From Pseudonocardiales bacterium (lineage in GTDB: Bacteria; Actinomycetota; Actinomycetes; Mycobacteriales; Pseudonocardiaceae), in assembly GCA_019241525.1 (NCBI GenBank), contig JAFAWY010000091.1, positions 1 to 64,000 on the forward strand: a DNA stretch of 64,000 nucleotides. The letters are read 5' to 3'. The translations under genes were made by a program, and so were the position numbers. Positions 1 to 64,000 of the stretch are shown here, piece after piece. Every line of letters begins with the position of its first letter. Position 1 is the first letter of the stretch. Under the pieces are notes generated by a model. That model saw only the letters and a list, made by a program, of their open reading frames with translations. It did not search any database and was not told the origin of the DNA.

Positions 1-540
1 ACCAAACGATCAGCACACAACACCGGCACACGCAAAGACCCACCCCCCACCAACACAAACACCCCCAACGGAAACCCGAACCCAGCAAACACCAAGCCCA
101 CCACCGAAAGAAAGACACAGCGAACAGCACTCATCAACCAAGCATGACAACTGTTGCTGCCCATCCCGAACGCAATACTGCCTCGAAGACAGTCCGACTA
201 TGCTAGCGACGATTGTCACTTGATTTCATCACTCTCCGATTTGAAGTCTCACTTCTTTTCTGCCTCGAGGCGTGGCGAGAAGCACGCTTTCCAGGTCAGC
301 GACCGACAGCCGAGATGACCTCCAGCGATGGTCGGCGATCGTGGGCGAATGCCACTAGAGCGGCTATCACCCTCAGTTGGCCCGGTACCACGGAACGAGC
401 GGACGGACACACAGGCGTCGGGCTGTGCGCCCTCGAATATCCGCAATGCTGATGAGCGCAACAGGATCTGGTGCACGTATGTGCCTACGGACTCGGACAG
501 CGGTAATCGAGGGCCACTTTCCTGCGGATATGAGTCTTGA
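1..540. other. No intact gene; strongly C/A-biased left edge
   Basis: I see no convincing coding region here. The first ~140 bases are almost free of G and T runs on the plus strand, so the minus strand is G/T-rich. That bias resembles actinobacterial leader or spacer DNA beside rRNA operons, but no rRNA sequence is present. The stretch just before 541 may hold further decayed 5' sequence of the transposase relic that follows. Confidence 0.4.
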
Positions 541-879
541 CGCGGTGCAGACACTGGGTGGCGCACCTTCCTGCGTGGTCAGGCCGCCGGGCTGCTGGCG
601 ACCGATTTTTCCACCCTTGGCAGCATCACACCGCGCCGATTCTCTGTTGTGTTCATCATGGAAGTCCGCACCCGCACAGTGTGCATATTCGGCGTGACCG
701 CTCACCCCACCGCAGATTGCGACCACACACAACTGGTCCGCAACCCGATCATGGATTTCGGCGGGCGCATCACCACATTCTGCTTCCTGATCCGCGACCG
801 GCGCTCCAAGTTCACCGCCGCTTTCGACGCCGTTTCGTCCAAATGTTGGTCAGATCGACGTTGCGTCTGTAAACGCTGA
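541..879 (+). pseudogene. Integrase-core (rve/DDE) transposase fragment
   Basis: One frame reads [17 protein letters not shown], then [20 protein letters not shown], then [17 protein letters not shown]. This is the typical order of an rve-type transposase core: ATDF carries the first catalytic Asp, and the 'TAHPT' and '[14 protein letters not shown]' blocks are family hallmarks. An in-frame TGA lies immediately upstream (538-540). The frame ends shortly after the SKFTAAFD block, before the catalytic Glu region. The usual N-terminal helix-turn-helix is not recognisable. I read it as a dead IS relic; the exact IS family cannot be fixed from this fragment. Confidence 0.75.
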
Positions 880-932
880 TGGAACAGACCGACTGCGCGG
901 CCGCGCGGTCAATCGTCCCTGTTGGCACTGGT

Positions 933-1223
933 TCACACCGTCATTTGTGGGGGATCTGGTAGGTCCCGCAGGTCCAGTCGTACGAAGCGCCCGGGTGGAT
1001 TTTCGTGACGTTCGCGACCGTCGAGGGAATGGTGGGTGACGAGCCAGCTCTTGCGACCTACCCTCTCGATCGCAGGACCACACGGACAATCAATGTTGCG
1101 GGCGCGGGGGTCTTCCTCGATCGAGATCCAGCTGGCCGAGGAGTGCCGATCTTCGTCAACAGTAGTGCCGGGGACCAGGTGCTCGATCTGGTCGCGGAGT
1201 GGAATCACGTGGACGGTGGGCAT
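933..1223 (-). CDS. Small mobile-element-type protein of unknown function
   Basis: This encodes 96 aa. The N-terminus (MPTVHVIPLRDQIEH), a central DCPCGP motif and a C-terminal WLVTHHSLDGRERHE match a pattern I recall from small actinobacterial genes on integrative elements and phages ('HV.P..DLI.H ... DC.CGP ... GW...HHSLDGRE'). The loop between the N-terminal block and DCPCGP looks longer than usual. No catalytic function can be assigned. The overlapping plus-strand frame 1005-1373 has no recognisable motif and is probably its shadow. No strong Shine-Dalgarno precedes the ATG. Confidence 0.5.
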   Translation of the reverse strand: MPTVHVIPLRDQIEHLVPGTTVDEDRHSSASWISIEEDPRARNIDCPCGPAIERVGRKSWLVTHHSLDGRERHENPPGRFVRLDLRDLPDPPQMTV

Positions 1224-2368
1224 TTGTTAGTCTCGGCGGTGACTTCGCCGCGGCGTGAGTTGCCCTGGCGTAGGCGGTTGAGGTTGGAGCCAGCCCATAG
1301 TCTGCTCGCTGCGTGGTACCGGGCGGAGATGACGGGGGCGGCCCATGTGTTTGACGAAGTCAATACCACTTGATGTATCCACGTGATGCGGACTTGGGTT
1401 CGCTGTGGCTCTACGCCACCATAAACGGAGAATGCAAGCATATCGGCACCACCTCCCTTCTGGACGTCACTCAATGAGTAGGCCCTTATTGTCGTTGAGT
1501 TGCATGGCTTGCATGTTGCGATGACGTTACTGATGCTGCGCGTTGCGCCTCGAGCGATGGAGTACATCGTGGTTCACCGTGAGCGGTCATCGTTTACGGC
1601 ACTAGGCCCAATGACAGCGATGTGGCGAACCCACGGACATGCAACTGCGGAGCGTCAGCACACGTCCGGCAGATCAGGACGTTACCGGCCTGAGGACGGC
1701 AGCTTTGTGGCTGTGCTCACGATGGCTGGGCCTCTCGCGGTTGACCGTCACCCAGCACATCAGCCAGTCGACACGGTAGTGGGGCGTACCGCACTGATGG
1801 TGTATGCCGCGATGGTGCTGCTTGGGTCTGCCCGGCGTCCGGGCGCTTCCCCAAACGGGCCGACGTATGTGAAGTCGTCAGTGCGCACACCGAGACGTGA
1901 TGGGTGACACGCGCGATAGCGTCAGGCTGTGCAGGGCATTCTTCCTTAGGTGCGCGTCGCGGTCGGCGTGAGCAGGACCACGAGCGTCGTACAGATTTTC
2001 GGCCATGCCGGGATCTCAATATGTCAGTGGGGTTGAAACTTAGAGTAGACGGCGTGGTGGCCCAATCGGCACGGGTGCATTGCGCTATGCGGGTGGACTC
2101 AGCTTGATCCATGTTGCTTTGGGTATTTACGTCCCTCGAGACGCTCCGGACGGGCCTGCGCTCACGCCGCCGGCCGACTGTGAGCTTTCTTAATTTAACG
2201 TGAAGTCCGCGACCAGGCCTTGTGGAAACGTTGAGTTCTGCCGGAGGATTACCGCCCGCGTAGTCGAGAGGGACTCACAAGCTGCGCAAACCGGACCGGT
2301 CCGCGTTATCTCATGGGGCCCCGGGTAATCTCACGGTAATTTCACTGAAATTAACGCTCGGACAGGGG
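1224..2368. other. Gene-poor stretch, no supported gene
   Basis: Several short frames are open on both strands, but none gives a recognisable domain or has a convincing ribosome binding site. A minus-strand frame at 1205-1567 overlaps the start of the 96-aa gene and ends in low-complexity Arg/Ser-rich sequence. I cannot tell whether it is a decayed upstream partner or chance. Confidence 0.4.
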
Positions 2369-2397
2369 TTGACCCACTATGACGGGTGCGTTAGACC
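2369..2397 (+). promoter_or_regulatory. Possible sigma-A-type promoter for the coiled-coil gene
   Basis: TTGACC (2369-2374) is separated by 17 bases from TAGACC (2392-2397). The -35 is close to consensus and the -10 is weak. If used, it gives a leader of about 235 nt before the start at 2633. That leader contains a GGCCGG/CCGGCC stem near 2455-2475. The promoter is inferred from pattern alone. Confidence 0.3.
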
Positions 2398-2632
2398 TTG
2401 ATATGGACGCATTACGGAGGAGACGCTCGACGGCTACGGACGCTACCGCCGTGGGCCGGCTTGTTATCCGGCCTCCGGCTTTTGATTGATCGCAGATCTA
2501 CGCGGTCATATATTTACCCGGCGGGCAAGGGGATCATCTGCTGGGCCGAAGTCGGCGGGCTTGTCACAAATACCCGTGGTGTGTCCGTGTCAATGTCAGT
2601 GGTCAAGTAAATCGATGCGCAAGGGAGTCGGT

Positions 2633-3220
2633 GTGACGTCCTCGGCCTCACGACAGCAGTCCAGCACCGGGCAGAACGACACAGGACAGGAAAGCCAGCG
2701 CTACCAAGATGAGCGCGCTCTGCTGAATTTGTCGGTCAACGAGTTGCAGCGTGACCTACAGCGAGTGGAAGACCAGGCTCGCCAGGCACAGCACGATGCG
2801 CACAACGCACGCCAGTGGGCACAGCAGTCCCGCAATGGCGCGCAGCACGCCCAGAACCAGGCCCGGCAGGCGCAAAACCAGGCCCAGCAGGCGCAAAACC
2901 AGGCCCAGCAGGCGCAGGCGCAGCTGCAGCAGGCGCATAACCAGGCCCAGCAGGCGCAAAACGAGGCCCAGCAGGCCAACCAGCGCGCTCAGCAGGCACA
3001 AGGCCAGGTGCAGCAGGCCCAGAGCCTGGTGCAGCAGGCGCAGAATGAGGCCCAGCAGGCCAACCAGCGTTCGCAGCAGGCACAAGAGCGGGCCGACCAG
3101 GCCAACCAGCAGGCCCAGCAGGCAGAGGACCAGGCTCAGCAGGCACACAACTACGCCGTGCAGGCCCAGACGGATGCCGGGCAGATCCGGACCAATGCTC
3201 GGCAGCTTCAGTGGGTGTGA
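2633..3220 (+). CDS. Gln/Ala-rich heptad-repeat coiled-coil protein
   Basis: I chose GTG at 2633 (195 aa) because AAGGGAG sits 5 nt upstream; an ATG lies in frame at 2615. About one third of residues are Gln. After a polar N-terminus and a mixed helix (residues ~30-65), the protein becomes consecutive 7-residue units of the type AQNQAQQ, ANQRAQQ and AQSLVQQ, with Ala at positions 1 and 5 of nearly every heptad. That spacing predicts an Ala-cored helical coiled coil ('Alacoil'-like). There is no signal peptide, membrane segment or enzymatic motif, so it may be a cytosolic filament, scaffold or stress-type protein. The 21-bp DNA repeats make other frames artificially open. A strong hairpin follows 40 nt after the stop, so it is probably monocistronic. 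Confidence 0.75.
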   Translation: MTSSASRQQSSTGQNDTGQESQRYQDERALLNLSVNELQRDLQRVEDQARQAQHDAHNARQWAQQSRNGAQHAQNQARQAQNQAQQAQNQAQQAQAQLQQAHNQAQQAQNEAQQANQRAQQAQGQVQQAQSLVQQAQNEAQQANQRSQQAQERADQANQQAQQAEDQAQQAHNYAVQAQTDAGQIRTNARQLQWV

Positions 3221-3260
3221 CGGCGACCGGTTAACGCGGGCGTGGTCAGCCAGATAACAG

Positions 3261-3288
3261 CCGGGGGCCACTCATGAGTGGCCCCCGG
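3261..3288 (+). terminator. Perfect 14-bp inverted repeat, terminator of the coiled-coil gene
   Basis: CCGGGGGCCACTCA is followed directly by its exact reverse complement, ending at 3288. A run ending in ATTTTT follows (3297-3302). A very GC-rich stem plus a short T tract 40 nt after a stop codon fits an intrinsic terminator. Confidence 0.75.
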
Positions 3289-3638
3289 TGCTAGGCATTT
3301 TTAACCCTCGTCATCGGTTACGCACGCTCCCGGCATATCCGAAAATCGATCTATGCCGACCTGCGGGCGCGCGGCAGGTAAATGCGGAGTTGCTGCCTGC
3401 CTCGGTTCCAGCCACTGGAGGGAGCGGAAATCACCGTATAGCAGCGGGCTTGAAGACCCAACGGATGGCCAGGGATCGACATGCAGCCCGCCTGTCCCAG
3501 TGCCCCGTTATTGACCATGGTTTACCGCAGCCAATAGCGGCAACATCCTGATACTCTGATTACTGGCGTCGGCCGGCGTAAAGCTTGACTTGATGAAGCG
3601 GGTTGCCCAGTTAAAAGTGGTAAAAAGGGGACGCCTGG

Positions 3639-3710
3639 TGGGGTATGGTGTAATCGGCAGCACGACTGATTCTGGTTCAGTTAGTCTAGGTTCGAGTCCT
3701 GGCACCCCAG
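3639..3710 (+). tRNA. tRNA-Gln (anticodon CUG)
   Basis: The cloverleaf can be folded by eye. The acceptor 5' strand is TGGGGTA (3639-3645). The D stem GTGT pairs with GCAC. The anticodon stem ACTGA/TCAGT closes a TTCTGGT loop with CTG at 3672-3674. The T arm is CTAGG-TTCGAGT-CCTGG, followed by CACCCCA and discriminator G3710; CCA is not encoded. Pair 7-66 is A-C (3645/3703) rather than Watson-Crick, while the other acceptor pairs are normal. It reads CAG, the codon that dominates in the Gln-rich gene just upstream, probably by coincidence. Confidence 0.93.
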
Positions 3711-4443
3711 CGAATGCAGTAGCTTCAGGCAACGCCATGTACTCGTCCATGGACGAGTCCGTACAATTCCTAACCGACGGGTCATTTCGCCTCTCCCGAT
3801 CAGCGTTACGCGCGGATTCTGCGCATCGGGGACTGCGTCTGGAGGGTCGCCGCAGCGAGTCGTGATTAGGCAGTGGCGCGTCCAGACTGCTCGGATGTGC
3901 TGACCACCGGCTGTGCAGAAGGACCGCACCAACTGGGCCGTCCGACTCGTTTCTGTCGATCAGTATTCGGTCATGATGAGTACCCACCGGTCAGCAGCGG
4001 CGACTCGCAGCTGACGGTAAGCGGCGGCTGATACATCCGGCCTTGAGCTTCCCCACGCCAGTTACCGAGGCAGATTTGGTTGGGCTGCCCACTGCCGCAT
4101 AGCGTTACCTACGTGCCATAGGCGTGATTGGTCGGCCGCGCGTCTGGTCTTTCCGGGCGCGCTACACCGGCCTGGAATCGACCACCACATCGCGCCGAAC
4201 GACGCTGGCTTCAAGAGGGCTCACGAAAATAGGAACCGCCGCGCCCTGCGCCCACTGTGTCGCCCCTCGTGCCTAGGAAGGCATTTGGTCCGGGGCGGGT
4301 GGACCTGCGGCCCTCCCTTGAACCAATCTGCGCTGCTTGCCTGACAGCGTGAGGCATCTAACACACGGGTACCTCGCTGCACGGCTGCACCGACGGTGGT
4401 GCTCGTGACACTGTCGCCTTAACGACGGACAGGGAGCTTTGGC
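3711..4443. other. Intergenic region between tRNA-Gln and phosphoketolase, no supported gene
   Basis: No frame gives a recognisable protein. No repeat of the tRNA 3' end was seen here, so there is no evidence for an attachment site. The last ~100 bases should hold the promoter of the phosphoketolase operon, but I cannot pick convincing -35/-10 boxes. Confidence 0.4.
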
Positions 4444-6843
4444 ATGACGGTGAGCGCAGGCGGCAGCCTGTCCCCGGCTGCAGATCAATCGAGCAGCCTG
4501 GATCTGGAGAGTGTCGATGCGTTCTGGCGGGCGGCGAATTATCTGGCGGTAGGCCAGATTTACCTGCTGGACAACCCGCTGCTGGTCGAGCAGCTGTGCC
4601 CGGAGCACATCAAGCCGCGGCTGCTGGGGCACTGGGGCACCACACCGGGGTTGACGTTTGTGTGGGCTCATCTGAACCGGGTGATCGCCGCAGGTGATCT
4701 GGATGTGCTGTTTGTGACCGGCCCGGGGCATGGTGGCCCGGCGGTGGTGGCGAGCGCGTGGTTGGAAGGTACCTATTCCGAGCTGTTCCCCGACGTGTCC
4801 CGGGATGCAGCGGGGATGTGCCAATTGTTCCGGCAGTTCTCTTTTCCCGGCGGGATTCCCAGCCATGCCGCGCCGGAGACACCGGGCTCGATCCATGAGG
4901 GCGGTGAGCTGGGATATTCGCTGGCGCATGCCTACGGTGCCGCGCTGGACAATCCAGGGCTGCTGGTGGCGTGTGTGATTGGTGATGGTGAGGCGGAGAC
5001 CGGGGCGCTGGCGGCGTCGTGGCATGCCAACAAGTTTCTCGACCCGGTGACCGACGGCGTCGTGTTGCCGATCCTGCACCTTAACGGTTACAAGATCGCC
5101 AATCCGACGGTGCTTGCTCGGATCCCGGAAAGCGAACTGCGCGCGTTGCTCACTGGCTATGGGCACGTACCGTTCTTCGTCGACATCGACGCCACAGAAG
5201 ACTCCATGGTCGCGCACCGGCGGATGGCCGCGACCCTGGACCGCGTCCTGGATCTCATCACCCAGATTCGGGACCGGCCTGCCCGCGGCGAGTGCGGCGA
5301 ACGGCCGCGCTGGCCGGTGCTGGTGCTGCGCAGCCCAAAGGGCTGGACCGGGCCCGCCGAGGTTGACGGGGTGCCGGTCGAGGGCACCTGGCGGGCGCAT
5401 CAGGTGCCGTTGGCCCGGGTCCGGGAAGATCCGCAGCACCTGGCCATGCTGCAGCGGTGGCTGCGGTCCTACCGGCCCGAGGAGCTGTTCGACGGCGAGG
5501 GTCGTCCGCAGCCGCTGGTGAATGCGGCGCTGCCGGCTCCGTCGCGGCAGCGGATGAGCGCAAGCCCGCATGCCAACGGTGGGCAGCTGCTGCGGCCGCT
5601 GCGGTTACCGGACTTTCGCCAGCAAGCAGTAGCGGTACCCAAGCCAGGTGCAGTCACCGCGGAGGCCACCTTTGTGCTGGGTGAGTGGCTGCGGGAAGTG
5701 GTGCGGGCTAACCCGAGTAGCTTCCGCCTGGTCGGCCCGGATGAGGTCGCCTCCAACCGTTTACAGGCCGTATTCGATGTCACCGACCGCCAGTTCGAGG
5801 GCCAGCTGCTGCCCACCGACGAGCACCAAAACCGCCACGGACGTGTTCTGGAGATCCTGTCCGAGCACATCTGCCAGGGCTGGCTGGAGGGCTACCTGCT
5901 CACCGGCCGCCACGGGCTGTTTACCTGCTACGAGGCGTTCATCCACATCGTCGACTCGATGGTCAACCAGCACGCCAAATGGATCAAAACCAGCCGGCAG
6001 ATCCCCTGGCGACGACCGATCGCCTCGCTGAACTACCTGCTCACCAGCCACGTCTGGCGCCAGGACCACAACGGGTTTTCCCACCAGGACCCGGGCTTCA
6101 TCGACCACATGATGAACAAGAAAGCCGAGATCGTCCGGATCTACCTGCCTCCGGATGCGAACACCTTGCTGTCCACCATGGATCATTGCCTGCGCAGCCG
6201 CGACTACATCAACGTGGTAGTCGCCGGCAAGCAGCCCGAGCTTCAGTGGCTCGACATCGACGCGGCGGTGGCGCACTGCCAGCGTGGAATCGGCATCTGG
6301 GACTGGGCGTCGAACGACGGCGGGACCGAACCGGACGTGGTGTTGGCCTGCTGCGGCGACGTGCCCACCGTCGAAACCCTCGCCGCGGTCACCCTGCTGC
6401 GCGAGCACCTGCCCCAGCTGCGCGTCCGGGTGATCAACGTGGTCGACCTGATGCGGTTGCAGGATCTCACTGAACATCCGCATGGTCTGCCGCACCGCGA
6501 ATACGACGCGTTGTTCCCCCCGCAGACGCCGACGATCTTCGCTTTCCACGGCTACCCATGGCTGATCCACCGGCTGACCTACCGTCGCGCTCACCACGAC
6601 CACCTCCACGTCCGCGGCTACAAGGAGGAAGGCACCACCACCACGCCGTTTGACATGCTCATGCTCAACGACCTCGACCGCTTCCATCTCGTCGCCGACG
6701 TCATCGACCGCCTGCCCGGCCTGACCGTGCGCTACGCCGCGTTGCGCCAGCACATGCTCGATGAGCGGCTGCGCTGCCGCGAGCACACCCGCCGCACCGG
6801 CGAGGACGCCCCCGACATCCGCAACTGGTCCTGGCCAAGCTGA
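4444..6843 (+). CDS. xfp: Xylulose-5-phosphate/fructose-6-phosphate phosphoketolase
   Basis: The 799-aa protein has the usual family length. Phosphoketolase is a thiamine-diphosphate enzyme that splits xylulose-5-P (and often fructose-6-P) with phosphate into acetyl-phosphate plus glyceraldehyde-3-P or erythrose-4-P. Visible signatures include [10 protein letters not shown] (near residue 97), the diagnostic EGGELGYS (~155) and the ThDP/Mg motif GDGEAETG (~180) with downstream HLNGYKI. The C-terminal half carries the conserved [12 protein letters not shown] and [17 protein letters not shown] blocks. CAGGGAG precedes the ATG. Acetate kinase starts 6 nt after the stop, so the two form an ATP-yielding shunt. 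Substrate preference between the two sugar phosphates cannot be read from sequence. Confidence 0.97.
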
Positions 6844-6849
6844 CCGACC

Positions 6850-7962
6850 ATGCAAGTGTTAGTGATCAACGCCGGTTCCAGCAGCATCAAAATCCGCCTC
6901 CTGGATCCGGCCAACACGCTGCTGCACGAGGTAAACCTCGACGCCGACCGCGGGCAACCGCAACCGGGCGCAATCGCCGCAGCAATCACCGGCGTCGGGC
7001 GGGTCGACGCGGTGGGACACCGGGTAGTGCACGGCGGAACCTGGTTCACCGGGCCCGTGGTGGTGGACGCCGCGGTGCTAGCGCAACTGGAGAAGCTGGT
7101 CGCACTGGCCCCATTGCACCAGCCACCAGCACTGGCCACATTGCACGCCACCCTCGACGTCCTGCCCCACGTCCCTTCGGTGGCCTGCTTCGACACCGCC
7201 TTCCACACCACGCTGCCCCCAGCTGCGGCCACCTACGCCATCCCCGCACAGTGGCGCACCGACCTCGGTGTGCGCCGCTACGGCTTCCATGGGCTGGCCC
7301 ACCAGTGGGCCGCCCACCGGGCCGCCGAACTGACCCCGCGGTCAGCGCGGACCGTCGTGGCCCACCTGGGAGCTGGGGCGTCGCTGTGCGCCGTCCGCGA
7401 CGGGCGCTCCGTCGACACCACGATGGGCTTTACCCCGACCGCCGGCCTCGTGATGGCCAGCCGCTGCGGCGACCTCGACCCCGCCGTCCCACTGTGGCTC
7501 GTGCAACACGCCGGCCTGGCACCCGATCAGGTTGCGGCGGCGCTCGACCACGACTCCGGGCTGGCCGGCCTGGCCGGCACGCCAGACATGCGCGCCGTGC
7601 TGGCCGCCGAGCACTCCGGCGATGCTCGCGCGCAGCTGGCAATCGGCGTCTGGATACACCGGCTGCGCGGGGCGATCGCGGCAATGGCCGCCGCGCTTGG
7701 CGGCCTGGACATCCTAGTCTTCAGCGGCGGGATCGGAGAACACCAACCCCAGCTACGGGCACGTACCGTGGCCGGGCTGGGCTTCCTCGACCTCAAGCTG
7801 GACCCAGCCGCCAACCAAGCGATCCAGCTCGGCTGCGACGCAGACATCAGCGCCCCAGATGCCCCAGCCCGCACCCTCGTCGTGCACGCCAGAGAAGACC
7901 TCGTCATAGCCGACCAAGTCAGGGCCACACTGACCGCCACCGACATCGCCACAAGGGCATAA
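6850..7962 (+). CDS. ackA: Acetate kinase
   Basis: This encodes 370 aa and converts acetyl-phosphate plus ADP to acetate plus ATP. Family motifs are in order: VINAGSSSIKIRL at the N-terminus, GHRVVHGG, ACFDTAFHTTLP, RYGFHGLAHQ, then HLGAGASLCAV and TMGFTPTAGLVMASRCGDLDP. The C-terminal FSGGIGEHQP is also intact. It is slightly shorter than the ~400 aa of the E. coli enzyme, and HLGAGAS replaces the commoner HLGNG, a change I regard as within the family. It lies 6 nt behind the phosphoketolase gene in the same operon and should consume its acetyl-phosphate product. No phosphotransacetylase gene is nearby. Confidence 0.95.
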   Translation: MQVLVINAGSSSIKIRLLDPANTLLHEVNLDADRGQPQPGAIAAAITGVGRVDAVGHRVVHGGTWFTGPVVVDAAVLAQLEKLVALAPLHQPPALATLHATLDVLPHVPSVACFDTAFHTTLPPAAATYAIPAQWRTDLGVRRYGFHGLAHQWAAHRAAELTPRSARTVVAHLGAGASLCAVRDGRSVDTTMGFTPTAGLVMASRCGDLDPAVPLWLVQHAGLAPDQVAAALDHDSGLAGLAGTPDMRAVLAAEHSGDARAQLAIGVWIHRLRGAIAAMAAALGGLDILVFSGGIGEHQPQLRARTVAGLGFLDLKLDPAANQAIQLGCDADISAPDAPARTLVVHAREDLVIADQVRATLTATDIATRA

Positions 7963-8404
7963 CCGTCGCGCCACGGTTTTGTCGCCATCGACGGCGCGGG
8001 CCCACACTCTGTTCGGACGGCACTGAGGCATTGAGGCGAAAGGCCGTGGGTGTCGAATTGGTCATCCACGTCATGCGATCTGGGAATATCCGCGCATCGG
8101 TCCACCGAGCCGATCGCGACATCGGACACGAAGCTGGGAAGAGGACGCAGGCTGACCGACGGTCTCCCCACGGCGCTACATCAACAACCGCAAATGCCCA
8201 ACGGGGACCGGCGAGGGCCTCGGGCGAGGTCATGGTAGTCACTCGGTGCGTGCTGGACAGGTCGACGTTCAGGTGCGCGATGAGCCTGCGGTTGGTCAGC
8301 GGGATGGAGAAAACCCGGTTACTGCGAGACGGCCTCAGCGTTGTTGAGCCGACCTAGCCCTTCGCTGGCCGCCTCGAACTGCCCCGATCGCAACACAACT
8401 GTGG
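7963..8404. other. Convergent intergenic region, no supported gene
   Basis: This lies between the acetate kinase stop (plus) and the GH13 stop (minus). A plus-strand frame runs on from within ackA but is a shadow with no domain. I see no clear terminator hairpin or insertion sequence. Confidence 0.4.
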
Positions 8405-10387
8405 TCACAGCGGATCGCCGTTGTCGGTGGCGAAGACGATCAGGCTGTTCGCTGGCACCGTGATGCGTGCCGATGCCGGCATGCCGTGCCTGGATGGCCC
8501 GTCGGCGATAATCCCGCCGGCATTGCCCTGGACGGCTGAGTTCGGGAAGGTGTCGTAGTAGTCGCTGTTGAATACTTCGCGCCAGTACCCGATATGGGGG
8601 AACCCGAGCTCGTAGTCGCCGGTGAAGGTCGACTCCGCGACGCTTGCGACGACCACGACATCGCGTCCGACGTTGGGTACCCATCGCTGGAAAGCGAGCA
8701 CCCGACCGTCATGGGCAAGCGGGTACACGGAGACGGGATCGGCACGCAGCGCGGGGTGGCTGCGACGTAGCCAAATCAGGTCGCGGACAAAACGGTGGAA
8801 GTCAACCATCGCGCGGTCAGGGTTGGCGCCGTCAAGGCCGTCCCACCAGATCTGCCGATCGGTGAGCTGGATGTTGTCGGACCAAAGCTTGTCCTCCAGG
8901 AACTCCTGCCCCATGAACAGCATCGGCGTACCCGGAGCGGTTAGGAGCAGACCAGTGGCGACGCGGGCCCGACTGCGGGCGTACCACGACCGGGCATCGT
9001 TGCCGCCGCACAACCGGGCGATCCGCGGCTGCCGGTGGTCGTTGCCGTCGGCGTCCAAGACAAGGTCGTGGTCCTCGAGGCAGGTGTAGGCCTGCCAAGC
9101 ACCGGGAAATCCCCAGGGGCGCTGCAGGCCAGCCACCACGGGCCCGAGGTCGACAGCAGCGTCGGCCCCGCCTGCGACCAGGCTCAAGACTGCCCGGATC
9201 CCTAAGCGCATGCGGTCGTCGTAACCCAAGTCGAAGCCCATACCGGACGGGGCGGGAGTCACCGCAAGTGAGCGGATATCACCCCAGTACTCGGCGATCA
9301 GGACAGCCGAGGGCGTGCGGTAGCGCAGTGTCGCGGTGACATCCTGGCACAACGACCACCCGCCGTTGCGGTCAATCACCGTGATTTCATCGAATCGGAG
9401 TCCGTCGGCGTGGTACTCGTCAAGAAACATCGTCGCATTGTCGATGAGGAACGCGCGGACATCGGGACGGTCGAAGGCAAATATTTTCCCGCCTGCCCAA
9501 TCCCGGTTGAAGAAGTACAGGCTATTGCCGGTGTCGGGATGCGGTGGCATGTCGAGATAGTCCAGGCTGGCCGCGTCTAGGTCGCCTCCGGCGTGGTTAT
9601 AGACCACGTCGAACACGACGGCAATCCCGAAAACGTGACACACATCGACGAACGCCTTGAGCTGGTTGACGTGCCCGACAAGGTCCTGGCGCCGGACCGG
9701 TGTTCGCCTGCGCTGCGTGAGCAGTGCGTTGACCTGGTCCAGATAGGGATCAAGGTCAGCATCGGCGACACAGTAGTCTGTCTCCGGCGAGTACAGGTCG
9801 GTACCGTTGTAGCCCTGGCTCCACGGACCGTGGAACTCCACAACCGGCAGCGGCTGGACCGCGTTCACCCCCAGATCGGCCAGGTAGGCGATGCGCCCCA
9901 GGGCGTCGAGAAGCTTCGCCACCCGGTTCTGGCGGATGTCTCGACCGCCTGGGTCCCGTGCGTAGAAGACGCCGACATGGAACTGGTAGACGACCAGGTC
10001 GTTGAAGGCCGGGGTGATGAACCCGGCGTCGTGCCACGGGTACGCTCCCGGATTCCGCACGACGCAGTCGCAGTCTGCCAGCGCAACGCCACCCTCGAGC
10101 TCCACCGCCCGTGGATCGCGCTTCAGCGCCGCCGACCCGTCTGCACCAACGACGTAGTAGCGGTAGGTCGACCCGTCGACGACGCCGGGGAAAAATCCGG
10201 TCCAGTGACCAGTCGAGGGATCGCGTACAAGCTCGTCCTCCGGCACCGCCTGGTATGTGCTTGTCTCCCCTCGCGCGAGATAGACATGCGCTGCACGCGG
10301 AGCCCAGACGCGAAACGTCGCCCCGCCGTCGACCAGCGTCGCGCCCATAGGCGTGTCGGCGGTGACAAACTTCTGCGAGGCCGCCAT
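8405..10387 (-). CDS. GH13 alpha-glucan enzyme, branching-enzyme/trehalohydrolase-like
   Basis: The 660-aa protein starts with an E-set/CBM48-like domain (residues ~15-110; FRVWAPRAAHVYL and GSTYRYYV). A GH13 barrel follows: YQFHVGVFY, then VVFDVVYNHAGG, then DGLRFDEIT with the nucleophile Asp (~332), LIAEYWGD with the acid/base Glu (~364) and CLEDHDLV with the third Asp (~437). A beta-sandwich C-terminus ends the protein. Layout fits 1,4-alpha-glucan branching enzyme or malto-oligosyltrehalose trehalohydrolase, but LEDHD at the last motif is not the typical form, so I leave the reaction open. GGGGAGGGAG precedes the ATG. It is transcribed convergently toward ackA. The GH65 phosphorylase far downstream is another glucan or trehalose enzyme. 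Confidence 0.85.
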   Translation of the reverse strand: MAASQKFVTADTPMGATLVDGGATFRVWAPRAAHVYLARGETSTYQAVPEDELVRDPSTGHWTGFFPGVVDGSTYRYYVVGADGSAALKRDPRAVELEGGVALADCDCVVRNPGAYPWHDAGFITPAFNDLVVYQFHVGVFYARDPGGRDIRQNRVAKLLDALGRIAYLADLGVNAVQPLPVVEFHGPWSQGYNGTDLYSPETDYCVADADLDPYLDQVNALLTQRRRTPVRRQDLVGHVNQLKAFVDVCHVFGIAVVFDVVYNHAGGDLDAASLDYLDMPPHPDTGNSLYFFNRDWAGGKIFAFDRPDVRAFLIDNATMFLDEYHADGLRFDEITVIDRNGGWSLCQDVTATLRYRTPSAVLIAEYWGDIRSLAVTPAPSGMGFDLGYDDRMRLGIRAVLSLVAGGADAAVDLGPVVAGLQRPWGFPGAWQAYTCLEDHDLVLDADGNDHRQPRIARLCGGNDARSWYARSRARVATGLLLTAPGTPMLFMGQEFLEDKLWSDNIQLTDRQIWWDGLDGANPDRAMVDFHRFVRDLIWLRRSHPALRADPVSVYPLAHDGRVLAFQRWVPNVGRDVVVVASVAESTFTGDYELGFPHIGYWREVFNSDYYDTFPNSAVQGNAGGIIADGPSRHGMPASARITVPANSLIVFATDNGDPL

Positions 10388-10604
10388 GATGCTCCCTCCC
10401 CGTCACGCGTGTAGCCGTTAAATCAACGAGCGTCTTTGTATCGGCACAACGCTGTCACCACACAGGACAGTAAGCAATCGGATTAACTGGGCTCCGTTGG
10501 CGATCCTCTGAGTATGAGAGTGCTGTTTGGGCGCTCCACTGTTTACCGAAACCCGACAGGGGTGAGGCCGCCGAGTGATCCGTGGGGTCAGATGGTGTGA
10601 TACT

Positions 10605-10960
10605 CGATCCTCCGAATCTTCGGGCAGAACCTACGCTCTAGCAGGGCACCGATCGATTCGGTGGCAAACAACTTGTCGCGGACGCGGCCGTTGAATGTCG
10701 CTGTAGCTGTTTTGGACGTCGCCCAAGCTGCACCGGTAACGCACTACCTTTAGTGGTGAGTTCAGGTCCGTTGTCCCAGCGCAGGTGTTCTGGCCTCCGT
10801 CCGGTCTCAGCAACGATCTGTCGAACAGAATGATGGTGTCATCGGCGTGAACAACTGCGCCCATCGAACCGATCATGGACGGTTGAAAGCATGGTTATGC
10901 TCTATGCGCGGTGTCAAACAACTTCGTTCAGCACGTGTGATCAGCGCCGGACACGCCTTT
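10605..10960 (-). pseudogene. IS3-family transposase (OrfB, integrase core) relic
   Basis: Three frames must be joined. From 3' to 5' in coordinates they give LNEVV, then VVHADDTI, then QIVAETGRRPEHLRWDNGPELTT, then TFNGRVRDKLFATESI. The order 'ADDT..L..IVAETGR.PE.LR.DNGPE' and 'FNGR.RDE' is the second half of the IS3-type DDE core. The catalytic Glu of FNGRLRDE is Lys here. At least two frameshifts and internal stops are present. No terminal inverted repeats were found nearby. Confidence 0.75.
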
Positions 10961-11333
10961 ATCTAGAACGTTCGCCGTAGGCGCCACTACGAAACTTGGC
11001 ACCGATGTCGATTCCCAGCATTGCCTAATCTGAGCTCGCGCCCGCTGTCTGATCTGGGCGCAACTGACGGTGATCCCTACGTTTCTCACCAAGCCAACTG
11101 TGCCGCCGATTCGAATCCCGGTCGCGGTTGCAGTCTAGGGGGCGAGGATGCAGCCTTCAACGCTGGCTGGTCGCTTCGGGATGTGCGACGGCCACCGTGC
11201 TGATGCTTGACCGAGCTGGAGTCCACCGATCCTGTGACGCTGGACGGCTGATCTGACCGTATCCCGACGCGGAGGTATCACCACGCTCGGCGCGCGCCTC
11301 CAGCAGAGGTGACTCGATGACGAGGAGGCACCC
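10961..11333. other. Intergenic region upstream of the methyltransferase
   Basis: No gene is supported. A sequence near 11108-11125 resembles a tRNA T-loop but does not fold into a tRNA. Near 11021 MPNLSSRPLSDLG is open for 60 codons without motifs. Confidence 0.35.
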
Positions 11334-11344
11334 ATGCGCTGCGA

Positions 11345-12307
11345 TTGCGTGTTCAGGGAAGCTGGTTCGGGGGTTTCCGGCGCGCTGCGCCTATGCCCGG
11401 GAATCCGGTGACACCGGTGTCGCTGCTGGAGGCTGGTCCGACCGACCGCACGGTTGACCGGAGGGCTGCAGCGCTTCCCCCGATGGGAACCGGCAGCCCG
11501 TCAGCCGATGCCGGCTTCGCGGCGGTCGACGACGCCACAGATCCGATTTCCCTCGTGCACTACCTCGATCGGGTGTCCGGTCAGCTAGATGGGGTCAAGC
11601 GACAGATCCGGCAGCAGCTGGAGGTGAGCGAGGGCGAGTTCGTCCTGGACGTCGGCTGCGGCGCCGGCGACGAGGCATGTGGTCTGTCCGCGCTGGTGGG
11701 TCTTTCGGGCCGGATCATTGGTGTGGACGCCAGCACCACCATGGTGCAGGAAGCCCGGCGACGCGCCACTGGGTCCGCTGTTGCGGTGGGGTTCGCCATA
11801 GGTGACGCCCAGGCCTTGCCGTTCGCCGCAGCCAGCTTCGATGCTTGTCGCGCGGAGCGGGTCCTGCAGCATCTGCGGCATCCTGCGCTGGCCGTGACCG
11901 AGATGGCCCGTGTCACCCGAGCAGGGGGCCGGGTAGTGGTGTGCGAGCCCGATTGGCAGACGCTGGTCGTCGACCATCCCGATCACGCGTTGACGCAGCG
12001 GATCCTCGACTTCCGAGCTGGCAGACTGCAATCACCGTGGATCGGCCGCCAACTCGCCCGGCTGTTCCGGTGCGCCGGCCTGGTCGAGATCTCGGTGAGG
12101 CTGGTGTCGGTGGCATTCGGCTTGTCCGAAGCTATCGACAGCTTCCGGCTGGAGGTGACGCTGCGGCAAGCGACACAGGCTGGGGTGATTACCGCTACCG
12201 ACAAGTCTCACTGGCTGGCGGAATTGACTGAAACGGCTCAGACGGGTTGCTTTGTCGCCGCGGCGACCTGCTTCCTGGTAAGGGGCATCAAACCGTTCAG
12301 GGCGTGA
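11345..12307 (+). CDS. Class I SAM-dependent methyltransferase (type 11)
   Basis: The open frame codes for 320 aa; the Rossmann fold begins near residue 97 with motif I VLDVGCGAGDEA. Motif II-like IIGVDAS and the post-motif FAIGDAQALPFAAASFD follow, then ERVLQHLRHP and GRVVVCEPDW. This is the UbiE/type-11 pattern. The substrate is unknown; quinones, lipids or small metabolites are all possible. The start is uncertain. The first ~45 residues look non-homologous, and ATG at 11483 (MGTGSPSADAG) gives a more usual length of ~274 aa. The best Shine-Dalgarno (GAGGAGG, 11321-11327) instead serves an ATG at 11334 in another frame, which stops after 25 codons. It lies 131 nt before the acyl-CoA synthetase gene. 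Confidence 0.8.
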   Translation: MRVQGSWFGGFRRAAPMPGNPVTPVSLLEAGPTDRTVDRRAAALPPMGTGSPSADAGFAAVDDATDPISLVHYLDRVSGQLDGVKRQIRQQLEVSEGEFVLDVGCGAGDEACGLSALVGLSGRIIGVDASTTMVQEARRRATGSAVAVGFAIGDAQALPFAAASFDACRAERVLQHLRHPALAVTEMARVTRAGGRVVVCEPDWQTLVVDHPDHALTQRILDFRAGRLQSPWIGRQLARLFRCAGLVEISVRLVSVAFGLSEAIDSFRLEVTLRQATQAGVITATDKSHWLAELTETAQTGCFVAAATCFLVRGIKPFRA

Positions 12308-12438
12308 CGACGTCACCTTTTTGTGGCCGTCGGACCCGGTATCACGAGCAGGAGAAGCGCGCTCTGTATCAGCGTGCAACCCCATCGCTCTCAACCCCGG
12401 TCTTGCCGTGGATCCCGCTATTAATCTGGAGGCCCACG

Positions 12439-14244
12439 ATGACTATGAACATCCTCCAGCGCCCGGTCGCGGGCCGCGCGCTGGACGCGGCAACGCTGTG
12501 CGAGGCCTTTCAGACCACTGTGGAGACCTGTCCGCAGCGGGTGGCGTTGCGCACACCGGGTGACGCGGTCGTGGTGACGTGGGAGCAGTACGCCGAGCGG
12601 GTGCGGCGCACCGCGGCCGGATTGGCCGCGCTTGGCATCCGCCGCGGCGACACGGTCGCTGTCATGCTGACGAACCGGCCGGAGTTCTACTGGGTGGACG
12701 TGGCCGCGATGCACCTCGGTGCCACCGCGTTCGGCATCTATAACACCTTCGCTCAGGAACAGGTGGAGTACGTGCTGCGCGACGCTAACTGCGCGGTGGC
12801 CATCATCGAGCAGGCGTTCGCCGACATGCTCGGGCAAGCCAGGCGGGCATGCCCACAGCTGATGCACATCGTGTCAGTCGACGGCGGTGAGAACGTGTTG
12901 TCACTAGATCAGCTCGAAGCCGCCGGGGACCCCTATTTCGATCTGGCTTCTACCTGGCCGGCAGTGCAGCCAGAGGATGTCGTCACTTTGATCTACACCT
13001 CGGGCACAACTGGACCGCCCAAGGGTGTGCAAATCACACACGCCAGCGTGATCGCCAACGCCCGGGCACAGCACCAGGCGATTCCCGCCTTCCGCGACGG
13101 TTTCTCGGCAGTGTCGTACCTACCACTGGCTCATGCCATCGCGCGAGTCTTCGAGCACTATGTTGCCCTGACCCTGGGCGGGACGTTGACCTGCTGCGCC
13201 GACTTGAACAATCTGGCAGCCGCGCTTGTGGATACGCGTCCCACCTGGTTCGCCGGACCACCACGGGTCTGGGAAAGGCTCGAAGCGGGCGTGCTGGCCT
13301 CCATCAGCACTGAACCGGAGGATCGCCGTCGCCGGGACCTCCAGGACGCGATCGAAGTCGGGTTGCGTGTGCTGCGCGCTCAGCAGACCGGTGAGCAGCC
13401 CACCGCCGCGTTGCGGGCCGAACATGAGCTAGCCGATACATTGGTGCTATCCGGGCTGCGGGCACGTCTCGGCCTCGATCGGGTCGAAACCGCCGTGGTC
13501 GGGGCGGCTCCAATTCCCCCAGAGGTGATCGAGTTCTTCTGGGCGCTCGGGGTGCCACTGTGCGAGGGCTACGGTATGTCGGAGATCTGCCTCGCCACCG
13601 TCAACCCGATCGATAGAGTCAAGATCGGCACAGTGGGTCTGCCGATGCCGGGCATCGAGTTGCGCCTGGCCGACGACGGCGAGGTGCTCATGCGCGGTCC
13701 GACTCGCATGCTCAGTTACCGCAACCTCCCGGATAAGACCGCCGAGACGATCGACCCGCAGGGTTGGCTGCATTCAGGCGACATCGGTGAGTTGGACGAG
13801 GACGGTTACCTCCGGATCATCGACCGCAAAAAGGAGATGATCATCAACGTCGCCGGGCACAACATGTCTCCTACTAATGTCGAAGGCCGCCTGAAGGCCG
13901 CCAGCCCGCTGATCGGTCAAGCGGTGTGTATCGGCGACGTGCGCCCATACAACGTGGCGCTGCTCGTGCTGGATCCCGACGCCGCCGCCGCATTCGCCGA
14001 TCGCCATCGGTTGCCGGACACGTCACTGAGCGCGTTGTGCGCTGACTGGCGAGTCCTTGAGGACGTCGCCGCCGGAGTCGCCCGAGCCAACGCGCGGCTC
14101 TCAGTGCCCGAGCAGATCCAGCGCTGGACTCTGCTGGACACCCAATGGCTGCCCGGTGGAGACGAGCTCACCCCGACGATGAAACTCCAACGCCGCACCA
14201 TCATGACCAAATATGCAGCCGCCATCGAGGCGCTCTATCGCTAG
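12439..14244 (+). CDS. Long-chain acyl-CoA synthetase (AMP-forming, FadD15-like)
   Basis: The 601-aa protein starts at ATG 12439, with TGGAGG 6 nt upstream; the longer open frame from 12247 overlaps the methyltransferase and lacks such a site. It activates a fatty acid to acyl-AMP and then acyl-CoA. The P-loop-like LIYTSGTTGPPKGVQ lies near residue 188. A5-type GYGMSEI and the A7/A8 blocks WLHSGDIGELDEDGYLRIID and RKKEMIINVAGHNMSP follow. The C-terminus TMKLQRR retains the region of the catalytic Lys (A10). Length and motifs match the actinobacterial FadD15/long-chain group. Confidence 0.92.
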   Translation: MTMNILQRPVAGRALDAATLCEAFQTTVETCPQRVALRTPGDAVVVTWEQYAERVRRTAAGLAALGIRRGDTVAVMLTNRPEFYWVDVAAMHLGATAFGIYNTFAQEQVEYVLRDANCAVAIIEQAFADMLGQARRACPQLMHIVSVDGGENVLSLDQLEAAGDPYFDLASTWPAVQPEDVVTLIYTSGTTGPPKGVQITHASVIANARAQHQAIPAFRDGFSAVSYLPLAHAIARVFEHYVALTLGGTLTCCADLNNLAAALVDTRPTWFAGPPRVWERLEAGVLASISTEPEDRRRRDLQDAIEVGLRVLRAQQTGEQPTAALRAEHELADTLVLSGLRARLGLDRVETAVVGAAPIPPEVIEFFWALGVPLCEGYGMSEICLATVNPIDRVKIGTVGLPMPGIELRLADDGEVLMRGPTRMLSYRNLPDKTAETIDPQGWLHSGDIGELDEDGYLRIIDRKKEMIINVAGHNMSPTNVEGRLKAASPLIGQAVCIGDVRPYNVALLVLDPDAAAAFADRHRLPDTSLSALCADWRVLEDVAAGVARANARLSVPEQIQRWTLLDTQWLPGGDELTPTMKLQRRTIMTKYAAAIEALYR

Positions 14245-14739
14245 TAAGTAAACCCCTGATCTTCAAGGGCGCCGCAACCTTGTGTCGCCGAGTTCGACGG
14301 TGGTGACGATGCATCGCCGATGCCGTCAGTGGGACACGGCGACGTGACTTCCCGGCGAGGGCCGCTACGGCGAGCCCTGCCAGCGGGCACGGGCGGAGTT
14401 GCCTCTACCCGGCCGCTCGCACAGCTCCGTGTCGCCCTCGGCGACCGCCAGCTCGGCGGCTGCGAGCTCAGCATCGTCGATGCTGGCATCCTGGCGAGCG
14501 GGTCGGGCGGTGCGAGCGAGGGGATCGCTGCGATGCCACTTCTGACGCCAATGTGTCCGATGGAGTCGATCATCGCTTCGATAATGCTGTGGCTGAAGCC
14601 ACCTCAGGTCGGCCCGTGTTACGGGAGAGCACAGCTCCAAGCCTCCCCAGCACACCGCTGACGGATGCGTGGTGACCGTTCGTCGCATTGTGGCTACGCA
14701 GAGGGTTCATTCCTGAGCGCGGTGCGGTGGGCTACAGGC
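14245..14739. other. Region upstream of the LysM gene, no supported gene
   Basis: Open frames occur on both strands (14241-14573 minus, 14320-14661 plus) but they are Ser/Arg/Pro-rich and without motifs. I looked for a cyclic-di-AMP (ydaO-type) riboswitch, which often precedes actinobacterial cell-wall hydrolase genes, and did not recognise one. Confidence 0.35.
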
Positions 14740-15330
14740 ATGTCGGCCCCACAGCCACACGCCACCGCGCGCCGTTGGTTACCTTTCGCCGCCGCTGCCG
14801 CTCTAGGCATGGTGCTGGTCGCCACTGGCCTGCCATCGGCTCCTGCAGCTGCTTCCGCAGGCATCACGCAGAACGCAACTACTGGGTGCGACGGATCAAG
14901 CATGCGGGTCGACAACACGGGCACCGGTTTGTCCACCCAGCGGTACTCCATGTTGATGCCGGGCATCGCCACCCGGCATGCATGCGACTCCTCCGCCCGC
15001 GACGGCGTTGCCCCATCGGCTCGCGAGCTGAAGCCGGCAGCCTTCGTGGCTCTGATAACGCCGCCCATCGTGCTGGCGCAGTCCGCCACACTAAGGGCCT
15101 CGGCGGCTGTTCCACAGCAGCCACGACTGGCCGCGAGTCCACAACCGAGCGGTCAATCCACGACCACCTATAGTGTGCGTGTCGGTGACTGTCTGTCCGA
15201 CATCGCGACAAGTCACAACATCCCCGACTGGCAGGAGCTTTACGCAGTAAACCGCCGAGGCATCAGTAATCCCGACCTGATCTATCCCGGTCAGTTGCTT
15301 CGCCTGCCCACCGCACCGACTGAGCAGTAA
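14740..15330 (+). CDS. Secreted LysM-domain protein
   Basis: Taking ATG 14740 gives 196 aa. A short basic N-terminus and a hydrophobic stretch (WLPFAAAAALGMVLVATGL) with APAAASA form a signal peptide. One LysM domain (residues ~145-190) starts TYSVRVGDCLSDIA and ends with DLIYPGQLLRLP, so it should bind peptidoglycan outside the membrane. The segment just after the signal peptide (TGCDGSSMRVDNTGTGLSTQ) faintly recalls the 'CESGGNW..NTGNGY.GGLQ' start of resuscitation-promoting-factor domains, but the rest of that fold is not visible. No strong Shine-Dalgarno is seen; a longer frame begins at 14665. Confidence 0.75.
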   Translation: MSAPQPHATARRWLPFAAAAALGMVLVATGLPSAPAAASAGITQNATTGCDGSSMRVDNTGTGLSTQRYSMLMPGIATRHACDSSARDGVAPSARELKPAAFVALITPPIVLAQSATLRASAAVPQQPRLAASPQPSGQSTTTYSVRVGDCLSDIATSHNIPDWQELYAVNRRGISNPDLIYPGQLLRLPTAPTEQ

Positions 15331-15334
15331 CCAT

Positions 15335-15348
15335 AGGCGCATGCGCCT
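15335..15348. repeat. 14-bp perfect palindrome after the LysM gene
   Basis: AGGCGCATGCGCCT is its own reverse complement and begins 5 nt after the LysM stop codon. It lacks a loop and a T tract, so it may be a weak terminator or just a protein-binding palindrome. Confidence 0.35.
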
Positions 15349-15507
15349 GAAAACATATGCCCTGGTTTCTGTATGGCCAAACTACCGATCCCGGTAATCG
15401 CGACATCGCAAGTCCACGCAGTGCACGTGACCACATACAGTAGTGAGGATCTTGCTCTCACGGCTAGCGCGCGCAAAGCGGTACCGATAGGACGTCAAGC
15501 CGTCCAG

Positions 15508-15804
15508 CTAATCACCGCCGAATTTCCACCAGTTTTCAATGGTTCCCACCCTAGCCGTCTTTGCATCTCCTTTCGGAGTTGTCCCGCATATCCAAACATC
15601 GAATTTTTCGAAGCCCGGCGTGCTTTTTAGCTCCAGCTCAAAGGTTGTCAGCGGCTTAAAAGAGTCCATCCAGTTGTCGCTGGGTGGTTCGAAGTCAAAT
15701 TTTTCCATCTCCCAACCGCCGCACATGTCATCAGCGCCTGGGTAGTTGCGCATGATCTCCGCAAATATTTCAGCCTTGCTCCGGAGTTGGGCGAATTTCA
15801 GCAT
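15508..15804 (-). CDS. Orphan 98-aa protein, AT-richer than its neighbours
   Basis: The ATG at 15804 is preceded by GAGAGGAAA at good distance, so I prefer it over the longer frame from 15855. The product is soluble with no signal peptide. It contains many aromatic residues (GGWEMEKFDFEPPSDNW, FDVWICGTTP, ENWWKFGGD) and a mixed alpha-beta pattern. I do not recognise the family. Lower GC and balanced amino-acid use suggest it was acquired and still codes for protein. A short frame directly upstream on the same strand (15770-15964) overlaps it by 35 nt and may be a partner. A toxin or antitoxin/immunity role is possible but has no motif support. Confidence 0.6.
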   Translation of the reverse strand: MLKFAQLRSKAEIFAEIMRNYPGADDMCGGWEMEKFDFEPPSDNWMDSFKPLTTFELELKSTPGFEKFDVWICGTTPKGDAKTARVGTIENWWKFGGD

Positions 15805-15964
15805 GCGCTTTCCTCTCTGTTGTGAGCGAGTAGCGATGCAGGCTCTGCGCGACATACCTGTCGGTGTCGCGGCACGGATCGGGCCTAGTCTTGCTCACGG
15901 CCTCTGCCAACTCGGCTCGCAGAGCCCTGGTTGCCGCGGCTAACCCCGCTTGTGGATCTTCCAC
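15770..15964 (-). CDS. Possible small upstream partner (64 aa), unknown
   Basis: The frame starts at a GTG without clear Shine-Dalgarno. It encodes a charged, helix-prone N-terminus (EDPQAGLAAATRALRAELAE) and a basic C-terminus. It overlaps the start of the 98-aa gene. The Ala/Leu/Glu pattern looks coding, but nothing confirms it. Confidence 0.3.
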   Translation of the reverse strand: MEDPQAGLAAATRALRAELAEAVSKTRPDPCRDTDRYVAQSLHRYSLTTERKAHAEIRPTPEQG

Positions 15965-16222
15965 GAAGACGCATCCGTATCGTGCACTTGCAGGTGTAAT
16001 TGCATGTGCACAAACAGGTTAAGACTTAGTAAAGCAAGGCGGCATACGTGTACCCTGAATGGAGCAGTGGCTATGGCATTCAGGAGTCACGCACCAACTA
16101 CGTGAGCACGAAGCGGACTCTCGCCCATCCCGCAGCCTCTGCATGGAAGTGGCGACGGTGGACGGCCGATGTTGCCTACGGGGTCTCACTGCGGCGATGC
16201 AACCAAAGCCACCAGCGCGCCC

Positions 16223-16515
16223 CTAGAGATCCGGCCAAGACCGGGCTTGGGGACGAGGATCTAGCCAGGAGGGAATGCTGAGGGGCGTCAAGGGATCTGG
16301 TTGAGTGTGGTGAATGACGCGGTGGATGGTAGAGAGGCCGACGTTGTACTCCTCGTACTCCTCGTACTCCTCGGCCAGATCGGCTGGAGATACCCCGCCT
16401 CTGACTGAGGGTGGTGAAGCGCAGCGCTGAGTCGGGATGCTCGCCGCGTAGGCTGCCTTGCGCTGGGCGATGACCATGCCTTCGCGCGTTCGCGGCTCGT
16501 TGACGTTGCCCCGAA
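16223..16515 (-). pseudogene. Resolvase/invertase C-terminal fragment
   Basis: Near the end of a long minus-strand frame, RTREGMVIAQRK is followed after a scrambled stretch by VSPADLAEEY and VGLSTIHRVIH. Tn3-type serine resolvases have 'RTREGMA.AKAKG....P.LS' followed by a helix-turn-helix 'ELAELFGV.RSTVYRA'. The linker is out of frame, and the helix-turn-helix is stretched by an EEYEEYEEY insertion. The catalytic N-terminal domain with the active Ser is absent, so the gene is dead or a remnant. Confidence 0.55.
16346..16372. repeat. Three tandem 9-bp repeats (GTACTCCTC)
   Basis: GTACTCCTC occurs three times in direct succession. On the minus strand it encodes EEY EEY EEY inside the resolvase helix-turn-helix remnant. 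It looks like a replication-slippage expansion. Confidence 0.85.
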
Positions 16516-17686
16516 GTTGGCCGTAATCACGAATTCTGGGCGAAGTCAACACGTCGTGACCCCGGCAGCACACCACACAGACACCGCACCGAACACACCA
16601 GCCCGTTTTAACCCGCGGAGTATCCAGACAGGCGCGACATCCCGGACACGTCCCCGGGCAACACGGTCCCCCATGCCGAGGTGCCCGAATTAACCCCACA
16701 TACGGCCCCGCTCGCCCACACAGATCGTGCACCGCGTCCGGCGGCACCGGCCGATCGCATCCAGGACTCGAGCACCGTGGCCAAAGCTTTTGACGACGAG
16801 ACCGAACCGCTGGGACATTCCGCGCATGGGCTCCAGAACCAACGGCGGCCCATCGCGGATTTTTCACTTGTTGGATCACGAAACGCAGATACGACCACGC
16901 GCGCAGAAAAACTAGGCCCATCGGGCTAAACGTGACAGAACGGTCAACTTCTACGACTGTAACGGAGCGACGCGCAACACGGGCCAGATCACGGCCGCCG
17001 GGCTGTCCATCGCCACCTTGATCAGGAAAGCTCCCAACTTGTTGTCGGGAAGCGTTGACGGGGCTTCTCAGCCCTCTGATCCATACAGGCATGCCGTTAT
17101 GTCCCACAGGAAGATCCTTGCTAGCGAACAGGAGTCGATCAAGACCGCAACCGGGCGTCTCCTCAGGTGACCCCGAGTGCAGAGTGCACTCACCGTAGTA
17201 GTCGACTTCCGCCAGCGTCGCATTTACCACTCGTTTGGACGCAGGGTTGCTCCGCGAGAACAATCTCGAAATCCGTAGGACACCCACCGCGGCGGCAACG
17301 AGCTGCCGGGATCGATGACGTCAACCCCGCGGCTGGCCCTGACAGAACTGCACCAATGTTTCTGATGGGTTCGCTATCCATCTAACTGATGTCGTTTGCC
17401 GAAACCGGCCTCAGCACAGCTCAGAGTGCGCTCCGGATGCCGGGCCGCGCAAGTACCTGACACGTGGGTCCTTGCTCACCTTCATACCAACCGAACCAGT
17501 CGGGTCCTTGCCGCGAATGCCAAGGCAGAACACCTCGGTGCCCAGGTCGTTCTCGATCACCTGGTGCCAGACGGACGAGCCATTGACCGCTTACCTGCTG
17601 TGGAGGCCGACGCCTGATTCCTGTCCACCGTCCGTGGCCTCGGCAAGTGGCCACTATTCATTCTCCGACACCAACTGGAGCAAGAC
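16516..17686. other. Decayed region with a long Cys-rich minus frame
   Basis: A minus-strand frame is open from 17287 into the resolvase remnant. Between about 16560 and 16790 it contains many Cys pairs (CSSPGC, CPGCRAC, CVRCGVCVVCC). This could be a zinc-ribbon relic or reflect composition. No start with a ribosome binding site and no family match could be given. The plus-strand frame at 17396-17617 also lacks motifs. I treat the stretch as non-functional. Confidence 0.35.
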
Positions 17687-17974
17687 ATGAACGCCGCTCT
17701 CCTCATCGTCGCACGCTGGGCGCACCGGCGCTGGCCCCGGCTTGCGATGTGCATCGCCACCATGGCGGGCATTGGAGTCGGCCTGGTGGTGGTTTACGCG
17801 CTGGGACTGACGACCGATCTGGCCGTGAACCTGACCGTTGCTACCTGCATGGTTGGCTTCCAGTCGGTCATGTACGGCTTATTGGTCCGCAGTCACCAGG
17901 CCATGATGCCTCCACAGACCCTGGTTTGGGCTGCCGGATTCACCGCATTAGCAACCCTATTAGTGATCCTGTAA
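17687..17974 (+). CDS. Small integral membrane protein, unknown
   Basis: This 95-aa protein starts at an ATG with CTGGAG about 6 nt upstream. It has three hydrophobic segments: residues ~20-40 (MCIATMAGIGVGLVVVYAL), ~48-67 and ~77-95. Arg-rich ARWAHRRWPR at the N-terminus predicts a cytoplasmic start. I recognise no family. It sits alone among decayed sequence. Confidence 0.65.
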   Translation: MNAALLIVARWAHRRWPRLAMCIATMAGIGVGLVVVYALGLTTDLAVNLTVATCMVGFQSVMYGLLVRSHQAMMPPQTLVWAAGFTALATLLVIL

Positions 17975-18080
17975 TGTCATCTGCATATCAGAGCTAGGCA
18001 GTTAATGTGCTCTCGAGGACTATTCGGTTGCGACTGGCACTGCTCGGTGGCCAATCCGATAATCACCGGATCGGCTAATT

Positions 18081-18990
18081 TTATTTGAGCGCGAGGATCC
18101 GGTCAACGATAAGTTGGGAGAAAGACTCGACCGATACGTTTGTCCGGACCGACGAACACGGTCAGTTGGACACCGCCGAGCACCGGGTCGGTTCGCCAGA
18201 CAGCGTTGTAGGCTTGACGGCGGGCTGCACCAGCCGGGTTGAATGTGGTCGCGAGTTTCGGTTCTGACCCGAGCGGCCACCCGAAGCCGGCGCATGCGCT
18301 CTCGGCGTTCGTCGCCATAACTGGCGAAGGCCGACGCGGACCAGTCTGATCCGCTGCTCAGGACGTCAGTGACGATGCGGACATCACGTAATAGCCAATC
18401 CTTGCCCCGATGATGGGGTCATTTCACCCGGCGGCGTCGCCGATCAAGATGACCCCGGCAACGTAGGGCTGGTCGATCCAGCTGTCGTTCATTGGATAAA
18501 ATGCGCACGGCCCTGCTGAATGGGCAGCGCGGAACATTTCGCTACCCGAGATGCAGCGCAACCCGAAGGCAGCCAAAAACTTCGCATGCCGGTCCGGGCC
18601 GGAAAAGCGGCCCTTCTGGGCGATGTCGTGCAGTAAGTACAGTCGCGCGCGCCCGTTCGCTCGCGGGGACACATAGGAGAGCAGGTCGTCCCTCAGTCCC
18701 GACCGAGTATTGCTGGGCCGGCCAGGCGTCGAGACCGTCGACAAGCATGCCCACCCCAGATGCGCGGCGTGTTCTGGTGGAACTCAACGCCGAGCTGACG
18801 ACGAACGGTGGACATCCGCCCATCGGCGCCGACGATCAGCCGACAGCGCAGCTCATGAGCAATGTCGTCATGCTCATAACGCACCACTGGCGCGTCGCCT
18901 GGCTCGACGTCAACACCCCCGACACCACGGACCACGGTGGCCCACCTGCCACCTACACCGTTACACACACCTGCGCAGCTCGATTTGATT
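18081..18990 (-). pseudogene. FAD-dependent monooxygenase (PHBH-type), frameshifted
   Basis: Joining frames gives APVVRYEHDDIAHELRCRL, then IVGADGRMSTVRRQLGVEF, then YVSPRANGRARLYLLHDIAQ, then ILIGDAAG, then NDPIIG, GQGLAIT and a C-terminal WRTDPVLGGVQL. These are the second FAD motif (GADG.S.VR), the GDAAG..DP..GQG motif and the C-terminal block of aromatic-ring-hydroxylase-like flavoproteins. The GDAAGW tryptophan codon is TGA, one extra G disrupts PIIGQG, and further shifts occur before LSYV and near the C-terminus. The N-terminal GxGxxG dinucleotide fold is not recognisable. It ends at a TAA (18081-18083). Confidence 0.8.
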
Positions 18991-19352
18991 CCAGCACCAT
19001 CCGCGACGGTGGACCAGACCTTTCGCTGACAAAGGAGGCTGCTGCGCCGCTTCTCATGATCGCCCACTGCCGGGCGCAGGTTCGTGCCTGCCGCAAACCA
19101 GAGGTCAGTTCACCGGAAACAGGCCCAGGCATTCGGTGACCTCAACGTCTGCTGCTCCATCCGACTCATCACAGCCGTCTAGGTACTTGGAGCCGCAGAC
19201 TCCGTAGTAACTGGCGTGAGGAGGCTTAAGAGTTACGTACAACTACTGATTGCCACGTAGCGTGTCCAGTAGGCACCGTAGGTACTACGCCGATCCGGCA
19301 CTGCCCGCCGGTGGCGATATCCGTACCCGGACCGTTTCTTCTAGGGGGACCA

Positions 19353-19577
19353 ATGTCGGACGCGATGAGCTTTGCCCAGTTGGAAGACCAGACTGCCGAG
19401 CTGCTGCCGGCCCGCACTGTCTTGTCCATGATGGGTGCCAGCACGATGAATAACCCTGCTCCGATCGGCCAGACCGGCAATCCAACCGGCGGCGATCACC
19501 CCATGTATGACACCTGGATGAACGCGTTGACGCTGTTGGGTGTGCCCCACCACCAGTCCCCCGCCAACTCCCAGTAA
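19353..19577 (+). CDS. Small peptide with ELLPARTVLS motif, possible RiPP precursor or secreted peptide
   Basis: This 74-aa product begins at ATG 19353 behind AGGGGG (19343-19348). Residues 5-24 (MSFAQLEDQTAELLPARTVL) look like an amphipathic leader. The C-terminal half is Gly/Asn/Pro/Thr-rich with few charges. I have a general memory of short actinobacterial proteins sharing '(E)LLPARTVLS' near the N-terminus before a Gly-rich tail, with unknown function. No intact modification enzyme lies next to it; the only neighbour is the broken FAD monooxygenase. Confidence 0.55.
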   Translation: MSDAMSFAQLEDQTAELLPARTVLSMMGASTMNNPAPIGQTGNPTGGDHPMYDTWMNALTLLGVPHHQSPANSQ

Positions 19578-19894
19578 GCATAATTCGGGTCGTTCGGCTG
19601 ATCCACGCCGCTACGAAGTCATGATGACCCAGGCCTGCACGCGAACTTGGGACAACCTGGTTGGCGGGAGGCTCGTCGTGGGTCTGCATACCGCTTAGAC
19701 ATGGCCCTTGGTGGCAGCGAGGCCAGCTCAACATAAGTCGCAAACATCCGTAATCAGGGGTGTCGCATCCGTAGAAGCTGCTGCATAGTGCAGGTCTGAG
19801 CGGGGTCTGGGCTTCGGCCGTACCGCAGGAGCGGGCAACGACTCAGCACAGCGCGGCGGGCAACTGGGCCTCAGCCAGGGCTCCGCAAGAGACG

Positions 19895-19944
19895 AGCTGC
19901 CCACCGGTCCCGCTGGGTGTATCCACCCAGCGGGTGGGGCAGCT
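19895..19944. terminator. Large hairpin, probable terminator of the minus-strand small gene
   Basis: Inner arms CCCGCTGGGTG (19909-19919) and CACCCAGCGGG (19924-19934) are exact complements around a TATC loop. Outer arms AGCTGCCC (19895-19902) and GGGCAGCT (19937-19944) extend the stem across a small internal loop. It lies ~100 nt past the stop of the 87-aa minus-strand gene. A structural RNA is the alternative. Confidence 0.5.
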
Positions 19945-20044
19945 GGCCAAGTAGCTGGATGTCAAACGATGGTCACCTTCGTAGATGAGCGCGTTTCGCC
20001 AGCGCCTCTGCTTCTCTCTTGGCAATGCTGAGCTCCAGTAAACC

Positions 20045-20308
20045 TCAGTTCGTTTGTCGTGACGCGGCAGTGCAGTCCAGGCCATAAGGAGGGTGGAGGA
20101 GAACAGCGTTGGCAACCGTTAGATAGACGCCGTAGTGCTTGTCAATGAGAGCAGGAACGTCTTGGCCGGTGCGTCGCCAGAGGGCGATGTTGCGTTCCAT
20201 GTCATCAGCCCGGTTGTGCAGCAAGCCAGCAAGGGCAGGCCCGTGTGCCAAATTGGTGCGGTCTCTCAGTGCGCGGGCTGCGGCCCTTAGCGTGTGCGGA
20301 CCAGTCAT
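20045..20308 (-). CDS. Small hypothetical protein of mobile-element type
   Basis: This encodes 87 aa from an ATG with AGAGGTGG about 5 nt upstream. The first half is a charged helix (TLRAAARALRDRTNLAHG) similar in style to short phage and AICE proteins of actinobacteria ('..AARALRERA..'). The second part (LWRRTGQDVPALIDKHYG, VANAVLLH) is also helical. No function can be given. Neighbouring relics of transfer genes support a mobile-element origin. Confidence 0.5.
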   Translation of the reverse strand: MTGPHTLRAAARALRDRTNLAHGPALAGLLHNRADDMERNIALWRRTGQDVPALIDKHYGVYLTVANAVLLHPPYGLDCTAASRQTN

Positions 20309-20519
20309 GCCACCACCTCTGTCCCGGCTTTACGGCGACTGTTCGCTCAGTGGCAGCACGCTGGTCTGCAGATCCTTGACAACCGGACCCGACGCTGGCC
20401 GTGGAGGCCGATCACAAAGGCTACCGAGAAAGCCCTTGCATTGTAGAACCTAACGGCGATGAAGTTAACGTCATATCGATCACCAGAGAGCCGTCGCACG
20501 GTGGAGGGCACCGGTGACG

Positions 20520-20864
20520 ACGCTCGGAGGTGTGGTAGAGGTGGTTGGTGCTACGCCAGGGGATGTCGGTGTTTCGTCAAGGTGATAGCTGGCGCAGACG
20601 CGTTGGTAACCACCCGCGATTTCGAGAAGTCTTGTGCCGGGTGAAGGTCTCCACGGATAAGCAGAACCGGGGACAGCGGCTTGTTATTTCTTATTTTCGT
20701 CAAATCGCCTGCTAAGGGGGGATTATCTGGTGGCAGTAGCCGCAGCACGGAGGCCGAGACGTCTTTGGCCTTGTCGTACCTCAGCGGGACAGCCTTAAGT
20801 TGGTCGATCAGCGCGTTGACCTGGCCAGCGCCTGGCGATCAACTACAGTTAGGCGGCTAGTCAT
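20520..20864 (-). pseudogene. Relic of a 'DGYHR' conserved hypothetical (ParB-like?) gene
   Basis: From an ATG at 20864 the reading runs MTSRLTVVDRQALA, then after a shift LIDQLKAVPLRYDKAKDVS and SVLRLLPPDNPPLAGDLTKI, then LSPVLLIRGDLH. After another shift come GGYQRVCASYHLDE and TDIPWR. Ordered fragments with '(I)ADGYHR.CASYHLDE..DIPCR' match a conserved actinobacterial hypothetical that I recall as a ParB/sulfiredoxin-like fold. At least three frameshifts kill it. The ParB-like idea is weaker than the relic call. Confidence 0.6.
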
Positions 20865-21143
20865 GAGAATCCGGCTCGTTTTTCCAGCTCACCTTGCTCA
20901 CGGTGCTCCTTTCGGCTCGTCGAGTAGGCACACAGCAACCGACACCGCGTCAAGCCAACATCGAAATACGTAGGCGGATAATCTCGACAACCGTTCCGAA
21001 TAAGCCCGCATCCGGGTCCGCCGCTGATCCTTCGTCGGTTCTGTGATCTTCGGCTCGGAAGCTCGACACCACTCGACGTACGGCCAACGCCGCAGGCCAG
21101 GGCGCTGGCGCGGAGCCGGCCACACACCGCGCAACCCGTTAGA

Positions 21144-21440
21144 TCAGTCCTGGCTTTCCTCAATCTCCCGCAAGGCTTCGATCTCAGCCCGGACGGCTCG
21201 CTCCCGCTCACGAATTCGCCACGCCTCGCGGCCCAACTCGACCATCTCGGCAAACAACACAGAAAGTGACCGGTCGCCAGCTGGAGCACTGGCGGCTACA
21301 GTCTGCCCGAAGCCCTTGAGTGGTACGTCCCGGTGCTGGCGCCGGTGACGAGGGCAAATTTCGCTTGGGGCCGCGGCCCTGACCGCAGTTTGGCGGCGAA
21401 GAATCTTCCGACTACAACCCGATAGGGTGATCCCTAGCAC
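21144..21440 (-). CDS. Uncertain ORF with charged C-terminal helix
   Basis: The last ~45 residues (SVLFAEMVELGREAWRIRER, AVRAEIEALREIEESQD) form a convincing amphipathic, charged helix, which argues for real coding sequence. The N-terminal half is Arg/Ser-rich and has no motif. The start codon is a GTG at 21440 without Shine-Dalgarno, so the true start may be internal or the gene may be a fragment. It lies beside the FtsK-like relic. Confidence 0.3.
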   Translation of the reverse strand: MLGITLSGCSRKILRRQTAVRAAAPSEICPRHRRQHRDVPLKGFGQTVAASAPAGDRSLSVLFAEMVELGREAWRIRERERAVRAEIEALREIEESQD

Positions 21441-21497
21441 CTTATGGCTTTAACCCGCGCCCTCGGTCTCTTACCAAAGAAGGAGAGGGATACGGCC

Positions 21498-21956
21498 ATG
21501 GACAGTGAGTGGTCACACCAGAGCTCCCAGCAGTGGAAACATTCGTTTTCTCGTCCATCGCTGCTGCGGCATCCATTTGCCTGGCGTCGCGCTCGGCGCC
21601 TAGAACGCGTCCACCGTAGCAACGACCAGCGACTCGCCTGGCGCGTGCAGGACGTCATCGTCGGATGTGGGTTGAGCCAAGACGACTACAGCGTCGGTGG
21701 TGGCCGGGTTTTTCACATCCCACAGGTGCTTTCGGTGAGCCACGGTCCGCCGGTGTCGCTGGACATCCGCATGCTCCAGGGCCAAAGACCCGAGGACTTC
21801 GCCGCCCATGCGTCGGCCATGGCCTACGACCTGGGCGTGGCCGAGGTCCGGGTAATCCCGCTGGACACGCCCTTGATCCAGTTGCAACTACTGTCAATAC
21901 CCACCCACCAAGCCAACGTGAGGATAGGGCGCGTCGGGCAAGGGCTTCGTCCATAG
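21498..21956 (+). pseudogene. N-terminal fragment of FtsK/SpoIIIE-like conjugal transfer protein
   Basis: The frame yields about 152 aa with GCGLSQDDYSVGGGRVFHIP, VSLDIRMLQGQRPEDFAAHA and LGVAEVRVIPLD. Actinobacterial AICE transfer proteins have this region ('GL........P.L.SV.....V..RMLPGQ.PEDW...A..LA...G...VRV') just before the FtsK ATPase domain. Here the frame stops right after it and no Walker A follows in any frame, so the motor domain is gone. AAGGAGAGGG precedes the ATG by about 10 nt. A short free-standing protein is possible but less likely. Confidence 0.55.
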
Positions 21957-22357
21957 TCATCCGGGATGACACCGATCACCGACGCACGTGTGGTCGGTGC
22001 GGGCGAGCGCCAGGACAGAGCGCTGACAGTTGGCTGCTACTTGATGAAAAGACGTTCGGGGCTACGAGGCCGGATCACCAAGTACGTTCGCCAGATCGCC
22101 GTCAACAGACGGCCTGGAGCATCCTCGGCGCACGCTCGTAGACAACGGCTAAGCCGCAGTTTTGCGGGTCCTCATGGCAGCTGGCAGCTGCGCGAGTACT
22201 CCCTCCATCGCCGCTTGTGCTGGCGTGTACTTATGACTGGCCTGCGCGTTGTGGCGCTAGGCAATATATGGTCATTGCGGGAGATTGATTGTCTTAGCAA
22301 AAACAGTTGAGTACTCTACTGTCATCAGCACGGTCTCTGACAAGAGGGGGAAGTTCT
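21957..22357. other. Post-FtsK decay stretch, no supported gene
   Basis: Overlapping frames (for example 21966-22310) lack motifs. I searched for continuation of the FtsK ATPase (GxxxxGKS) in all three plus frames and did not find it. Confidence 0.4.
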
Positions 22358-22786
22358 ATGCCGCGGGCAAGCTGGAGCATGGCGACCGTCATTCTTCTCA
22401 CAATGCTGATACTTGTCACCGGAAATGACAAATCTTCCGCCCGGCAACCCGTTTGGGTCCATACGCTCGCTTATCCTGCTATTCTTTCTGCTAGTCTTGT
22501 TGCCGCTCCTGCCAGTTACGTGATAGCGTCACAAGAATTTTTGGAACCCAGCTGGACAATGCCCGATCTTCACGGCTGGAGACTCAATGCGGCCAAGAGG
22601 GAAATCTTGAGATTGACGGATTATAACGTTGCTTCTCTTAAATCGCATGATGCGAGCGGCGCCAGGCGAGCACAATTCTGGGATCCAGACTGGAAAGTAT
22701 GTTCACAAAATATTCCACCGGGGACCAGGATTAGCACCACGACAACAATTGACTTCGGGGTCGTCAAAATTAAAGAAAATTGCTAG
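22358..22786 (+). CDS. Secreted or membrane-anchored PASTA-like protein
   Basis: ATG 22358 (142 aa) follows AAGAGGGGGAAG. Two hydrophobic segments (residues ~7-20 and ~38-57) precede an extracellular C-terminal domain. That domain starts TMPDLHGWRLNAAKREI and continues with SHDASGARRAQFWDPDWKVC, then QNIPPGTRI and IDFGVVKIKENC. This is the one-domain PASTA-like pattern of actinobacterial secreted proteins ('MP.VVG..L..A...L ... D..W.VC.Q.P.PG'). The two Cys could form a disulfide. The sequence is AT-richer than the core metabolic genes. Such domains are thought to bind muropeptides or cell-wall material, but no partner kinase is present. Confidence 0.7.
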   Translation: MPRASWSMATVILLTMLILVTGNDKSSARQPVWVHTLAYPAILSASLVAAPASYVIASQEFLEPSWTMPDLHGWRLNAAKREILRLTDYNVASLKSHDASGARRAQFWDPDWKVCSQNIPPGTRISTTTTIDFGVVKIKENC

Positions 22787-23347
22787 GCGCCCATCCTTTT
22801 TCTGGGCCCGGAGTACATTCGGATGAAATGGATGAAGCGCCCTTCTCGCCGCTCCTGCCGCAATGCGCACCCTTGCGCCGGATTTGCACAGAAGTACGCC
22901 GATGGCAGCTACCACGCTAAAACCAATTTGACGTGGAGGGCCGTCAAGAATACTATCGGGTTGGAACTCAAAACCGTGTTCGACAGCTCCGGATTGAACG
23001 TACAATTTTCAATCTTTTGGCAGCACCCCTCGGACGCGGGGCAACCGACTTAATGCTGGCCAACGAGAAGTTGAGGTCCGGCATAGACCAGGTACAACAT
23101 CGTGAGATTCAACATTACTTGGCGCAACAGGCGCCGTACAGGGAACGTTGGTATCGAGCCACAAGACCTGTTGTCGACGTGGCGGCGCCGCTGGCGAGAT
23201 TAGTAAACGCGGAAGCCCCCATTGCCCACAAAGGGTCTCGAGTAGGCAGGAGCGTGACGAGACACGGCGGTCGGTGTGGTGGCACCCGTAGCCGCCCGTT
23301 CTAGCTACCATGGCCCCCCACCGAGGGACGGGAGAAGCTGGATCGCG
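22787..23347. other. Intergenic stretch with a possible ORF remnant
   Basis: A plus frame at 22933-23304 has a coding-like middle (LLAAPLGRGATDLMLANEKL, QHREIQHYLAQQAPYRERWY) but no start with Shine-Dalgarno and no domain. It may be the tail of a lost gene. The overlapping 22823-23053 frame is weaker. Confidence 0.35.
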
Positions 23348-24262
23348 ATGCGCTGTAGCACAAAGGTCGCTGTCACCCTCACGGTTGCCCTGATCCTGGG
23401 CGTCACCGGTTGCACTGCCTCGCAGCCATCGGGTCGCGAAGCCACGGCCGTGCCTGCTGCTGTCGCCGACGCAAGTCCCCCTGCGTTGCAGCATGATCCA
23501 GCCGATCCGTTCGCCGATTCTCCTGCGCCAGCCCCTGATCCCGCCGCTGTCGCCCCTGATCCCGCTGCACTCCCACCGGGTTTCCCAGTTCTGCCACCCG
23601 GCCCTCCGGTTCTGCCCCCCGATCCCAGTGCTGTGCCGCCCGATCCCACTGTTCTGCCGCCCAGCGCTCCTGCCCCGGCGCCCGATCCCGCTGCCGTACC
23701 CCATGAGTTCGTCGCACCCGCCGCACCGACCAGATTCGAGATGTCGGGTCCGGCGTTCGACATCAAGGCCAACGTCTGCCAAATGGACTATGTCCGGCCG
23801 CTCAACCCGCCTGGCAACCAGAAGCGCACAGTGTGCTGGGTACGGAAGGGCTTCGGCGTCGCGCCCGGCAGCGACTCCGGCGGCACGAGTTACATCCTCG
23901 GCCACGCATGGGCAAAGACACCGTTGATTTTCAACCCGCTGTCCGAGCTCGCGATGCAGGAAGTGACCGGGCAGAACCCCGAGATGCAAAGCGGCGTTCC
24001 GACCTACCCGGTAAAGGCGATCAACGGATATAACGTCGTGCTGCACACCCCGACCGGGACCCTCACCTACACAGTCACCCGCGCGTTCGCCGTCGCAAAG
24101 TCCCAAGCGGGGGGAGTAAAGTCGCTTACGGCGAACACCCCGAACCGAGTGGTCCTCATCACTTGCGGCGTCAAAAATGGCGTCGACGTCAACTATAACA
24201 TTATTGTAGATGCCTATCTGACGTCCTCAACAGCAGGACGAAACCGAGGTGGGCGTGGATAA
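23348..24262 (+). CDS. Sortase-fold (class E/F-like) lipoprotein with Pro-rich linker
   Basis: The 304-aa product starts at ATG 23348. A signal peptide ends in the lipobox-like GVTGC (Cys21), so it is probably lipid-anchored. Residues ~40-125 are a Pro/Asp/Ala-rich linker of repeating PDPAAVP and PPVLPPDP units that could span the wall. The C-terminal sortase fold carries the catalytic His in SYILGHAW and the Cys in VVLITCGVK. The Arg expected a few residues before the last strand is not seen: NYNIIVDAYL stands where family members have an Arg, as in 'YRDNIVV'. It may be a non-transpeptidase or altered sortase. No pilin or LPXTG substrate gene is adjacent. Confidence 0.78.
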   Translation: MRCSTKVAVTLTVALILGVTGCTASQPSGREATAVPAAVADASPPALQHDPADPFADSPAPAPDPAAVAPDPAALPPGFPVLPPGPPVLPPDPSAVPPDPTVLPPSAPAPAPDPAAVPHEFVAPAAPTRFEMSGPAFDIKANVCQMDYVRPLNPPGNQKRTVCWVRKGFGVAPGSDSGGTSYILGHAWAKTPLIFNPLSELAMQEVTGQNPEMQSGVPTYPVKAINGYNVVLHTPTGTLTYTVTRAFAVAKSQAGGVKSLTANTPNRVVLITCGVKNGVDVNYNIIVDAYLTSSTAGRNRGGRG

Positions 24263-24369
24263 AAATCACATCTGTTCCTCAATGCCTGATCCGCACTTAT
24301 CCCGTGACATTGAGGGCAGTCAACCGCGGCGGATAGCGAATTTATCAGATACGGTCTGATCGCGGGATC

Positions 24370-24390
24370 AAGGCTACTGGCGGTAGCCTT
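24370..24390. terminator. Hairpin between convergent sortase and thioredoxin genes
   Basis: AAGGCTAC (24370-24377), loop TGGCG, GTAGCCTT (24383-24390): a perfect 8-bp stem between two convergent stop codons. It could serve as a bidirectional terminator. Confidence 0.5.
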
Positions 24391-24457
24391 CGAACTGGAT
24401 CGGGTACGGTTTGATCCTTCGTCGATTCCTGCAATCGAGCGATCTACATATTAGGTC

Positions 24458-24826
24458 CTATGCTGTTCTGTGACGGGCGGCTCGCTTTCTGCGTACCTGG
24501 TCCATGTCCAGCGCGCGGGCCTGATCCAGGAGATCCTCCATGTCCTCCAGCTGCAGGGTGCCTGATCTGGCATAGATCACAAAGCCTTCTTTCATGACCA
24601 CTAAGGTGGGAAGGGACATGACGCGGAACATGGCGGCGAGTTGGCCATGCGCCTCGGCATCGACCTTGCCGAACACCACGTCGGGATGGCGATCTGATGC
24701 TTGCTCGAAAATCGGTTCGAACGTGCGACACAGTCGACACCGCGGCCCCCAGAAGTCGACAAGGGCCAACTGCACACCGGCCACCACCTGGGAGAAGCTT
24801 TCCTTCGTCAGCTCAATCGTCGCCAT
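24458..24826 (-). CDS. Thioredoxin-family protein with atypical CRLC active site
   Basis: The 122-aa protein matches thioredoxin across its length: LALVDFWGPRCRLC, VVFGKVDAEAHGQLAAMF, VMSLPTLVVMKEG with the cis-Pro, and a C-terminal helix. The active site reads W-G-P-R-C-R-L-C instead of W-A-x-W-C-G-P-C. The residues between the Cys control redox potential, so its properties should differ from housekeeping TrxA. A charged tail (MDQVRRKRAARHRTA) is added. It has no signal peptide and should be cytoplasmic. An aldo/keto reductase lies 200 nt upstream on the same strand. Confidence 0.85.
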   Translation of the reverse strand: MATIELTKESFSQVVAGVQLALVDFWGPRCRLCRTFEPIFEQASDRHPDVVFGKVDAEAHGQLAAMFRVMSLPTLVVMKEGFVIYARSGTLQLEDMEDLLDQARALDMDQVRRKRAARHRTA

Positions 24827-24887
24827 CTGTCCCTCCGTTTGATCCCTTCGGTGGTATCGGTGAAGACGCCAGTTGCGCTTTGAGAGC

Positions 24888-25040
24888 CTAGATGGTGTCC
24901 CCCATTGCCGAGGCCATCAAGAGCTCGTAGTGATCGTTTTCAGCGTGCCATCGGCGGAAGCGGCGTGACACGTCAACACAAGCGGCCTTGCCGCCGCTTG
25001 ACTTCAGTATGCCGTAGACGACCTTTCTATGTTCCGGCAT
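24888..25040 (-). CDS. Possible 50-aa protein, unknown
   Basis: The frame from ATG 25040 (MPEHRKVVYGILKSSGGKAA ... HAENDHYELLMASAMGDTI) overlaps the 3' end of the aldo/keto reductase by 14 nt and ends 61 nt before the thioredoxin start. The residues look coding rather than random, but there is no Shine-Dalgarno and no family. It may be a small operon member or relic. Confidence 0.35.
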   Translation of the reverse strand: MPEHRKVVYGILKSSGGKAACVDVSRRFRRWHAENDHYELLMASAMGDTI

Positions 25041-25875
25041 GTTCAATTGCGCGCGTCTCCGCAACCGTGAGCTCAAACTCACATACAGCAAGGTCATCGA
25101 CCATATGTGCGGGATTAGTCGTGCCAGTAAGGATAACCATTCCTAACTGCAGAGCAAATCGGATGATCACCTGCGCCGCCGAACGCTGGTGACGACGGGC
25201 AATATCGTTAACGAGCGAGCTACGGACGGCTCGCTCGTTGGCAGTGAGTAGGGAGAATCCCTGATAGGTCACCCCTTCGCGCGCACAGATGGCGCGCATG
25301 CTCGCATCCCATCCCTGCGATGCGTAGCAACGGTTCTGGACGAATGCCGGACGCACCCGCGCTCTCCGAAGCAGGGTTAGGAGCTGGTCGGGTGCAAAAT
25401 TGCTCACTCCGATAAAACGTACTTTGCCCGCGTCGTAAAAGCTTTCCATGACACGCCAGGCTTCGATATCGGCTTTGCCCAGTCCCTGCGGCACAGACGG
25501 AGCATGCAGCAGATAAGAATCTACAACATCTATCCCCAGGTGCGACAGCGAGCGTTCGAAAGATTGTTGAACCTGGCACGCAACGGGTGCGGCCGGATCA
25601 TAAGGCAACCGGTGATCTTGGCCCGACCGGAAAGTGAATTTGGTTTGGACAAGGACGTCTTCACGACGCAGCAGTCCTCGCTGCAACTCAGCCTGCAGTG
25701 CACGTCCCACGTCAGCTTCGCGGTAATGCCGGCGCTGATTGGCCGTGTCAACCCCGCGAAATCCCATCCTCAGCGCCCGCGCAACGAGATCTGCGGTCCG
25801 CTCTTCTTTCCAGGCTGTCCCATAGAGCAGAGTTGGCACTGTCACCCCGCCGATCTGCCGGGTGCGCTGTGTCAT
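25027..25875 (-). CDS. Aldo/keto reductase
   Basis: Starting at ATG 25875 (GGAGGAG just upstream) gives 282 aa. This NAD(P)H-dependent barrel enzyme reduces carbonyls. Features include GFRGVDTANQRRHYREADVG (Asp and the region of the catalytic Tyr), LVQTKFTF with the Lys, SYLLHAP with the His, and KVRFIGVSNF, then IVLTGTTNPAHM at the cofactor phosphate end. The substrate is unknown. The catalytic Tyr region reads NQRRHYRE rather than the usual A..YGNE, so the Tyr position is shifted slightly and could affect activity. It is divergent from the PPOX-like gene. Confidence 0.85.
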   Translation of the reverse strand: MTQRTRQIGGVTVPTLLYGTAWKEERTADLVARALRMGFRGVDTANQRRHYREADVGRALQAELQRGLLRREDVLVQTKFTFRSGQDHRLPYDPAAPVACQVQQSFERSLSHLGIDVVDSYLLHAPSVPQGLGKADIEAWRVMESFYDAGKVRFIGVSNFAPDQLLTLLRRARVRPAFVQNRCYASQGWDASMRAICAREGVTYQGFSLLTANERAVRSSLVNDIARRHQRSAAQVIIRFALQLGMVILTGTTNPAHMVDDLAVCEFELTVAETRAIEHAGT

Positions 25876-25966
25876 CTCTCCTCCGATGATGGAGGCCGGC
25901 TCGAAGCCCTGCTCCACTAGCACAGACCTTCCCCAGTCGCAGCCTACCCGCTGGTTGAATGTCATC

Positions 25967-26482
25967 GTGCACGAGACACCGGCTGATCTGGCCGCGCTGC
26001 AAGGCCTACTCGACCGCAGCTACACCACTGCAGGTCGCCACCTGCTCAGCATCATCACGCCGGAGCGGCGTCTGAGTGCAGTGCAGGTTGCCGACCGTCT
26101 GACTGGTATGTGCCTGCTGGCCCTGGCGACTGTCACCGCTGATGGTCGACCAATTGTCGGACCAGTTGATGGAATTTTTTTTCGCGGCGCTTTCCATTTT
26201 GGCTCGTCACCGGACTCGGTCCGCTTTCGTCACATCAAAAATCGACCACAGGTCAGTGCGACTCACCTGCCGAGCGAGGAGTTGGCGGTCACTGTCCACG
26301 GTCGCGCGGTTATCCTCGACGTCAATGGGGACGAAGCGGCGGAGTTCCGGCAAACTCTGCTGGAGCTCTACCTTCCACGCTACGGACCGCAGTGGGAGGA
26401 CTTCCTCAATTCCGGCCCGCTCTATGCCCGCATCGATGCCGACCGGATGTTCACTTTGTCCATGCCGCCCGGCAGCGATTGA
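25967..26482 (+). CDS. Pyridoxamine 5'-phosphate oxidase-like flavin-binding protein
   Basis: The 171-aa product from GTG 25967 (TTG 25955 is an alternative; the ATG at 25862 would overlap the divergent reductase) has a split-barrel fold. CLLALATVTADGRPIVGPVD and the strand IFFRGAFHFGSSPDS are typical of the PPOX/Rv2061-like family that binds FMN, F420 or heme. The C-terminal helix (WEDFLNSGPLYARIDADRMF) completes the fold. The ligand and reaction cannot be assigned. It has no close operon partner on the plus strand. Confidence 0.75.
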   Translation: MHETPADLAALQGLLDRSYTTAGRHLLSIITPERRLSAVQVADRLTGMCLLALATVTADGRPIVGPVDGIFFRGAFHFGSSPDSVRFRHIKNRPQVSATHLPSEELAVTVHGRAVILDVNGDEAAEFRQTLLELYLPRYGPQWEDFLNSGPLYARIDADRMFTLSMPPGSD

Positions 26483-26754
26483 GCGCCGCCCGCACCAGCA
26501 ACGTCGCAGGACGGTGTCCGGCACGCACCGTCGCTAGGCTGGCTTAGTGATCGGAAGGCGGTCATGACGGCTCGTTCGTGCCGAAATTAGCTCTTAAGAG
26601 TGGCCAAATGAGCGGAGAGTCACGAATCAAGGGAGGAGCTCGCGGCTACCTGTGTCATCCTTTCGGGGTTCGCAACTTATCGTGAGTTCGCAGACCCCTC
26701 CATGATGGCTCTATCCACACCCTCCGCACAGCTTGCCCACGAGTGATACACACT

Positions 26755-26780
26755 CCACATCATCTGTCCACATGATGTGG
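26755..26780. promoter_or_regulatory. Perfect inverted repeat, possible operator
   Basis: CCACATCAT (26755-26763) and ATGATGTGG (26772-26780) are exact reverse complements with an 8-nt centre. The site ends 37 nt before the GTG start at 26818. Its AT-content and dyad symmetry suit a dimeric repressor site better than a terminator. Confidence 0.45.
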
Positions 26781-26817
26781 ATGTCGGCGCCGTCGCGCTA
26801 TGCATACGGTGCGGGCT

Positions 26818-27402
26818 GTGAGCCAAACGCCAACCTATGACCAGCTGCGTGGCGAGCGAATCAATGCTGATGTGCCACCGAGCGAGGTGGACCCGACACG
26901 GCTGGAACAACCGGGCAGGCACCACCCACTCGACGCACCCGGACTACTGGCGCCTGGTCCGGCGCGGGACGCTGCGGCTCCTCAAGCAACAACCTGGTCT
27001 TGGTTCGAGTCGGTCGAGGGCAAGACCTCCGGCAAACACCACTTCTGGAGCGAGGTGTCGGGCGCCACGGAGGTGTCCGATCCTTCACCAGCCTCGCCGG
27101 CGTGCCGCTCGCGGCTGAGGATGGGCCAAGCCGAGAACGCCGGGGCGGCGAGCGCCACAGAGTGCGATGAATCACTTAGACCATCGCCACCTGGACTCCC
27201 CGCAGCCCTTCCGCCAGTAGCCCACGCACGGCACACGCCATCACACGGCAGTGGCAGCTCTGCGATACCTGCAGGCGCTGTCGACAATCTTTCACGCGAC
27301 AAACCGACCGGTGTCCGCTGCGGTCATCCCGGGCCCGGTTTGCATCCCCCAACAGCAGACAGGGCAGCAACCGCGTACCTGATGCCCAAGGCCGTTCATT
27401 AG
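26818..27402 (+). CDS. Disordered hypothetical protein (YDQLRGERINADVP type)
   Basis: GTG 26818 begins a 194-aa frame whose N-terminus, TYDQLRGERINADVPPSEVD, matches an N-terminal signature I recall from hypothetical proteins of Pseudonocardiaceae. The rest is Pro/Ala/Ser-rich and appears unstructured, with one WSWFESVEG segment. The C-terminal half lacks conserved features and may have shifted frame. Function is unknown. Confidence 0.45.
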   Translation: MSQTPTYDQLRGERINADVPPSEVDPTRLEQPGRHHPLDAPGLLAPGPARDAAAPQATTWSWFESVEGKTSGKHHFWSEVSGATEVSDPSPASPACRSRLRMGQAENAGAASATECDESLRPSPPGLPAALPPVAHARHTPSHGSGSSAIPAGAVDNLSRDKPTGVRCGHPGPGLHPPTADRAATAYLMPKAVH

Positions 27403-27668
27403 CCAGCCATCACGCTGCGCGATTCGGGTGTGGGGCCACCTCGTGCATCCGGAATCGAAGTGGTGGGGCAAGTGCATGCGTCGACGGCGTGAGTGACCGC
27501 GATCACCACCAGCGCGCTGAAATTCGGACGCACGGCCCGTGAAGCAAGGGCCTGTACGGGTGTCCGGCAAGCATGGGAGTGTCACCGGAAGCGATCCCTG
27601 GCTGGCTGGCCGGGCCCTGACCTACGGGCCGGCAGCCAGCGGTGTCCTGGTGGATCGGGAGGTGTGCG

Positions 27669-29513
27669 ATGCGGTCACGACGATGCGTCCTATTCCGCGC
27701 ACGAAGGCTGGCGTGGAGTGTGCTCGTCTCAGTGATCATGCTCCTCACCATTGGCTGTGCCGGCCAGACGACGCCGCGAAACGGACGGCCGGTGGAAGGT
27801 GGGGTGGCCACCTTCGCCGAACGGCCGAACGCCACGCCGAACTACATTTTCCCATTCATGGGAACCCAATACTTCAGCGTAACCAATGGGCCAGACTTCC
27901 AGGCACTCATGTACCGGCCGCTGTACTGGTTCGGCGACGACGGAAAGCCCGTCTTGAACGACAAATTGAGCCTCGCCGACTACCCTACTTTTACCGATGC
28001 CAACCGCAGCGTGACCGTGAAGCTGCGCGACTACGCCTGGTCCGACAACACGAAAGTGACAGCTGACGGCGTTATCTTCTGGATCAATATGATGCGGGCG
28101 GAGAAGAAGAACTGGGCCGTATATGTACCGGGCGGAATTCCCGACGACATCGACTCGGTGATCGCGGACACGCCGAACCAGGTGACCTTCCATCTCAACA
28201 AGAGCTACAGCGCGAACTGGTTCGTGTATAACGAGCTGTCCCAGATCACCCCACTCCCCCACGCCTGGGACCGTACGGCGACAGGCCCCAGCGACTGCGA
28301 ACATACGATGAGCGACTGTACCGCTGTCTACGATTATCTCACCGGGCAGGCGAAAAGCATCAACAGCTACGCGATGAATCCGCTGTGGCAGGTGGTGAAC
28401 GGACCGTGGCGATTGAAATCCTTCAATGCGGATGGCAATGTCAGCTTCGTCCCCAACAAATCCTACTCGGGACCGAACAAACCTCACCTCGACCAGTTCA
28501 ATGAGGCACCGTTTTCAGACAACGCCGCCGAGTACAACGTCCTGCGCTCCGGCGACAATTCCATCCAGGTCGGCTACCTGCCGCCGGAGGCGGCACCAGC
28601 TAAGCCGGACGGCCAGGAAATGGGCCACAACCCGCTGGAGGCTAATTACACCCTCGACCGGTGGCATAGCTTTGCGGTCAACTACTTCTTACTCAACAAC
28701 CACAATCCCAAGGTCGGCCCGATCTTCCAGCAGCAGTATGTCCGGCAGGCGCTGGAGTCCCTCATCGACCAGAAATCGATCATCAGAGTGGTGGCCCGCG
28801 GCTACGGCGTGCCGACCAACGGCCCGGTGCCCACGACGCCACCGAACCCGTACGCGAGTGCCGAGACAGAGCCCAATCCATTCACCTACGATCCTGATCG
28901 CGCCGAAAAACTGCTTGCTGATCATGGTTGGAGCACTCCGCGCGATGGTGTGGGTACCTGCGAGCGACCGGGTCCAGGCCCTCACCAGTGCGGATCGGGA
29001 GTGCCAGCCGGCGCGAGACTGGAATTCCAAATGATCTACGCCACCGGCACCCAGACAACCACGCTGGCAATGCAGCAGCTGCAGTCCTCGGCGACCAAGG
29101 TCGGCATCAAGGTCGATCTACGGGGCGCGCCGTTCAACACCGTGATCGGCACCGCCAGTCCGTGTGATGCCAGTAAGCCCGATTGCAACTGGCAAATGGC
29201 TAACTGGGGCGGCGGCTGGGTCTTTGCACCAGATTACTACCCCACCGGCGAGCAAATTTTCGCCACCGGAGCGGGATCCAATCAGGGTAGTTTTTCCGAC
29301 CCGAAACTTGACGAACTCATCGCCGCCACGCAGTACAGCGACTCACCAGAGGCTATGCAGGCCTACGCGCAGTACGGCTCGCAGACCCTGCCGGTGATCT
29401 GGATGCCGAACAATGACTACCAGCTGACCGAGATCGCGAACAACCTCAAAGGAGTCACTCCGCAGAACCCCTATTTGAACATCACGCCGGAGGATTGGTA
29501 CTACGTGAAATGA
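27669..29513 (+). CDS. ABC transporter substrate-binding lipoprotein, family 5 (peptide/nickel type)
   Basis: The 614-aa protein starts at ATG 27669 behind GGGAGG. A signal peptide with lipobox-like TIGC anchors it to the outer face of the membrane. The SBP_bac_5 fold is visible: GTQYFSVTNGPDFQALMYRP at the start, then TFTDANRSVTVKLRDYAWSD, GPWRLKSFN and FQQQYVRQALESLIDQKSII. An extra Cys-rich loop near residue 430 (GTCERPGPGPHQCG) may be a disulfide. It binds oligopeptides, nickel complexes or sugars; the sequence does not decide. It overlaps the first permease gene by ATGA. Confidence 0.9.
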   Translation: MRSRRCVLFRARRLAWSVLVSVIMLLTIGCAGQTTPRNGRPVEGGVATFAERPNATPNYIFPFMGTQYFSVTNGPDFQALMYRPLYWFGDDGKPVLNDKLSLADYPTFTDANRSVTVKLRDYAWSDNTKVTADGVIFWINMMRAEKKNWAVYVPGGIPDDIDSVIADTPNQVTFHLNKSYSANWFVYNELSQITPLPHAWDRTATGPSDCEHTMSDCTAVYDYLTGQAKSINSYAMNPLWQVVNGPWRLKSFNADGNVSFVPNKSYSGPNKPHLDQFNEAPFSDNAAEYNVLRSGDNSIQVGYLPPEAAPAKPDGQEMGHNPLEANYTLDRWHSFAVNYFLLNNHNPKVGPIFQQQYVRQALESLIDQKSIIRVVARGYGVPTNGPVPTTPPNPYASAETEPNPFTYDPDRAEKLLADHGWSTPRDGVGTCERPGPGPHQCGSGVPAGARLEFQMIYATGTQTTTLAMQQLQSSATKVGIKVDLRGAPFNTVIGTASPCDASKPDCNWQMANWGGGWVFAPDYYPTGEQIFATGAGSNQGSFSDPKLDELIAATQYSDSPEAMQAYAQYGSQTLPVIWMPNNDYQLTEIANNLKGVTPQNPYLNITPEDWYYVK

Positions 29514-30457
29514 CCGGATTCATCACCCGGCGGTTACTGCAGTCCCTGATCGTTGTGTTGCTTGTAACGGTGATCGTTTTCATCCTGCTCCACCTGCTCC
29601 CCGGGGGACCAGCGCGTGCGCAGCTCGGACCCCGGGCCACGCCGACCGCGATCGCGAGCTTTAACCATCAGATGGGCTACGACCGACCCGTTCCGGTCCA
29701 GTACTGGAACTGGCTAACCCAGCTGGCCACCGGCAATCTGGGTTTCTCGACGCAATTCAACCAATCGGTCATCTCGTTGATCGCTGAGCGGCTCCCCAAA
29801 ACCCTCGTTCTGACAATTCTGTCTATCATCTTGGCCCTCGCCGTGGCGATCCCACTGGGCATACTGCAAGCGGTGAGGCGCAACAACCTGGCAGATTACG
29901 TGATCACCTTCTGGGCGTTTGTTTTCTACGCAACGCCATCATTTTTTCTCGGCGTCGTGCTCATCGTGGTGTTTTCGGTTTACCTGCCGATCCTGCCCGC
30001 AGAAGCACCCCAGAGCGCATCGATCCAGGTGATCTTGTCCCAACCGGGTGGCCTGATTCTGCCGGTGGCGACCCTAGCCTTGCTGACCATCGCGCAGTTC
30101 TCCCGGTACATGCGGTCGTCAGTAATCGAAAATCTTGCTGAGGACTACGTGCGCACGGCCAGAGCAAAGGGTGCGGGCGAACGGACTGTGTTGATCCACC
30201 ACGTGCTCCGCAATTCGCTGATTCCGATTGCCACCCTGCTCGGCCTGTCCTTGCCGACCATCTTCTCGGGTGCACTGATCACCGAGGCGGTGTTCAACTT
30301 CCCCGGTATGGGTCAGCTGTTCTGGACCGCCGCGCAAACGCAGGACTACCCGATCATGCTCGGCATCACTGTGCTCATCGGGGTGGTTACGGTGATCGGC
30401 TCGCTGCTCGCCGACCTCGCCTATGCCGTTCTGGACCCCAGAGTGAGGTTCGCATGA
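29510..30457 (+). CDS. ABC transporter permease, DppB type
   Basis: The 315-aa membrane protein begins MTGFITRRLLQSLIVVLLVT, the standard DppB/OppB N-terminus with the first membrane helix. It has LLPGGPARAQLG in the outer loop and an EAA loop near residue 203-225 (YVRTARAKGAGERTVLIHHV) that contacts the ATPase. About six membrane segments are visible. It overlaps the binding-protein stop and the next permease start by 4 nt each, so translation is probably coupled. Confidence 0.92.
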   Translation: MTGFITRRLLQSLIVVLLVTVIVFILLHLLPGGPARAQLGPRATPTAIASFNHQMGYDRPVPVQYWNWLTQLATGNLGFSTQFNQSVISLIAERLPKTLVLTILSIILALAVAIPLGILQAVRRNNLADYVITFWAFVFYATPSFFLGVVLIVVFSVYLPILPAEAPQSASIQVILSQPGGLILPVATLALLTIAQFSRYMRSSVIENLAEDYVRTARAKGAGERTVLIHHVLRNSLIPIATLLGLSLPTIFSGALITEAVFNFPGMGQLFWTAAQTQDYPIMLGITVLIGVVTVIGSLLADLAYAVLDPRVRFA

Positions 30458-31347
30458 CCGCCATTCCCGCCGGGGACGCGACGCTGCAACACTCGCCCAA
30501 GACACATGGCTTCACGCGGACCATGTCCGCTGTGCTGACGAACAAGCTCGCCGTGGTCGGTCTCGGGATCATCGTGGCGTTCATTCTGTTCTGCTATGCC
30601 GGCCCGCTGATCTATCACACCGACCAAATACACATCGAGTTGTCCCGGGCCGCGCTGCCACCTTCTGCCGCGCATCCGCTGGGCACCAACGAGGTTGGCT
30701 ACGACCAGCTCGGCAGGTTGATGGTCGGCGGTCAAACGTCCCTTGAAGTGGGAATCGCCGCAGCTTTGCTGGCCACCGTGTTCGGCACGGTGTGGGGTGC
30801 GATTGCCGGCTACACGGGTAGTTTCATTGATTCCGCCATGATGCGTGTTGTTGATGCACTGCTCGCGGTGCCTGCGCTGTTCCTGCTGTTGTTCCTCGCC
30901 TCCATCGCCCGCCCCACAGCGTGGCTGCTGATCTTGGTGATTGCGCTGGTGTCATGGCTCGGCCCGGCTCGCCTGGTACGTGGTGCCGCATTGAGCCTGC
31001 GCACCAGGGATTTCGTGACCTCGGCGCGGCTGATGGGTGGCGGCCCGTGGCGCGCCGTGTTCCGGCATATCGCACCGAACGCGATTGGCATCGTGGTGGT
31101 GAACGCGACCTTCCAAGTAGCAGATGCCATCCTGGTTCTGGCCGCGCTGAGCTTCCTCGGCCTGGGGATACCGCCACCTGCCGCAAACTGGGGGGACATG
31201 CTTTCCAGCGGCATTAGCTACACCTACGCCGGCTACTGGTGGCTGATCTATCCTCCAGGCTTGGCCATCGTCTGTGTCGTGATTGCGTTTAATTTCCTCG
31301 GAGACGCATTACGGGATTCATTCGACGTTCGGTTGCAAAAGAGGTAG
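30454..31347 (+). CDS. ABC transporter permease, DppC type
   Basis: The 297-aa protein has the DppC layout: a cytoplasmic N-terminus, a first membrane helix (LAVVGLGIIVAFILFCYAGP), the periplasmic HPLGTNEVGYDQLGRL motif and five more helices. The EAA loop (FVTSARLMGGGPWRAVFRHI) is near residue 190. It pairs with the DppB-type protein to form the channel. Confidence 0.92.
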   Translation: MTAIPAGDATLQHSPKTHGFTRTMSAVLTNKLAVVGLGIIVAFILFCYAGPLIYHTDQIHIELSRAALPPSAAHPLGTNEVGYDQLGRLMVGGQTSLEVGIAAALLATVFGTVWGAIAGYTGSFIDSAMMRVVDALLAVPALFLLLFLASIARPTAWLLILVIALVSWLGPARLVRGAALSLRTRDFVTSARLMGGGPWRAVFRHIAPNAIGIVVVNATFQVADAILVLAALSFLGLGIPPPAANWGDMLSSGISYTYAGYWWLIYPPGLAIVCVVIAFNFLGDALRDSFDVRLQKR

Positions 31348-31351
31348 ACCG

Positions 31352-33391
31352 GTGACTCCCGTGGTAACCGTTGTTGATCTGCACACCGATATCGCACTGA
31401 GCAAGGGCACCGTGCGCCCGGTGAGCGGCGTGAGTTTTACCGTCAATAAGGGTGAAAGTCTGGGCATTGTCGGTGAATCCGGTTGCGGTAAGACGATGAC
31501 GGCGCTATCGATCATGCGACTGCTGCCGCCTGGCGGGCGGATCGTGGGTGGCTCGATCGCGTTGGCAGACGTCGATCTCGTCGCGATGGATGAAGCCGGT
31601 ATGCGTAGGATCCGCGGTGACCGGGTCGGCATGATCTTCCAGGATCCGATGACCTCGCTCAACCCATGTATGACCATTGGTGATCAGGTCTCCGAAACCG
31701 TTTTGCTGCACCGGGAAGTGACCCGGGAACACGCGCGCGAGCGCGCCGCTGAGGTCCTCGACCTGGTCGGGCTGCCGCACGCCAAAGAGCGGATGAACTC
31801 CTACCCGCACCTGCTGTCCGGCGGGATGCGCCAGCGCGTGGTTATCGCGATGGCACTGGCCTGCGACCCGGAGCTGTTGATTGCCGACGAACCGACGACG
31901 GCACTTGATGCCACCATTCAGAAGCAGATACTTGAGCTCATTGACGATCTGCGCACCCGTTTGGACATGGCAGTCATTTTGGTGACGCACGACCTAGGCG
32001 TCATTGCAGGGCACACCGATCGGGTTGCGGTGATGTACGCAGGAAAGATCATGGAGACCAGCCCGACACCGGAGCTGTTCGCCAACCCGCGGCATCCCTA
32101 CACCGAAGCACTTTTTCGTGCGCGGCCCGAGAATGCGGGTTCTGACCGCAAGCTTTACGCCATCCCTGGCCTGCCTCCTGACCTGTCTGACCCTCCGCGC
32201 GGCTGCCGGTTCGCCGCTCGCTGTGCCTATGCCACCGAGGAATGCCGAGCTCAGGAGCCAGAGCTGACCGGCGACAACCACGCGTTCGCCTGCTTCCACC
32301 CGCTGGGCATCAACCAACAGGCGGCGCCGAACCCGCCCACCCCACTCGCAACCGCTCAAGCAGCTGCCCCTTTGCTGGAGGTACGTAATCTGGTCCGGGA
32401 GTTCCCGGTCACTTCCAACGGTGTGCTGCAACGCAAAATCGGTGCGATAAGCGCGGTGGCGGACGTGTCGTTCACCGTCGGCGCCGAAGAGACGTTCGGT
32501 CTTGTCGGCGAATCTGGCTGCGGCAAAAGCACCATCAGCAGGTTGCTCGTCGCCGCCGACACGCCGACGTCCGGCTCGATCACTTTCGATGGCATCGAGA
32601 TCACCGGCAAATCTAACCGGGAGCTGCGTAAATATCGCGGAGACTTCCAGCTGATGTTCCAGGACCCTTACGCCTCACTGGATCCTCGTATGCGTGTGGG
32701 CTCAATCCTGCGTGAACCACTGGTTATCCAGCACCGCGGATCTGCAGTTGATCAAGAAAATGCTGTGGTCAGGCTGCTCGACGAGGTGGGATTACCGCGC
32801 ACTGCGCTGCGTCAGTACCCCCATGAATTCTCTGGTGGGCAGCGTCAACGCATCGGGCTCGCCCGCGCGCTCGCGCTTCGACCGAAACTGATTGTGGCCG
32901 ATGAGCCAGTGTCCGCACTGGATGTTTCGGTGCAGGCGCAAATCCTCAACTTGATGCGGGACCTGCAGCGTGAGCACCGGCTGACCTATGTGTTCATCTC
33001 GCATGACCTGTCCGTTGTGCGCTATGTGGCCACCACTATCGGCGTGATGTACCTGGGCAAGCTGGTGGAAATCGGTCCAGCCGAGCAGGTGTACACGGCT
33101 CCGGTGCATCCCTACACGCGGGGCTTGATCGATACGATCCCACTGGCTGATCCCCAACGGGAACGGCGCAAGTCCAAAGCCGGCGTCCGAGGTGAGCTGC
33201 CATCGGCGATGAACCCGCCGTCGGGATGCCGGTTCCGCACTCGATGCCCGCGGGCCAGCGACAAGTGCGCCGTAGAGGAACCGCTTATGCTCCCGTTCAG
33301 CGTGCAGGGCCATCGAGCCGCGTGCCACCACCCGCTGCGGTCACCCATCCCGCTGTCCACGAGCGCACACACTGCACCACCCCGGCCCTGA
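31352..33391 (+). CDS. Fused double ATPase of peptide/nickel-type ABC importer (DppD-DppF)
   Basis: GTG 31352 (AGAGG upstream) gives 679 aa. Two complete nucleotide-binding domains occur in tandem. The first has [19 protein letters not shown] and [11 protein letters not shown]. The second has [19 protein letters not shown] and [11 protein letters not shown]. Each is followed by the oligopeptide-transporter C-terminal module with its Cys cluster ([30 protein letters not shown]). The fusion replaces separate DppD and DppF subunits, a known actinobacterial arrangement. It ends 10 nt from the convergent thiolase stop. Confidence 0.93.
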
Positions 33392-33401
33392 CCCACCACG
33401 A

Positions 33402-34616
33402 TCACGAGACGGCCTCGAAAATCGCGGCAAGGCCCTGACCGCCACCGATGCACATTGTCTCCAGCCCGTACCGGCTGCCGCGCCGGTTCATCTCGTGCGC
33501 CAGGGTGGCCAGGATCCGACCACCGGTGGCGCCAACCGGATGTCCCAGTGAGATGCCGGAACCGTTGACGTTGAGCCGGTCGTAGTCGTGTTCGCCGAAA
33601 CCCCACTCCCGCAGGCAGGCGATGACCTGCACAGCAAATGCCTCATTCAGCTCAATCAAGTCGATATCGGCCAGCCTGAGGTCCGCACGATCTAACGCGA
33701 CTGCGGTAGCCGGCACTGGACCGATGCCCATCACTTCGGGATCCACGCCAGCGACCGCCCATGATCGCAACCGGAGCATCTGGCGTAGACCATGGCGTTG
33801 GGCCACGTCGCGAGTGGTGACCACGCACATGGCTGCGCCGTCATTCTGGCCGCTGGAGTTACCGGCGGTCACCGTCGCATCGGGATCGATAGCAGCTCGG
33901 ATCGGGCGCAGCCTGGCTAGGGCATCGAGCGTGGTGCCGGGACGAGGCTGCTCATCCGCGATGACCAGAGCGGGCGATGTACCGGCCGGTCCAGGTACCT
34001 CGACACCGACGATCTCGTCATCGAACAAGCCCTTCGTAATCGCATCGGCGGTGACCTGCTGGGAGCGCAGCGCAAACCGGTCCTGTTCCTCCCGGCTGAT
34101 CCGGTAGCGGGCACGCAGGTTTTCCGCGGTCTCAAGCATGCCGCCGGTGATCGGGTGCGACCTCCCGCCCACTGTGACCCGGGCCCTGGTGAGCCGGTCT
34201 ACCAGCTGGATGTCGCCACAGGCTCCGTGGCGCAGGCCGAGGGCGTAGTGCTCAGCCTGGCTCATCGACTCCACGCCGCCCGCCACGACCAGACCCGCGG
34301 CGCCGGTTCCTACCTGCATCGCCGCGTTAAGGACCGCCTGCAGCCCCGAACCGCAGCGGCGGTCGACCTGGATTCCGGGCACCGACGTGCCGAGTCCGGC
34401 GTCGAGCGCAGCCACACGGCCAATCGCGGGGGCCTCACCGCTGGGGTAGCACTGGCCGAGCACGACGTCGTCGACATCGCCTTCGGCTAGGCCCGTCCTG
34501 GCGAGCAGCGACGTCAGTGCCGACGTGGCTAGATCAGCGGCGCTGAGCCCAGAGAAGACCCCGCCGAACCGGCCGACTGGGGTGCGGATTGGTTCACAGA
34601 TCACAACGTCGATCAC
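33402..34616 (-). CDS. Acetyl-CoA acetyltransferase (thiolase)
   Basis: GTG 34616 (GGAGG 6 nt upstream) gives 404 aa. Thiolase catalytic residues are in place: the nucleophilic Cys in VDRRCGSGLQA (~87), His in LNVNGSGISLGHPVGATGG and the second Cys in ETMCIGGGQG near the C-terminus. NEAFAVQ carries the conserved Asn. It condenses two acetyl-CoA or cleaves 3-ketoacyl-CoA. No other beta-oxidation gene is adjacent, so acetoacetyl-CoA metabolism or ketoacyl degradation cannot be separated. It is divergent from the zinc alcohol dehydrogenase across ~195 nt that should hold both promoters. Confidence 0.93.
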   Translation of the reverse strand: MIDVVICEPIRTPVGRFGGVFSGLSAADLATSALTSLLARTGLAEGDVDDVVLGQCYPSGEAPAIGRVAALDAGLGTSVPGIQVDRRCGSGLQAVLNAAMQVGTGAAGLVVAGGVESMSQAEHYALGLRHGACGDIQLVDRLTRARVTVGGRSHPITGGMLETAENLRARYRISREEQDRFALRSQQVTADAITKGLFDDEIVGVEVPGPAGTSPALVIADEQPRPGTTLDALARLRPIRAAIDPDATVTAGNSSGQNDGAAMCVVTTRDVAQRHGLRQMLRLRSWAVAGVDPEVMGIGPVPATAVALDRADLRLADIDLIELNEAFAVQVIACLREWGFGEHDYDRLNVNGSGISLGHPVGATGGRILATLAHEMNRRGSRYGLETMCIGGGQGLAAIFEAVS

Positions 34617-34811
34617 GTGCCGCCTCCGGCCCGGATACTGCACCACATGAACTAGGGCTTCTCCCGTGGATCGGGAAATTGCGGCCGGTGATCTACGGTA
34701 CAGGCTCATCCATAAACCGGTGGAGATAGCAGACTGGTACTAAGCCGTCGCAAGTATTGATGAGGTTGAGATTCATGATCCGTTGCGGCTGCGTGCTGAG
34801 ACGGTGATGAC

Positions 34812-35828
34812 ATGACTGCCGAAGTCACGCGGGCCTGGCGGGTGCGGCAACCCGGACCGATGCAGACACATCCACTGCGCCGGGTAACGGAACCGCCGCC
34901 CCGGCCCGCTGCCGACGAACTGCTCGTGCGAGTGCTCGCCTGCGGGGTGTGCCGGACCGATCTGCATGTGGCTGAAGGGGATCTACCGGTGCACCGGCCC
35001 GGCGTGGTCCCCGGCCACGAGGTGGTCGGCGAGGTGATCGGCTCCGGTGAACAAGTAACTGGCCCATTCGAGATCGGTCAGCGGGTCGGGATCGCCTGGC
35101 TACGCCGCACCTGCGGTAGGTGTCGGTACTGCACCCGGGGAGCGGAAAACCTGTGCCCGTACTCGGAATACACCGGCTGGGACGCTGACGGCGGCTATGC
35201 CGACTGCACCACGGTGCCCGCGGGCTACGCCTACCCGCTGCCCGGTAACTATCCCGACGCCGAACTAGCGCCACTGCTTTGTGCCGGCATTATCGGGTGG
35301 CGGGCGCTAGCTCGCGCGAACCTGCCGCCCCGAGGCCGTCTCGCCCTCTACGGGTTCGGCGCCAGTGCCCACCTGACCGCCCAGGTAGCCCTCGCGCAGG
35401 GTGCCACCGTGCACGTGCTGACGCGCAGCAGGCAAGCACAAAAACTCGCCCTGGAACTCGGTGCCAGCTCAGCGGGCGGAGCCGCCGACCCGCCACCCGA
35501 GCCCGTGGATTCGGCGATCCTGTTTGCTCCTGTTGGAGATCTGGTTCCTACCGCCCTCGCCGCGCTTGACAGTGGCGGCACCCTGACGCTGGCCGGTATC
35601 CATCTCACTGACATCCCGGTACTGAACTATCAGCGGTATCTGTTCCGGGAACGGCAGATCCGCAGCGTCACTGCCAATACCCGTCGAGACGGCCGCGATT
35701 TCTTGCGCTTCGCCGCCGAACACCACCTCCAGGTGGTAACCAGTCCTTACCCGCTGGATAAGGCCGACGTGGCACTGACCGATCTGGCGACTGACCGCGT
35801 GCAGGGCGCAGCTGTGCTCATCCCTTGA
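34812..35828 (+). CDS. Zinc-dependent alcohol dehydrogenase
   Basis: This 338-aa medium-chain dehydrogenase has the catalytic zinc Cys in [21 protein letters not shown] with the second ligand, and the structural zinc lobe [15 protein letters not shown]. The cofactor region reads [17 protein letters not shown], where the usual GxGxxG is GFGASA, as in the mycobacterial AdhA-like group. The substrate alcohol is unknown. Its last 11 nt overlap the convergent TPR gene. Confidence 0.88.
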
Positions 35829-37179
35829 CCGGCTGGTACCGGGAGCGGATCCACTGCTCCAGTTGGCGGATTCGCAGGTGTCCCTCCTGCATGATCGCTC
35901 CGCCGGCAACCCCATCTGCGAGCAGACGTTGGCACCGGGTCAAGGTGTCCATGCTCAGCTCGCGGGCCTGCTCATGTTCACCGAGCGCGAGCAGGTCACG
36001 GGTGAGGTTGTAGGCCGACGTCAGTGTGTTGGGATGGTCATGGCCGAGCACCTCTCGGCAGCGGGCCAGAGTGTCCTCGTCCAGCGCCCGAGCCTGCTGG
36101 TATTCACCCAATGAACGCAGGTCGAGTGCGACGTTACTGGCTGAGATCAAGCTTTCGGCATGATCGGGGCCGAGCACCCTGCGCCGCCGGCCAAGGGTGT
36201 CCTCACCGAGTGCTCGAGCCTGCTCATGCTCACCGAGGACGCGCAAGTCGTTGGCCAAATTGTGGGCCGAGGTCAAGGTGTGGGGATGATCTTCGCCCAG
36301 CACCCGCCGGTAGCGGGTCAGCGTGTCCTCGTCGAGTACCCGGGCCTGCTGATAGTGACCAAGCGCCCGCAGGTCCGCAGCGCAGTTGTGGGCTGAAATC
36401 AAGGTGTCGGGATGATCCTCACCCAACACCTCGCGGCGCCGCTTCATGGTGTCTTCGCCGAGCCCTCGGGCTTGCTCGTGTTCACCTAACGCCCGCAGGT
36501 CGTTGGCAAGATTGTGCGCGGCAGTCAACGTATGCGGATCGTTTTCGCCCAGCGCTCGGCGGCACCGGGCCACCGTATCTTCGCCAAGTTCCCGGGCTCG
36601 CCGGTAATCCTGCAGTGCGCGCAGGTCGCTGGCGAGGTTGTGGGCTGCGGTCAAGGTCTGGGGATGGTCTTCACCGAGCACGCGGCGGCACCGGGTCAGG
36701 GTGTCCTCGCTGAGCGCTCGGGCCTGCTCGTACTGGCCCAAAGCCCGCAAATCAACAGCGAGATTGTTCGCCGAGCGCAACGTAGCGGGGTGGTCCTCAC
36801 CAAGTACCCGTCGACGCCGGGTCAGGGTGTCCTCGCCGATAACGCGCGCCTGCTCGTGCTGCCCTAACGCGCGCAGGTCGGTGGCCAGGTTATGCGCCGA
36901 ACTCAGGGTAGGCAGGGCGTCGTCACCCAGCATCCGACGGCGCCGGGTCAGCGTGTCCTTGTCGAGAGCGTGGGCGCGCTCGTGATCACCCAGCATACGA
37001 AAGTTGGCAGCCAGATCGTGGGCCACGGTGAGGGTCATGGTGTGGTCGTCACCCAACTCCGCCCGGCAGCGGGCCAGTAACTGATCGTCGGGCGTGCCCT
37101 CGCCGAGAATGTCCCGAAACAGCTGGGTGACCCGTTCGAGCAACTCGCTCGGGAAAGCTTCGTGCTCCGGGTCAGGCAT
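35818..37179 (-). CDS. Tetratricopeptide-repeat protein, nine 42-residue repeats
   Basis: ATG 37179 ([17 protein letters not shown]) gives 453 aa. After ~35 residues, nine near-identical 42-aa repeats follow the kinesin-light-chain/FxsT-type consensus. A unit begins HPxTLxSAxNLAxDLRALGE and ends HEQARxLxEDTLxRxRRVLG. At DNA level these are 126-bp direct repeats. There is no NB-ARC or other ATPase, signal or membrane segment, so it should be a cytosolic scaffold. A short Trp-containing tail ([14 protein letters not shown]) closes it. It lies 67 nt downstream of the orphan 145-aa gene, at the end of the YbjQ operon, and its stop overlaps the alcohol dehydrogenase. Confidence 0.9.
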
Positions 37180-37246
37180 AACCCCAGCATCCCACCCACA
37201 GCGCGACAGCATCAGCACCGTGGTCGGAAGCCGGGACAGGAGTGCG

Positions 37247-37684
37247 TCAACCGTGGAGCAGCCGCTGCAGTGCCTCGCGCGCCGCGCTATCTCGGGCAGC
37301 AACCTGCGCAAGATCGTGCGCCAACGCCTGCAACCAGTCGTCCATCCCGATGCTACGGCGGCTGATCGTCACCCCGTGCACCACTTGCCGCACTTCCGCG
37401 TCGATCTGGCCATTCTTCGCTTCGCGAAGCTCGAGGTCCCGTTTGTTGCCGTGCACCACAAGGCGAACAGCGCGCCCCGGGCGGCCGGCTAGCCGGTCGC
37501 TGACGCTGCGCTGGTACTCAGTCTCCACCATGCCCGGCGGTAACGCCTGAGCAAGCGCCCCGCTGAGCACCCGGGCGTACGAGGCGACCTCCGTCTGGTC
37601 TGACCGCAGCATCGCGGCCAGCAACTGCACGTCGCCTATCGGACCCAGGCCGCTGTCCCCGCTGGGCACGGGCTGATCCGTCAT
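37247..37684 (-). CDS. Conserved-looking orphan protein (145 aa) in the YbjQ-TPR operon
   Basis: The ATG at 37684 overlaps the stop of the YbjQ gene by ATGA. The N-terminal ~50 residues are helical (DVQLLAAMLRSDQTEVASYA). A beta-rich middle follows (GRPGRAVRLVVHGNKRDLEL, QVVHGVTISRRSIGM), then a C-terminal helix (WLQALAHDLAQVAARDS). No enzyme motif is visible and I do not recognise a family. Translational coupling to the YbjQ gene means it probably works with it. Confidence 0.75.
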   Translation of the reverse strand: MTDQPVPSGDSGLGPIGDVQLLAAMLRSDQTEVASYARVLSGALAQALPPGMVETEYQRSVSDRLAGRPGRAVRLVVHGNKRDLELREAKNGQIDAEVRQVVHGVTISRRSIGMDDWLQALAHDLAQVAARDSAAREALQRLLHG

Positions 37685-38514
37685 CGGTCGGTCAGCGGCA
37701 GCACAAGCTGCGGTTTGGCGATCACATGGTCGGCGCGTAGCGGGCGCACCGCGGTGCCGATCGCAAAGAACTCGGTGGTGTGGCCGCCCCAACGATGTCC
37801 CATCGACAGCAGCTGCACTCCGACGATGCCCTCGGCGGCCAATCGCTCCGCTTCGGCCTGCATCCGGCTCATGGCCAGTTCCCGCGCGTCGTACAGTGCC
37901 TCGGTGAACTGCGGCAGTTCCACGTTCTGACCAATGTTTCCCATCGCCTGCCAGAACCGCTGATGCGCGACGTGGTACACGCAGGTGCCCATCACCATGC
38001 CCAGTGGCGCGTACCCGGCCTGGATCAGCGTCCAGAAGTCCTGACCCGACAGATCGGAGGTAAACGGCTGGCCCTGATTGTTGCGCCAGGGCTGCCCGTC
38101 CGGTGTCTGTGGCTCATCCGCACTGACGGCGGTGCCGACCGCAATGAACTCGGCGAGGTCTGAACCGAACTCCTTGAATTCGATGTCCAACCGGACCCCG
38201 ACGATGCCGTCGGCGCCCAACTGATCCGCCTCGGTCTCCATCCGGGTCATGGCCAGTTCCCGGGCGTGGTACATCGCCTGGGAAAGCGTGGTCAATTCCT
38301 GGTTGCTGCTCCACCGGCCGAACTGGAACCCAACGTGGTAGACGCTGGACCCCAGCACGAGGCCGAGGGGACGGAATCCGGCCTCCCGTACCAGCAGAAA
38401 CTCGTTCACCGACAGGTCGGAAGTGAACAAGCTGGTCGCCTGACCGGGTCGCATCTCGGCGAGGCGGCGCATCGCATCCTCGGGGATGCCGAGGGCCGTG
38501 GGATCGGCGGTCAT
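37681..38514 (-). CDS. Tandem YbjQ-type (heavy-metal-binding-like) protein A
   Basis: The 277-aa protein has two copies of a YbjQ/UPF0145-like domain. Domain 1 (residues ~25-130) and domain 2 (~150-255) share FTSDLS(V/G), PLG(L/M)V(L/M)G, a YHARELAM/YDARELAM helix and the signature GADGIVGVRLDIEF / AAEGIVGVQLLSMG. Each ends in EF(I/F)A(V/I)GTAV. Free-standing YbjQ proteins form pentamers and have no proven biochemical role despite the 'heavy metal' name. The tandem form and the coupled operon are noteworthy. Confidence 0.85.
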   Translation of the reverse strand: MTADPTALGIPEDAMRRLAEMRPGQATSLFTSDLSVNEFLLVREAGFRPLGLVLGSSVYHVGFQFGRWSSNQELTTLSQAMYHARELAMTRMETEADQLGADGIVGVRLDIEFKEFGSDLAEFIAVGTAVSADEPQTPDGQPWRNNQGQPFTSDLSGQDFWTLIQAGYAPLGMVMGTCVYHVAHQRFWQAMGNIGQNVELPQFTEALYDARELAMSRMQAEAERLAAEGIVGVQLLSMGHRWGGHTTEFFAIGTAVRPLRADHVIAKPQLVLPLTDR

Positions 38515-38540
38515 TCGCTACTCCTCGTCTTCGGCGACGG

Positions 38541-39446
38541 CTATCGCACCGGCAGGATGGTCAACGATCGGGTCGGTGCGGTCGAGTCCCGGTGAAAGCG
38601 CACCAGCGCGGTGCCGAAGACACTTGCTTCGGCGACATGATCACGATGTCCCTCCGACGGCTCGATCTCACTGACGTGGAGACCCATCGAGGACACGATC
38701 GCTCCTTCCGCACCAGCTGCGCGGACCCGCTGTTGGAAGCTGTGACGGGCATCCGCACGCACGTGCCAGACAAGCTCGGTGTAGCCAGATACTTCCGTGT
38801 TACCCGCACCCCAAGACGCCTGCCGCTGGGTCGCCCAGTCGTCATGGCGCACCGCCACTGAGATCCCGTAGACGACAGCGCAGGGCACCCATCCGGCCTG
38901 CAGCAGCTTGGCCACGTCCTGGCCGGCCAGATCGGTAGTGAATACCCGGCCCGGGCGGTACTGAGACCGGGCACGGACCGCGGTGCCTGACGCGACGAAT
39001 TCCCGATTGTTGTTACCGAGGTGGGACACCGACAGCTGCACTCCCACGACACCATCGGCCTCCATTGCGGCGGCTTCTTCCATCATGCGCCGCAACGCTG
39101 TGCCGTAACCGTGGAACAGTGCATCAACGTACGGGCCGAAGCCGACGAAGCCGCGGGACCCGGAGGACGTGACGGTCGGACCGCCGAGGCCGAAACCGCT
39201 AAAGCCGCCAAGGCCTATGCCGCCAGGACCCGTGATGCCGCTGACGTAGCCGCAGCCACCGAAGCCGCTCCACCCGATGTGCTCGACGATGCAGCCCATC
39301 ACCTCGCCAACCGGATCGAGGCCGACCGTCTGCACACCGGCAGCTCCTGGCACGGTCAGCAACGAGGTACGTAGGCCGCTGCGCGCGAAACGCGCCATCC
39401 GTTCGGCAGCCACCGGCGGTAGCCCGCGGCCGTCCCAGTCAGCCAT
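38541..39446 (-). CDS. Tandem YbjQ-type protein B with Gly-rich insert
   Basis: This 301-aa protein is a divergent paralogue of the gene 27 nt downstream. Domain 1 has an inserted Gly/Phe-rich loop (roughly residues 60-100, including GGIGLGGFSGFGLGG) before MEADGVVGVQLSVSH and REFVASGTAV. Domain 2 starts VFTTDLAGQDVAKLLQAGWV and ends AGAEGAIVSSMGLHVSE with SVFGTALV. It begins the operon; the divergent isomerase gene starts 159 nt away. The function is unknown. Confidence 0.82.
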   Translation of the reverse strand: MADWDGRGLPPVAAERMARFARSGLRTSLLTVPGAAGVQTVGLDPVGEVMGCIVEHIGWSGFGGCGYVSGITGPGGIGLGGFSGFGLGGPTVTSSGSRGFVGFGPYVDALFHGYGTALRRMMEEAAAMEADGVVGVQLSVSHLGNNNREFVASGTAVRARSQYRPGRVFTTDLAGQDVAKLLQAGWVPCAVVYGISVAVRHDDWATQRQASWGAGNTEVSGYTELVWHVRADARHSFQQRVRAAGAEGAIVSSMGLHVSEIEPSEGHRDHVAEASVFGTALVRFHRDSTAPTRSLTILPVR

Positions 39447-39605
39447 CCATGCTCACCTCACATCCGCACACCACCACCATAAATGTCCGGTTTCTTTGCT
39501 CGCGCCGCGATGACGATGCCCGCGTTGCACTTCCGCTGGGTGATACCTTCCTCACTGAGCGAAACATCCCGGTGCAAGCGACCGTCCTACCAGGCAGGAG
39601 CAGAC

Positions 39606-41063
39606 ATGGCGCGCGTCGGACTGTTGACCTTCTCTGACGGACGTGATTTCGTCCACACCGACATCAAGGCATTCGAGCTCGACGTCGAAGGCCGCATCGC
39701 GCAGGCGCTGGAGCAAGCCGGGCATGAAGTGATCCGCGCTGCAGAGCCGGTCTGGACCAACGCGCTGGCCACCAGCGAGGCGCGCCGAGTAGCCGATGCG
39801 CGGCCCGACCTGACCATCTTCAACTATCCCGTGTGGGCGTTCCCGCACTTCTCCATGCTGGCCGCCGAAGCCTCCCCAGGCCCGCTGTTGCTGTTTTCCA
39901 ACATCGACCCGCAATTCCCGGGAATGGTCGGCATGCTGGCCGCCGGTGGCGGGCTGGACCAGGTCGGCCGTGCGCACACCCGCGTTTGGGGCGACGTGTC
40001 CGAGTCCGCGGTGCTCGATCGGGTCCTGGCAACAGTTCGGGCCGCCACTGCGGTGTCTCGGCTGTCGGGCAGTACGTTCGGCCGGATTGGCGGGCGTCCG
40101 ATGGGCATGTATACCGCGGTAGCCGACACCGACCAGTGGATGAGTACGTTCGGGGTGGACGTCGAGGAAATCGACCAGTGGGAGATCGTCCGCCGCAGTG
40201 CCGCTGTCGAGCAGTCCCGGGTGACGGCCGGCCGGGAATGGCTAGAACGTCACGCAGGCAAGGTGCATTACGACGGCAAGCAGCTGACTCCGGAACTGCT
40301 GGAACGCCAAATACGCTCCTACTTCGCCGTGCGGGAACTGATCGACGAATGGAACCTGGACTTCAGCGGGATCAAAGGCCAGCCGGAGCTGACCACCCAC
40401 TTCGCCACCATGGATGTCACCGAGGCCTTCCTCAATGATCCCTATGATTGGGAAGGCGCCAAGCCCACGCATGTGTGCGCCACCGAGTCCGACATGGACG
40501 GGGCGCTCACCATGCAGCTGCTCAAGGGGCTGTCTGGCACTCCGGTGCTCTTCGCCGATGTGCGGCACTACCACGCCGATCGCCACATCTGGGACCTGTG
40601 CAACTCGGGGCAGCACGCCACCTGGTTCGCCGCCCGCAGTGACGACCCGGCAGAGAATTTGCGCTTGGTGCACTTTTACCCGGAGATCTTCTACTTCCCC
40701 GCTGGTGGTGCCTCGGTGTCCTTCTTCGCCGCCCCGGGGCAAGCGACGTTCGCCCGGCTGACCAGGATCGGTGGCAGGTACCGGATGCACGTGGTGCGCG
40801 GGGAGTTCGAACGCTACGACGATGCGACCAACGAAGCACTGGCCCGGCAATCCACGTTTGAGTGGCCGCACGCGTTCGCCCGGCTAGAAGCTGAGGCCGA
40901 TGAGTTCCTGTCGACCTTCGGGGCCAACCACATCCACGCGATACCCGGCGACCACGTCGCTGAGCTGCGCGCCGTATGCCGAATGCTCGACATCGAATGG
41001 GCTGGGATGGGCACAAGTCGCGTGGACGGGACCTGCGCGGCCGTAGCGGACACAGCTCAGTGA
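39606..41063 (+). CDS. L-fucose/L-arabinose isomerase-family protein
   Basis: ATG 39606 (CAGGAG upstream) gives 485 aa. The conserved C-terminal half includes CATESDMDGALTMQLLKGL, with the Glu and Asp expected to bind Mn2+, and HFYPEIFYFPAGGASVSFFA near the active site. The N-terminal domain (GLLTFSDGRDFVHTD, FNYPVWAFPH) fits the FucI/AraA-like fold. Family members interconvert aldoses and ketoses such as L-fucose/L-fuculose and D-arabinose/D-ribulose. The GTGA overlap with an FGGY kinase and nearby GH172 suggest a pentose, and I favour D-arabinose. The precise substrate is inference. Confidence 0.85.
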   Translation: MARVGLLTFSDGRDFVHTDIKAFELDVEGRIAQALEQAGHEVIRAAEPVWTNALATSEARRVADARPDLTIFNYPVWAFPHFSMLAAEASPGPLLLFSNIDPQFPGMVGMLAAGGGLDQVGRAHTRVWGDVSESAVLDRVLATVRAATAVSRLSGSTFGRIGGRPMGMYTAVADTDQWMSTFGVDVEEIDQWEIVRRSAAVEQSRVTAGREWLERHAGKVHYDGKQLTPELLERQIRSYFAVRELIDEWNLDFSGIKGQPELTTHFATMDVTEAFLNDPYDWEGAKPTHVCATESDMDGALTMQLLKGLSGTPVLFADVRHYHADRHIWDLCNSGQHATWFAARSDDPAENLRLVHFYPEIFYFPAGGASVSFFAAPGQATFARLTRIGGRYRMHVVRGEFERYDDATNEALARQSTFEWPHAFARLEAEADEFLSTFGANHIHAIPGDHVAELRAVCRMLDIEWAGMGTSRVDGTCAAVADTAQ

Positions 41064-42592
41064 GCTCGCTGCTGCTCGGTGTCGACATCGGCACCGCCAG
41101 CTCCAAGGGAGTACTGGTCCGCGACGACGGTACCGTCGTTGCGACCGCCAGCCGCGCACACGAGGTGTCGATGCCGCACCCCGGCTGGGTGGAGCACGAC
41201 GCCCAAGCGGTGTGGTGGGCAGATTTCACGGCGATCAGCCAGGAACTGACCGCGGCGGCTCCTGAAGCCATTGCCGCGGTGGGAGTCAGCGGAATCGGCC
41301 CGTGCCTGCTACCGGTGGACGGCGAGGATCGACCACTCCGGCCGGCAATTCTCTACGGCGTAGACACCCGCGCTCAGATCCAAATCGAGGAACTGAACCG
41401 GGAGCTAGGTGAGCAGACCATCCTGGAGCGCTGCGGTTCGGTGCTCACCTCGCAAGCCATCGGGCCCAAGGTGGCTTGGCTACGCGCAAACGAACCCGCC
41501 ATCTGGGCATCCACCCGCCGATTTCTGATGGCCAGCAGCTTCCTGGTGCGCCGGCTGACCGGCTGCTACATCCTCGATCACCACTCCGCCAGCCAATGCA
41601 CGCCGATGTACGACCCGGTGCAGCACCGATGGATCCAGGAGTGGACCGATCTCATCGCCCCAGGACTCGAGCTACCGGAGCTGCGCTGGCCGTCGGACGT
41701 TGTCGGAGAGGTGCATACGACTGCCGCCGACCAGACCGGTATTCCGGTGGGTACTCCGGTGGTGGCCGGCACCATCGATGCCTGGGCCGAAGCCACCAGT
41801 GTCGGCGTCACCGCGCCCGGCGACGTCATGCTGATGTACGGCACCACCATGTTCCTGGTCGAGGTGCTCGATCGCGCGCGCCGGAGCCCGGCTCTGTGGG
41901 GAACCGTGGGAACGTTTCCAGGCACCTACAACTTCGCTGCGGGGATGGCCACCTCAGGCGCGATCACCGACTGGATCCGCAAGCTGACGGGGGAATCCGG
42001 GTTCGATTGTCTCGTCGCAGAAGCCCACCAGTCGCCGGCAGGTGCCCACGGCTTGCTGATGTTGCCCTACTTCGCTGGTGAACGGACTCCACTGTTTGAC
42101 CCGGAAGCCCGTGGCGTGCTGATCGGCCTGAGCTTGCGGCACAACCGCGGCGATATGTACCGGGCCGCTTTGGAGGCCACCGCCTACGGAGTCCGGCACA
42201 ACCTGGAAGCAATGCGTGACGCGGGTGGCCAGTACCGCCGGCTGGTCGCGGTGGGCGGCGGCACCAAGGGCGGGCTGTGGACGCAGATTGTCTCCGACGT
42301 GCTCAATGCCCCCCAGGAGCTGCCCCGGCAGACGATCGGCGCGTGCCTTGGCGACGCGCTGCTCGCGGCCATCGGGATCGGGCAGTCACCGGACATGCTT
42401 CACTGGAATCCCATCGAAACCACGGTCCAGCCGCGCACCACGATGGCGGCCGCCTACGACCGTTACTACGACCTTTACCGGCAGCTGTACCCGCGCACTA
42501 AGGAAATCGCCCATGCGCTCGCCCGGGAACAGCATCTCGAGGATGTCGCCACCCCCGAGCCATCGATCCCCTCGCATACCGGAGGTAGCTGA
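41060..42592 (+). CDS. FGGY-family carbohydrate kinase (ribulo/xylulokinase-like)
   Basis: GTG 41060 gives 510 aa, overlapping the isomerase stop by 4 nt. The actin-like ATPase starts LLLGVDIGTASSKGVLVRDD. It contains the GVSGIGPCLLPVD and GVDTRAQ blocks, GTIDAWAEATSVG, LPYFAGERTPLFDPEARG and the C-terminal GGGTKGGLWTQIVSDVL. Family enzymes phosphorylate keto-sugars from matching isomerases. D-ribulose, L-ribulose, L-fuculose and xylulose are all possible. Confidence 0.9.
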   Translation: MSSLLLGVDIGTASSKGVLVRDDGTVVATASRAHEVSMPHPGWVEHDAQAVWWADFTAISQELTAAAPEAIAAVGVSGIGPCLLPVDGEDRPLRPAILYGVDTRAQIQIEELNRELGEQTILERCGSVLTSQAIGPKVAWLRANEPAIWASTRRFLMASSFLVRRLTGCYILDHHSASQCTPMYDPVQHRWIQEWTDLIAPGLELPELRWPSDVVGEVHTTAADQTGIPVGTPVVAGTIDAWAEATSVGVTAPGDVMLMYGTTMFLVEVLDRARRSPALWGTVGTFPGTYNFAAGMATSGAITDWIRKLTGESGFDCLVAEAHQSPAGAHGLLMLPYFAGERTPLFDPEARGVLIGLSLRHNRGDMYRAALEATAYGVRHNLEAMRDAGGQYRRLVAVGGGTKGGLWTQIVSDVLNAPQELPRQTIGACLGDALLAAIGIGQSPDMLHWNPIETTVQPRTTMAAAYDRYYDLYRQLYPRTKEIAHALAREQHLEDVATPEPSIPSHTGGS

Positions 42593-44016
42593 TGGGCGGC
42601 CCTGCGTTCTTGAACCGGGTGAGTACTCGACGCGTGTACACCCTGGGTGCACTGGCAGCGGTGCTGTTCGGTTACGACAACGGCATCATCGGCGCAGCGT
42701 TGCTGTTCATCTCCCGTGACCTGCCACTGACCCCGTGGCAGGAGGGCGCCGTGGTCAGCGCCACGGTGTTCGGGGCGATGGTGGGCGCGCTGGGCAGCGG
42801 CCCTGCGGCCGACCGTCTGGGTCGGCAGCGGATCCTGCTGGCCGCCGGGATCGTCTTCACCATCGGCGCCCTAGGTGCCGGTCTGGCCGCCTCCGTCGCC
42901 ATGCTGGTGGCGTTTCGCTTCATCCTCGGACTGGGCATCGGTATCGCCTCGGTGCTGGTGCCCCTTTACCTGGCAGAGATGGCCCCGGCCTCAGACCGCG
43001 GCGTGGTCACCTCGCTGAACCAATACATGATCATCGTGGGGACGGCGCTGTCCGCGGCTCTCGGCTATGCGCTGGCCTTCGCCGGTTCCTGGCGCTGGAT
43101 GCTGCTCGTCGGAGTGTTTCCTGCCATCGTGCTGGTACTCGGCATGCTGGCCATGCCGGACACCCCCAGGTCACTGGTACGACGTGGACAGGATGACAGT
43201 GCGCGGGCGGTGCTGATCGGCTTACGCGGCGACACCGCGGCGGCCGATAAGGAATTCGCCGAGATCAGCGCGCTGGAACAGCAGCAGCACGACACGCGTA
43301 CGCTAGCCCGCCTCTCATCCGGCTGGGTACGCCGGCTGCTGCTACTAGGCGCGTTGCTCGCCATCTTCCAGCAGGTCACCGGGATCAATGCGATCGTGTA
43401 CTACGCACCGACCATTCTGACCGGCTTCGGCCTCTCGAAGACGACCGCATTGTTGTTCGGTTTCCTCAACGGGCTGGTGAACATCGGGACCATCGCGCTG
43501 GTCGTGCGCGCCAAAATCGTCGACCGGCGCGGCCGCAAACCAATCTTGCTGGCTGGCTTGGTGGGAATGTCGGTCAGCCTATTCGCTGTCGGTATCGCGG
43601 CACTGACACTCCCGGTCAACTCCAGCGCACTTTTCGTCATTGCGGCGGCGGCGTTTGTGGTGTTCACCAACACCTTCTCGGCCACGTGGGGGCCGGTGCT
43701 ATGGGTGATGCTGGCGGAAATCTTCCCGTTAGCCATCCGGGGTGCGGCGATGGCCATTGCCACCTTGTTTAACTGGTTGGCTGCCTTCGTCGTGTCACTG
43801 ACATTCCCCAGCTTCGCGGCCGTGGCCGGCACGGGCACGGCCTTCATCGTCTATGCCGCTGTGGGCGTGTTGCTCTTCCCGGTCGTGTGGTGGATGGTGC
43901 CGGAGACCAAGGAGCGCAGCCTGGAATCGCTGGAGGCAGCGTTTCGCGACAGCACCGGTATCCGGTTTGCGGTCACGCCTAAGACTTCCGCTGCGGGCAC
44001 CGGAGGGCAAGCATGA
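42592..44016 (+). CDS. MFS sugar/proton symporter (sugar porter family)
   Basis: The 474-aa, 12-helix membrane protein has the sugar-porter marks: LFGYDNGIIGAALLFI in helix 1, ADRLGRQRILLAAG, RFILGLGIGIASVLVPLYLA, PDTPRSLVRRG, FQQVTGINAIVYYAPTI and the terminal PETKERSLE. It should import a monosaccharide with protons, by context the pentose used by the isomerase and kinase. The ATG shares one nt with the kinase stop. Confidence 0.92.
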   Translation: MGGPAFLNRVSTRRVYTLGALAAVLFGYDNGIIGAALLFISRDLPLTPWQEGAVVSATVFGAMVGALGSGPAADRLGRQRILLAAGIVFTIGALGAGLAASVAMLVAFRFILGLGIGIASVLVPLYLAEMAPASDRGVVTSLNQYMIIVGTALSAALGYALAFAGSWRWMLLVGVFPAIVLVLGMLAMPDTPRSLVRRGQDDSARAVLIGLRGDTAAADKEFAEISALEQQQHDTRTLARLSSGWVRRLLLLGALLAIFQQVTGINAIVYYAPTILTGFGLSKTTALLFGFLNGLVNIGTIALVVRAKIVDRRGRKPILLAGLVGMSVSLFAVGIAALTLPVNSSALFVIAAAAFVVFTNTFSATWGPVLWVMLAEIFPLAIRGAAMAIATLFNWLAAFVVSLTFPSFAAVAGTGTAFIVYAAVGVLLFPVVWWMVPETKERSLESLEAAFRDSTGIRFAVTPKTSAAGTGGQA

Positions 44017-45098
44017 CCGTCAATTACGGACCGTACGGTTCGAGCCTGCGTGATCTGCCGCGGCTGCGCAGCACCCGGAGGAGACGTGCGTCCAGCTGGG
44101 ATCGCACCGGCGGCAACGACGATCGCCTCACTCTGCGCCCGGGACAGCGCGCGACCCTGGCAGACATCGAGGGCGCCGGCACGATCAATCACATCTGGGT
44201 GACCGTGGCCAACGAACGGATGATCCGGGACCCGTGGATGCGAGAACCCGATTACCTGCGCCGGCTCGTACTGCGTGCTTACTGGGACGGCGAAGAACAT
44301 CCCAGCATCGCCGTGCCGCTCGGCGACTTTTTCGGGGTAGGCCACGGCCGTACCACCAACTTCGTCTCCGCGCCGCTACAGATGAGCCCTGAGGACGGAA
44401 AGGGCTTCAACTGCTTTTTCCACATGCCCTTCGGCGCGGGAGCCCGGTGGGAAATCGCCAGCGAGCTGACCGACGAGACGGTCTTTTTCTACTATTACAT
44501 CGACTACGAAGAGATTGACGAGCTCGAAGACGGCATCGGGCGTTTCCACGCCCAATGGCGCCACAGCAATCCGTGCTCCGGGGTCGAGCAGGGATCCGAA
44601 ACCAACGCCGAGTTCTTGCTGGCCGGCGAGAACCTCGACGGGAAAGCGAACTACACCATCCTGGAAGCAACCGGCCGCGGGCATTATGTCGGCTGCGTGC
44701 TCAACATTCACAACCTTCGCGACACCACTGAGTGGAACTGGTATGGCGAGGGCGACGACATGATTTTTATCGACGGCGAGGCATGGCCGCCGAGCTTGCA
44801 CGGCACCGGCACCGAGGACTATTTCAACACCGCCTGGTGCCCGACCCAGACCTACCATGCGCCGTATCACGGAATCACCTTGCCTGGCGGTGACAACTGG
44901 AGCGGGCAGATCAGCCTGTACCGGTTCCACATCGAAGATCCGGTGCCGTTCGAGCGATCAATCAGGGTGAGCATCGAGCATGGGCACGCGAACAAACGCA
45001 GCGACGACTATTCATCGGTGGCGTACTGGTACCAGGCCGAACCGCACCACCCATTCGACCTCGCTCCCGTCGAGCAGCGCGCCCCACGAGCCCGGTGA
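44013..45098 (+). CDS. DUF2961/GH172 glycoside hydrolase
   Basis: This encodes 361 aa, starting within the symporter gene end (ATGA). GH172 is a jelly-roll family known for inulin difructose-anhydride hydrolase and D-/L-arabinofuranosidase-type enzymes. Matching blocks are GTINHIWVTV, LRAYWDGEEHPSIAVPLGDF, FGVGHGRTTNFVSAPL, FFYYYIDYEEIDEL and LHGTGTEDYFNTAW with the conserved Glu. There is no signal peptide, so this copy is intracellular and probably acts on imported oligosaccharides. No extracellular endo-enzyme is in the window. Confidence 0.88.
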   Translation: MTVNYGPYGSSLRDLPRLRSTRRRRASSWDRTGGNDDRLTLRPGQRATLADIEGAGTINHIWVTVANERMIRDPWMREPDYLRRLVLRAYWDGEEHPSIAVPLGDFFGVGHGRTTNFVSAPLQMSPEDGKGFNCFFHMPFGAGARWEIASELTDETVFFYYYIDYEEIDELEDGIGRFHAQWRHSNPCSGVEQGSETNAEFLLAGENLDGKANYTILEATGRGHYVGCVLNIHNLRDTTEWNWYGEGDDMIFIDGEAWPPSLHGTGTEDYFNTAWCPTQTYHAPYHGITLPGGDNWSGQISLYRFHIEDPVPFERSIRVSIEHGHANKRSDDYSSVAYWYQAEPHHPFDLAPVEQRAPRAR

Positions 45099-45153
45099 CG
45101 TGGTAGCCGCATCACGGCAACCGGCCAACGCTTTCGATGAGGGCGCTGCCTGG

Positions 45154-45375
45154 TTATGCGGACTGGGCAGGCCACTGCGGCGGGCCGTCGGCATCCCGGG
45201 GACGCCTGCCGACACCGTTACCCGTATCCATCCACCAGATCTCGTGGCATTGGGGGCATTGCACATGCACCATGTTGGCGTTCGAATCGAGCAGGTACAG
45301 GCCATCCCGATGTGAGCAGTGGGAACACGGAAGCCAAGCCTTCCGGCCGATGTTGACCGATGGGTCAAGAGCCAT
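45154..45375 (-). CDS. Small zinc-ribbon protein
   Basis: The 73-aa product starts at ATG 45375 with GGAGG ~9 nt upstream. Two CxxC knuckles (PCSHC, residues ~17-20; QCPQC ~40-43) predict one structural zinc, and the short sheet around them (DGLYLLDSNANMVHV) suits a rubredoxin-like ribbon. The acidic/Pro tail is disordered. Such proteins bind nucleic acid or protein; the partner is unknown. Confidence 0.7.
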   Translation of the reverse strand: MALDPSVNIGRKAWLPCSHCSHRDGLYLLDSNANMVHVQCPQCHEIWWMDTGNGVGRRPRDADGPPQWPAQSA

Positions 45376-45521
45376 CAGCGAATACCTCCACGCGTCTACC
45401 AGTGAACCGGCAGCGCCACGCTAGAACGCGACCGAGGCTCTCTTCCAGAGAGCTGGAGTACTTACTTACCGGCTCGGGCTACCCACGTCCATCTCGATCA
45501 AACATATGCGACGAGCCCACT

Positions 45522-46418
45522 TCAGCCCACGTACCGGCGGGCCGGCGACCGCCGTTGCGGTTCCTCCAACAATCGGAGCCCATGCTCGACGGCTGCCGGT
45601 ACCACCCGACGCTCCCGAACTACCCAGGTCAGCCCGGCTAAGGCCTCAGCGAAGGCCGCCACGCTGGCCCAGTCCCGAGGTACTGAGCGCAGCATGGTGA
45701 CGGTCCGTCGCAGCGCGCTTGGTAACGGGCGGCGCAACCACGCGGTCCATAATGTGTTGCGGATCCCCAACTGCCGCCGTCGTCGCGGATCCCGGCAGCT
45801 CGATGGGGCATGTTCGATGACCACATCCGGTGCCCAGCACATCCACCAGCCGGCGGCGGCGAGGTCCAGAGCGAGCAGTTCCTCTTCACCGCCCAACCAC
45901 AGCCGCGGCGAGAACCCACCGACCTGGCGGAACGCTGCAACACGAAACATGCTCGCCCCCGCGAGCACACCGAGCAGAGCTGGACCAGGCAGCCAGGCCG
46001 GCCCGGGTACGGGAGAGTTGCGCAGCTCAGGAGTGATGGGATCCTCGGTCATTGCCGGAGCCACCAGGATCCGTCCGGTCACCGAAGCCAGTTGTTGGTG
46101 GGCGTCGAGCACGTCAGCAGCCCGCCTTAGCGCACCGGGCCGCCACCGGGTGTCGTCATCGCAGAACGCCACGTAACGGGTGTCAATGTCTCGAACCGCC
46201 AGGTTGCGGCCTAGTGCGCCGAGATTGCCCGCGCTGCGCAGCAGTTTTACCTGGCCGAAGCGTTCTGCCACAGCGTCGGCGGTACCGTCGGTGGAGCCGT
46301 TGTCAACGACCACCACAGGAGCGCGGTCCGGCAGCGCTGTCATGTGCTGGAGGGTCTGTAACAGCTCCGCCTTGCGGTTCTGCGTGATGATCACCACCGT
46401 GGTCCGGCCGCCGGTCAT
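45522..46418 (-). CDS. Family 2 glycosyltransferase
   Basis: The 298-aa GT-A enzyme has the nucleotide-sugar site TVVIITQNRKAELLQTL and [15 protein letters not shown], the DxD-type AFCDDDTRWRPG and acceptor-site GGEEELLALDLAAAGW. It lacks membrane helices and should act at the cytoplasmic side. It is a paralogue of the next gene upstream, with start and stop codons overlapping by one nt. Sugar and acceptor are unknown. Confidence 0.9.
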   Translation of the reverse strand: MTGGRTTVVIITQNRKAELLQTLQHMTALPDRAPVVVVDNGSTDGTADAVAERFGQVKLLRSAGNLGALGRNLAVRDIDTRYVAFCDDDTRWRPGALRRAADVLDAHQQLASVTGRILVAPAMTEDPITPELRNSPVPGPAWLPGPALLGVLAGASMFRVAAFRQVGGFSPRLWLGGEEELLALDLAAAGWWMCWAPDVVIEHAPSSCRDPRRRRQLGIRNTLWTAWLRRPLPSALRRTVTMLRSVPRDWASVAAFAEALAGLTWVVRERRVVPAAVEHGLRLLEEPQRRSPARRYVG

Positions 46419-47284
46419 CAGCCGGCGTCTTCCAGCATGCGGACCTGCTCCTCCACCGCGGGAGGCAATGGAGCGCGCCGCCGCAGCGCCGCGGGCAGCC
46501 GAACGATTGCCTCACCTAACGCGGTGCGAGCGACCCCGTCCCGCATCGAATCTCGGGCCAGAGACGTCGCAGCAGCGACGGCGACCGGCCGCGGCCTGCG
46601 CAAGACCGCGGTGAGCAAAGCGTTGCGCAGCTCGGCCACCCGGCGACGTTGCGGATCTGAACGGTTCGAGGAGGGATGGTGGTAAGCGACGATGTCATGC
46701 AGATATGACCGCTCCCACCCTGCCGTAGCCAGGTCGTAACACAACAAGCGCTCCTCCCCCACAAAGAACAGCAGGCTGCTGAAGCCACCTACCTCACAGA
46801 ACGCCGCCTTGCGCATCACGGCCGAGCACGCCAGGAAACCCAGCACGGATGGACCGGGGGCATCCGGGGAACGGGGCAGCGGACTGCATTCCAGCAACAG
46901 GGTGATCGGGTCGGCGCGGTGCATGGGGCCGACCAGCGTCCGAGCGGCGACCAGGCCAAGACGGGGGTGACTGTCCAGTACCACTGCGGCGCGCTCCAAC
47001 GCACCTGGAGCCCACCAGGAATCGTCGTCGCTGAAAGCGACGTAAGGAGTACGCGCCGCCACCACGCCGAGATTGCGGGCAGCGGCACCGTGGTTTCTGG
47101 GCAACGCCAGCACGACCGTGGCGGCGAACTGGTCGCCCACCGCCTGGGCCGTACCGTCGGTTGAGCCGTTGTCCACGACGATTACCGGTGGTGCCGGAAC
47201 AAGGTCGTGTAGCCGCTGTAGCGTGCGGATCAGCTCGTCGCGTCTGTTGCGGGTGGCGATGACCACCGTCACCCCGCTGCTCAT
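46418..47284 (-). CDS. Family 2 glycosyltransferase
   Basis: This encodes 288 aa with the same architecture as its downstream neighbour: [46 protein letters not shown] and [16 protein letters not shown]. It is the first gene of the two-gene minus-strand unit and is divergent from the UDP-sugar decarboxylase gene. The two may add successive sugars to the same glycan. Confidence 0.9.
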
Positions 47285-47413
47285 CGCGGCTCCCCCAAGC
47301 GACGCACCCTGACGGGCCTTCGTACCCGCCGAGCGCCTGTGGCAAACATGCGACCGCGTTTCACTTCGCCCCAGCGGGGGTATCAGGCTGCGGGTAGAGC
47401 GACAGGGGGCGTG

Positions 47414-48430
47414 GTGAGCACCAGATTCAGCAGGGCTGTGGTGACAGGTGGAGCTGGGTTTCTCGGGTCACACCTGTGCGAACAACTGCTTCGCCGCGGT
47501 ACTGGCGTCATGTGCCTGGACAATTTTCTCACCGGCACACCGGCCAATATTTCTCATCTCATCGGCGAGCCTAGATTTCGTCTGATCAAGTGCGATGTGA
47601 CCAACTTCGTGCACGTTCCCGGTCCAGTCGATTTGGTGTTACATCTGGCCTCGGCAGCGTCCCCTGCCGACTATCTACGGTTGCCCATCGAGACGCTCAA
47701 GGTAGGCAGCTTGGGCACGCTGCACGCACTGGGTTTGGCCACGGAGAAGGGCGCGCGCTTTGTTCTCGCGTCGACCAGCGAGGTTTATGGCGATCCGCAG
47801 CAGCACCCGCAAGGCGAGAGTTACTGGGGCAACGTCAACCCGGTCGGCCCGCGAAGTGTCTATGACGAAGCCAAGCGCTATGCCGAAGCGCTGACCACCG
47901 CGTACCGGCTCTCGCGCGGCACGGATACCGCAATAGTCCGGATCTTCAACACTTACGGTCCCCGGATGCGGCCGGACGACGGGAGAGCCATCCCGACCTT
48001 CATCCGCCAAGCGCTGGCTGGCGAGCCGCTGTCGGTCACCGGCGATGGCAGCCAAACCCGGTCGGTGTGCTACGTGGATGACACCATCCGCGGCATCCTG
48101 GCGTTAGCCGAGTCGGACGAACCAGGGCCGGTGAACATCGGCGGCCCGCAGGAACTACCAGTTGCCGAGCTGGCCGCGACCGTCCTGGAGGTCAGCGGAG
48201 TACCGGGGTCGGTCCGGCATATCGCGCGCCCCGTCGACGATCCCCGCGTGCGACGCCCAGACATCACGTTGGCCCGCGAACTACTCAACTGGGAGCCGCA
48301 AGTCCAACTCCGCGACGGTCTCGCGCGAACTATCGCCTGGTTCCGATCCCAACTCTGCGGTGCCGACATAGGGACATACCGGCCAAACAAGCGTGCTGCG
48401 TACCCCGATATGGCTCCCTCTGGGACGTAG
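47414..48430 (+). CDS. UDP-glucuronate decarboxylase-like NAD-dependent epimerase/dehydratase
   Basis: GTG 47414 gives 338 aa. The extended-SDR signature [17 protein letters not shown] binds [23 protein letters not shown] is typical of UDP-xylose synthase (UXS), and [12 protein letters not shown] holds the YxxxK pair. The other product class would be dTDP-glucose 4,6-dehydratase, but the ASPxxY and CLDNF(L)TG motifs favour UXS. It probably supplies UDP-xylose or a related 4-keto sugar for the glycan made by this locus. It opens the rightward series of genes. Confidence 0.85.
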
Positions 48431-48502
48431 TTTTGAACGCAATTTCGCTGGGTAGTCAGTCGCTATACGTTCGGGTGGCGGCTCATGCCTACGGAGGGCC
48501 AG

Positions 48503-50155
48503 ATGCGCGTCCTGGGTATCAACGCGATCTTCCACGATCCAGCAGCGGCGCTGGTCGTCGATGGGGAGATCGTGGCTGCCGCCGAGGAGGAGCGTTTCAC
48601 CCGCCGCAAGCACGGCAAGCGCCCGGTACCGTTTGCCGCCTGGGAGCTGCCCGAGCGGGCCGCGCGCTGGTGCCTCCAGTCCGCCGGGATCGGTCCCGAC
48701 GACCTCGATGCCGTTGCCTATTCGTATGACCCGGCATTGGTACGGCCGGACGTGGGCGGGTTGGATGAGCGGTGGGAGGATCTACGCACCACCTACGCCC
48801 GGCGGGCTCCGCATTTTCTGGCCACTGCGCTGCCCGAGCTTGACCCGGCTGTCGTGCACTTCGTACCGCACCACCTTGCCCACGCCGCCTCCGCGGGCCT
48901 GGCCGCACCCTTTCGTGACTCCGCGGTCCTTGTTGCCGATGGTCGGGGGGAGGCCACCTCTTACCTGGCCGGTCGCTACCGCGACGGCGAGCTCGACGTG
49001 CTGGCCAGCCAGGAACTGCCCCATTCGTTGGGCTTGATGTACGAGGAGGTCACCGATCACCTGGGTTTCCTGCGCTCCTCCGACGAGTACAAGGTGATGG
49101 CGCTGGCGTCGTACGGGCGCCAGCCCGGCACCGAACCCGCGTTGCTGCCCACCCTGCGCGACCTCATTTACCCCACTGGCGACGGCGGGTTCGTCGTGCG
49201 GCCCATCGACTGGTCCGAACTCGCCAAGCGGCGCCCGCCCGATGAAGAGCTGCAACCCGAGCACGTCGAACTCGCCGCCGCGGTGCAGGTGCGCCTGGAG
49301 GAGGTGCTGCTGGAGCTGGCATCGTGGCTGCACCGGCGCACCGGCGAGCGGCGCCTGGCGATGGCCGGCGGGGTGGCACTCAACTGCGTCGCGAACACCC
49401 GCCTGGCCGCGCAAGGCCCCTTCGACGAAGTCTGGGTGCAGCCCGCTGCGGGAGACGCGGGCACCGCACTCGGCGGGGCTTTACACCTCGCGCAGTCCTT
49501 CGGTGAGCCGATCACACCGATGCCAGGAGCCGACCTTGGCCGGGGCTTCAGCGATGACGAACTGACCCGCTGGCTGGACGATGCGCACATCCGCTACGAA
49601 CGCCCACCAGACGCAGCGGCAGCAGCCGCCGAGGCGTTGGCCGCCGACGCGATCGTGGCGTGGTTCCAGGGACGCAGCGAGTTCGGCCCTCGCGCGTTGG
49701 GCCATCGCTCGCTGCTCGCGCACCCAGGCCACGCCCGGAACCTCGACCGGCTCAACGCAGTCAAAGGACGTGAGCAGTTCCGTCCGGTGGCGCCCATGGT
49801 GCTGGCCGAGCGGGCTGCCGAGCTGTTCAACCGCGGCCCGCTGCCCAGCCCATACATGCTGTTCGTCCACGACGTCGCACCCCGATGGCGCGACCGGATC
49901 CCGGCGGTGGTGCACGTCGACGGCACCGCACGGATCCAGACCATCGACCGGGACAGCGAGCCGCTGCTGGCGCGGCTGCTGGACCGGTTCGCCGAGCTGA
50001 CCGGCCTGCCGACAGTGGTCAACACCAGCCTGAACACCGCAGGGCGGCCCATGGTCGACGACCCGCGCGACGCCCTGGAGTGTTTCGGGTCAGCTCCGGT
50101 CGACGTGCTGGTGCTCGGGCCGTTTGTCGTGCGGCGTTGCGAGCTCACCCGATGA
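48503..50155 (+). CDS. NodU/CmcH-type carbamoyltransferase
   Basis: ATG 48503 with GGAGGG 5 nt upstream gives 550 aa. The N-terminal domain (VLGINAIFHDPAAALV, AAAEEERFTRRKHG, VPHHLAHAASA) binds metal and carbamoyl-adenylate. The C-terminal YrdC-like region has WFQGRSEFGPRALGHRSLLA and VNTSLNTAGRPMVDDP. It transfers carbamoyl from carbamoyl phosphate to a hydroxyl, as in cephamycin, Nod-factor and heptose decorations. In this locus a glycan hydroxyl is the likely acceptor. It overlaps the next gene by ATGA. Confidence 0.92.
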   Translation: MRVLGINAIFHDPAAALVVDGEIVAAAEEERFTRRKHGKRPVPFAAWELPERAARWCLQSAGIGPDDLDAVAYSYDPALVRPDVGGLDERWEDLRTTYARRAPHFLATALPELDPAVVHFVPHHLAHAASAGLAAPFRDSAVLVADGRGEATSYLAGRYRDGELDVLASQELPHSLGLMYEEVTDHLGFLRSSDEYKVMALASYGRQPGTEPALLPTLRDLIYPTGDGGFVVRPIDWSELAKRRPPDEELQPEHVELAAAVQVRLEEVLLELASWLHRRTGERRLAMAGGVALNCVANTRLAAQGPFDEVWVQPAAGDAGTALGGALHLAQSFGEPITPMPGADLGRGFSDDELTRWLDDAHIRYERPPDAAAAAAEALAADAIVAWFQGRSEFGPRALGHRSLLAHPGHARNLDRLNAVKGREQFRPVAPMVLAERAAELFNRGPLPSPYMLFVHDVAPRWRDRIPAVVHVDGTARIQTIDRDSEPLLARLLDRFAELTGLPTVVNTSLNTAGRPMVDDPRDALECFGSAPVDVLVLGPFVVRRCELTR

Positions 50156-51630
50156 GCTACACCGTGGTGATCCCGACAATCGGCCGGGCGAATTTAGACC
50201 AGCTCCTGACACGGCTGGCAGAGCTGATGCAGCCCGTGCTCGTCGTCGACGATCGGCCGGCCACCGGCGCGGAGCTGCGGCTGCCGGACACCGGCGCCTC
50301 GGTGCAGGTGCTGCGCTCGGCAGGACGCGGTCCGGCAGCGGCGCGCAACGTTGGGTGGCGCGCCGCGGATACCGAGTGGGTGGCGTTCCTCGATGACGAC
50401 GTGCTGCCTGGGCCGGACTGGGCCGCGCAGTTGGTCCACGACCTGCACGGGCTTGGCGCGGATGTGGGCGCCACCCAGGGTCGCATCGAGGTGCCGCTTC
50501 CGGGGCACCGGCGACCCACCGACGCCGAGCGCGGCACCGCTGGTTTGGCCACGGCCCGGTGGATCACTGCGGACATGGCTTACCGCCGCGCCGCACTGAA
50601 GCGGGTCGGTGGCTTCGATGAACGCTTCGGTCGTGCCTACCGGGAAGACGCCGATCTGGCGTTGCGGGTGATCGCCGCTGGCTACCGGGTCGTGCAGGGG
50701 CAGCGGCACACCGTGCACCCGGTGCGGCAGTCCGGACCGCTGGCCAGCGTGCGCGCGCAACGCGGCAACGCCGACGACGTCTTGATGCGGCGCCGGCACG
50801 GATCTGGCTGGCGGGAACGGATCGGCGACGGACCCGGCCGGTTGCGACGGCACCTGCTGACCACCGCAGCCGCCGCGGTGGCGGTCGGTGCCGCGACGCG
50901 CCGCCACCCCCGGGTGGCGGGTGCGGCGGGTCTGGTGTGGGCTGTGCTGACCACCGAGTTCGCCGCGCACAGGATCCTGCCCGGGCCGCGCAGCGCCGGC
51001 GAGATCGGACGGATGCTGGTTACCAGTGTCGCCATCCCCCCGGCGGCGTGCTGGCACCGGTTGGCTGGCGAACTGCGCTGGCGAGCTGTGCCCCCAGCCA
51101 TCGGTGTGCCCGCCGCGGTGCTGTTCGATCGTGACGGCACGCTAGTTCACGACGTCCCCTACAACACCGATCCTGCGGTGGTGCAGCCGGTTCCCGGCGC
51201 CCGCACGGCGCTGGATCGGCTCCGTGACCTTGGTATCCCCGTCGGTGTCGTCACTAACCAGTCCGGGGTGGCGCGCGGGCTGATCAGCCCTGCCCAGCTG
51301 CAGCGGGTCAACACCAGGGTGTCGGAGTTACTGGGCCCGTTCCAAGCGTGGAGTGTCTGCGTGCACGGCGAAAACGACGGCTGCGGCTGTCGCAAGCCGG
51401 CCCCAGGTCTGGTCAAAGACGCCGCCGGGCAGCTGGGCGTTCCGGCAGACCGGTGCGTGGTCATCGGAGATACCGGCGCTGATGTCACCGCCGCCGCCGC
51501 GGCCGGTGCCCGGGGAATCCTGGTGCCCACCGACCGCACGCTGCACCCGGAAATCCAGGCCGCCGCCGAAGTAGCTCCAGACATCAGCACAGCCGTCGAA
51601 CTCGCCCTGTCCGGGCGGGTCGGGCCATGA
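50152..51630 (+). CDS. Fusion of GT2 glycosyltransferase and GmhB-like HAD phosphatase
   Basis: The 492-aa protein has two enzymes in one chain. Residues 1-~250 are a GT-A glycosyltransferase (YTVVIPTIGRANLDQLL, WVAFLDDDVLPGPDWAAQLV, YREDADLALRV). A linker with hydrophobic patches follows. From ~320 comes a HAD phosphatase (VLFDRDGTLVHD, VVTNQSGVARG, CVHGENDGCGCRKPAPG with the Cys/His zinc cluster, VVIGDTGADVTAAAAAG). The latter matches D-glycero-D-manno-heptose-1,7-bisphosphate 7-phosphatase (GmhB) and histidinol-phosphatase. With GmhA and HldE in the same operon, GmhB is favoured. Confidence 0.88.
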   Translation: MSYTVVIPTIGRANLDQLLTRLAELMQPVLVVDDRPATGAELRLPDTGASVQVLRSAGRGPAAARNVGWRAADTEWVAFLDDDVLPGPDWAAQLVHDLHGLGADVGATQGRIEVPLPGHRRPTDAERGTAGLATARWITADMAYRRAALKRVGGFDERFGRAYREDADLALRVIAAGYRVVQGQRHTVHPVRQSGPLASVRAQRGNADDVLMRRRHGSGWRERIGDGPGRLRRHLLTTAAAAVAVGAATRRHPRVAGAAGLVWAVLTTEFAAHRILPGPRSAGEIGRMLVTSVAIPPAACWHRLAGELRWRAVPPAIGVPAAVLFDRDGTLVHDVPYNTDPAVVQPVPGARTALDRLRDLGIPVGVVTNQSGVARGLISPAQLQRVNTRVSELLGPFQAWSVCVHGENDGCGCRKPAPGLVKDAAGQLGVPADRCVVIGDTGADVTAAAAAGARGILVPTDRTLHPEIQAAAEVAPDISTAVELALSGRVGP

Positions 51631-52670
51631 GCACCGCCCCGATGGCCGGAACCGTTCTGGTCGCTCGGCTCGACAATGCGGGAGATGTGCTGCTGGCCGG
51701 GCCGGCGGTGCGGGCCGTCGCCGCGGACGCCGACAAGGTCGTGATGCTCGCCGGCCCACACGGCAGCGCGGCCGCGGCGCTGCTGCCTGGCGTAGACGAG
51801 GTCATCGAGTGGTGCGCACCGTGGATTGATCCCAATCCCGACCCGGTCACGCCGGAGCACGTCGCCGCCCTCCAGGAGGCGGTACGGGTGCACGCGCCGC
51901 AGGCCGCGCTGCTGTTGACCTCGTTTCACCAGTCCCCGCTGCCCCTGGCGCTGCTGCTGCGGCTGGCCGGAGTCGGCTGGATTGGCGCGATCAGCGAGGA
52001 CTATCCCGGTTCACTGCTGGATCTGCGCCATCACGTCGAGGGCGACGTACCCGAGGCACAGCGAGGCCTCAGCCTGGCTGAGGCTGCCGGCTACCGGCTA
52101 CCGGCCGGGGACGACGGGCGCCTTGCGGTGCGCCGGCCGCTGCCTGCTGTCGAGCACCTCACGGGAGCGCCCGGCTTTGTCGTGATGCACCCGGGTGCAT
52201 CGGTTCCCGCCCGGGAATGGCCCGCGCAGCACTGCGCAGCAGCGGTCCGATTGCTCACCGACGCCGGTTATCGCGTTGTCGTCACCGGATCGGCATGTCA
52301 GCAACGGCTCACCGCGCAGGTGGCCGGCGACACCGGCATCGATCTCGGCGGCCGCACCGACCTGCGCACGTTGGCTGCGGTCCTTGACCGCGCCGGCGTG
52401 GTGATCGCCGGCAACACAGGGCCAGCACACCTGGCCGCCGCAGTAGGCACACCGGTGGTGTCACTGTTCGCTCCAGTCGTACCCGCAGCCCGGTGGGCGC
52501 CCTACGGCGTTGCCACCGTCTTGCTCGGTGACCAGCAAGCACCCTGCCGCGATACCCGGGCGCGGCACTGCCCCGTGCCCGGCCATCCGTGCCTATCCGG
52601 TGTGCAGCCAGCCGACGTCGTCGATGCGATCAGTTCCCTGTTCCGGACCCGGATGGAGGTCGTGGCATGA
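51627..52670 (+). CDS. GT9 (ADP-heptose) glycosyltransferase 1
   Basis: The 347-aa GT-B enzyme resembles heptosyltransferases: VLVARLDNAGDVLLAGPAVR at the N-terminus, VVMHPGASVPAREWPAQHCA and the nucleotide-binding VIAGNTGPAHLAAAVGTPVV. GT9 enzymes transfer heptose from ADP-heptose. The presence of GmhA, HldE and a GmhB-like domain in the same operon makes ADP-heptose a credible donor. It overlaps both neighbours by 4 nt. Confidence 0.9.
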   Translation: MSTAPMAGTVLVARLDNAGDVLLAGPAVRAVAADADKVVMLAGPHGSAAAALLPGVDEVIEWCAPWIDPNPDPVTPEHVAALQEAVRVHAPQAALLLTSFHQSPLPLALLLRLAGVGWIGAISEDYPGSLLDLRHHVEGDVPEAQRGLSLAEAAGYRLPAGDDGRLAVRRPLPAVEHLTGAPGFVVMHPGASVPAREWPAQHCAAAVRLLTDAGYRVVVTGSACQQRLTAQVAGDTGIDLGGRTDLRTLAAVLDRAGVVIAGNTGPAHLAAAVGTPVVSLFAPVVPAARWAPYGVATVLLGDQQAPCRDTRARHCPVPGHPCLSGVQPADVVDAISSLFRTRMEVVA

Positions 52671-53617
52671 ACGTGCTGCACTGGCATGTCCACGGCTCCT
52701 GGAGCACGGCGTTCGTCCACGGTCCGCACACCTACCTGGTGCCGGTAACACCGGATCGAGATGCCGACGGCCGTGGCCGGGCCCGGACATTCGACTGGCC
52801 CCCGAACGCGGTGGAGATCACGCCTGCTGCGCTGGCCAGTGCGGACATCGACGTCGTCGTGCTGCAACGCCCGCACGAGCTCCAACTGGTGCAACAGTGG
52901 TTGGGCCGCCGGCCCGGACGCGATGTGCCGGCCGTTTACGTCGAGCACAACACGCCTGGGGGTGACGTTCCCAGCACCCGCCATCCGATGGCCGATCAGT
53001 TCGACATCCCCGTCGTGCATGTCACGCCGTTCAACGATGTTTTCTGGGACTGCGGCCGCGCACCCACTGTGGTGATCGAACATGGCATCCCCGACCCTGG
53101 TTACCAGTACACCGGTGACATCCCGCACGCCGCGGTGGTCATCAACGAACCGGTTCGCCGCGGGCGGGTGACCGGCACCGACCTGCTACCCCGCTTCGCC
53201 GGTCAGGCTGCGCTGGATGTCTTCGGCATGGCGGTGTCGCAGCTACCGGCCAGCGACCGGATCACCACCTTCGAGGACCTTCCCCAGGCCCGGATGCACA
53301 CTGAGCTGGCCCGGCGCCGGGTGTACCTGCACCCGATCCGCTGGACCTCGCTCGGCCTGTCACTGCTCGAGGCCATGCATCTGGGGATGCCAGTGGTCGC
53401 ACTCGGCACCACCGAGGTGGCGGAGGCGGTACCACCTGATGCCGGTGTCATCTCCACGCGGATCGATCGGCTGGCCAGCGCACTGCGAACGTTCATCGCC
53501 GACCCTGACCTTGCCCAGCACGCGGGCGTGATGGCCCGAACCGCGGCCCGCCGCAGGTACTCCCTCGATCGGTTCTGCACCGACTGGGATCAGCTGTTCA
53601 AGGAGGTGAGCCGGTGA
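52667..53617 (+). CDS. Glycosyltransferase (GT4-like, short)
   Basis: This encodes 316 aa. The C-terminal half contains YLHPIRWTSLGLSLLEAMHL and GMPVVALGTTEVAEAVPPDA, the E(x7)E-type donor site of GT-B enzymes. The N-terminal half begins with a His/Trp-rich MNVLHWHVHGSW. Overall it is shorter than classical GT4 enzymes. The sugar and acceptor are unknown. It starts at ATG 52667, overlapping the previous stop. Confidence 0.82.
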   Translation: MNVLHWHVHGSWSTAFVHGPHTYLVPVTPDRDADGRGRARTFDWPPNAVEITPAALASADIDVVVLQRPHELQLVQQWLGRRPGRDVPAVYVEHNTPGGDVPSTRHPMADQFDIPVVHVTPFNDVFWDCGRAPTVVIEHGIPDPGYQYTGDIPHAAVVINEPVRRGRVTGTDLLPRFAGQAALDVFGMAVSQLPASDRITTFEDLPQARMHTELARRRVYLHPIRWTSLGLSLLEAMHLGMPVVALGTTEVAEAVPPDAGVISTRIDRLASALRTFIADPDLAQHAGVMARTAARRRYSLDRFCTDWDQLFKEVSR

Positions 53618-54852
53618 GGATTGCCCTGATATCCGAGCACGCCAGCCCGCTCGCGGCGATCGGCGGTGCCGACTCAGGTGGCCAGAATGTGCACGTCGCA
53701 CAGCTCGCTCGAGCATTGGGCGAGCGCGGGCACCACGTGACCGTCTTCACCCGTCGCGACGACCCCGGATCGCCCGATCGGGTCCGGATAGGCCCTGGAG
53801 TGACTGTCGAGCATGTTCGCGCGGGACCCGTCACCATGCTGCCCAAGGACGCCTTGCTGCCCCACATGGCCCAGTTCGGCGATCATCTGGCGCAGCGATG
53901 GCTGGTGGAGCCCCCAGATGTCGCGCACGCGCACTTCTGGATGAGCGGACTGGCAGCGCAACGCGCGGCCCGCAGAATCGGCATCCCCGTGCTGCAGACT
54001 TTTCACGCGCTCGGCGTAGTTAAGCGCCGGCACCAGGGCGCGTCAGATCCCAGCCCGCGGTCGCGGTTGCGGCTGGAGAAGCAGCTAGCGCGGGACGCGG
54101 CGCTGGTGGTGGCAACCTGCACTGATGAGGTGACCGAGCTGACCGCCCTTGGCGTGCCAGCGTCCCAGGTAGCAGTGGTGCCGTGCGGGGTGGACTTGGA
54201 ATGCTTCACCCCCCGCGGGCCGCGGGCGGCGCGCGGCGGCCGCCATCGCATCCTGTCCCTGGGGCGGCTGGTCGAGCGTAAGGGCGTCGAGACGACCGTC
54301 CGGGCGATGGCTGCAGTGCCGGACGCGGAACTGGTCATTGCCGGTGGTGGGGACGCCATTGCGGATGCTGAGCAGGCCAGGCTGACCATGGTTGCGGCGG
54401 CAAGTGGCGTGCAAGATCGGGTCCGGCTGATCGGCCAGATCCCCCGAGATGAGGTTCCCGCGCTGCTGCGCTCAGCCGACGTGGTGGTCAGCGTGCCGTG
54501 GTACGAACCGTTCGGGATGGTACCCCTGGAGGCGATGGCCTGCGGGGTACCGGTGATTGCCTCCGCGGTGGGTGGGCACCTCGACACCGTGGTCGACGGG
54601 CGCACCGGCGCGCTGGTACCACCCCGGGACCCGGCCGCGCTGGCACAGCGGCTGCGCGAATTGCTCGCCGATCCCGCGAGGCTCGCGGCCATCGGTTCGG
54701 CCGCCGCGACGCGGGCGCGGGTTCACTACGGCTGGAGCCGTATCGCGACGGAGACAGAAGCGCTCTACCGCCAAGTGCTGGCAGGCGAGGAGGTCAAGGC
54801 AGCCTGCCTGCCGGGAAGCAGCCCAGCCACCGCCGCGGGAGGCCAACCATGA
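53614..54852 (+). CDS. GT4 glycosyltransferase
   Basis: GTG 53614 gives 412 aa. The N-terminus (ALISEHASPLAAIGGADSGG QNVH region) and HVTVFTRRDDP match the acceptor domain. HAHFWMSG lies at the cleft and RILSLGRLVERKGVETTVRA starts the donor domain. VPWYEPFGMVPLEAMACGVP holds the E(x7)E motif. It resembles GDP-mannose- or UDP-sugar-dependent GT4 enzymes, and is the longest glycosyltransferase in the operon. Confidence 0.92.
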   Translation: MRIALISEHASPLAAIGGADSGGQNVHVAQLARALGERGHHVTVFTRRDDPGSPDRVRIGPGVTVEHVRAGPVTMLPKDALLPHMAQFGDHLAQRWLVEPPDVAHAHFWMSGLAAQRAARRIGIPVLQTFHALGVVKRRHQGASDPSPRSRLRLEKQLARDAALVVATCTDEVTELTALGVPASQVAVVPCGVDLECFTPRGPRAARGGRHRILSLGRLVERKGVETTVRAMAAVPDAELVIAGGGDAIADAEQARLTMVAAASGVQDRVRLIGQIPRDEVPALLRSADVVVSVPWYEPFGMVPLEAMACGVPVIASAVGGHLDTVVDGRTGALVPPRDPAALAQRLRELLADPARLAAIGSAAATRARVHYGWSRIATETEALYRQVLAGEEVKAACLPGSSPATAAGGQP

Positions 54853-55430
54853 GCCGCGAGCACCTAGCCGCGTTGCGCAGCGCGCTGGCGGCGATGGAGG
54901 ACATCGCCGGTGCCCGCGCGGTGCTGTGGGGGCGTCACCTCGCGGGCGTGCTCGGCGCCGGGGGCCGCTTGCTCGCCTGCGGTAACGGCGGCAGCGCCGC
55001 GGAGGCCCAGCATCTCACCGGCGAGCTCGTCGGCCGGTTCCTGCATGATCGGCGTCCTCTGTCGGCGATCGCCCTGCATGCCGACACCTCGGCGCTCACT
55101 GCGATCACCAATGACTACGGCGGCCACGAATCCTTCGCCCGGCAGGTGTTCGCGCACGGTCGCCCAGGTGATGTGCTCATCGCGCTGTCCACCAGCGGCG
55201 CCAGCCGCAACGTGGTCTCAGCAGCAAAGGCGGCGCACGAGGTCGGCATGATCGCGTGGGCGCTGACCGGCCCGGCGCCCAACACGCTGGCCGCGGTCTG
55301 CGACGACGCGATCGCCGTTGAGGCCCCTAACGCCGCCACCGTGCAGGAGATCCATCTCGCCATCGTGCACGCGATCTGTCTCGCGATCGACGAGGCTCTG
55401 GGCGTGACCCCGCTGAAACTGCAGCTATGA
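54849..55430 (+). CDS. gmhA: Sedoheptulose-7-phosphate isomerase (phosphoheptose isomerase)
   Basis: The 193-aa SIS-domain protein has ACGNGGSAAEAQHLTGELVG, the phosphate-binding loop with residues diagnostic of GmhA, then DVLIALSTSGASRNVVSAA. The C-terminal EIHLAIVHAICLAID helix holds the catalytic His. It converts sedoheptulose-7-P to D-glycero-D-manno-heptose-7-P, the first step to ADP-heptose. Sedoheptulose-7-P comes from the pentose phosphate pathway. It overlaps the GT4 stop and the kinase start. Confidence 0.93.
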   Translation: MSREHLAALRSALAAMEDIAGARAVLWGRHLAGVLGAGGRLLACGNGGSAAEAQHLTGELVGRFLHDRRPLSAIALHADTSALTAITNDYGGHESFARQVFAHGRPGDVLIALSTSGASRNVVSAAKAAHEVGMIAWALTGPAPNTLAAVCDDAIAVEAPNAATVQEIHLAIVHAICLAIDEALGVTPLKLQL

Positions 55431-56839
55431 GCGGTGGCCGGGTGGTCGTGATCGGCGACACGCTGCTCGACAGCGACATCGCCGGCCGGGTGAACCGGCT
55501 ATGCCCGGATGCGCCGGTACCCGTCGTGGACGTCCAGACTCAGCGCTGGCGTCCCGGTGGAGCGGGCCTGGCTGCGCTGCTGGCGGCTCGCGCTGGCCAC
55601 AACGTGGTCTTGGTGACGGCATTGGGCAGCGACCCACCAGCTCGGCTGCTGGTTGACTTGCTCGCATCCCACGTGGAGCTGGTACGGATGCCGCTGCACG
55701 GTACTACCGCATGCAAGACCAGGATCCGTACGCAGGGCGGTCCGCTGGTGCGGGTCGACACCGGTGACGGCCGCGCGGGCGGAGCTCCCGCCGGCAACCG
55801 CTTCGCGACGGTGCTGCGCGGGGCCGAGGCAGTCCTGGTGTCCGACTATGGGCGCGATGTCACAACTGAACCCGCGGTCCGCGATGCGCTGCTGACCGTC
55901 GCCCGCCGGACACCCGTCGTATGGGATCCGCACCCCCGGGGTGCCTCGCCCGTGCCCGGCTGCCGCCTGGTGACGCCGAATGAGGCCGAAGCATCCGCGG
56001 CTGTGCCTGCCACCGACCGGGGATTAATTACCGGAGTGACGGCTGCCACGGCGCTACGTGGCTGGTGGCAGTGCGACGCGGTGGCGGTGACGCTCGGCGC
56101 CCGCGGCGCCGCCTTGGCCGTTGCAGATGGCTGCACCGCCGTGCCGGTACCCGAATTGGAGATTGCCCGGGATGGCGACACCTGCGGTGCGGGCGACGCG
56201 TTCGCTGCTGCGGTGACTGGTGCCCTGCTCGGCGGCAGCTCCATCCGTGCAGCGGTGGCCGCCGCGGTCTGCTCGGCGTCAGAATTTGTCGCCGCCGGGG
56301 GTGCCGCATCGATCAACGCGCTACCCCGTAGGCGCCCGTCGCCGCCGCGCGGCTGTCCCGCCGACGTGGTGACCCGGCTGCGCCATCAAGGCGGGCGGCT
56401 GGTGGCCACCGGCGGCTGCTTCGACCTGCTGCACCCGGGCCATCTCAGCCTGCTGCGGCAGGCTCGGGCCCTGGGCGATGCCCTGCTGGTCTGTGTCAAT
56501 ACCGACGAATCGGTACGTCGGCGTAAGGGCCCGGGGCGGCCAATTGTGCCCGTGGCCGACCGGATTGCGCTGCTCGAAGCACTCGAACCGGTAGATGCAG
56601 TGATCACGTTCGATGAGGACACTCCCACCGCACTGCTGGAAACTGTGCGCCCGGACGTGTGGGTGAAAGGCGGCGACTACACCCTCGGCGATCTGCCCGA
56701 GGAGCCGGTGGTACGCCGGCACGGCGGGCGCGTCGTGATCATTCCACTGGTCGGCGGATATTCCACGAGCCGGCTTGTCTCCGCTGCGCGGTCTGCCGCG
56801 CAACCGCAGTTGCAGCGCCCGATGAAGGAGAGGGTATGA
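55427..56839 (+). CDS. hldE: Bifunctional heptose-7-P kinase / heptose-1-P adenylyltransferase
   Basis: The 470-aa chain is close to E. coli HldE (477). Residues 1-~310 form a ribokinase-like kinase with WRPGGAGLAALLAARAGHNV near the N-terminus and DTCGAGDAFAAAVTG near 254. Residues ~325-465 are a nucleotidyltransferase with GGCFDLLHPGHLSLLRQA and VNTDESVRRRKGPGRP. It makes heptose-1,7-bisphosphate and, after GmhB, ADP-D-glycero-beta-D-manno-heptose. In gram-negatives this feeds LPS core; here the recipient is presumably a cell-surface glycan or metabolite. Confidence 0.93.
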   Translation: MSGGRVVVIGDTLLDSDIAGRVNRLCPDAPVPVVDVQTQRWRPGGAGLAALLAARAGHNVVLVTALGSDPPARLLVDLLASHVELVRMPLHGTTACKTRIRTQGGPLVRVDTGDGRAGGAPAGNRFATVLRGAEAVLVSDYGRDVTTEPAVRDALLTVARRTPVVWDPHPRGASPVPGCRLVTPNEAEASAAVPATDRGLITGVTAATALRGWWQCDAVAVTLGARGAALAVADGCTAVPVPELEIARDGDTCGAGDAFAAAVTGALLGGSSIRAAVAAAVCSASEFVAAGGAASINALPRRRPSPPRGCPADVVTRLRHQGGRLVATGGCFDLLHPGHLSLLRQARALGDALLVCVNTDESVRRRKGPGRPIVPVADRIALLEALEPVDAVITFDEDTPTALLETVRPDVWVKGGDYTLGDLPEEPVVRRHGGRVVIIPLVGGYSTSRLVSAARSAAQPQLQRPMKERV

Positions 56840-57525
56840 GGCCGCTAGGCAATGTGCTGATCACCGGTGGCGCTTCCGGCCTGGGCGCAGCCACCACCGA
56901 GGCCGTACTCGCCGCCGGGGGACGTCCGCTGGTACTGGACCGCAATCCCCCATCGATCAAGGTCGACCACGTGCAAGCCGACCTGGCTGACCGGATGGCC
57001 ACCGAGGACGCCGTCGCAACCTTGGTGTCCGCAGGCGGCGGGACCCTCAATGCGGTGTTCACCGCCGCCGGAATCGATTCCTGCGGGTCATTTGGCGAGG
57101 TGCCCGCCGAAGCCTGGGAACGGGTGATCGCGGTCAACCTGCTCGGCACCGCCCGGGTGGTGCGCGCCGCACTGCCGCACCTCGAGCGCTCCCGGGGCAC
57201 CGTGGTGACCTGCTCGTCCACGCTCGGCTTGCGAGTGTTCCCGGACGCGACAGCCTACTGCGCGTCCAAGTTCGGCGTGATCGGATTCACCCGCGCGCTG
57301 GCCGCCGAGACGGCCGGGCGGATTGGGGTGACACTGCTCATCCCGGGCGGCATGCACACCGCGTTCTTCGACGGCCGCGACGAGCAGTACAAGCCACCGC
57401 CGGACGCCAAGCTCAACCGGCCCGCGGACGTGGCAGCAGCGGTGATCCACGCACTGCGCCAGCCGCCGGGATGCGAGCTGCGGGAAATGGTGGTCTGCTC
57501 GTCACACGAGTCATCCTGGCCATAA
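56836..57525 (+). CDS. Short-chain dehydrogenase/reductase
   Basis: This 229-aa classical SDR starts at ATG 56836, overlapping the hldE stop. VLITGGASGLGAATTEAVL is the cofactor loop, NAVFTAAGIDS the NNAG-equivalent, and the catalytic Ser/Tyr/Lys lie in TCSSTLGLRV and AYCASKFGVI. It is not the ADP-heptose 6-epimerase HldD (an extended SDR of ~310 aa), so any replacement of that step would be novel. It may reduce or oxidise a sugar or sugar nucleotide of this locus. Confidence 0.88.
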   Translation: MRPLGNVLITGGASGLGAATTEAVLAAGGRPLVLDRNPPSIKVDHVQADLADRMATEDAVATLVSAGGGTLNAVFTAAGIDSCGSFGEVPAEAWERVIAVNLLGTARVVRAALPHLERSRGTVVTCSSTLGLRVFPDATAYCASKFGVIGFTRALAAETAGRIGVTLLIPGGMHTAFFDGRDEQYKPPPDAKLNRPADVAAAVIHALRQPPGCELREMVVCSSHESSWP

Positions 57526-57555
57526 CCGGCCGACAAATCAGCTATCAACGCTGCC

Positions 57556-58524
57556 GTGAACGGTCCGACGGTGCTGGTGCTGCGCGCCCTGGGTCTCGGT
57601 GACTTGCTGACCGCGGTTCCCGCGCTGCGTGGCTTGCGGTCGGCCTACCCAGATCACCAGGTGGTGCTCGCCGCTCCCGCATCGCTGCGCGAGCTAGCCC
57701 TGCTCACCGGCGCGGTTGACGACCTACTGCCTACCCCGCAGCTGGGTCGCATCAACTGGCGGGAGCCATCCCCAGTGGTCGCGGTCAACCTGCACGGACG
57801 GGGACCGCAGAGCACCTGCGCGCTGCGCGCTCTCGAGCCCACCACCTTGCTCACCCATGCCGGCTCCGAGGTCCCGGGCCCGGAGTGGGACAGCGATCTC
57901 CATGAGGTGGTGCGATGGTGCCGGATGCTGGCGTATTTCGGTATCCCCGCTGCTCCGTCGAACCTCGACCTGCGCCGCCCACGGCTACCGAGTCCGCTAC
58001 CGCGGGCGGTAGTGGTGCACCCCGGATGCGGCTTCCCTGCCCGGCAATGGCCTCCCGAGCGGTATGCAGCAGTGGCACGCCGGCTAGCCGGCGCCGGACT
58101 GCACGTGATCATGACCGGCAGCGCGGTCGAGCGCCCGCTTGCGCAGCAAGTGGCCGCTACGGCCGGCCTACCGGAGGATGCGGTGCTCGCCGGGCGTACC
58201 ACATTGTCCGAGCTGGCTGCGCTGGTCGCGAATGCCACCATGGTGATCTGCGGCGATACCGGCATCGCTCATCTCGCCACTGCATACCGCACACCATCGG
58301 TGGTCCTGTTCGGTCCGGTGTCCCCGCGGCACTGGGGTCCACCTCCTGAGCGTCCCCAGCATTGTGCGCTGTGGGCGGGAAGGACCGGTGACACCTTCGC
58401 TGATCGGCCCGATCCGGGTCTGCTCCAGATCACCACCGCCGATGTCCTCGCCGCTACCGCTCGATTGATCGAGACGGCCCCGAGCAACCAAGCGGATCAC
58501 GTGATCGAAGCACGGGTAAAGTAA
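57556..58524 (+). CDS. GT9 (ADP-heptose) glycosyltransferase 2
   Basis: GTG 57556 gives 322 aa. VLVLRALGLGDLLTAVPALR, VVVHPGCGFPARQWPPERYA and VICGDTGIAHLATAYRTPSV are the GT9 N- and C-domain motifs. It is a second heptosyltransferase-like enzyme after the one at 51627, so the product could contain two heptoses. It begins 30 nt after the SDR. Confidence 0.9.
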   Translation: MNGPTVLVLRALGLGDLLTAVPALRGLRSAYPDHQVVLAAPASLRELALLTGAVDDLLPTPQLGRINWREPSPVVAVNLHGRGPQSTCALRALEPTTLLTHAGSEVPGPEWDSDLHEVVRWCRMLAYFGIPAAPSNLDLRRPRLPSPLPRAVVVHPGCGFPARQWPPERYAAVARRLAGAGLHVIMTGSAVERPLAQQVAATAGLPEDAVLAGRTTLSELAALVANATMVICGDTGIAHLATAYRTPSVVLFGPVSPRHWGPPPERPQHCALWAGRTGDTFADRPDPGLLQITTADVLAATARLIETAPSNQADHVIEARVK

Positions 58525-58532
58525 CCAGCGAA

Positions 58533-59216
58533 TTGATCGAGAAAATCCTGCCTGATGCGGTGGCCAGTGCCGAGGCCTGGGACGACTCGCCTGACGCTGT
58601 ACTTTATCCCGGCGAAGCGGAACTGATCAGCCGCGCGGTGGACAAGCGCCGCCGTGAATTCCGCACGGCTCGCCATTGCGCCCGCCGCGCGCTGCACCAG
58701 CTCGGCTTGCCGCCGGTGGCGGTGCTGCGGGGCGAGCGCGGAGAGCCACAATGGCCGCCAGGCGTCGTGGGCAGCCTGACCCACTGCAGTGGCTACCGCG
58801 CCGCCGCCATTGCCCGCAGCAGCGTCATCCGCGCGCTGGGAATCGATGCCGAACCGAACGAACCACTGCCAACCGGCGTGCTCGACACGATCGCACTGAC
58901 TGAGGAGCAGCGGCGGCTGTCCCAACTAGCCGCGGCGGACCCGACCACGTGCTGGGACCGACTGCTGTTCAGCGCCAAGGAATCGGTGTACAAGGCATGG
59001 TTTCCGTTGACGCGCAGGTGGCTAGGGTTCGAAGACGCTACCGTCACGATCACAGGCAACGCAGCCGATCCTGCCCGCGGCAGCTTCGCTGCCCGCCTGC
59101 TGGTGCCCGGACTCACCCACACCGGCCACCCGCTGACCCAGCTGGATGGCCGCTGGCTGCGTAGCGGGCAGCTGTTGATCACCGCCATCGCTCTGTCGGC
59201 CACCCAGCCACGCTGA
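58533..59216 (+). CDS. 4'-phosphopantetheinyl transferase (Sfp/EntD type)
   Basis: TTG 58533 gives 227 aa. GSLTHCSGYRAAAIA, LGIDAEPNEP with the metal-binding Asp, and FSAKESVYKAWFPL with Glu and Lys are the family blocks. It attaches the phosphopantetheine arm to acyl- or peptidyl-carrier proteins. No polyketide or peptide synthetase is in the window, so it may act on carriers elsewhere. It is 8 nt after the heptosyltransferase stop and may be cotranscribed. Confidence 0.9.
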   Translation: MIEKILPDAVASAEAWDDSPDAVLYPGEAELISRAVDKRRREFRTARHCARRALHQLGLPPVAVLRGERGEPQWPPGVVGSLTHCSGYRAAAIARSSVIRALGIDAEPNEPLPTGVLDTIALTEEQRRLSQLAAADPTTCWDRLLFSAKESVYKAWFPLTRRWLGFEDATVTITGNAADPARGSFAARLLVPGLTHTGHPLTQLDGRWLRSGQLLITAIALSATQPR

Positions 59217-59436
59217 CGCGCTGCCCGGCCCACCATCTGCTGCCAAGCCCGAGATGGAGACATCCAGGGTAAAAAGGGGCCCTGTTACCGCGATATGAAT
59301 CCATGTCGGGGCGGCGTCGGCGGCGTCGCACGGCAAGGTGGCAAGGGTGCTACCTGATCATCATCACATGAGGTTCGCTACGATTCGCGGCCCGAGATCG
59401 ATCTTTCTGGTTCGACCAACGGATGGGGGTACGCGC

Positions 59437-60189
59437 ATGGTCAGCGCGCTCGGCGTGCCCGACTTCATACGTGGATTGCTGTTCGATCTAGACGGCGTGC
59501 TCACGCAGACGGCCAAGCAGCATGCCGCAGCGTGGAAGCAGATGTTCGACGACTTCCTGGCCCAGCGATCCCAAGACACCGGCGAGCCCTTCGTGCCGTT
59601 CGACTCCCGTACCGACTACGACACCTACGTCGATGGCAAACCGCGGTTGGCCGGCACCCAGGCGTTCCTCACGTCGCGGCACATCGCGTTACCGACCGGC
59701 ACACCAGACGACCCGTCCGGGGCCCTGACTGTGTACGGGCTGTCCAACCGAAAAAACGATCTTGTTCTGGAGTTGATCAAGAGCCAGGGGGTGACCGTCT
59801 ACCCCGGCTCGGTGCGCTACCTGCACGCTGCTCGCGAGGCCGGCCTGCCCTGCGCGGTGGTGACCTCCAGCGCCAACGCCGAGCAGGTGCTTACCTCCGC
59901 GAAGCTCTTAAACCTGTTCGATGCGCGTGTCGACGGGTTGGTCGCCGGACGTGAAGGACTTGCCGGTAAGCCCGCGCCGGACACCTTCTTGGCCGGAGCC
60001 CAGCTGCTCGGAGTGCCGCCAGAGGCGGCCACCGTGTTCGAGGATGCGCTGGCGGGAGTGGCAGCCGGTCACGCCGGGCACTTCGGCTACGTCGTCGGGG
60101 TGGACCGGGTCGGGCAGGCTGATGCGTTGCGGGCACACGGCGCCGATATCGTCGTCGGCGACCTCGCTGAGCTACTGGGGCGTACATGA
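59437..60189 (+). CDS. Beta-phosphoglucomutase-type HAD hydrolase
   Basis: ATG 59437 gives 250 aa. The HAD nucleophile site is GLLFDLDGVLTQTAKQHAAA, followed by a helical cap, VVTSSANAEQVL and KPAPDTFLAGAQLLGV. Overlap by 4 nt with a GH65 phosphorylase makes beta-phosphoglucomutase (beta-glucose-1-P to glucose-6-P) likely, because GH65 phosphorylases release beta-glucose-1-phosphate. The 220-nt gap upstream should carry the promoter. Confidence 0.88.
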   Translation: MVSALGVPDFIRGLLFDLDGVLTQTAKQHAAAWKQMFDDFLAQRSQDTGEPFVPFDSRTDYDTYVDGKPRLAGTQAFLTSRHIALPTGTPDDPSGALTVYGLSNRKNDLVLELIKSQGVTVYPGSVRYLHAAREAGLPCAVVTSSANAEQVLTSAKLLNLFDARVDGLVAGREGLAGKPAPDTFLAGAQLLGVPPEAATVFEDALAGVAAGHAGHFGYVVGVDRVGQADALRAHGADIVVGDLAELLGRT

Positions 60190-62552
60190 TCGAGCAGCAG
60201 CGATTCGCCGTCGAACCATGGGCAGTCCGGGAAGTCGGGCTGGACCTCACCGCCCTGGGCCACACCGAGTCGGTGTTCGCCCTGGCCAACGGGCACATCG
60301 GGCTGCGCGGCAACCTCGATGAAGGCGATCCACACGCCCTACCCGGTAGCTACCTCAACTCCTTCTACGAACTGCGGCCGCTGCCCTACGCCGAAGGTGG
60401 CTACGGCTACCCCGAATCCGGCCAAACGATGATCAATGTGACCAACGGCAAGCTCATCCGGCTACTGGTCGACGACGAACCGCTGGACGTGCGCTACGGC
60501 CAGCTGCGCTCGCACGAACGCACTCTCGATTTGCGGGCAGGCACCCTCAGCCGCCGGTTTGAGTGGGTCTCCCCCGCTGGAAAAGCAGTGCGGGTCGCAT
60601 CACAGCGGATGGTGTCGCTGGTCCAACGAGCTGTGGTCGCCATCAACTACGAGGTCGAGCCGGTCGACGATCCGGTGCTGCTCGTGCTGCAGTCCGAGCT
60701 GTTCGCCAACGAGGAGATGCCGCCCGTCGCCCAAGACCCGCGGGTGACCGCAGCGCTGTCCGAACCGCTGGTCGCCGAACAGCACCGCTGCAACGACAGC
60801 GGGGCGATGCTGCTACACAGCACCCGCCACTCCGGGTTGCGGATGGCCGCGGCGATGGACCACGAGGTGACGGGACCATCGCGCACGGAGTTCCACTCCT
60901 CGGCGACCGAGCACGTCGCCCGGACAACGGTGATCTGCCGGCTGGAGCCCGGGCAGCGGCTCCGGGTGGTGAAGTATGTGTCCTACGGCTGGTCCTCGCA
61001 ACGATCGTTGCCGGCACTCAATGATCAGGTACGGGCGGCCCTCGCGGCCGCGCGCTTCACAGGTTGGACCGGGTTGACCACCGAGCAACGCCGCTATCTC
61101 GACGAGTTCTGGGCCGCGACCGACGTGGAGGTCGAAGGCAACGCACAGCTCCAGCAAGCGGTCCGGTTCGCGTCCTTCCATGTCTTGCAGGCCGGAGCGC
61201 GAGCCGAGCGGCGCGGCATCGGCGCCAAGGGCCTCACCGGGCCGGGATACGACGGCCACACCTTCTGGGACACCGAAACATTCGTGCTGCCGATGCTCAG
61301 CCACACGGTGCCAGACGCGGCCGCCGATGTGCTGCGCTGGCGGCAGCAGATCCTTCCGCTAGCCCTGGAGCGCGCTGCGCAGCTCGGCCTGGCTGGCGCG
61401 GCGTTTCCCTGGCGCACCATCCGCGGCCAGGAATGTTCGGGGTACTGGCCAGCCGGTACCGCGGCCTTCCACATCAACGCCGACATCGCCGACGCGGCGA
61501 TCCGCCACGTGACCGCGACCGGCGACACCGATTTCGAGCGCGATGTCGCGCTGGAACTGTTGGTGCAGACCGCGCGGCTGTGGCGTTCGCTGGGCCACCA
61601 CGACCTGGAGGGCCACTTCCGTATCGACGGCGTGACCGGGCCGGACGAGTACAGCGCACTGGCCGACAACAACATCTTCACCAACCTGATGGCACAGCGA
61701 AACCTGCGGGCTGCCGCCGACGCGGTGCAAAGACACCCAGATCAGGCTGCCACCTTCGGCGTCGACTCTGAAGAGAGTGCGTCCTGGCGAGACGCCGCCG
61801 CTGAGATGGTGATCCCGTACGACCCGAAGTTGGGTGTGCACCCGCAGGCGGAGGGTTTCACCGAGCATGCCCCCTGGAATTTCGCTGCCACGGCGCCCGA
61901 TCAGTACCCGTTGCTGCTGCACTTTCCGTATTTCGATCTCTACCGCAAGCAGGTGGTGAAGCAAGCTGACCTGGTGTTGGCCATGCACCTGTGCCCGCAA
62001 GCATTCACTCCCGAGCAGAAAGCCCGCAATTTCGCCTACTACGAGCGGATCACCGTCCGCGACTCATCGCTGTCGGCGGCCACCCAGGCGGTGCTGGCGG
62101 CCGAGACCAATCACCTCGACTTGGCTTACGACTACCTGTGCGAAACCGCCTTAGTGGATCTGGCTGACCTGGCCGACAACACTGACCAGGGCTTACACAT
62201 CGCTGCGCTAGCCGGTGCCTGGTCTGCGCTGGTGGCTGGATTCGGCGGGCTTCGCCACCTCGACGACGGCGGCTTGGCATTCGCCCCCCGGCTCCCCGAG
62301 GCATTAACCAGGATCACGTTCCGGTTGCGCTGGCGCGGACGGCGATTGCGAGTGCAAATTACCTCAGGTCAAGTGGAGTACCAGCTACTCGAAGGCGAGG
62401 AACTGGAACTGCACCACTACGAGGAGGTCATGACGGTCACTGCGGCGCCGCTGGTCCGGCCAATCCCGCCGACTCCCCCGACCGATCAAGTGACCCAACC
62501 GCTGGGACGCGAGCCGCTCGCGCGCCGGCTACGCGAAGCAGCCAGCCAGTAA
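60186..62552 (+). CDS. GH65 glucosyl phosphorylase (maltose/trehalose/kojibiose type)
   Basis: The 788-aa protein shows the GH65 layout: N-terminal beta-sandwich, linker, (alpha/alpha)6 barrel and C-terminal sheet. WDTETFVLPM and GVTGPDEYSALADNNIFTNL with the general-acid Glu are diagnostic, as are YSLNSF-like YLNSFYEL and KQVVKQADLVLAM. It cleaves an alpha-glucosyl disaccharide with phosphate to give beta-glucose-1-P plus glucose. Which disaccharide is not decided by sequence; trehalose or maltose are common in actinobacteria. The 3' tail is short. Confidence 0.92.
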   Translation: MIEQQRFAVEPWAVREVGLDLTALGHTESVFALANGHIGLRGNLDEGDPHALPGSYLNSFYELRPLPYAEGGYGYPESGQTMINVTNGKLIRLLVDDEPLDVRYGQLRSHERTLDLRAGTLSRRFEWVSPAGKAVRVASQRMVSLVQRAVVAINYEVEPVDDPVLLVLQSELFANEEMPPVAQDPRVTAALSEPLVAEQHRCNDSGAMLLHSTRHSGLRMAAAMDHEVTGPSRTEFHSSATEHVARTTVICRLEPGQRLRVVKYVSYGWSSQRSLPALNDQVRAALAAARFTGWTGLTTEQRRYLDEFWAATDVEVEGNAQLQQAVRFASFHVLQAGARAERRGIGAKGLTGPGYDGHTFWDTETFVLPMLSHTVPDAAADVLRWRQQILPLALERAAQLGLAGAAFPWRTIRGQECSGYWPAGTAAFHINADIADAAIRHVTATGDTDFERDVALELLVQTARLWRSLGHHDLEGHFRIDGVTGPDEYSALADNNIFTNLMAQRNLRAAADAVQRHPDQAATFGVDSEESASWRDAAAEMVIPYDPKLGVHPQAEGFTEHAPWNFAATAPDQYPLLLHFPYFDLYRKQVVKQADLVLAMHLCPQAFTPEQKARNFAYYERITVRDSSLSAATQAVLAAETNHLDLAYDYLCETALVDLADLADNTDQGLHIAALAGAWSALVAGFGGLRHLDDGGLAFAPRLPEALTRITFRLRWRGRRLRVQITSGQVEYQLLEGEELELHHYEEVMTVTAAPLVRPIPPTPPTDQVTQPLGREPLARRLREAASQ

Positions 62553-62586
62553 GTGGCACCCGACCTGTCTTTTTCAATCAGTGCCG

Positions 62587-63486
62587 TTATGTTTGCGGGT
62601 GAACGATCAACCCGTGTAGCCGTGGATCCTTGAGCCAGGACCGGGGACCGGCATGCTGCACTCGCAGCGATGCCACTGCCACCCCGAAGTTCAAGCTACG
62701 GAGCGGGTCGGTGACACCCTGTGCCCGGGCGAAGGCATAGGCGCCATGCAGCACGTCGCCAGCGCCCAGAGTGTCGCGGACATCGACTGCGGGAACCTCC
62801 ACAACCCCTGTGGCGTCGCGGGTCCGCCACCGTACCGGTGCGGCCCCGGCTGTCATTGCCACCAGGCGCGCGCCCGCGGCCACCAGCGCCGTGGCCACCG
62901 TGTCGAACTCACCCGGTAAACCACTAAAAGTTGATGAGCACACCACGGCGTCGGCAAGCGGAACCAATTCGTCATACACCGCCTTGGTACTGCCGCAGTC
63001 CAAGACAACCGGTATCCCAGCATCCTTCGCGGCCCGCGCGGTCGCCACAGCGAGCTGCGGATGGTGCCCGTCGATGAGCACGATGTCGGTGTTCCGCATC
63101 AAAACTGGCAAGTCAGCAGGCACCGCGACGACAATGTCCTCTGCGTTGCGCGACACCACCGACCGCTCACCGGTGCCATCAAGCACGGTGATCGCCGAGA
63201 CACTGAGATCCGCACCACCTGCCCAAGCATCCGCGATCTGCACCCCGGCACCGTTGAGATCATCCTTGACGAGCCGCCCAATTGGGCCAGGACCTAGCGC
63301 AGATAGCAACATGGCATGCCCACCTAGTGCACGGAATGTCACCGCGGCAGCTGCGGCCGGCCCGCCCGCAGCCAGATCACTGCACTGCGCAACCACTTTC
63401 TCGTCCACCCCGGGCCGCCGCCTCACCCGCTGAACCAGATCCAGCGTCGCCAGCCCGACAAATAACCCCCGCACCACCTCCGCCAC
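62587..63486 (-). CDS. PfkB-family carbohydrate kinase
   Basis: I chose GTG 63486 (299 aa) because AGAGGA lies ~9 nt upstream; GTG 63510 is an alternative. LFVGLATLDLVQRV starts the fold, SDLAAGGPAAAAAVTFRALG is the substrate-side glycine motif, and VRDTLGAGDVLHGAYAFARA carries the catalytic Asp and anion hole. The sugar is unknown; ribokinase- or fructokinase-like roles fit. It diverges from guaB1 across ~50 nt. Confidence 0.88.
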   Translation of the reverse strand: MAEVVRGLFVGLATLDLVQRVRRRPGVDEKVVAQCSDLAAGGPAAAAAVTFRALGGHAMLLSALGPGPIGRLVKDDLNGAGVQIADAWAGGADLSVSAITVLDGTGERSVVSRNAEDIVVAVPADLPVLMRNTDIVLIDGHHPQLAVATARAAKDAGIPVVLDCGSTKAVYDELVPLADAVVCSSTFSGLPGEFDTVATALVAAGARLVAMTAGAAPVRWRTRDATGVVEVPAVDVRDTLGAGDVLHGAYAFARAQGVTDPLRSLNFGVAVASLRVQHAGPRSWLKDPRLHGLIVHPQT

Positions 63487-63535
63487 GGTAGCGCCGTCCT
63501 CTTTCAACACCGATCCGCTGAGTAGCGTTGGGTGA

Positions 63536-64000
<465 letters not shown>

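What the first reader, a model, noticed from the sequence alone, without database searches (positions are those of the whole stretch)
39606..45098. Candidate D-arabinose/D-arabinan scavenging operon built on GH172
An isomerase of the fucose/arabinose family, an FGGY kinase, a sugar/H+ symporter and a GH172 hydrolase overlap by 1-4 nt each. GH172 includes enzymes that release D- or L-type arabinofuranose, and FucI-like isomerases can convert D-arabinose to D-ribulose, which FGGY kinases phosphorylate. Mycolata cell walls contain D-arabinan, so the operon may recycle or feed on it. The signal-less GH172 suggests that oligosaccharides, or glycosides, enter the cell first. I have not seen this exact four-gene order described.
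Basis: partly seen in the sequence, partly recalled or inferred. Interest (0 to 1): 0.78.

Follow-up and report, generated by a model that had tools for sequence, protein, structure and literature searches.

The report
Compact D-arabinose scavenging operon, GH172-based
Four overlapping genes in an actinobacterium most likely cut the unusual sugar D-arabinose from small cell-wall fragments and feed it into central metabolism, a slim version of a pathway described only recently.

Summary
Four genes at 39606-45098 overlap by 4, 1 and 4 nt: FucI-type isomerase, FGGY kinase, sugar-porter MFS, GH172. The order is complete in 8 distinct genomes including this one: seven Pseudonocardiales and Speluncibacter jeojiensis, where a GH183 (endo-D-arabinanase family) gene lies divergently next door. 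Isomerase orthologues keep company with GH172s of two distant clades (27 of 36 loci). The predicted isomerase fold matches D-arabinose isomerase 3a9r best, just ahead of L-fucose isomerases. The window GH172's ~360-aa clade has GH183, GH116 or FucI-like genes nearby in 27 of 80 loci. That side also holds DgGH172c, a shown alpha-D-arabinofuranosidase, and fructose would need no isomerase. Two corrections: the host is a Pseudonocardiaceae relative with arabinan-synthesis genes (mycolates not tested), and D-arabinan clusters with isomerase and kinase are already published. New is the compact MFS-based variant in a likely arabinan maker. The importer's substrate and the purpose (recycling or feeding) remain open.

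The parts
39606..41063 (+). FucI-type aldose-ketose isomerase, 485 aa; probable D-arabinose to D-ribulose
   Evidence: Pfam Fucose_iso domains; AlphaFold model pLDDT 87, best PDB match by E-value D-arabinose isomerase 3a9r, TMq 0.87; E294, D318, H442 (FucI E337, D361, H528; FucI numbers recalled, matched by motif) invariant in 18 orthologues
41060..42592 (+). FGGY pentulose kinase, XylB-like, 510 aa; probable D-ribulokinase
   Evidence: FGGY_N/C; TIGR01312 XylB 321 bits, below the 380-bit cut-off; a relative in the same fetched stretch in 34 of 36 isomerase loci
42592..44016 (+). Sugar-porter MFS, 474 aa, GlcP/XylE-like; probable H+ symporter for D-arabinose or a small D-arabinoside
   Evidence: Sugar_tr, TIGR00879 above cut-off, 12 hydrophobic segments, GlcP 322 and XylE 217 bits with FGYD, FQQxxGIN and WGPVxW motifs shared
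44013..45098 (+). GH172, probable exo-alpha-D-arabinofuranosidase, 361 aa, no signal peptide; catalytic E246 and E268, also D269 and W243
   Evidence: DUF2961 299 bits; residue mapping to DgGH172c E233/E254/D255 and alphaFFase1 E270/E291/D292; all four invariant in 19 rows; fold nearest 4kq7, 8ah3, 7v1v, then 8ic8 (model pLDDT 81)
39447..39605 (+). 159-nt gap between the divergent YbjQ-type gene and the isomerase; the only upstream room for an operon promoter
   Evidence: coordinates only; no promoter scan was run

Best explanation
A small catabolic operon for D-arabinose locked in alpha-D-arabinofuranosides. Proposed steps: (1) fragments arise outside the cell, from the cell's own or other cells' arabinan, helped by GH183 enzymes encoded elsewhere in the genome (inferred). 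(2) The MFS porter brings in D-arabinose or a small D-arabinofuranoside with protons (inferred; least certain). (3) Cytosolic GH172 removes terminal alpha-D-Araf with retention, E268 as nucleophile and E246 as acid/base (residues shown conserved, activity inferred). (4) The isomerase makes D-ribulose (fold and metal ligands shown, substrate inferred). (5) The kinase makes D-ribulose-5-phosphate for the pentose phosphate pathway (inferred).
For: Order complete in 8 distinct genomes with changing upstream flanks. Isomerase orthologues (61-72% identity outside the genus) sit by GH172s of two clades: 27 of 36 fetched loci (5 window-type, 22 of a ~860-aa type at 25-29% identity), kinase in 34 of 36. 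Among 80 named loci of window-type GH172, within up to 10 kb: GH183 16, GH116 13, FucI-like 16, any of the three 27. Speluncibacter: GH183 with signal-like N-terminus divergent from the same four genes. Thermotogae L168: isomerase (55%) ends one base before GH172 (55%). Isomerase fold best to 3a9r D-arabinose isomerase. Catalytic residues match DgGH172c. Own genome: four Emb proteins, DprE1-like oxidase, ABC-2 transporter genes on one contig; four GH183, two with signal-like N-termini by eye.
Against: 53 of 80 named GH172 loci show none of the three markers; several Saccharopolyspora copies lie beside a UvrC-type gene and other conserved neighbours, and rhizobial copies with LacI and ABC genes only. 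GH172 is nearer alphaFFase1 than ExoMA1, and alphaFFase1's place in the tree is unresolved. Fold does not separate D-arabinose isomerase from L-fucose isomerase (TMq 0.87 against 0.85-0.87). Sugar porters usually carry monosaccharides, so a cytosolic hydrolase behind one is odd. No GH116 in the genome, no GH183 on the window's contig, and no relative of the one arabinan-cluster binding protein tried (whose note says an empty answer without a positive control shows nothing). Kinase is below the XylB equivalog cut-off, so its substrate is open.
Confidence: 0.8

Rival explanations
1. alpha-D-fructofuranoside or difructose-anhydride use: GH172 acts like alphaFFase1, and the isomerase and kinase serve another sugar.
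For: 260 bits to alphaFFase1 against 111 to ExoMA1; fold TMq 0.82 to 7v1v and 0.72 to 8ic8.
Against: Fructose is already a ketose and needs no isomerase, yet isomerase and GH172 stay together across clades and phyla. GH183 and GH116 recur beside this clade. DgGH172c, scored as high, is an alpha-D-arabinofuranosidase on arabinogalactan (PMC10115798). The window protein ends near alphaFFase1 residue 383 (extrapolated), before that enzyme's C-terminal helix (397-448, PMC8605356).
Confidence: 0.1
2. L-fucose (or another deoxyhexose/hexose) catabolism: isomerase acts as a true FucI and the kinase as FucK, with GH172 on an unknown fucofuranoside or galactofuranoside.
For: FucI and D-arabinose isomerase share fold and sugar stereochemistry; FucI folds score practically as high as 3a9r. 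One class II aldolase exists elsewhere in the genome.
Against: No aldolase gene in the operon, no GH29 fucosidase in the genome, kinase 321 bits to XylB but 118 to fuculokinase, isomerase far below the FucI equivalog cut-offs, the five GH172s tested in PMC10115798 did not act on D-galactan.
Confidence: 0.06
3. Same chemistry, different purpose: dedicated recycling of the cell's own cell-wall arabinan rather than scavenging from others.
For: The cell encodes arabinan synthesis, four GH183 and a GH172 found in 10 of 11 genomes of its genus.
Against: Window-type GH172 (E 1e-60 or better) in 18 of 397 order genomes while Emb proteins occur in 62 of 200 (a different sample), so it cannot be general among arabinan makers; the clade also occurs in rhizobia, Clostridia and Chloroflexi, not known to make arabinan (general knowledge).
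Confidence: 0.3

Closest known systems
D-arabinan utilisation cluster of Microbacterium arabinogalactanolyticum (PMC10509167, passages read)
   Same: cytosolic GH172 without signal sequence, putative isomerase and kinase leading to D-ribulose-5-phosphate; GH183 secreted
   Different: there ABC importer, GH183, GH116 and an ExoMA1-clade GH172 sit in one cluster; here four genes, MFS instead of ABC, GH172 of another clade, GH183 on other contigs, no GH116 found in the genome
Dysgonomonas gadei PUL42 (PMC10115798, passages read)
   Same: predicted fucose isomerase the most abundant carbohydrate-active protein on D-arabinan; DgGH172c is among the nearest characterised GH172s (265 bits)
   Different: large Bacteroidota PUL with three GH172 and two GH183
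alphaFFase1 of Bifidobacterium dentium (PMC8605356, passages read)
   Same: same half of GH172 (place unresolved), same catalytic residues
   Different: 460-residue chain with C-terminal helix, difructose dianhydride I substrate; the word isomerase has 0 occurrences in the paper's main text
Pseudonocardiaceae LacI-ABC-isomerase-kinase loci with ~860-aa GH172 (this work, 22 of the loci L040-L069)
   Same: orthologous isomerase (61-72% identity) and FGGY kinase
   Different: ABC importer, LacI regulator and a distant large GH172

Membership tests
GH172 (DUF2961) | DUF2961 double jelly-roll domain | tested here: met
   299 bits, cut-off 27; fold TMq 0.81-0.82 to 4kq7, 8ah3, 7v1v
GH172 (DUF2961) | two catalytic glutamates and following Asp | tested here: met
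   E246, E268, D269, invariant in 19 rows
GH172 exo-alpha-D-arabinofuranosidases, ExoMA1 clade | membership of the ExoMA1 clade in a tree | tested here: not met
   ExoMA1 groups with Ruania and Occultella paralogues (100/99), window elsewhere
GH172 exo-alpha-D-arabinofuranosidases | release of D-arabinose from alpha-D-arabinofuranosides | not testable with these tools
   needs enzyme assay; only genomic company
FucI / D-arabinose isomerase family | FucI fold and metal ligands Glu, Asp, His | tested here: met
   TMq 0.87 to 3a9r, 0.86 to 1fui; E294, D318, H442 invariant (FucI numbering recalled)
FucI equivalog (L-fucose isomerase) | NCBIfam cut-off TIGR01089 850 or NF008220 775 bits | tested here: not met
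   68.5 and 84 bits
D-arabinose isomerase | D-arabinose to D-ribulose activity | not testable with these tools
   no assay
xylulokinase XylB (TIGR01312) | equivalog cut-off 380 bits | tested here: not met
   321 bits: FGGY kinase of neighbouring specificity
sugar porter family MFS (TIGR00879) | subfamily cut-off 237.8 bits | tested here: met
   337.6 bits
D-arabinan utilisation locus (Microbacterium type) | GH183 in the same cluster | tested here: not met
   four GH183, all on contigs other than the window's; present beside the same operon in Speluncibacter
D-arabinan utilisation locus (Microbacterium type) | GH116 exo-beta-D-arabinofuranosidase | tested here: not met
   no PF04685 match in the genome
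D-arabinan utilisation locus (Microbacterium type) | isomerase plus kinase plus GH172 together | tested here: met

The most novel reading that the evidence does not exclude
A likely arabinan-making actinobacterial lineage, not shown to have mycolates, takes cell-wall arabinan fragments back as small alpha-D-arabinofuranosides through an MFS symporter (to my knowledge the first such importer) and returns the D-arabinose to D-ribulose-5-phosphate: a closed arabinan turnover loop. The ~360-aa GH172 clade found from Actinomycetota to Thermotogae, Chloroflexi and archaeal MAGs would be a second large D-arabinan-specific GH172 subfamily, with alphaFFase1 a side branch.
Probability: 0.25. Interest if true: 0.65.

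Novelty: new variant of a known kind. Interest (0 to 1): 0.47.

Why it matters
What happens to D-arabinan after it is cut in bacteria that make it is little known; [quoted passage not shown] A four-gene operon that joins a cytosolic GH172 to D-arabinose metabolism makes that question testable in one E. coli host, offers tools for analysing arabinogalactan, and gives a genomic argument for the substrate of a large GH172 clade that lies on the side of the family represented by a difructose enzyme.

Tried and rejected
Rejected: membership in the ExoMA1 clade (tree); L-fucose pathway as main reading (no GH29, no aldolase in the operon). A PUL-type binding protein elsewhere in the genome was not found (weak test). 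My note called the unnamed genus g60, whose GH172s are 55% identical, Nocardia-like; that was unsupported: a g60 genome had no Emb protein (G163). NocGH172 itself was not compared. The kinase was queried in a wrong frame (KIN identities printed there are void); the frame was corrected. One search aligned minus-strand loci in the wrong orientation; one search replaced it. In one search Speluncibacter's GH172 is printed before the porter because stop-to-stop frames were sorted; one search gives the true order. Literature searches (listings, open-access PMC, no supplements; two returned nothing) showed no description of an MFS-based four-gene form, but I did not read those papers whole, and figures and supplements of PMC10509167 could not be read. 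One passage of PMC3245297 on FGGY kinases gave no specificity rule.

Rows dropped: L150 and L170 were left out after one search stopped on a stop codon in L150, and the end of L182 was shortened by one codon. One search used 52 GH172 rows chosen from the held loci, not all. Of the 57 genomes with the isomerase I fetched 36 neighbourhoods. One search scanned 10 chosen ORFs of contig C33; besides the arabinan genes it showed a helicase and two dehydrogenases. Not run: promoter scan, a background rate for GH183/GH116 near GH172, a mycolate test.
Full report
OBSERVATION. Start and stop codons give overlaps of 4, 1 and 4 nt: isomerase 39606-41063, kinase 41060-42592 (GTG start; frame checked), sugar porter 42592-44016, GH172 44013-45098. 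Pfam supports every assignment above its cut-off. NCBIfam adds that the isomerase is far below the L-fucose isomerase equivalogs, the kinase is nearest XylB but below its cut-off, and the porter passes the sugar-porter cut-off; GH172 has no NCBIfam match.

CONSERVATION. In the genus, DUF2961 is found in 10 of 11 genomes. L070, L109 and L111 appear to be contigs of one further genome in which the operon is broken over contig ends (contig numbers and coordinates agree); L071 is a short contig. Upstream neighbours change between members, so the four genes behave as a unit. L114 is Speluncibacter jeojiensis, with 66% (isomerase), 59% (kinase), 68% (porter) and 82% (GH172) identity, and a divergent GH183 gene with a signal-like N-terminus 325 nt away. 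In other genomes (L091/S. spinosa, L092 = L117 Herbihabitans, L115, L121) only the porter-GH172 pair was found in the fetched stretch, which hints that the porter carries something GH172 cuts or releases.

THE ISOMERASE. It matched 57 of 150 genomes of the family at E 1e-40 or better. I fetched 36 of these neighbourhoods (the window's own not among them). With HMMs built from the loci themselves, 27 of 36 hold a GH172 (5 of the window type, 22 of an ~860-aa type only 25-29% identical), 34 of 36 the kinase and 28 of 36 a LacI regulator; two of the nine without GH172 lie on cut-off contigs (L070, L071). In L053 the surroundings are an ABC ATPase, permease, sugar-binding protein, large GH172 and LacI regulator. 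One isomerase, two distant GH172 clades: the shared factor should be the sugar that GH172 releases (inference). The AlphaFold model (pLDDT 87) matches Bacillus pallidus D-arabinose isomerase best by E-value (TMq 0.87), then L-fucose isomerases (0.85-0.87), then L-arabinose isomerases (0.71-0.78). FucI's metal ligands (recalled as E337, D361, H528) align by motif with E294, D318 and H442, all invariant in 18 orthologues. This does not distinguish D-arabinose from L-fucose, which share configuration.

THE GH172. It is the only DUF2961 protein in its genome. Scores: 4kq7 289, 8ah3 265, alphaFFase1 260, ExoMA1 111 bits. 8ah3's molecule name is DG02479, and residues 233, 254 and 255 of that chain are the E, E and D reported as catalytic for DgGH172c (HMPREF9455_02479), an alpha-D-arabinofuranosidase active on arabinogalactan (PMC10115798, passages). 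The equivalents here are E246, E268 and D269, invariant with W243 in 19 rows. The tree (52 rows) puts the window with Pseudonocardiales, Speluncibacter and Saccharopolyspora proteins, separates ExoMA1 (100/99), and leaves alphaFFase1 as a long branch of unresolved place (85/23).

COMPANY OF THE CLADE. Of 80 named loci, within up to 10 kb, 16 hold GH183, 13 GH116, 16 a FucI-like isomerase (11 of the window's type, 5 of a more distant type), 27 at least one of these (HMM score over 100). They include Nonomuraea, Ruania, Occultella, Actinotalea, Tessaracoccus, Chloroflexi and Clostridia. In a Thermotogae MAG (L168) isomerase and GH172 are adjacent. GH183 is the endo-D-arabinanase family, and a GH116 exo-beta-D-arabinofuranosidase is known (PMC10509167, passages). 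No formal background rate was computed; the window's own genome holds four GH183 in 4.7 Mb, so a random 20 kb would rarely hold one. The loci are related, so the counts are not independent. Against: 53 of 80 show none of the three.

HOST. One contig holds four Emb-type proteins, and a FAD oxidase of the DprE1 kind (name inferred from Pfam domains), a family 2 glycosyltransferase and an ABC-2 transporter pair, so the cell very likely makes D-arabinan. It encodes four GH183, two with signal-like N-termini by eye, and no GH116. The family contains S. spinosa and Herbihabitans, hence Pseudonocardiaceae. Mycolates were not tested.

HOW IT WORKS. Shown: gene order, conservation, folds, catalytic residues, genomic company. 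Inferred: import of D-arabinose or a small D-arabinoside by the porter; release of D-arabinose by cytosolic GH172; isomerisation to D-ribulose; phosphorylation, most likely to D-ribulose-5-phosphate since no aldolase is in the operon. The weak joint is import: the porter family usually carries monosaccharides. Either it takes small glycosides, or free D-arabinose enters and GH172 handles fragments arriving another way.

NOVELTY. D-arabinan clusters with a putative isomerase and kinase (Microbacterium) or a fucose isomerase (Dysgonomonas) are published. The compact four-gene, MFS-based form in a likely arabinan maker did not show in the listings, but figures and supplements could not be read. 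I rate it a new variant of a known kind.

Noticed in passing
L114:11088-12911; also L091, L124, L125, L128, L130, L140: A ~600-aa family, signal-like N-termini by eye in several members, with no Pfam match (tested on the L114 member) near these GH172 genes; its profile matches GH183/DUF4185 (hhalign probability 98.3%). A candidate new D-arabinan-active family.
   Followed up: partly
L040-L069 (22 loci): Pseudonocardiaceae carry a second locus type around the same isomerase: LacI regulator, kinase, a ~860-aa GH172 only 25-29% identical to the window's, and in those looked at an ABC importer.
   Followed up: partly
L147, L152: Window-type GH172 (63% identity) in two Candidatus Jordarchaeia archaeon MAGs.
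   Followed up: no
most of L169-L186, also L156 and L167 (rhizobia and Inquilinus): Conserved LacI - binding protein - permeases - GH172 arrangement without isomerase or GH183 found nearby; the substrate there may differ.
   Followed up: no
window 37681-39446 (-): Two adjacent YbjQ-type genes just upstream and divergent; among L036-L071 found only in L036.
   Followed up: no
window 45522-47284 (-) and 47339-51630 (+): Two adjacent family 2 glycosyltransferases, then ORFs that read like a sugar epimerase, a carbamoyltransferase and a glycosyltransferase-HAD fusion (recalled by eye, not scanned): a possible glycan cluster unrelated to the operon.
   Followed up: no
L109 and L111: One MAG (GZL_FP_2_bin.41) holds the end of the operon on two contigs with 91% and 89% GH172 identity; strain mixture or duplication.
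   Followed up: no
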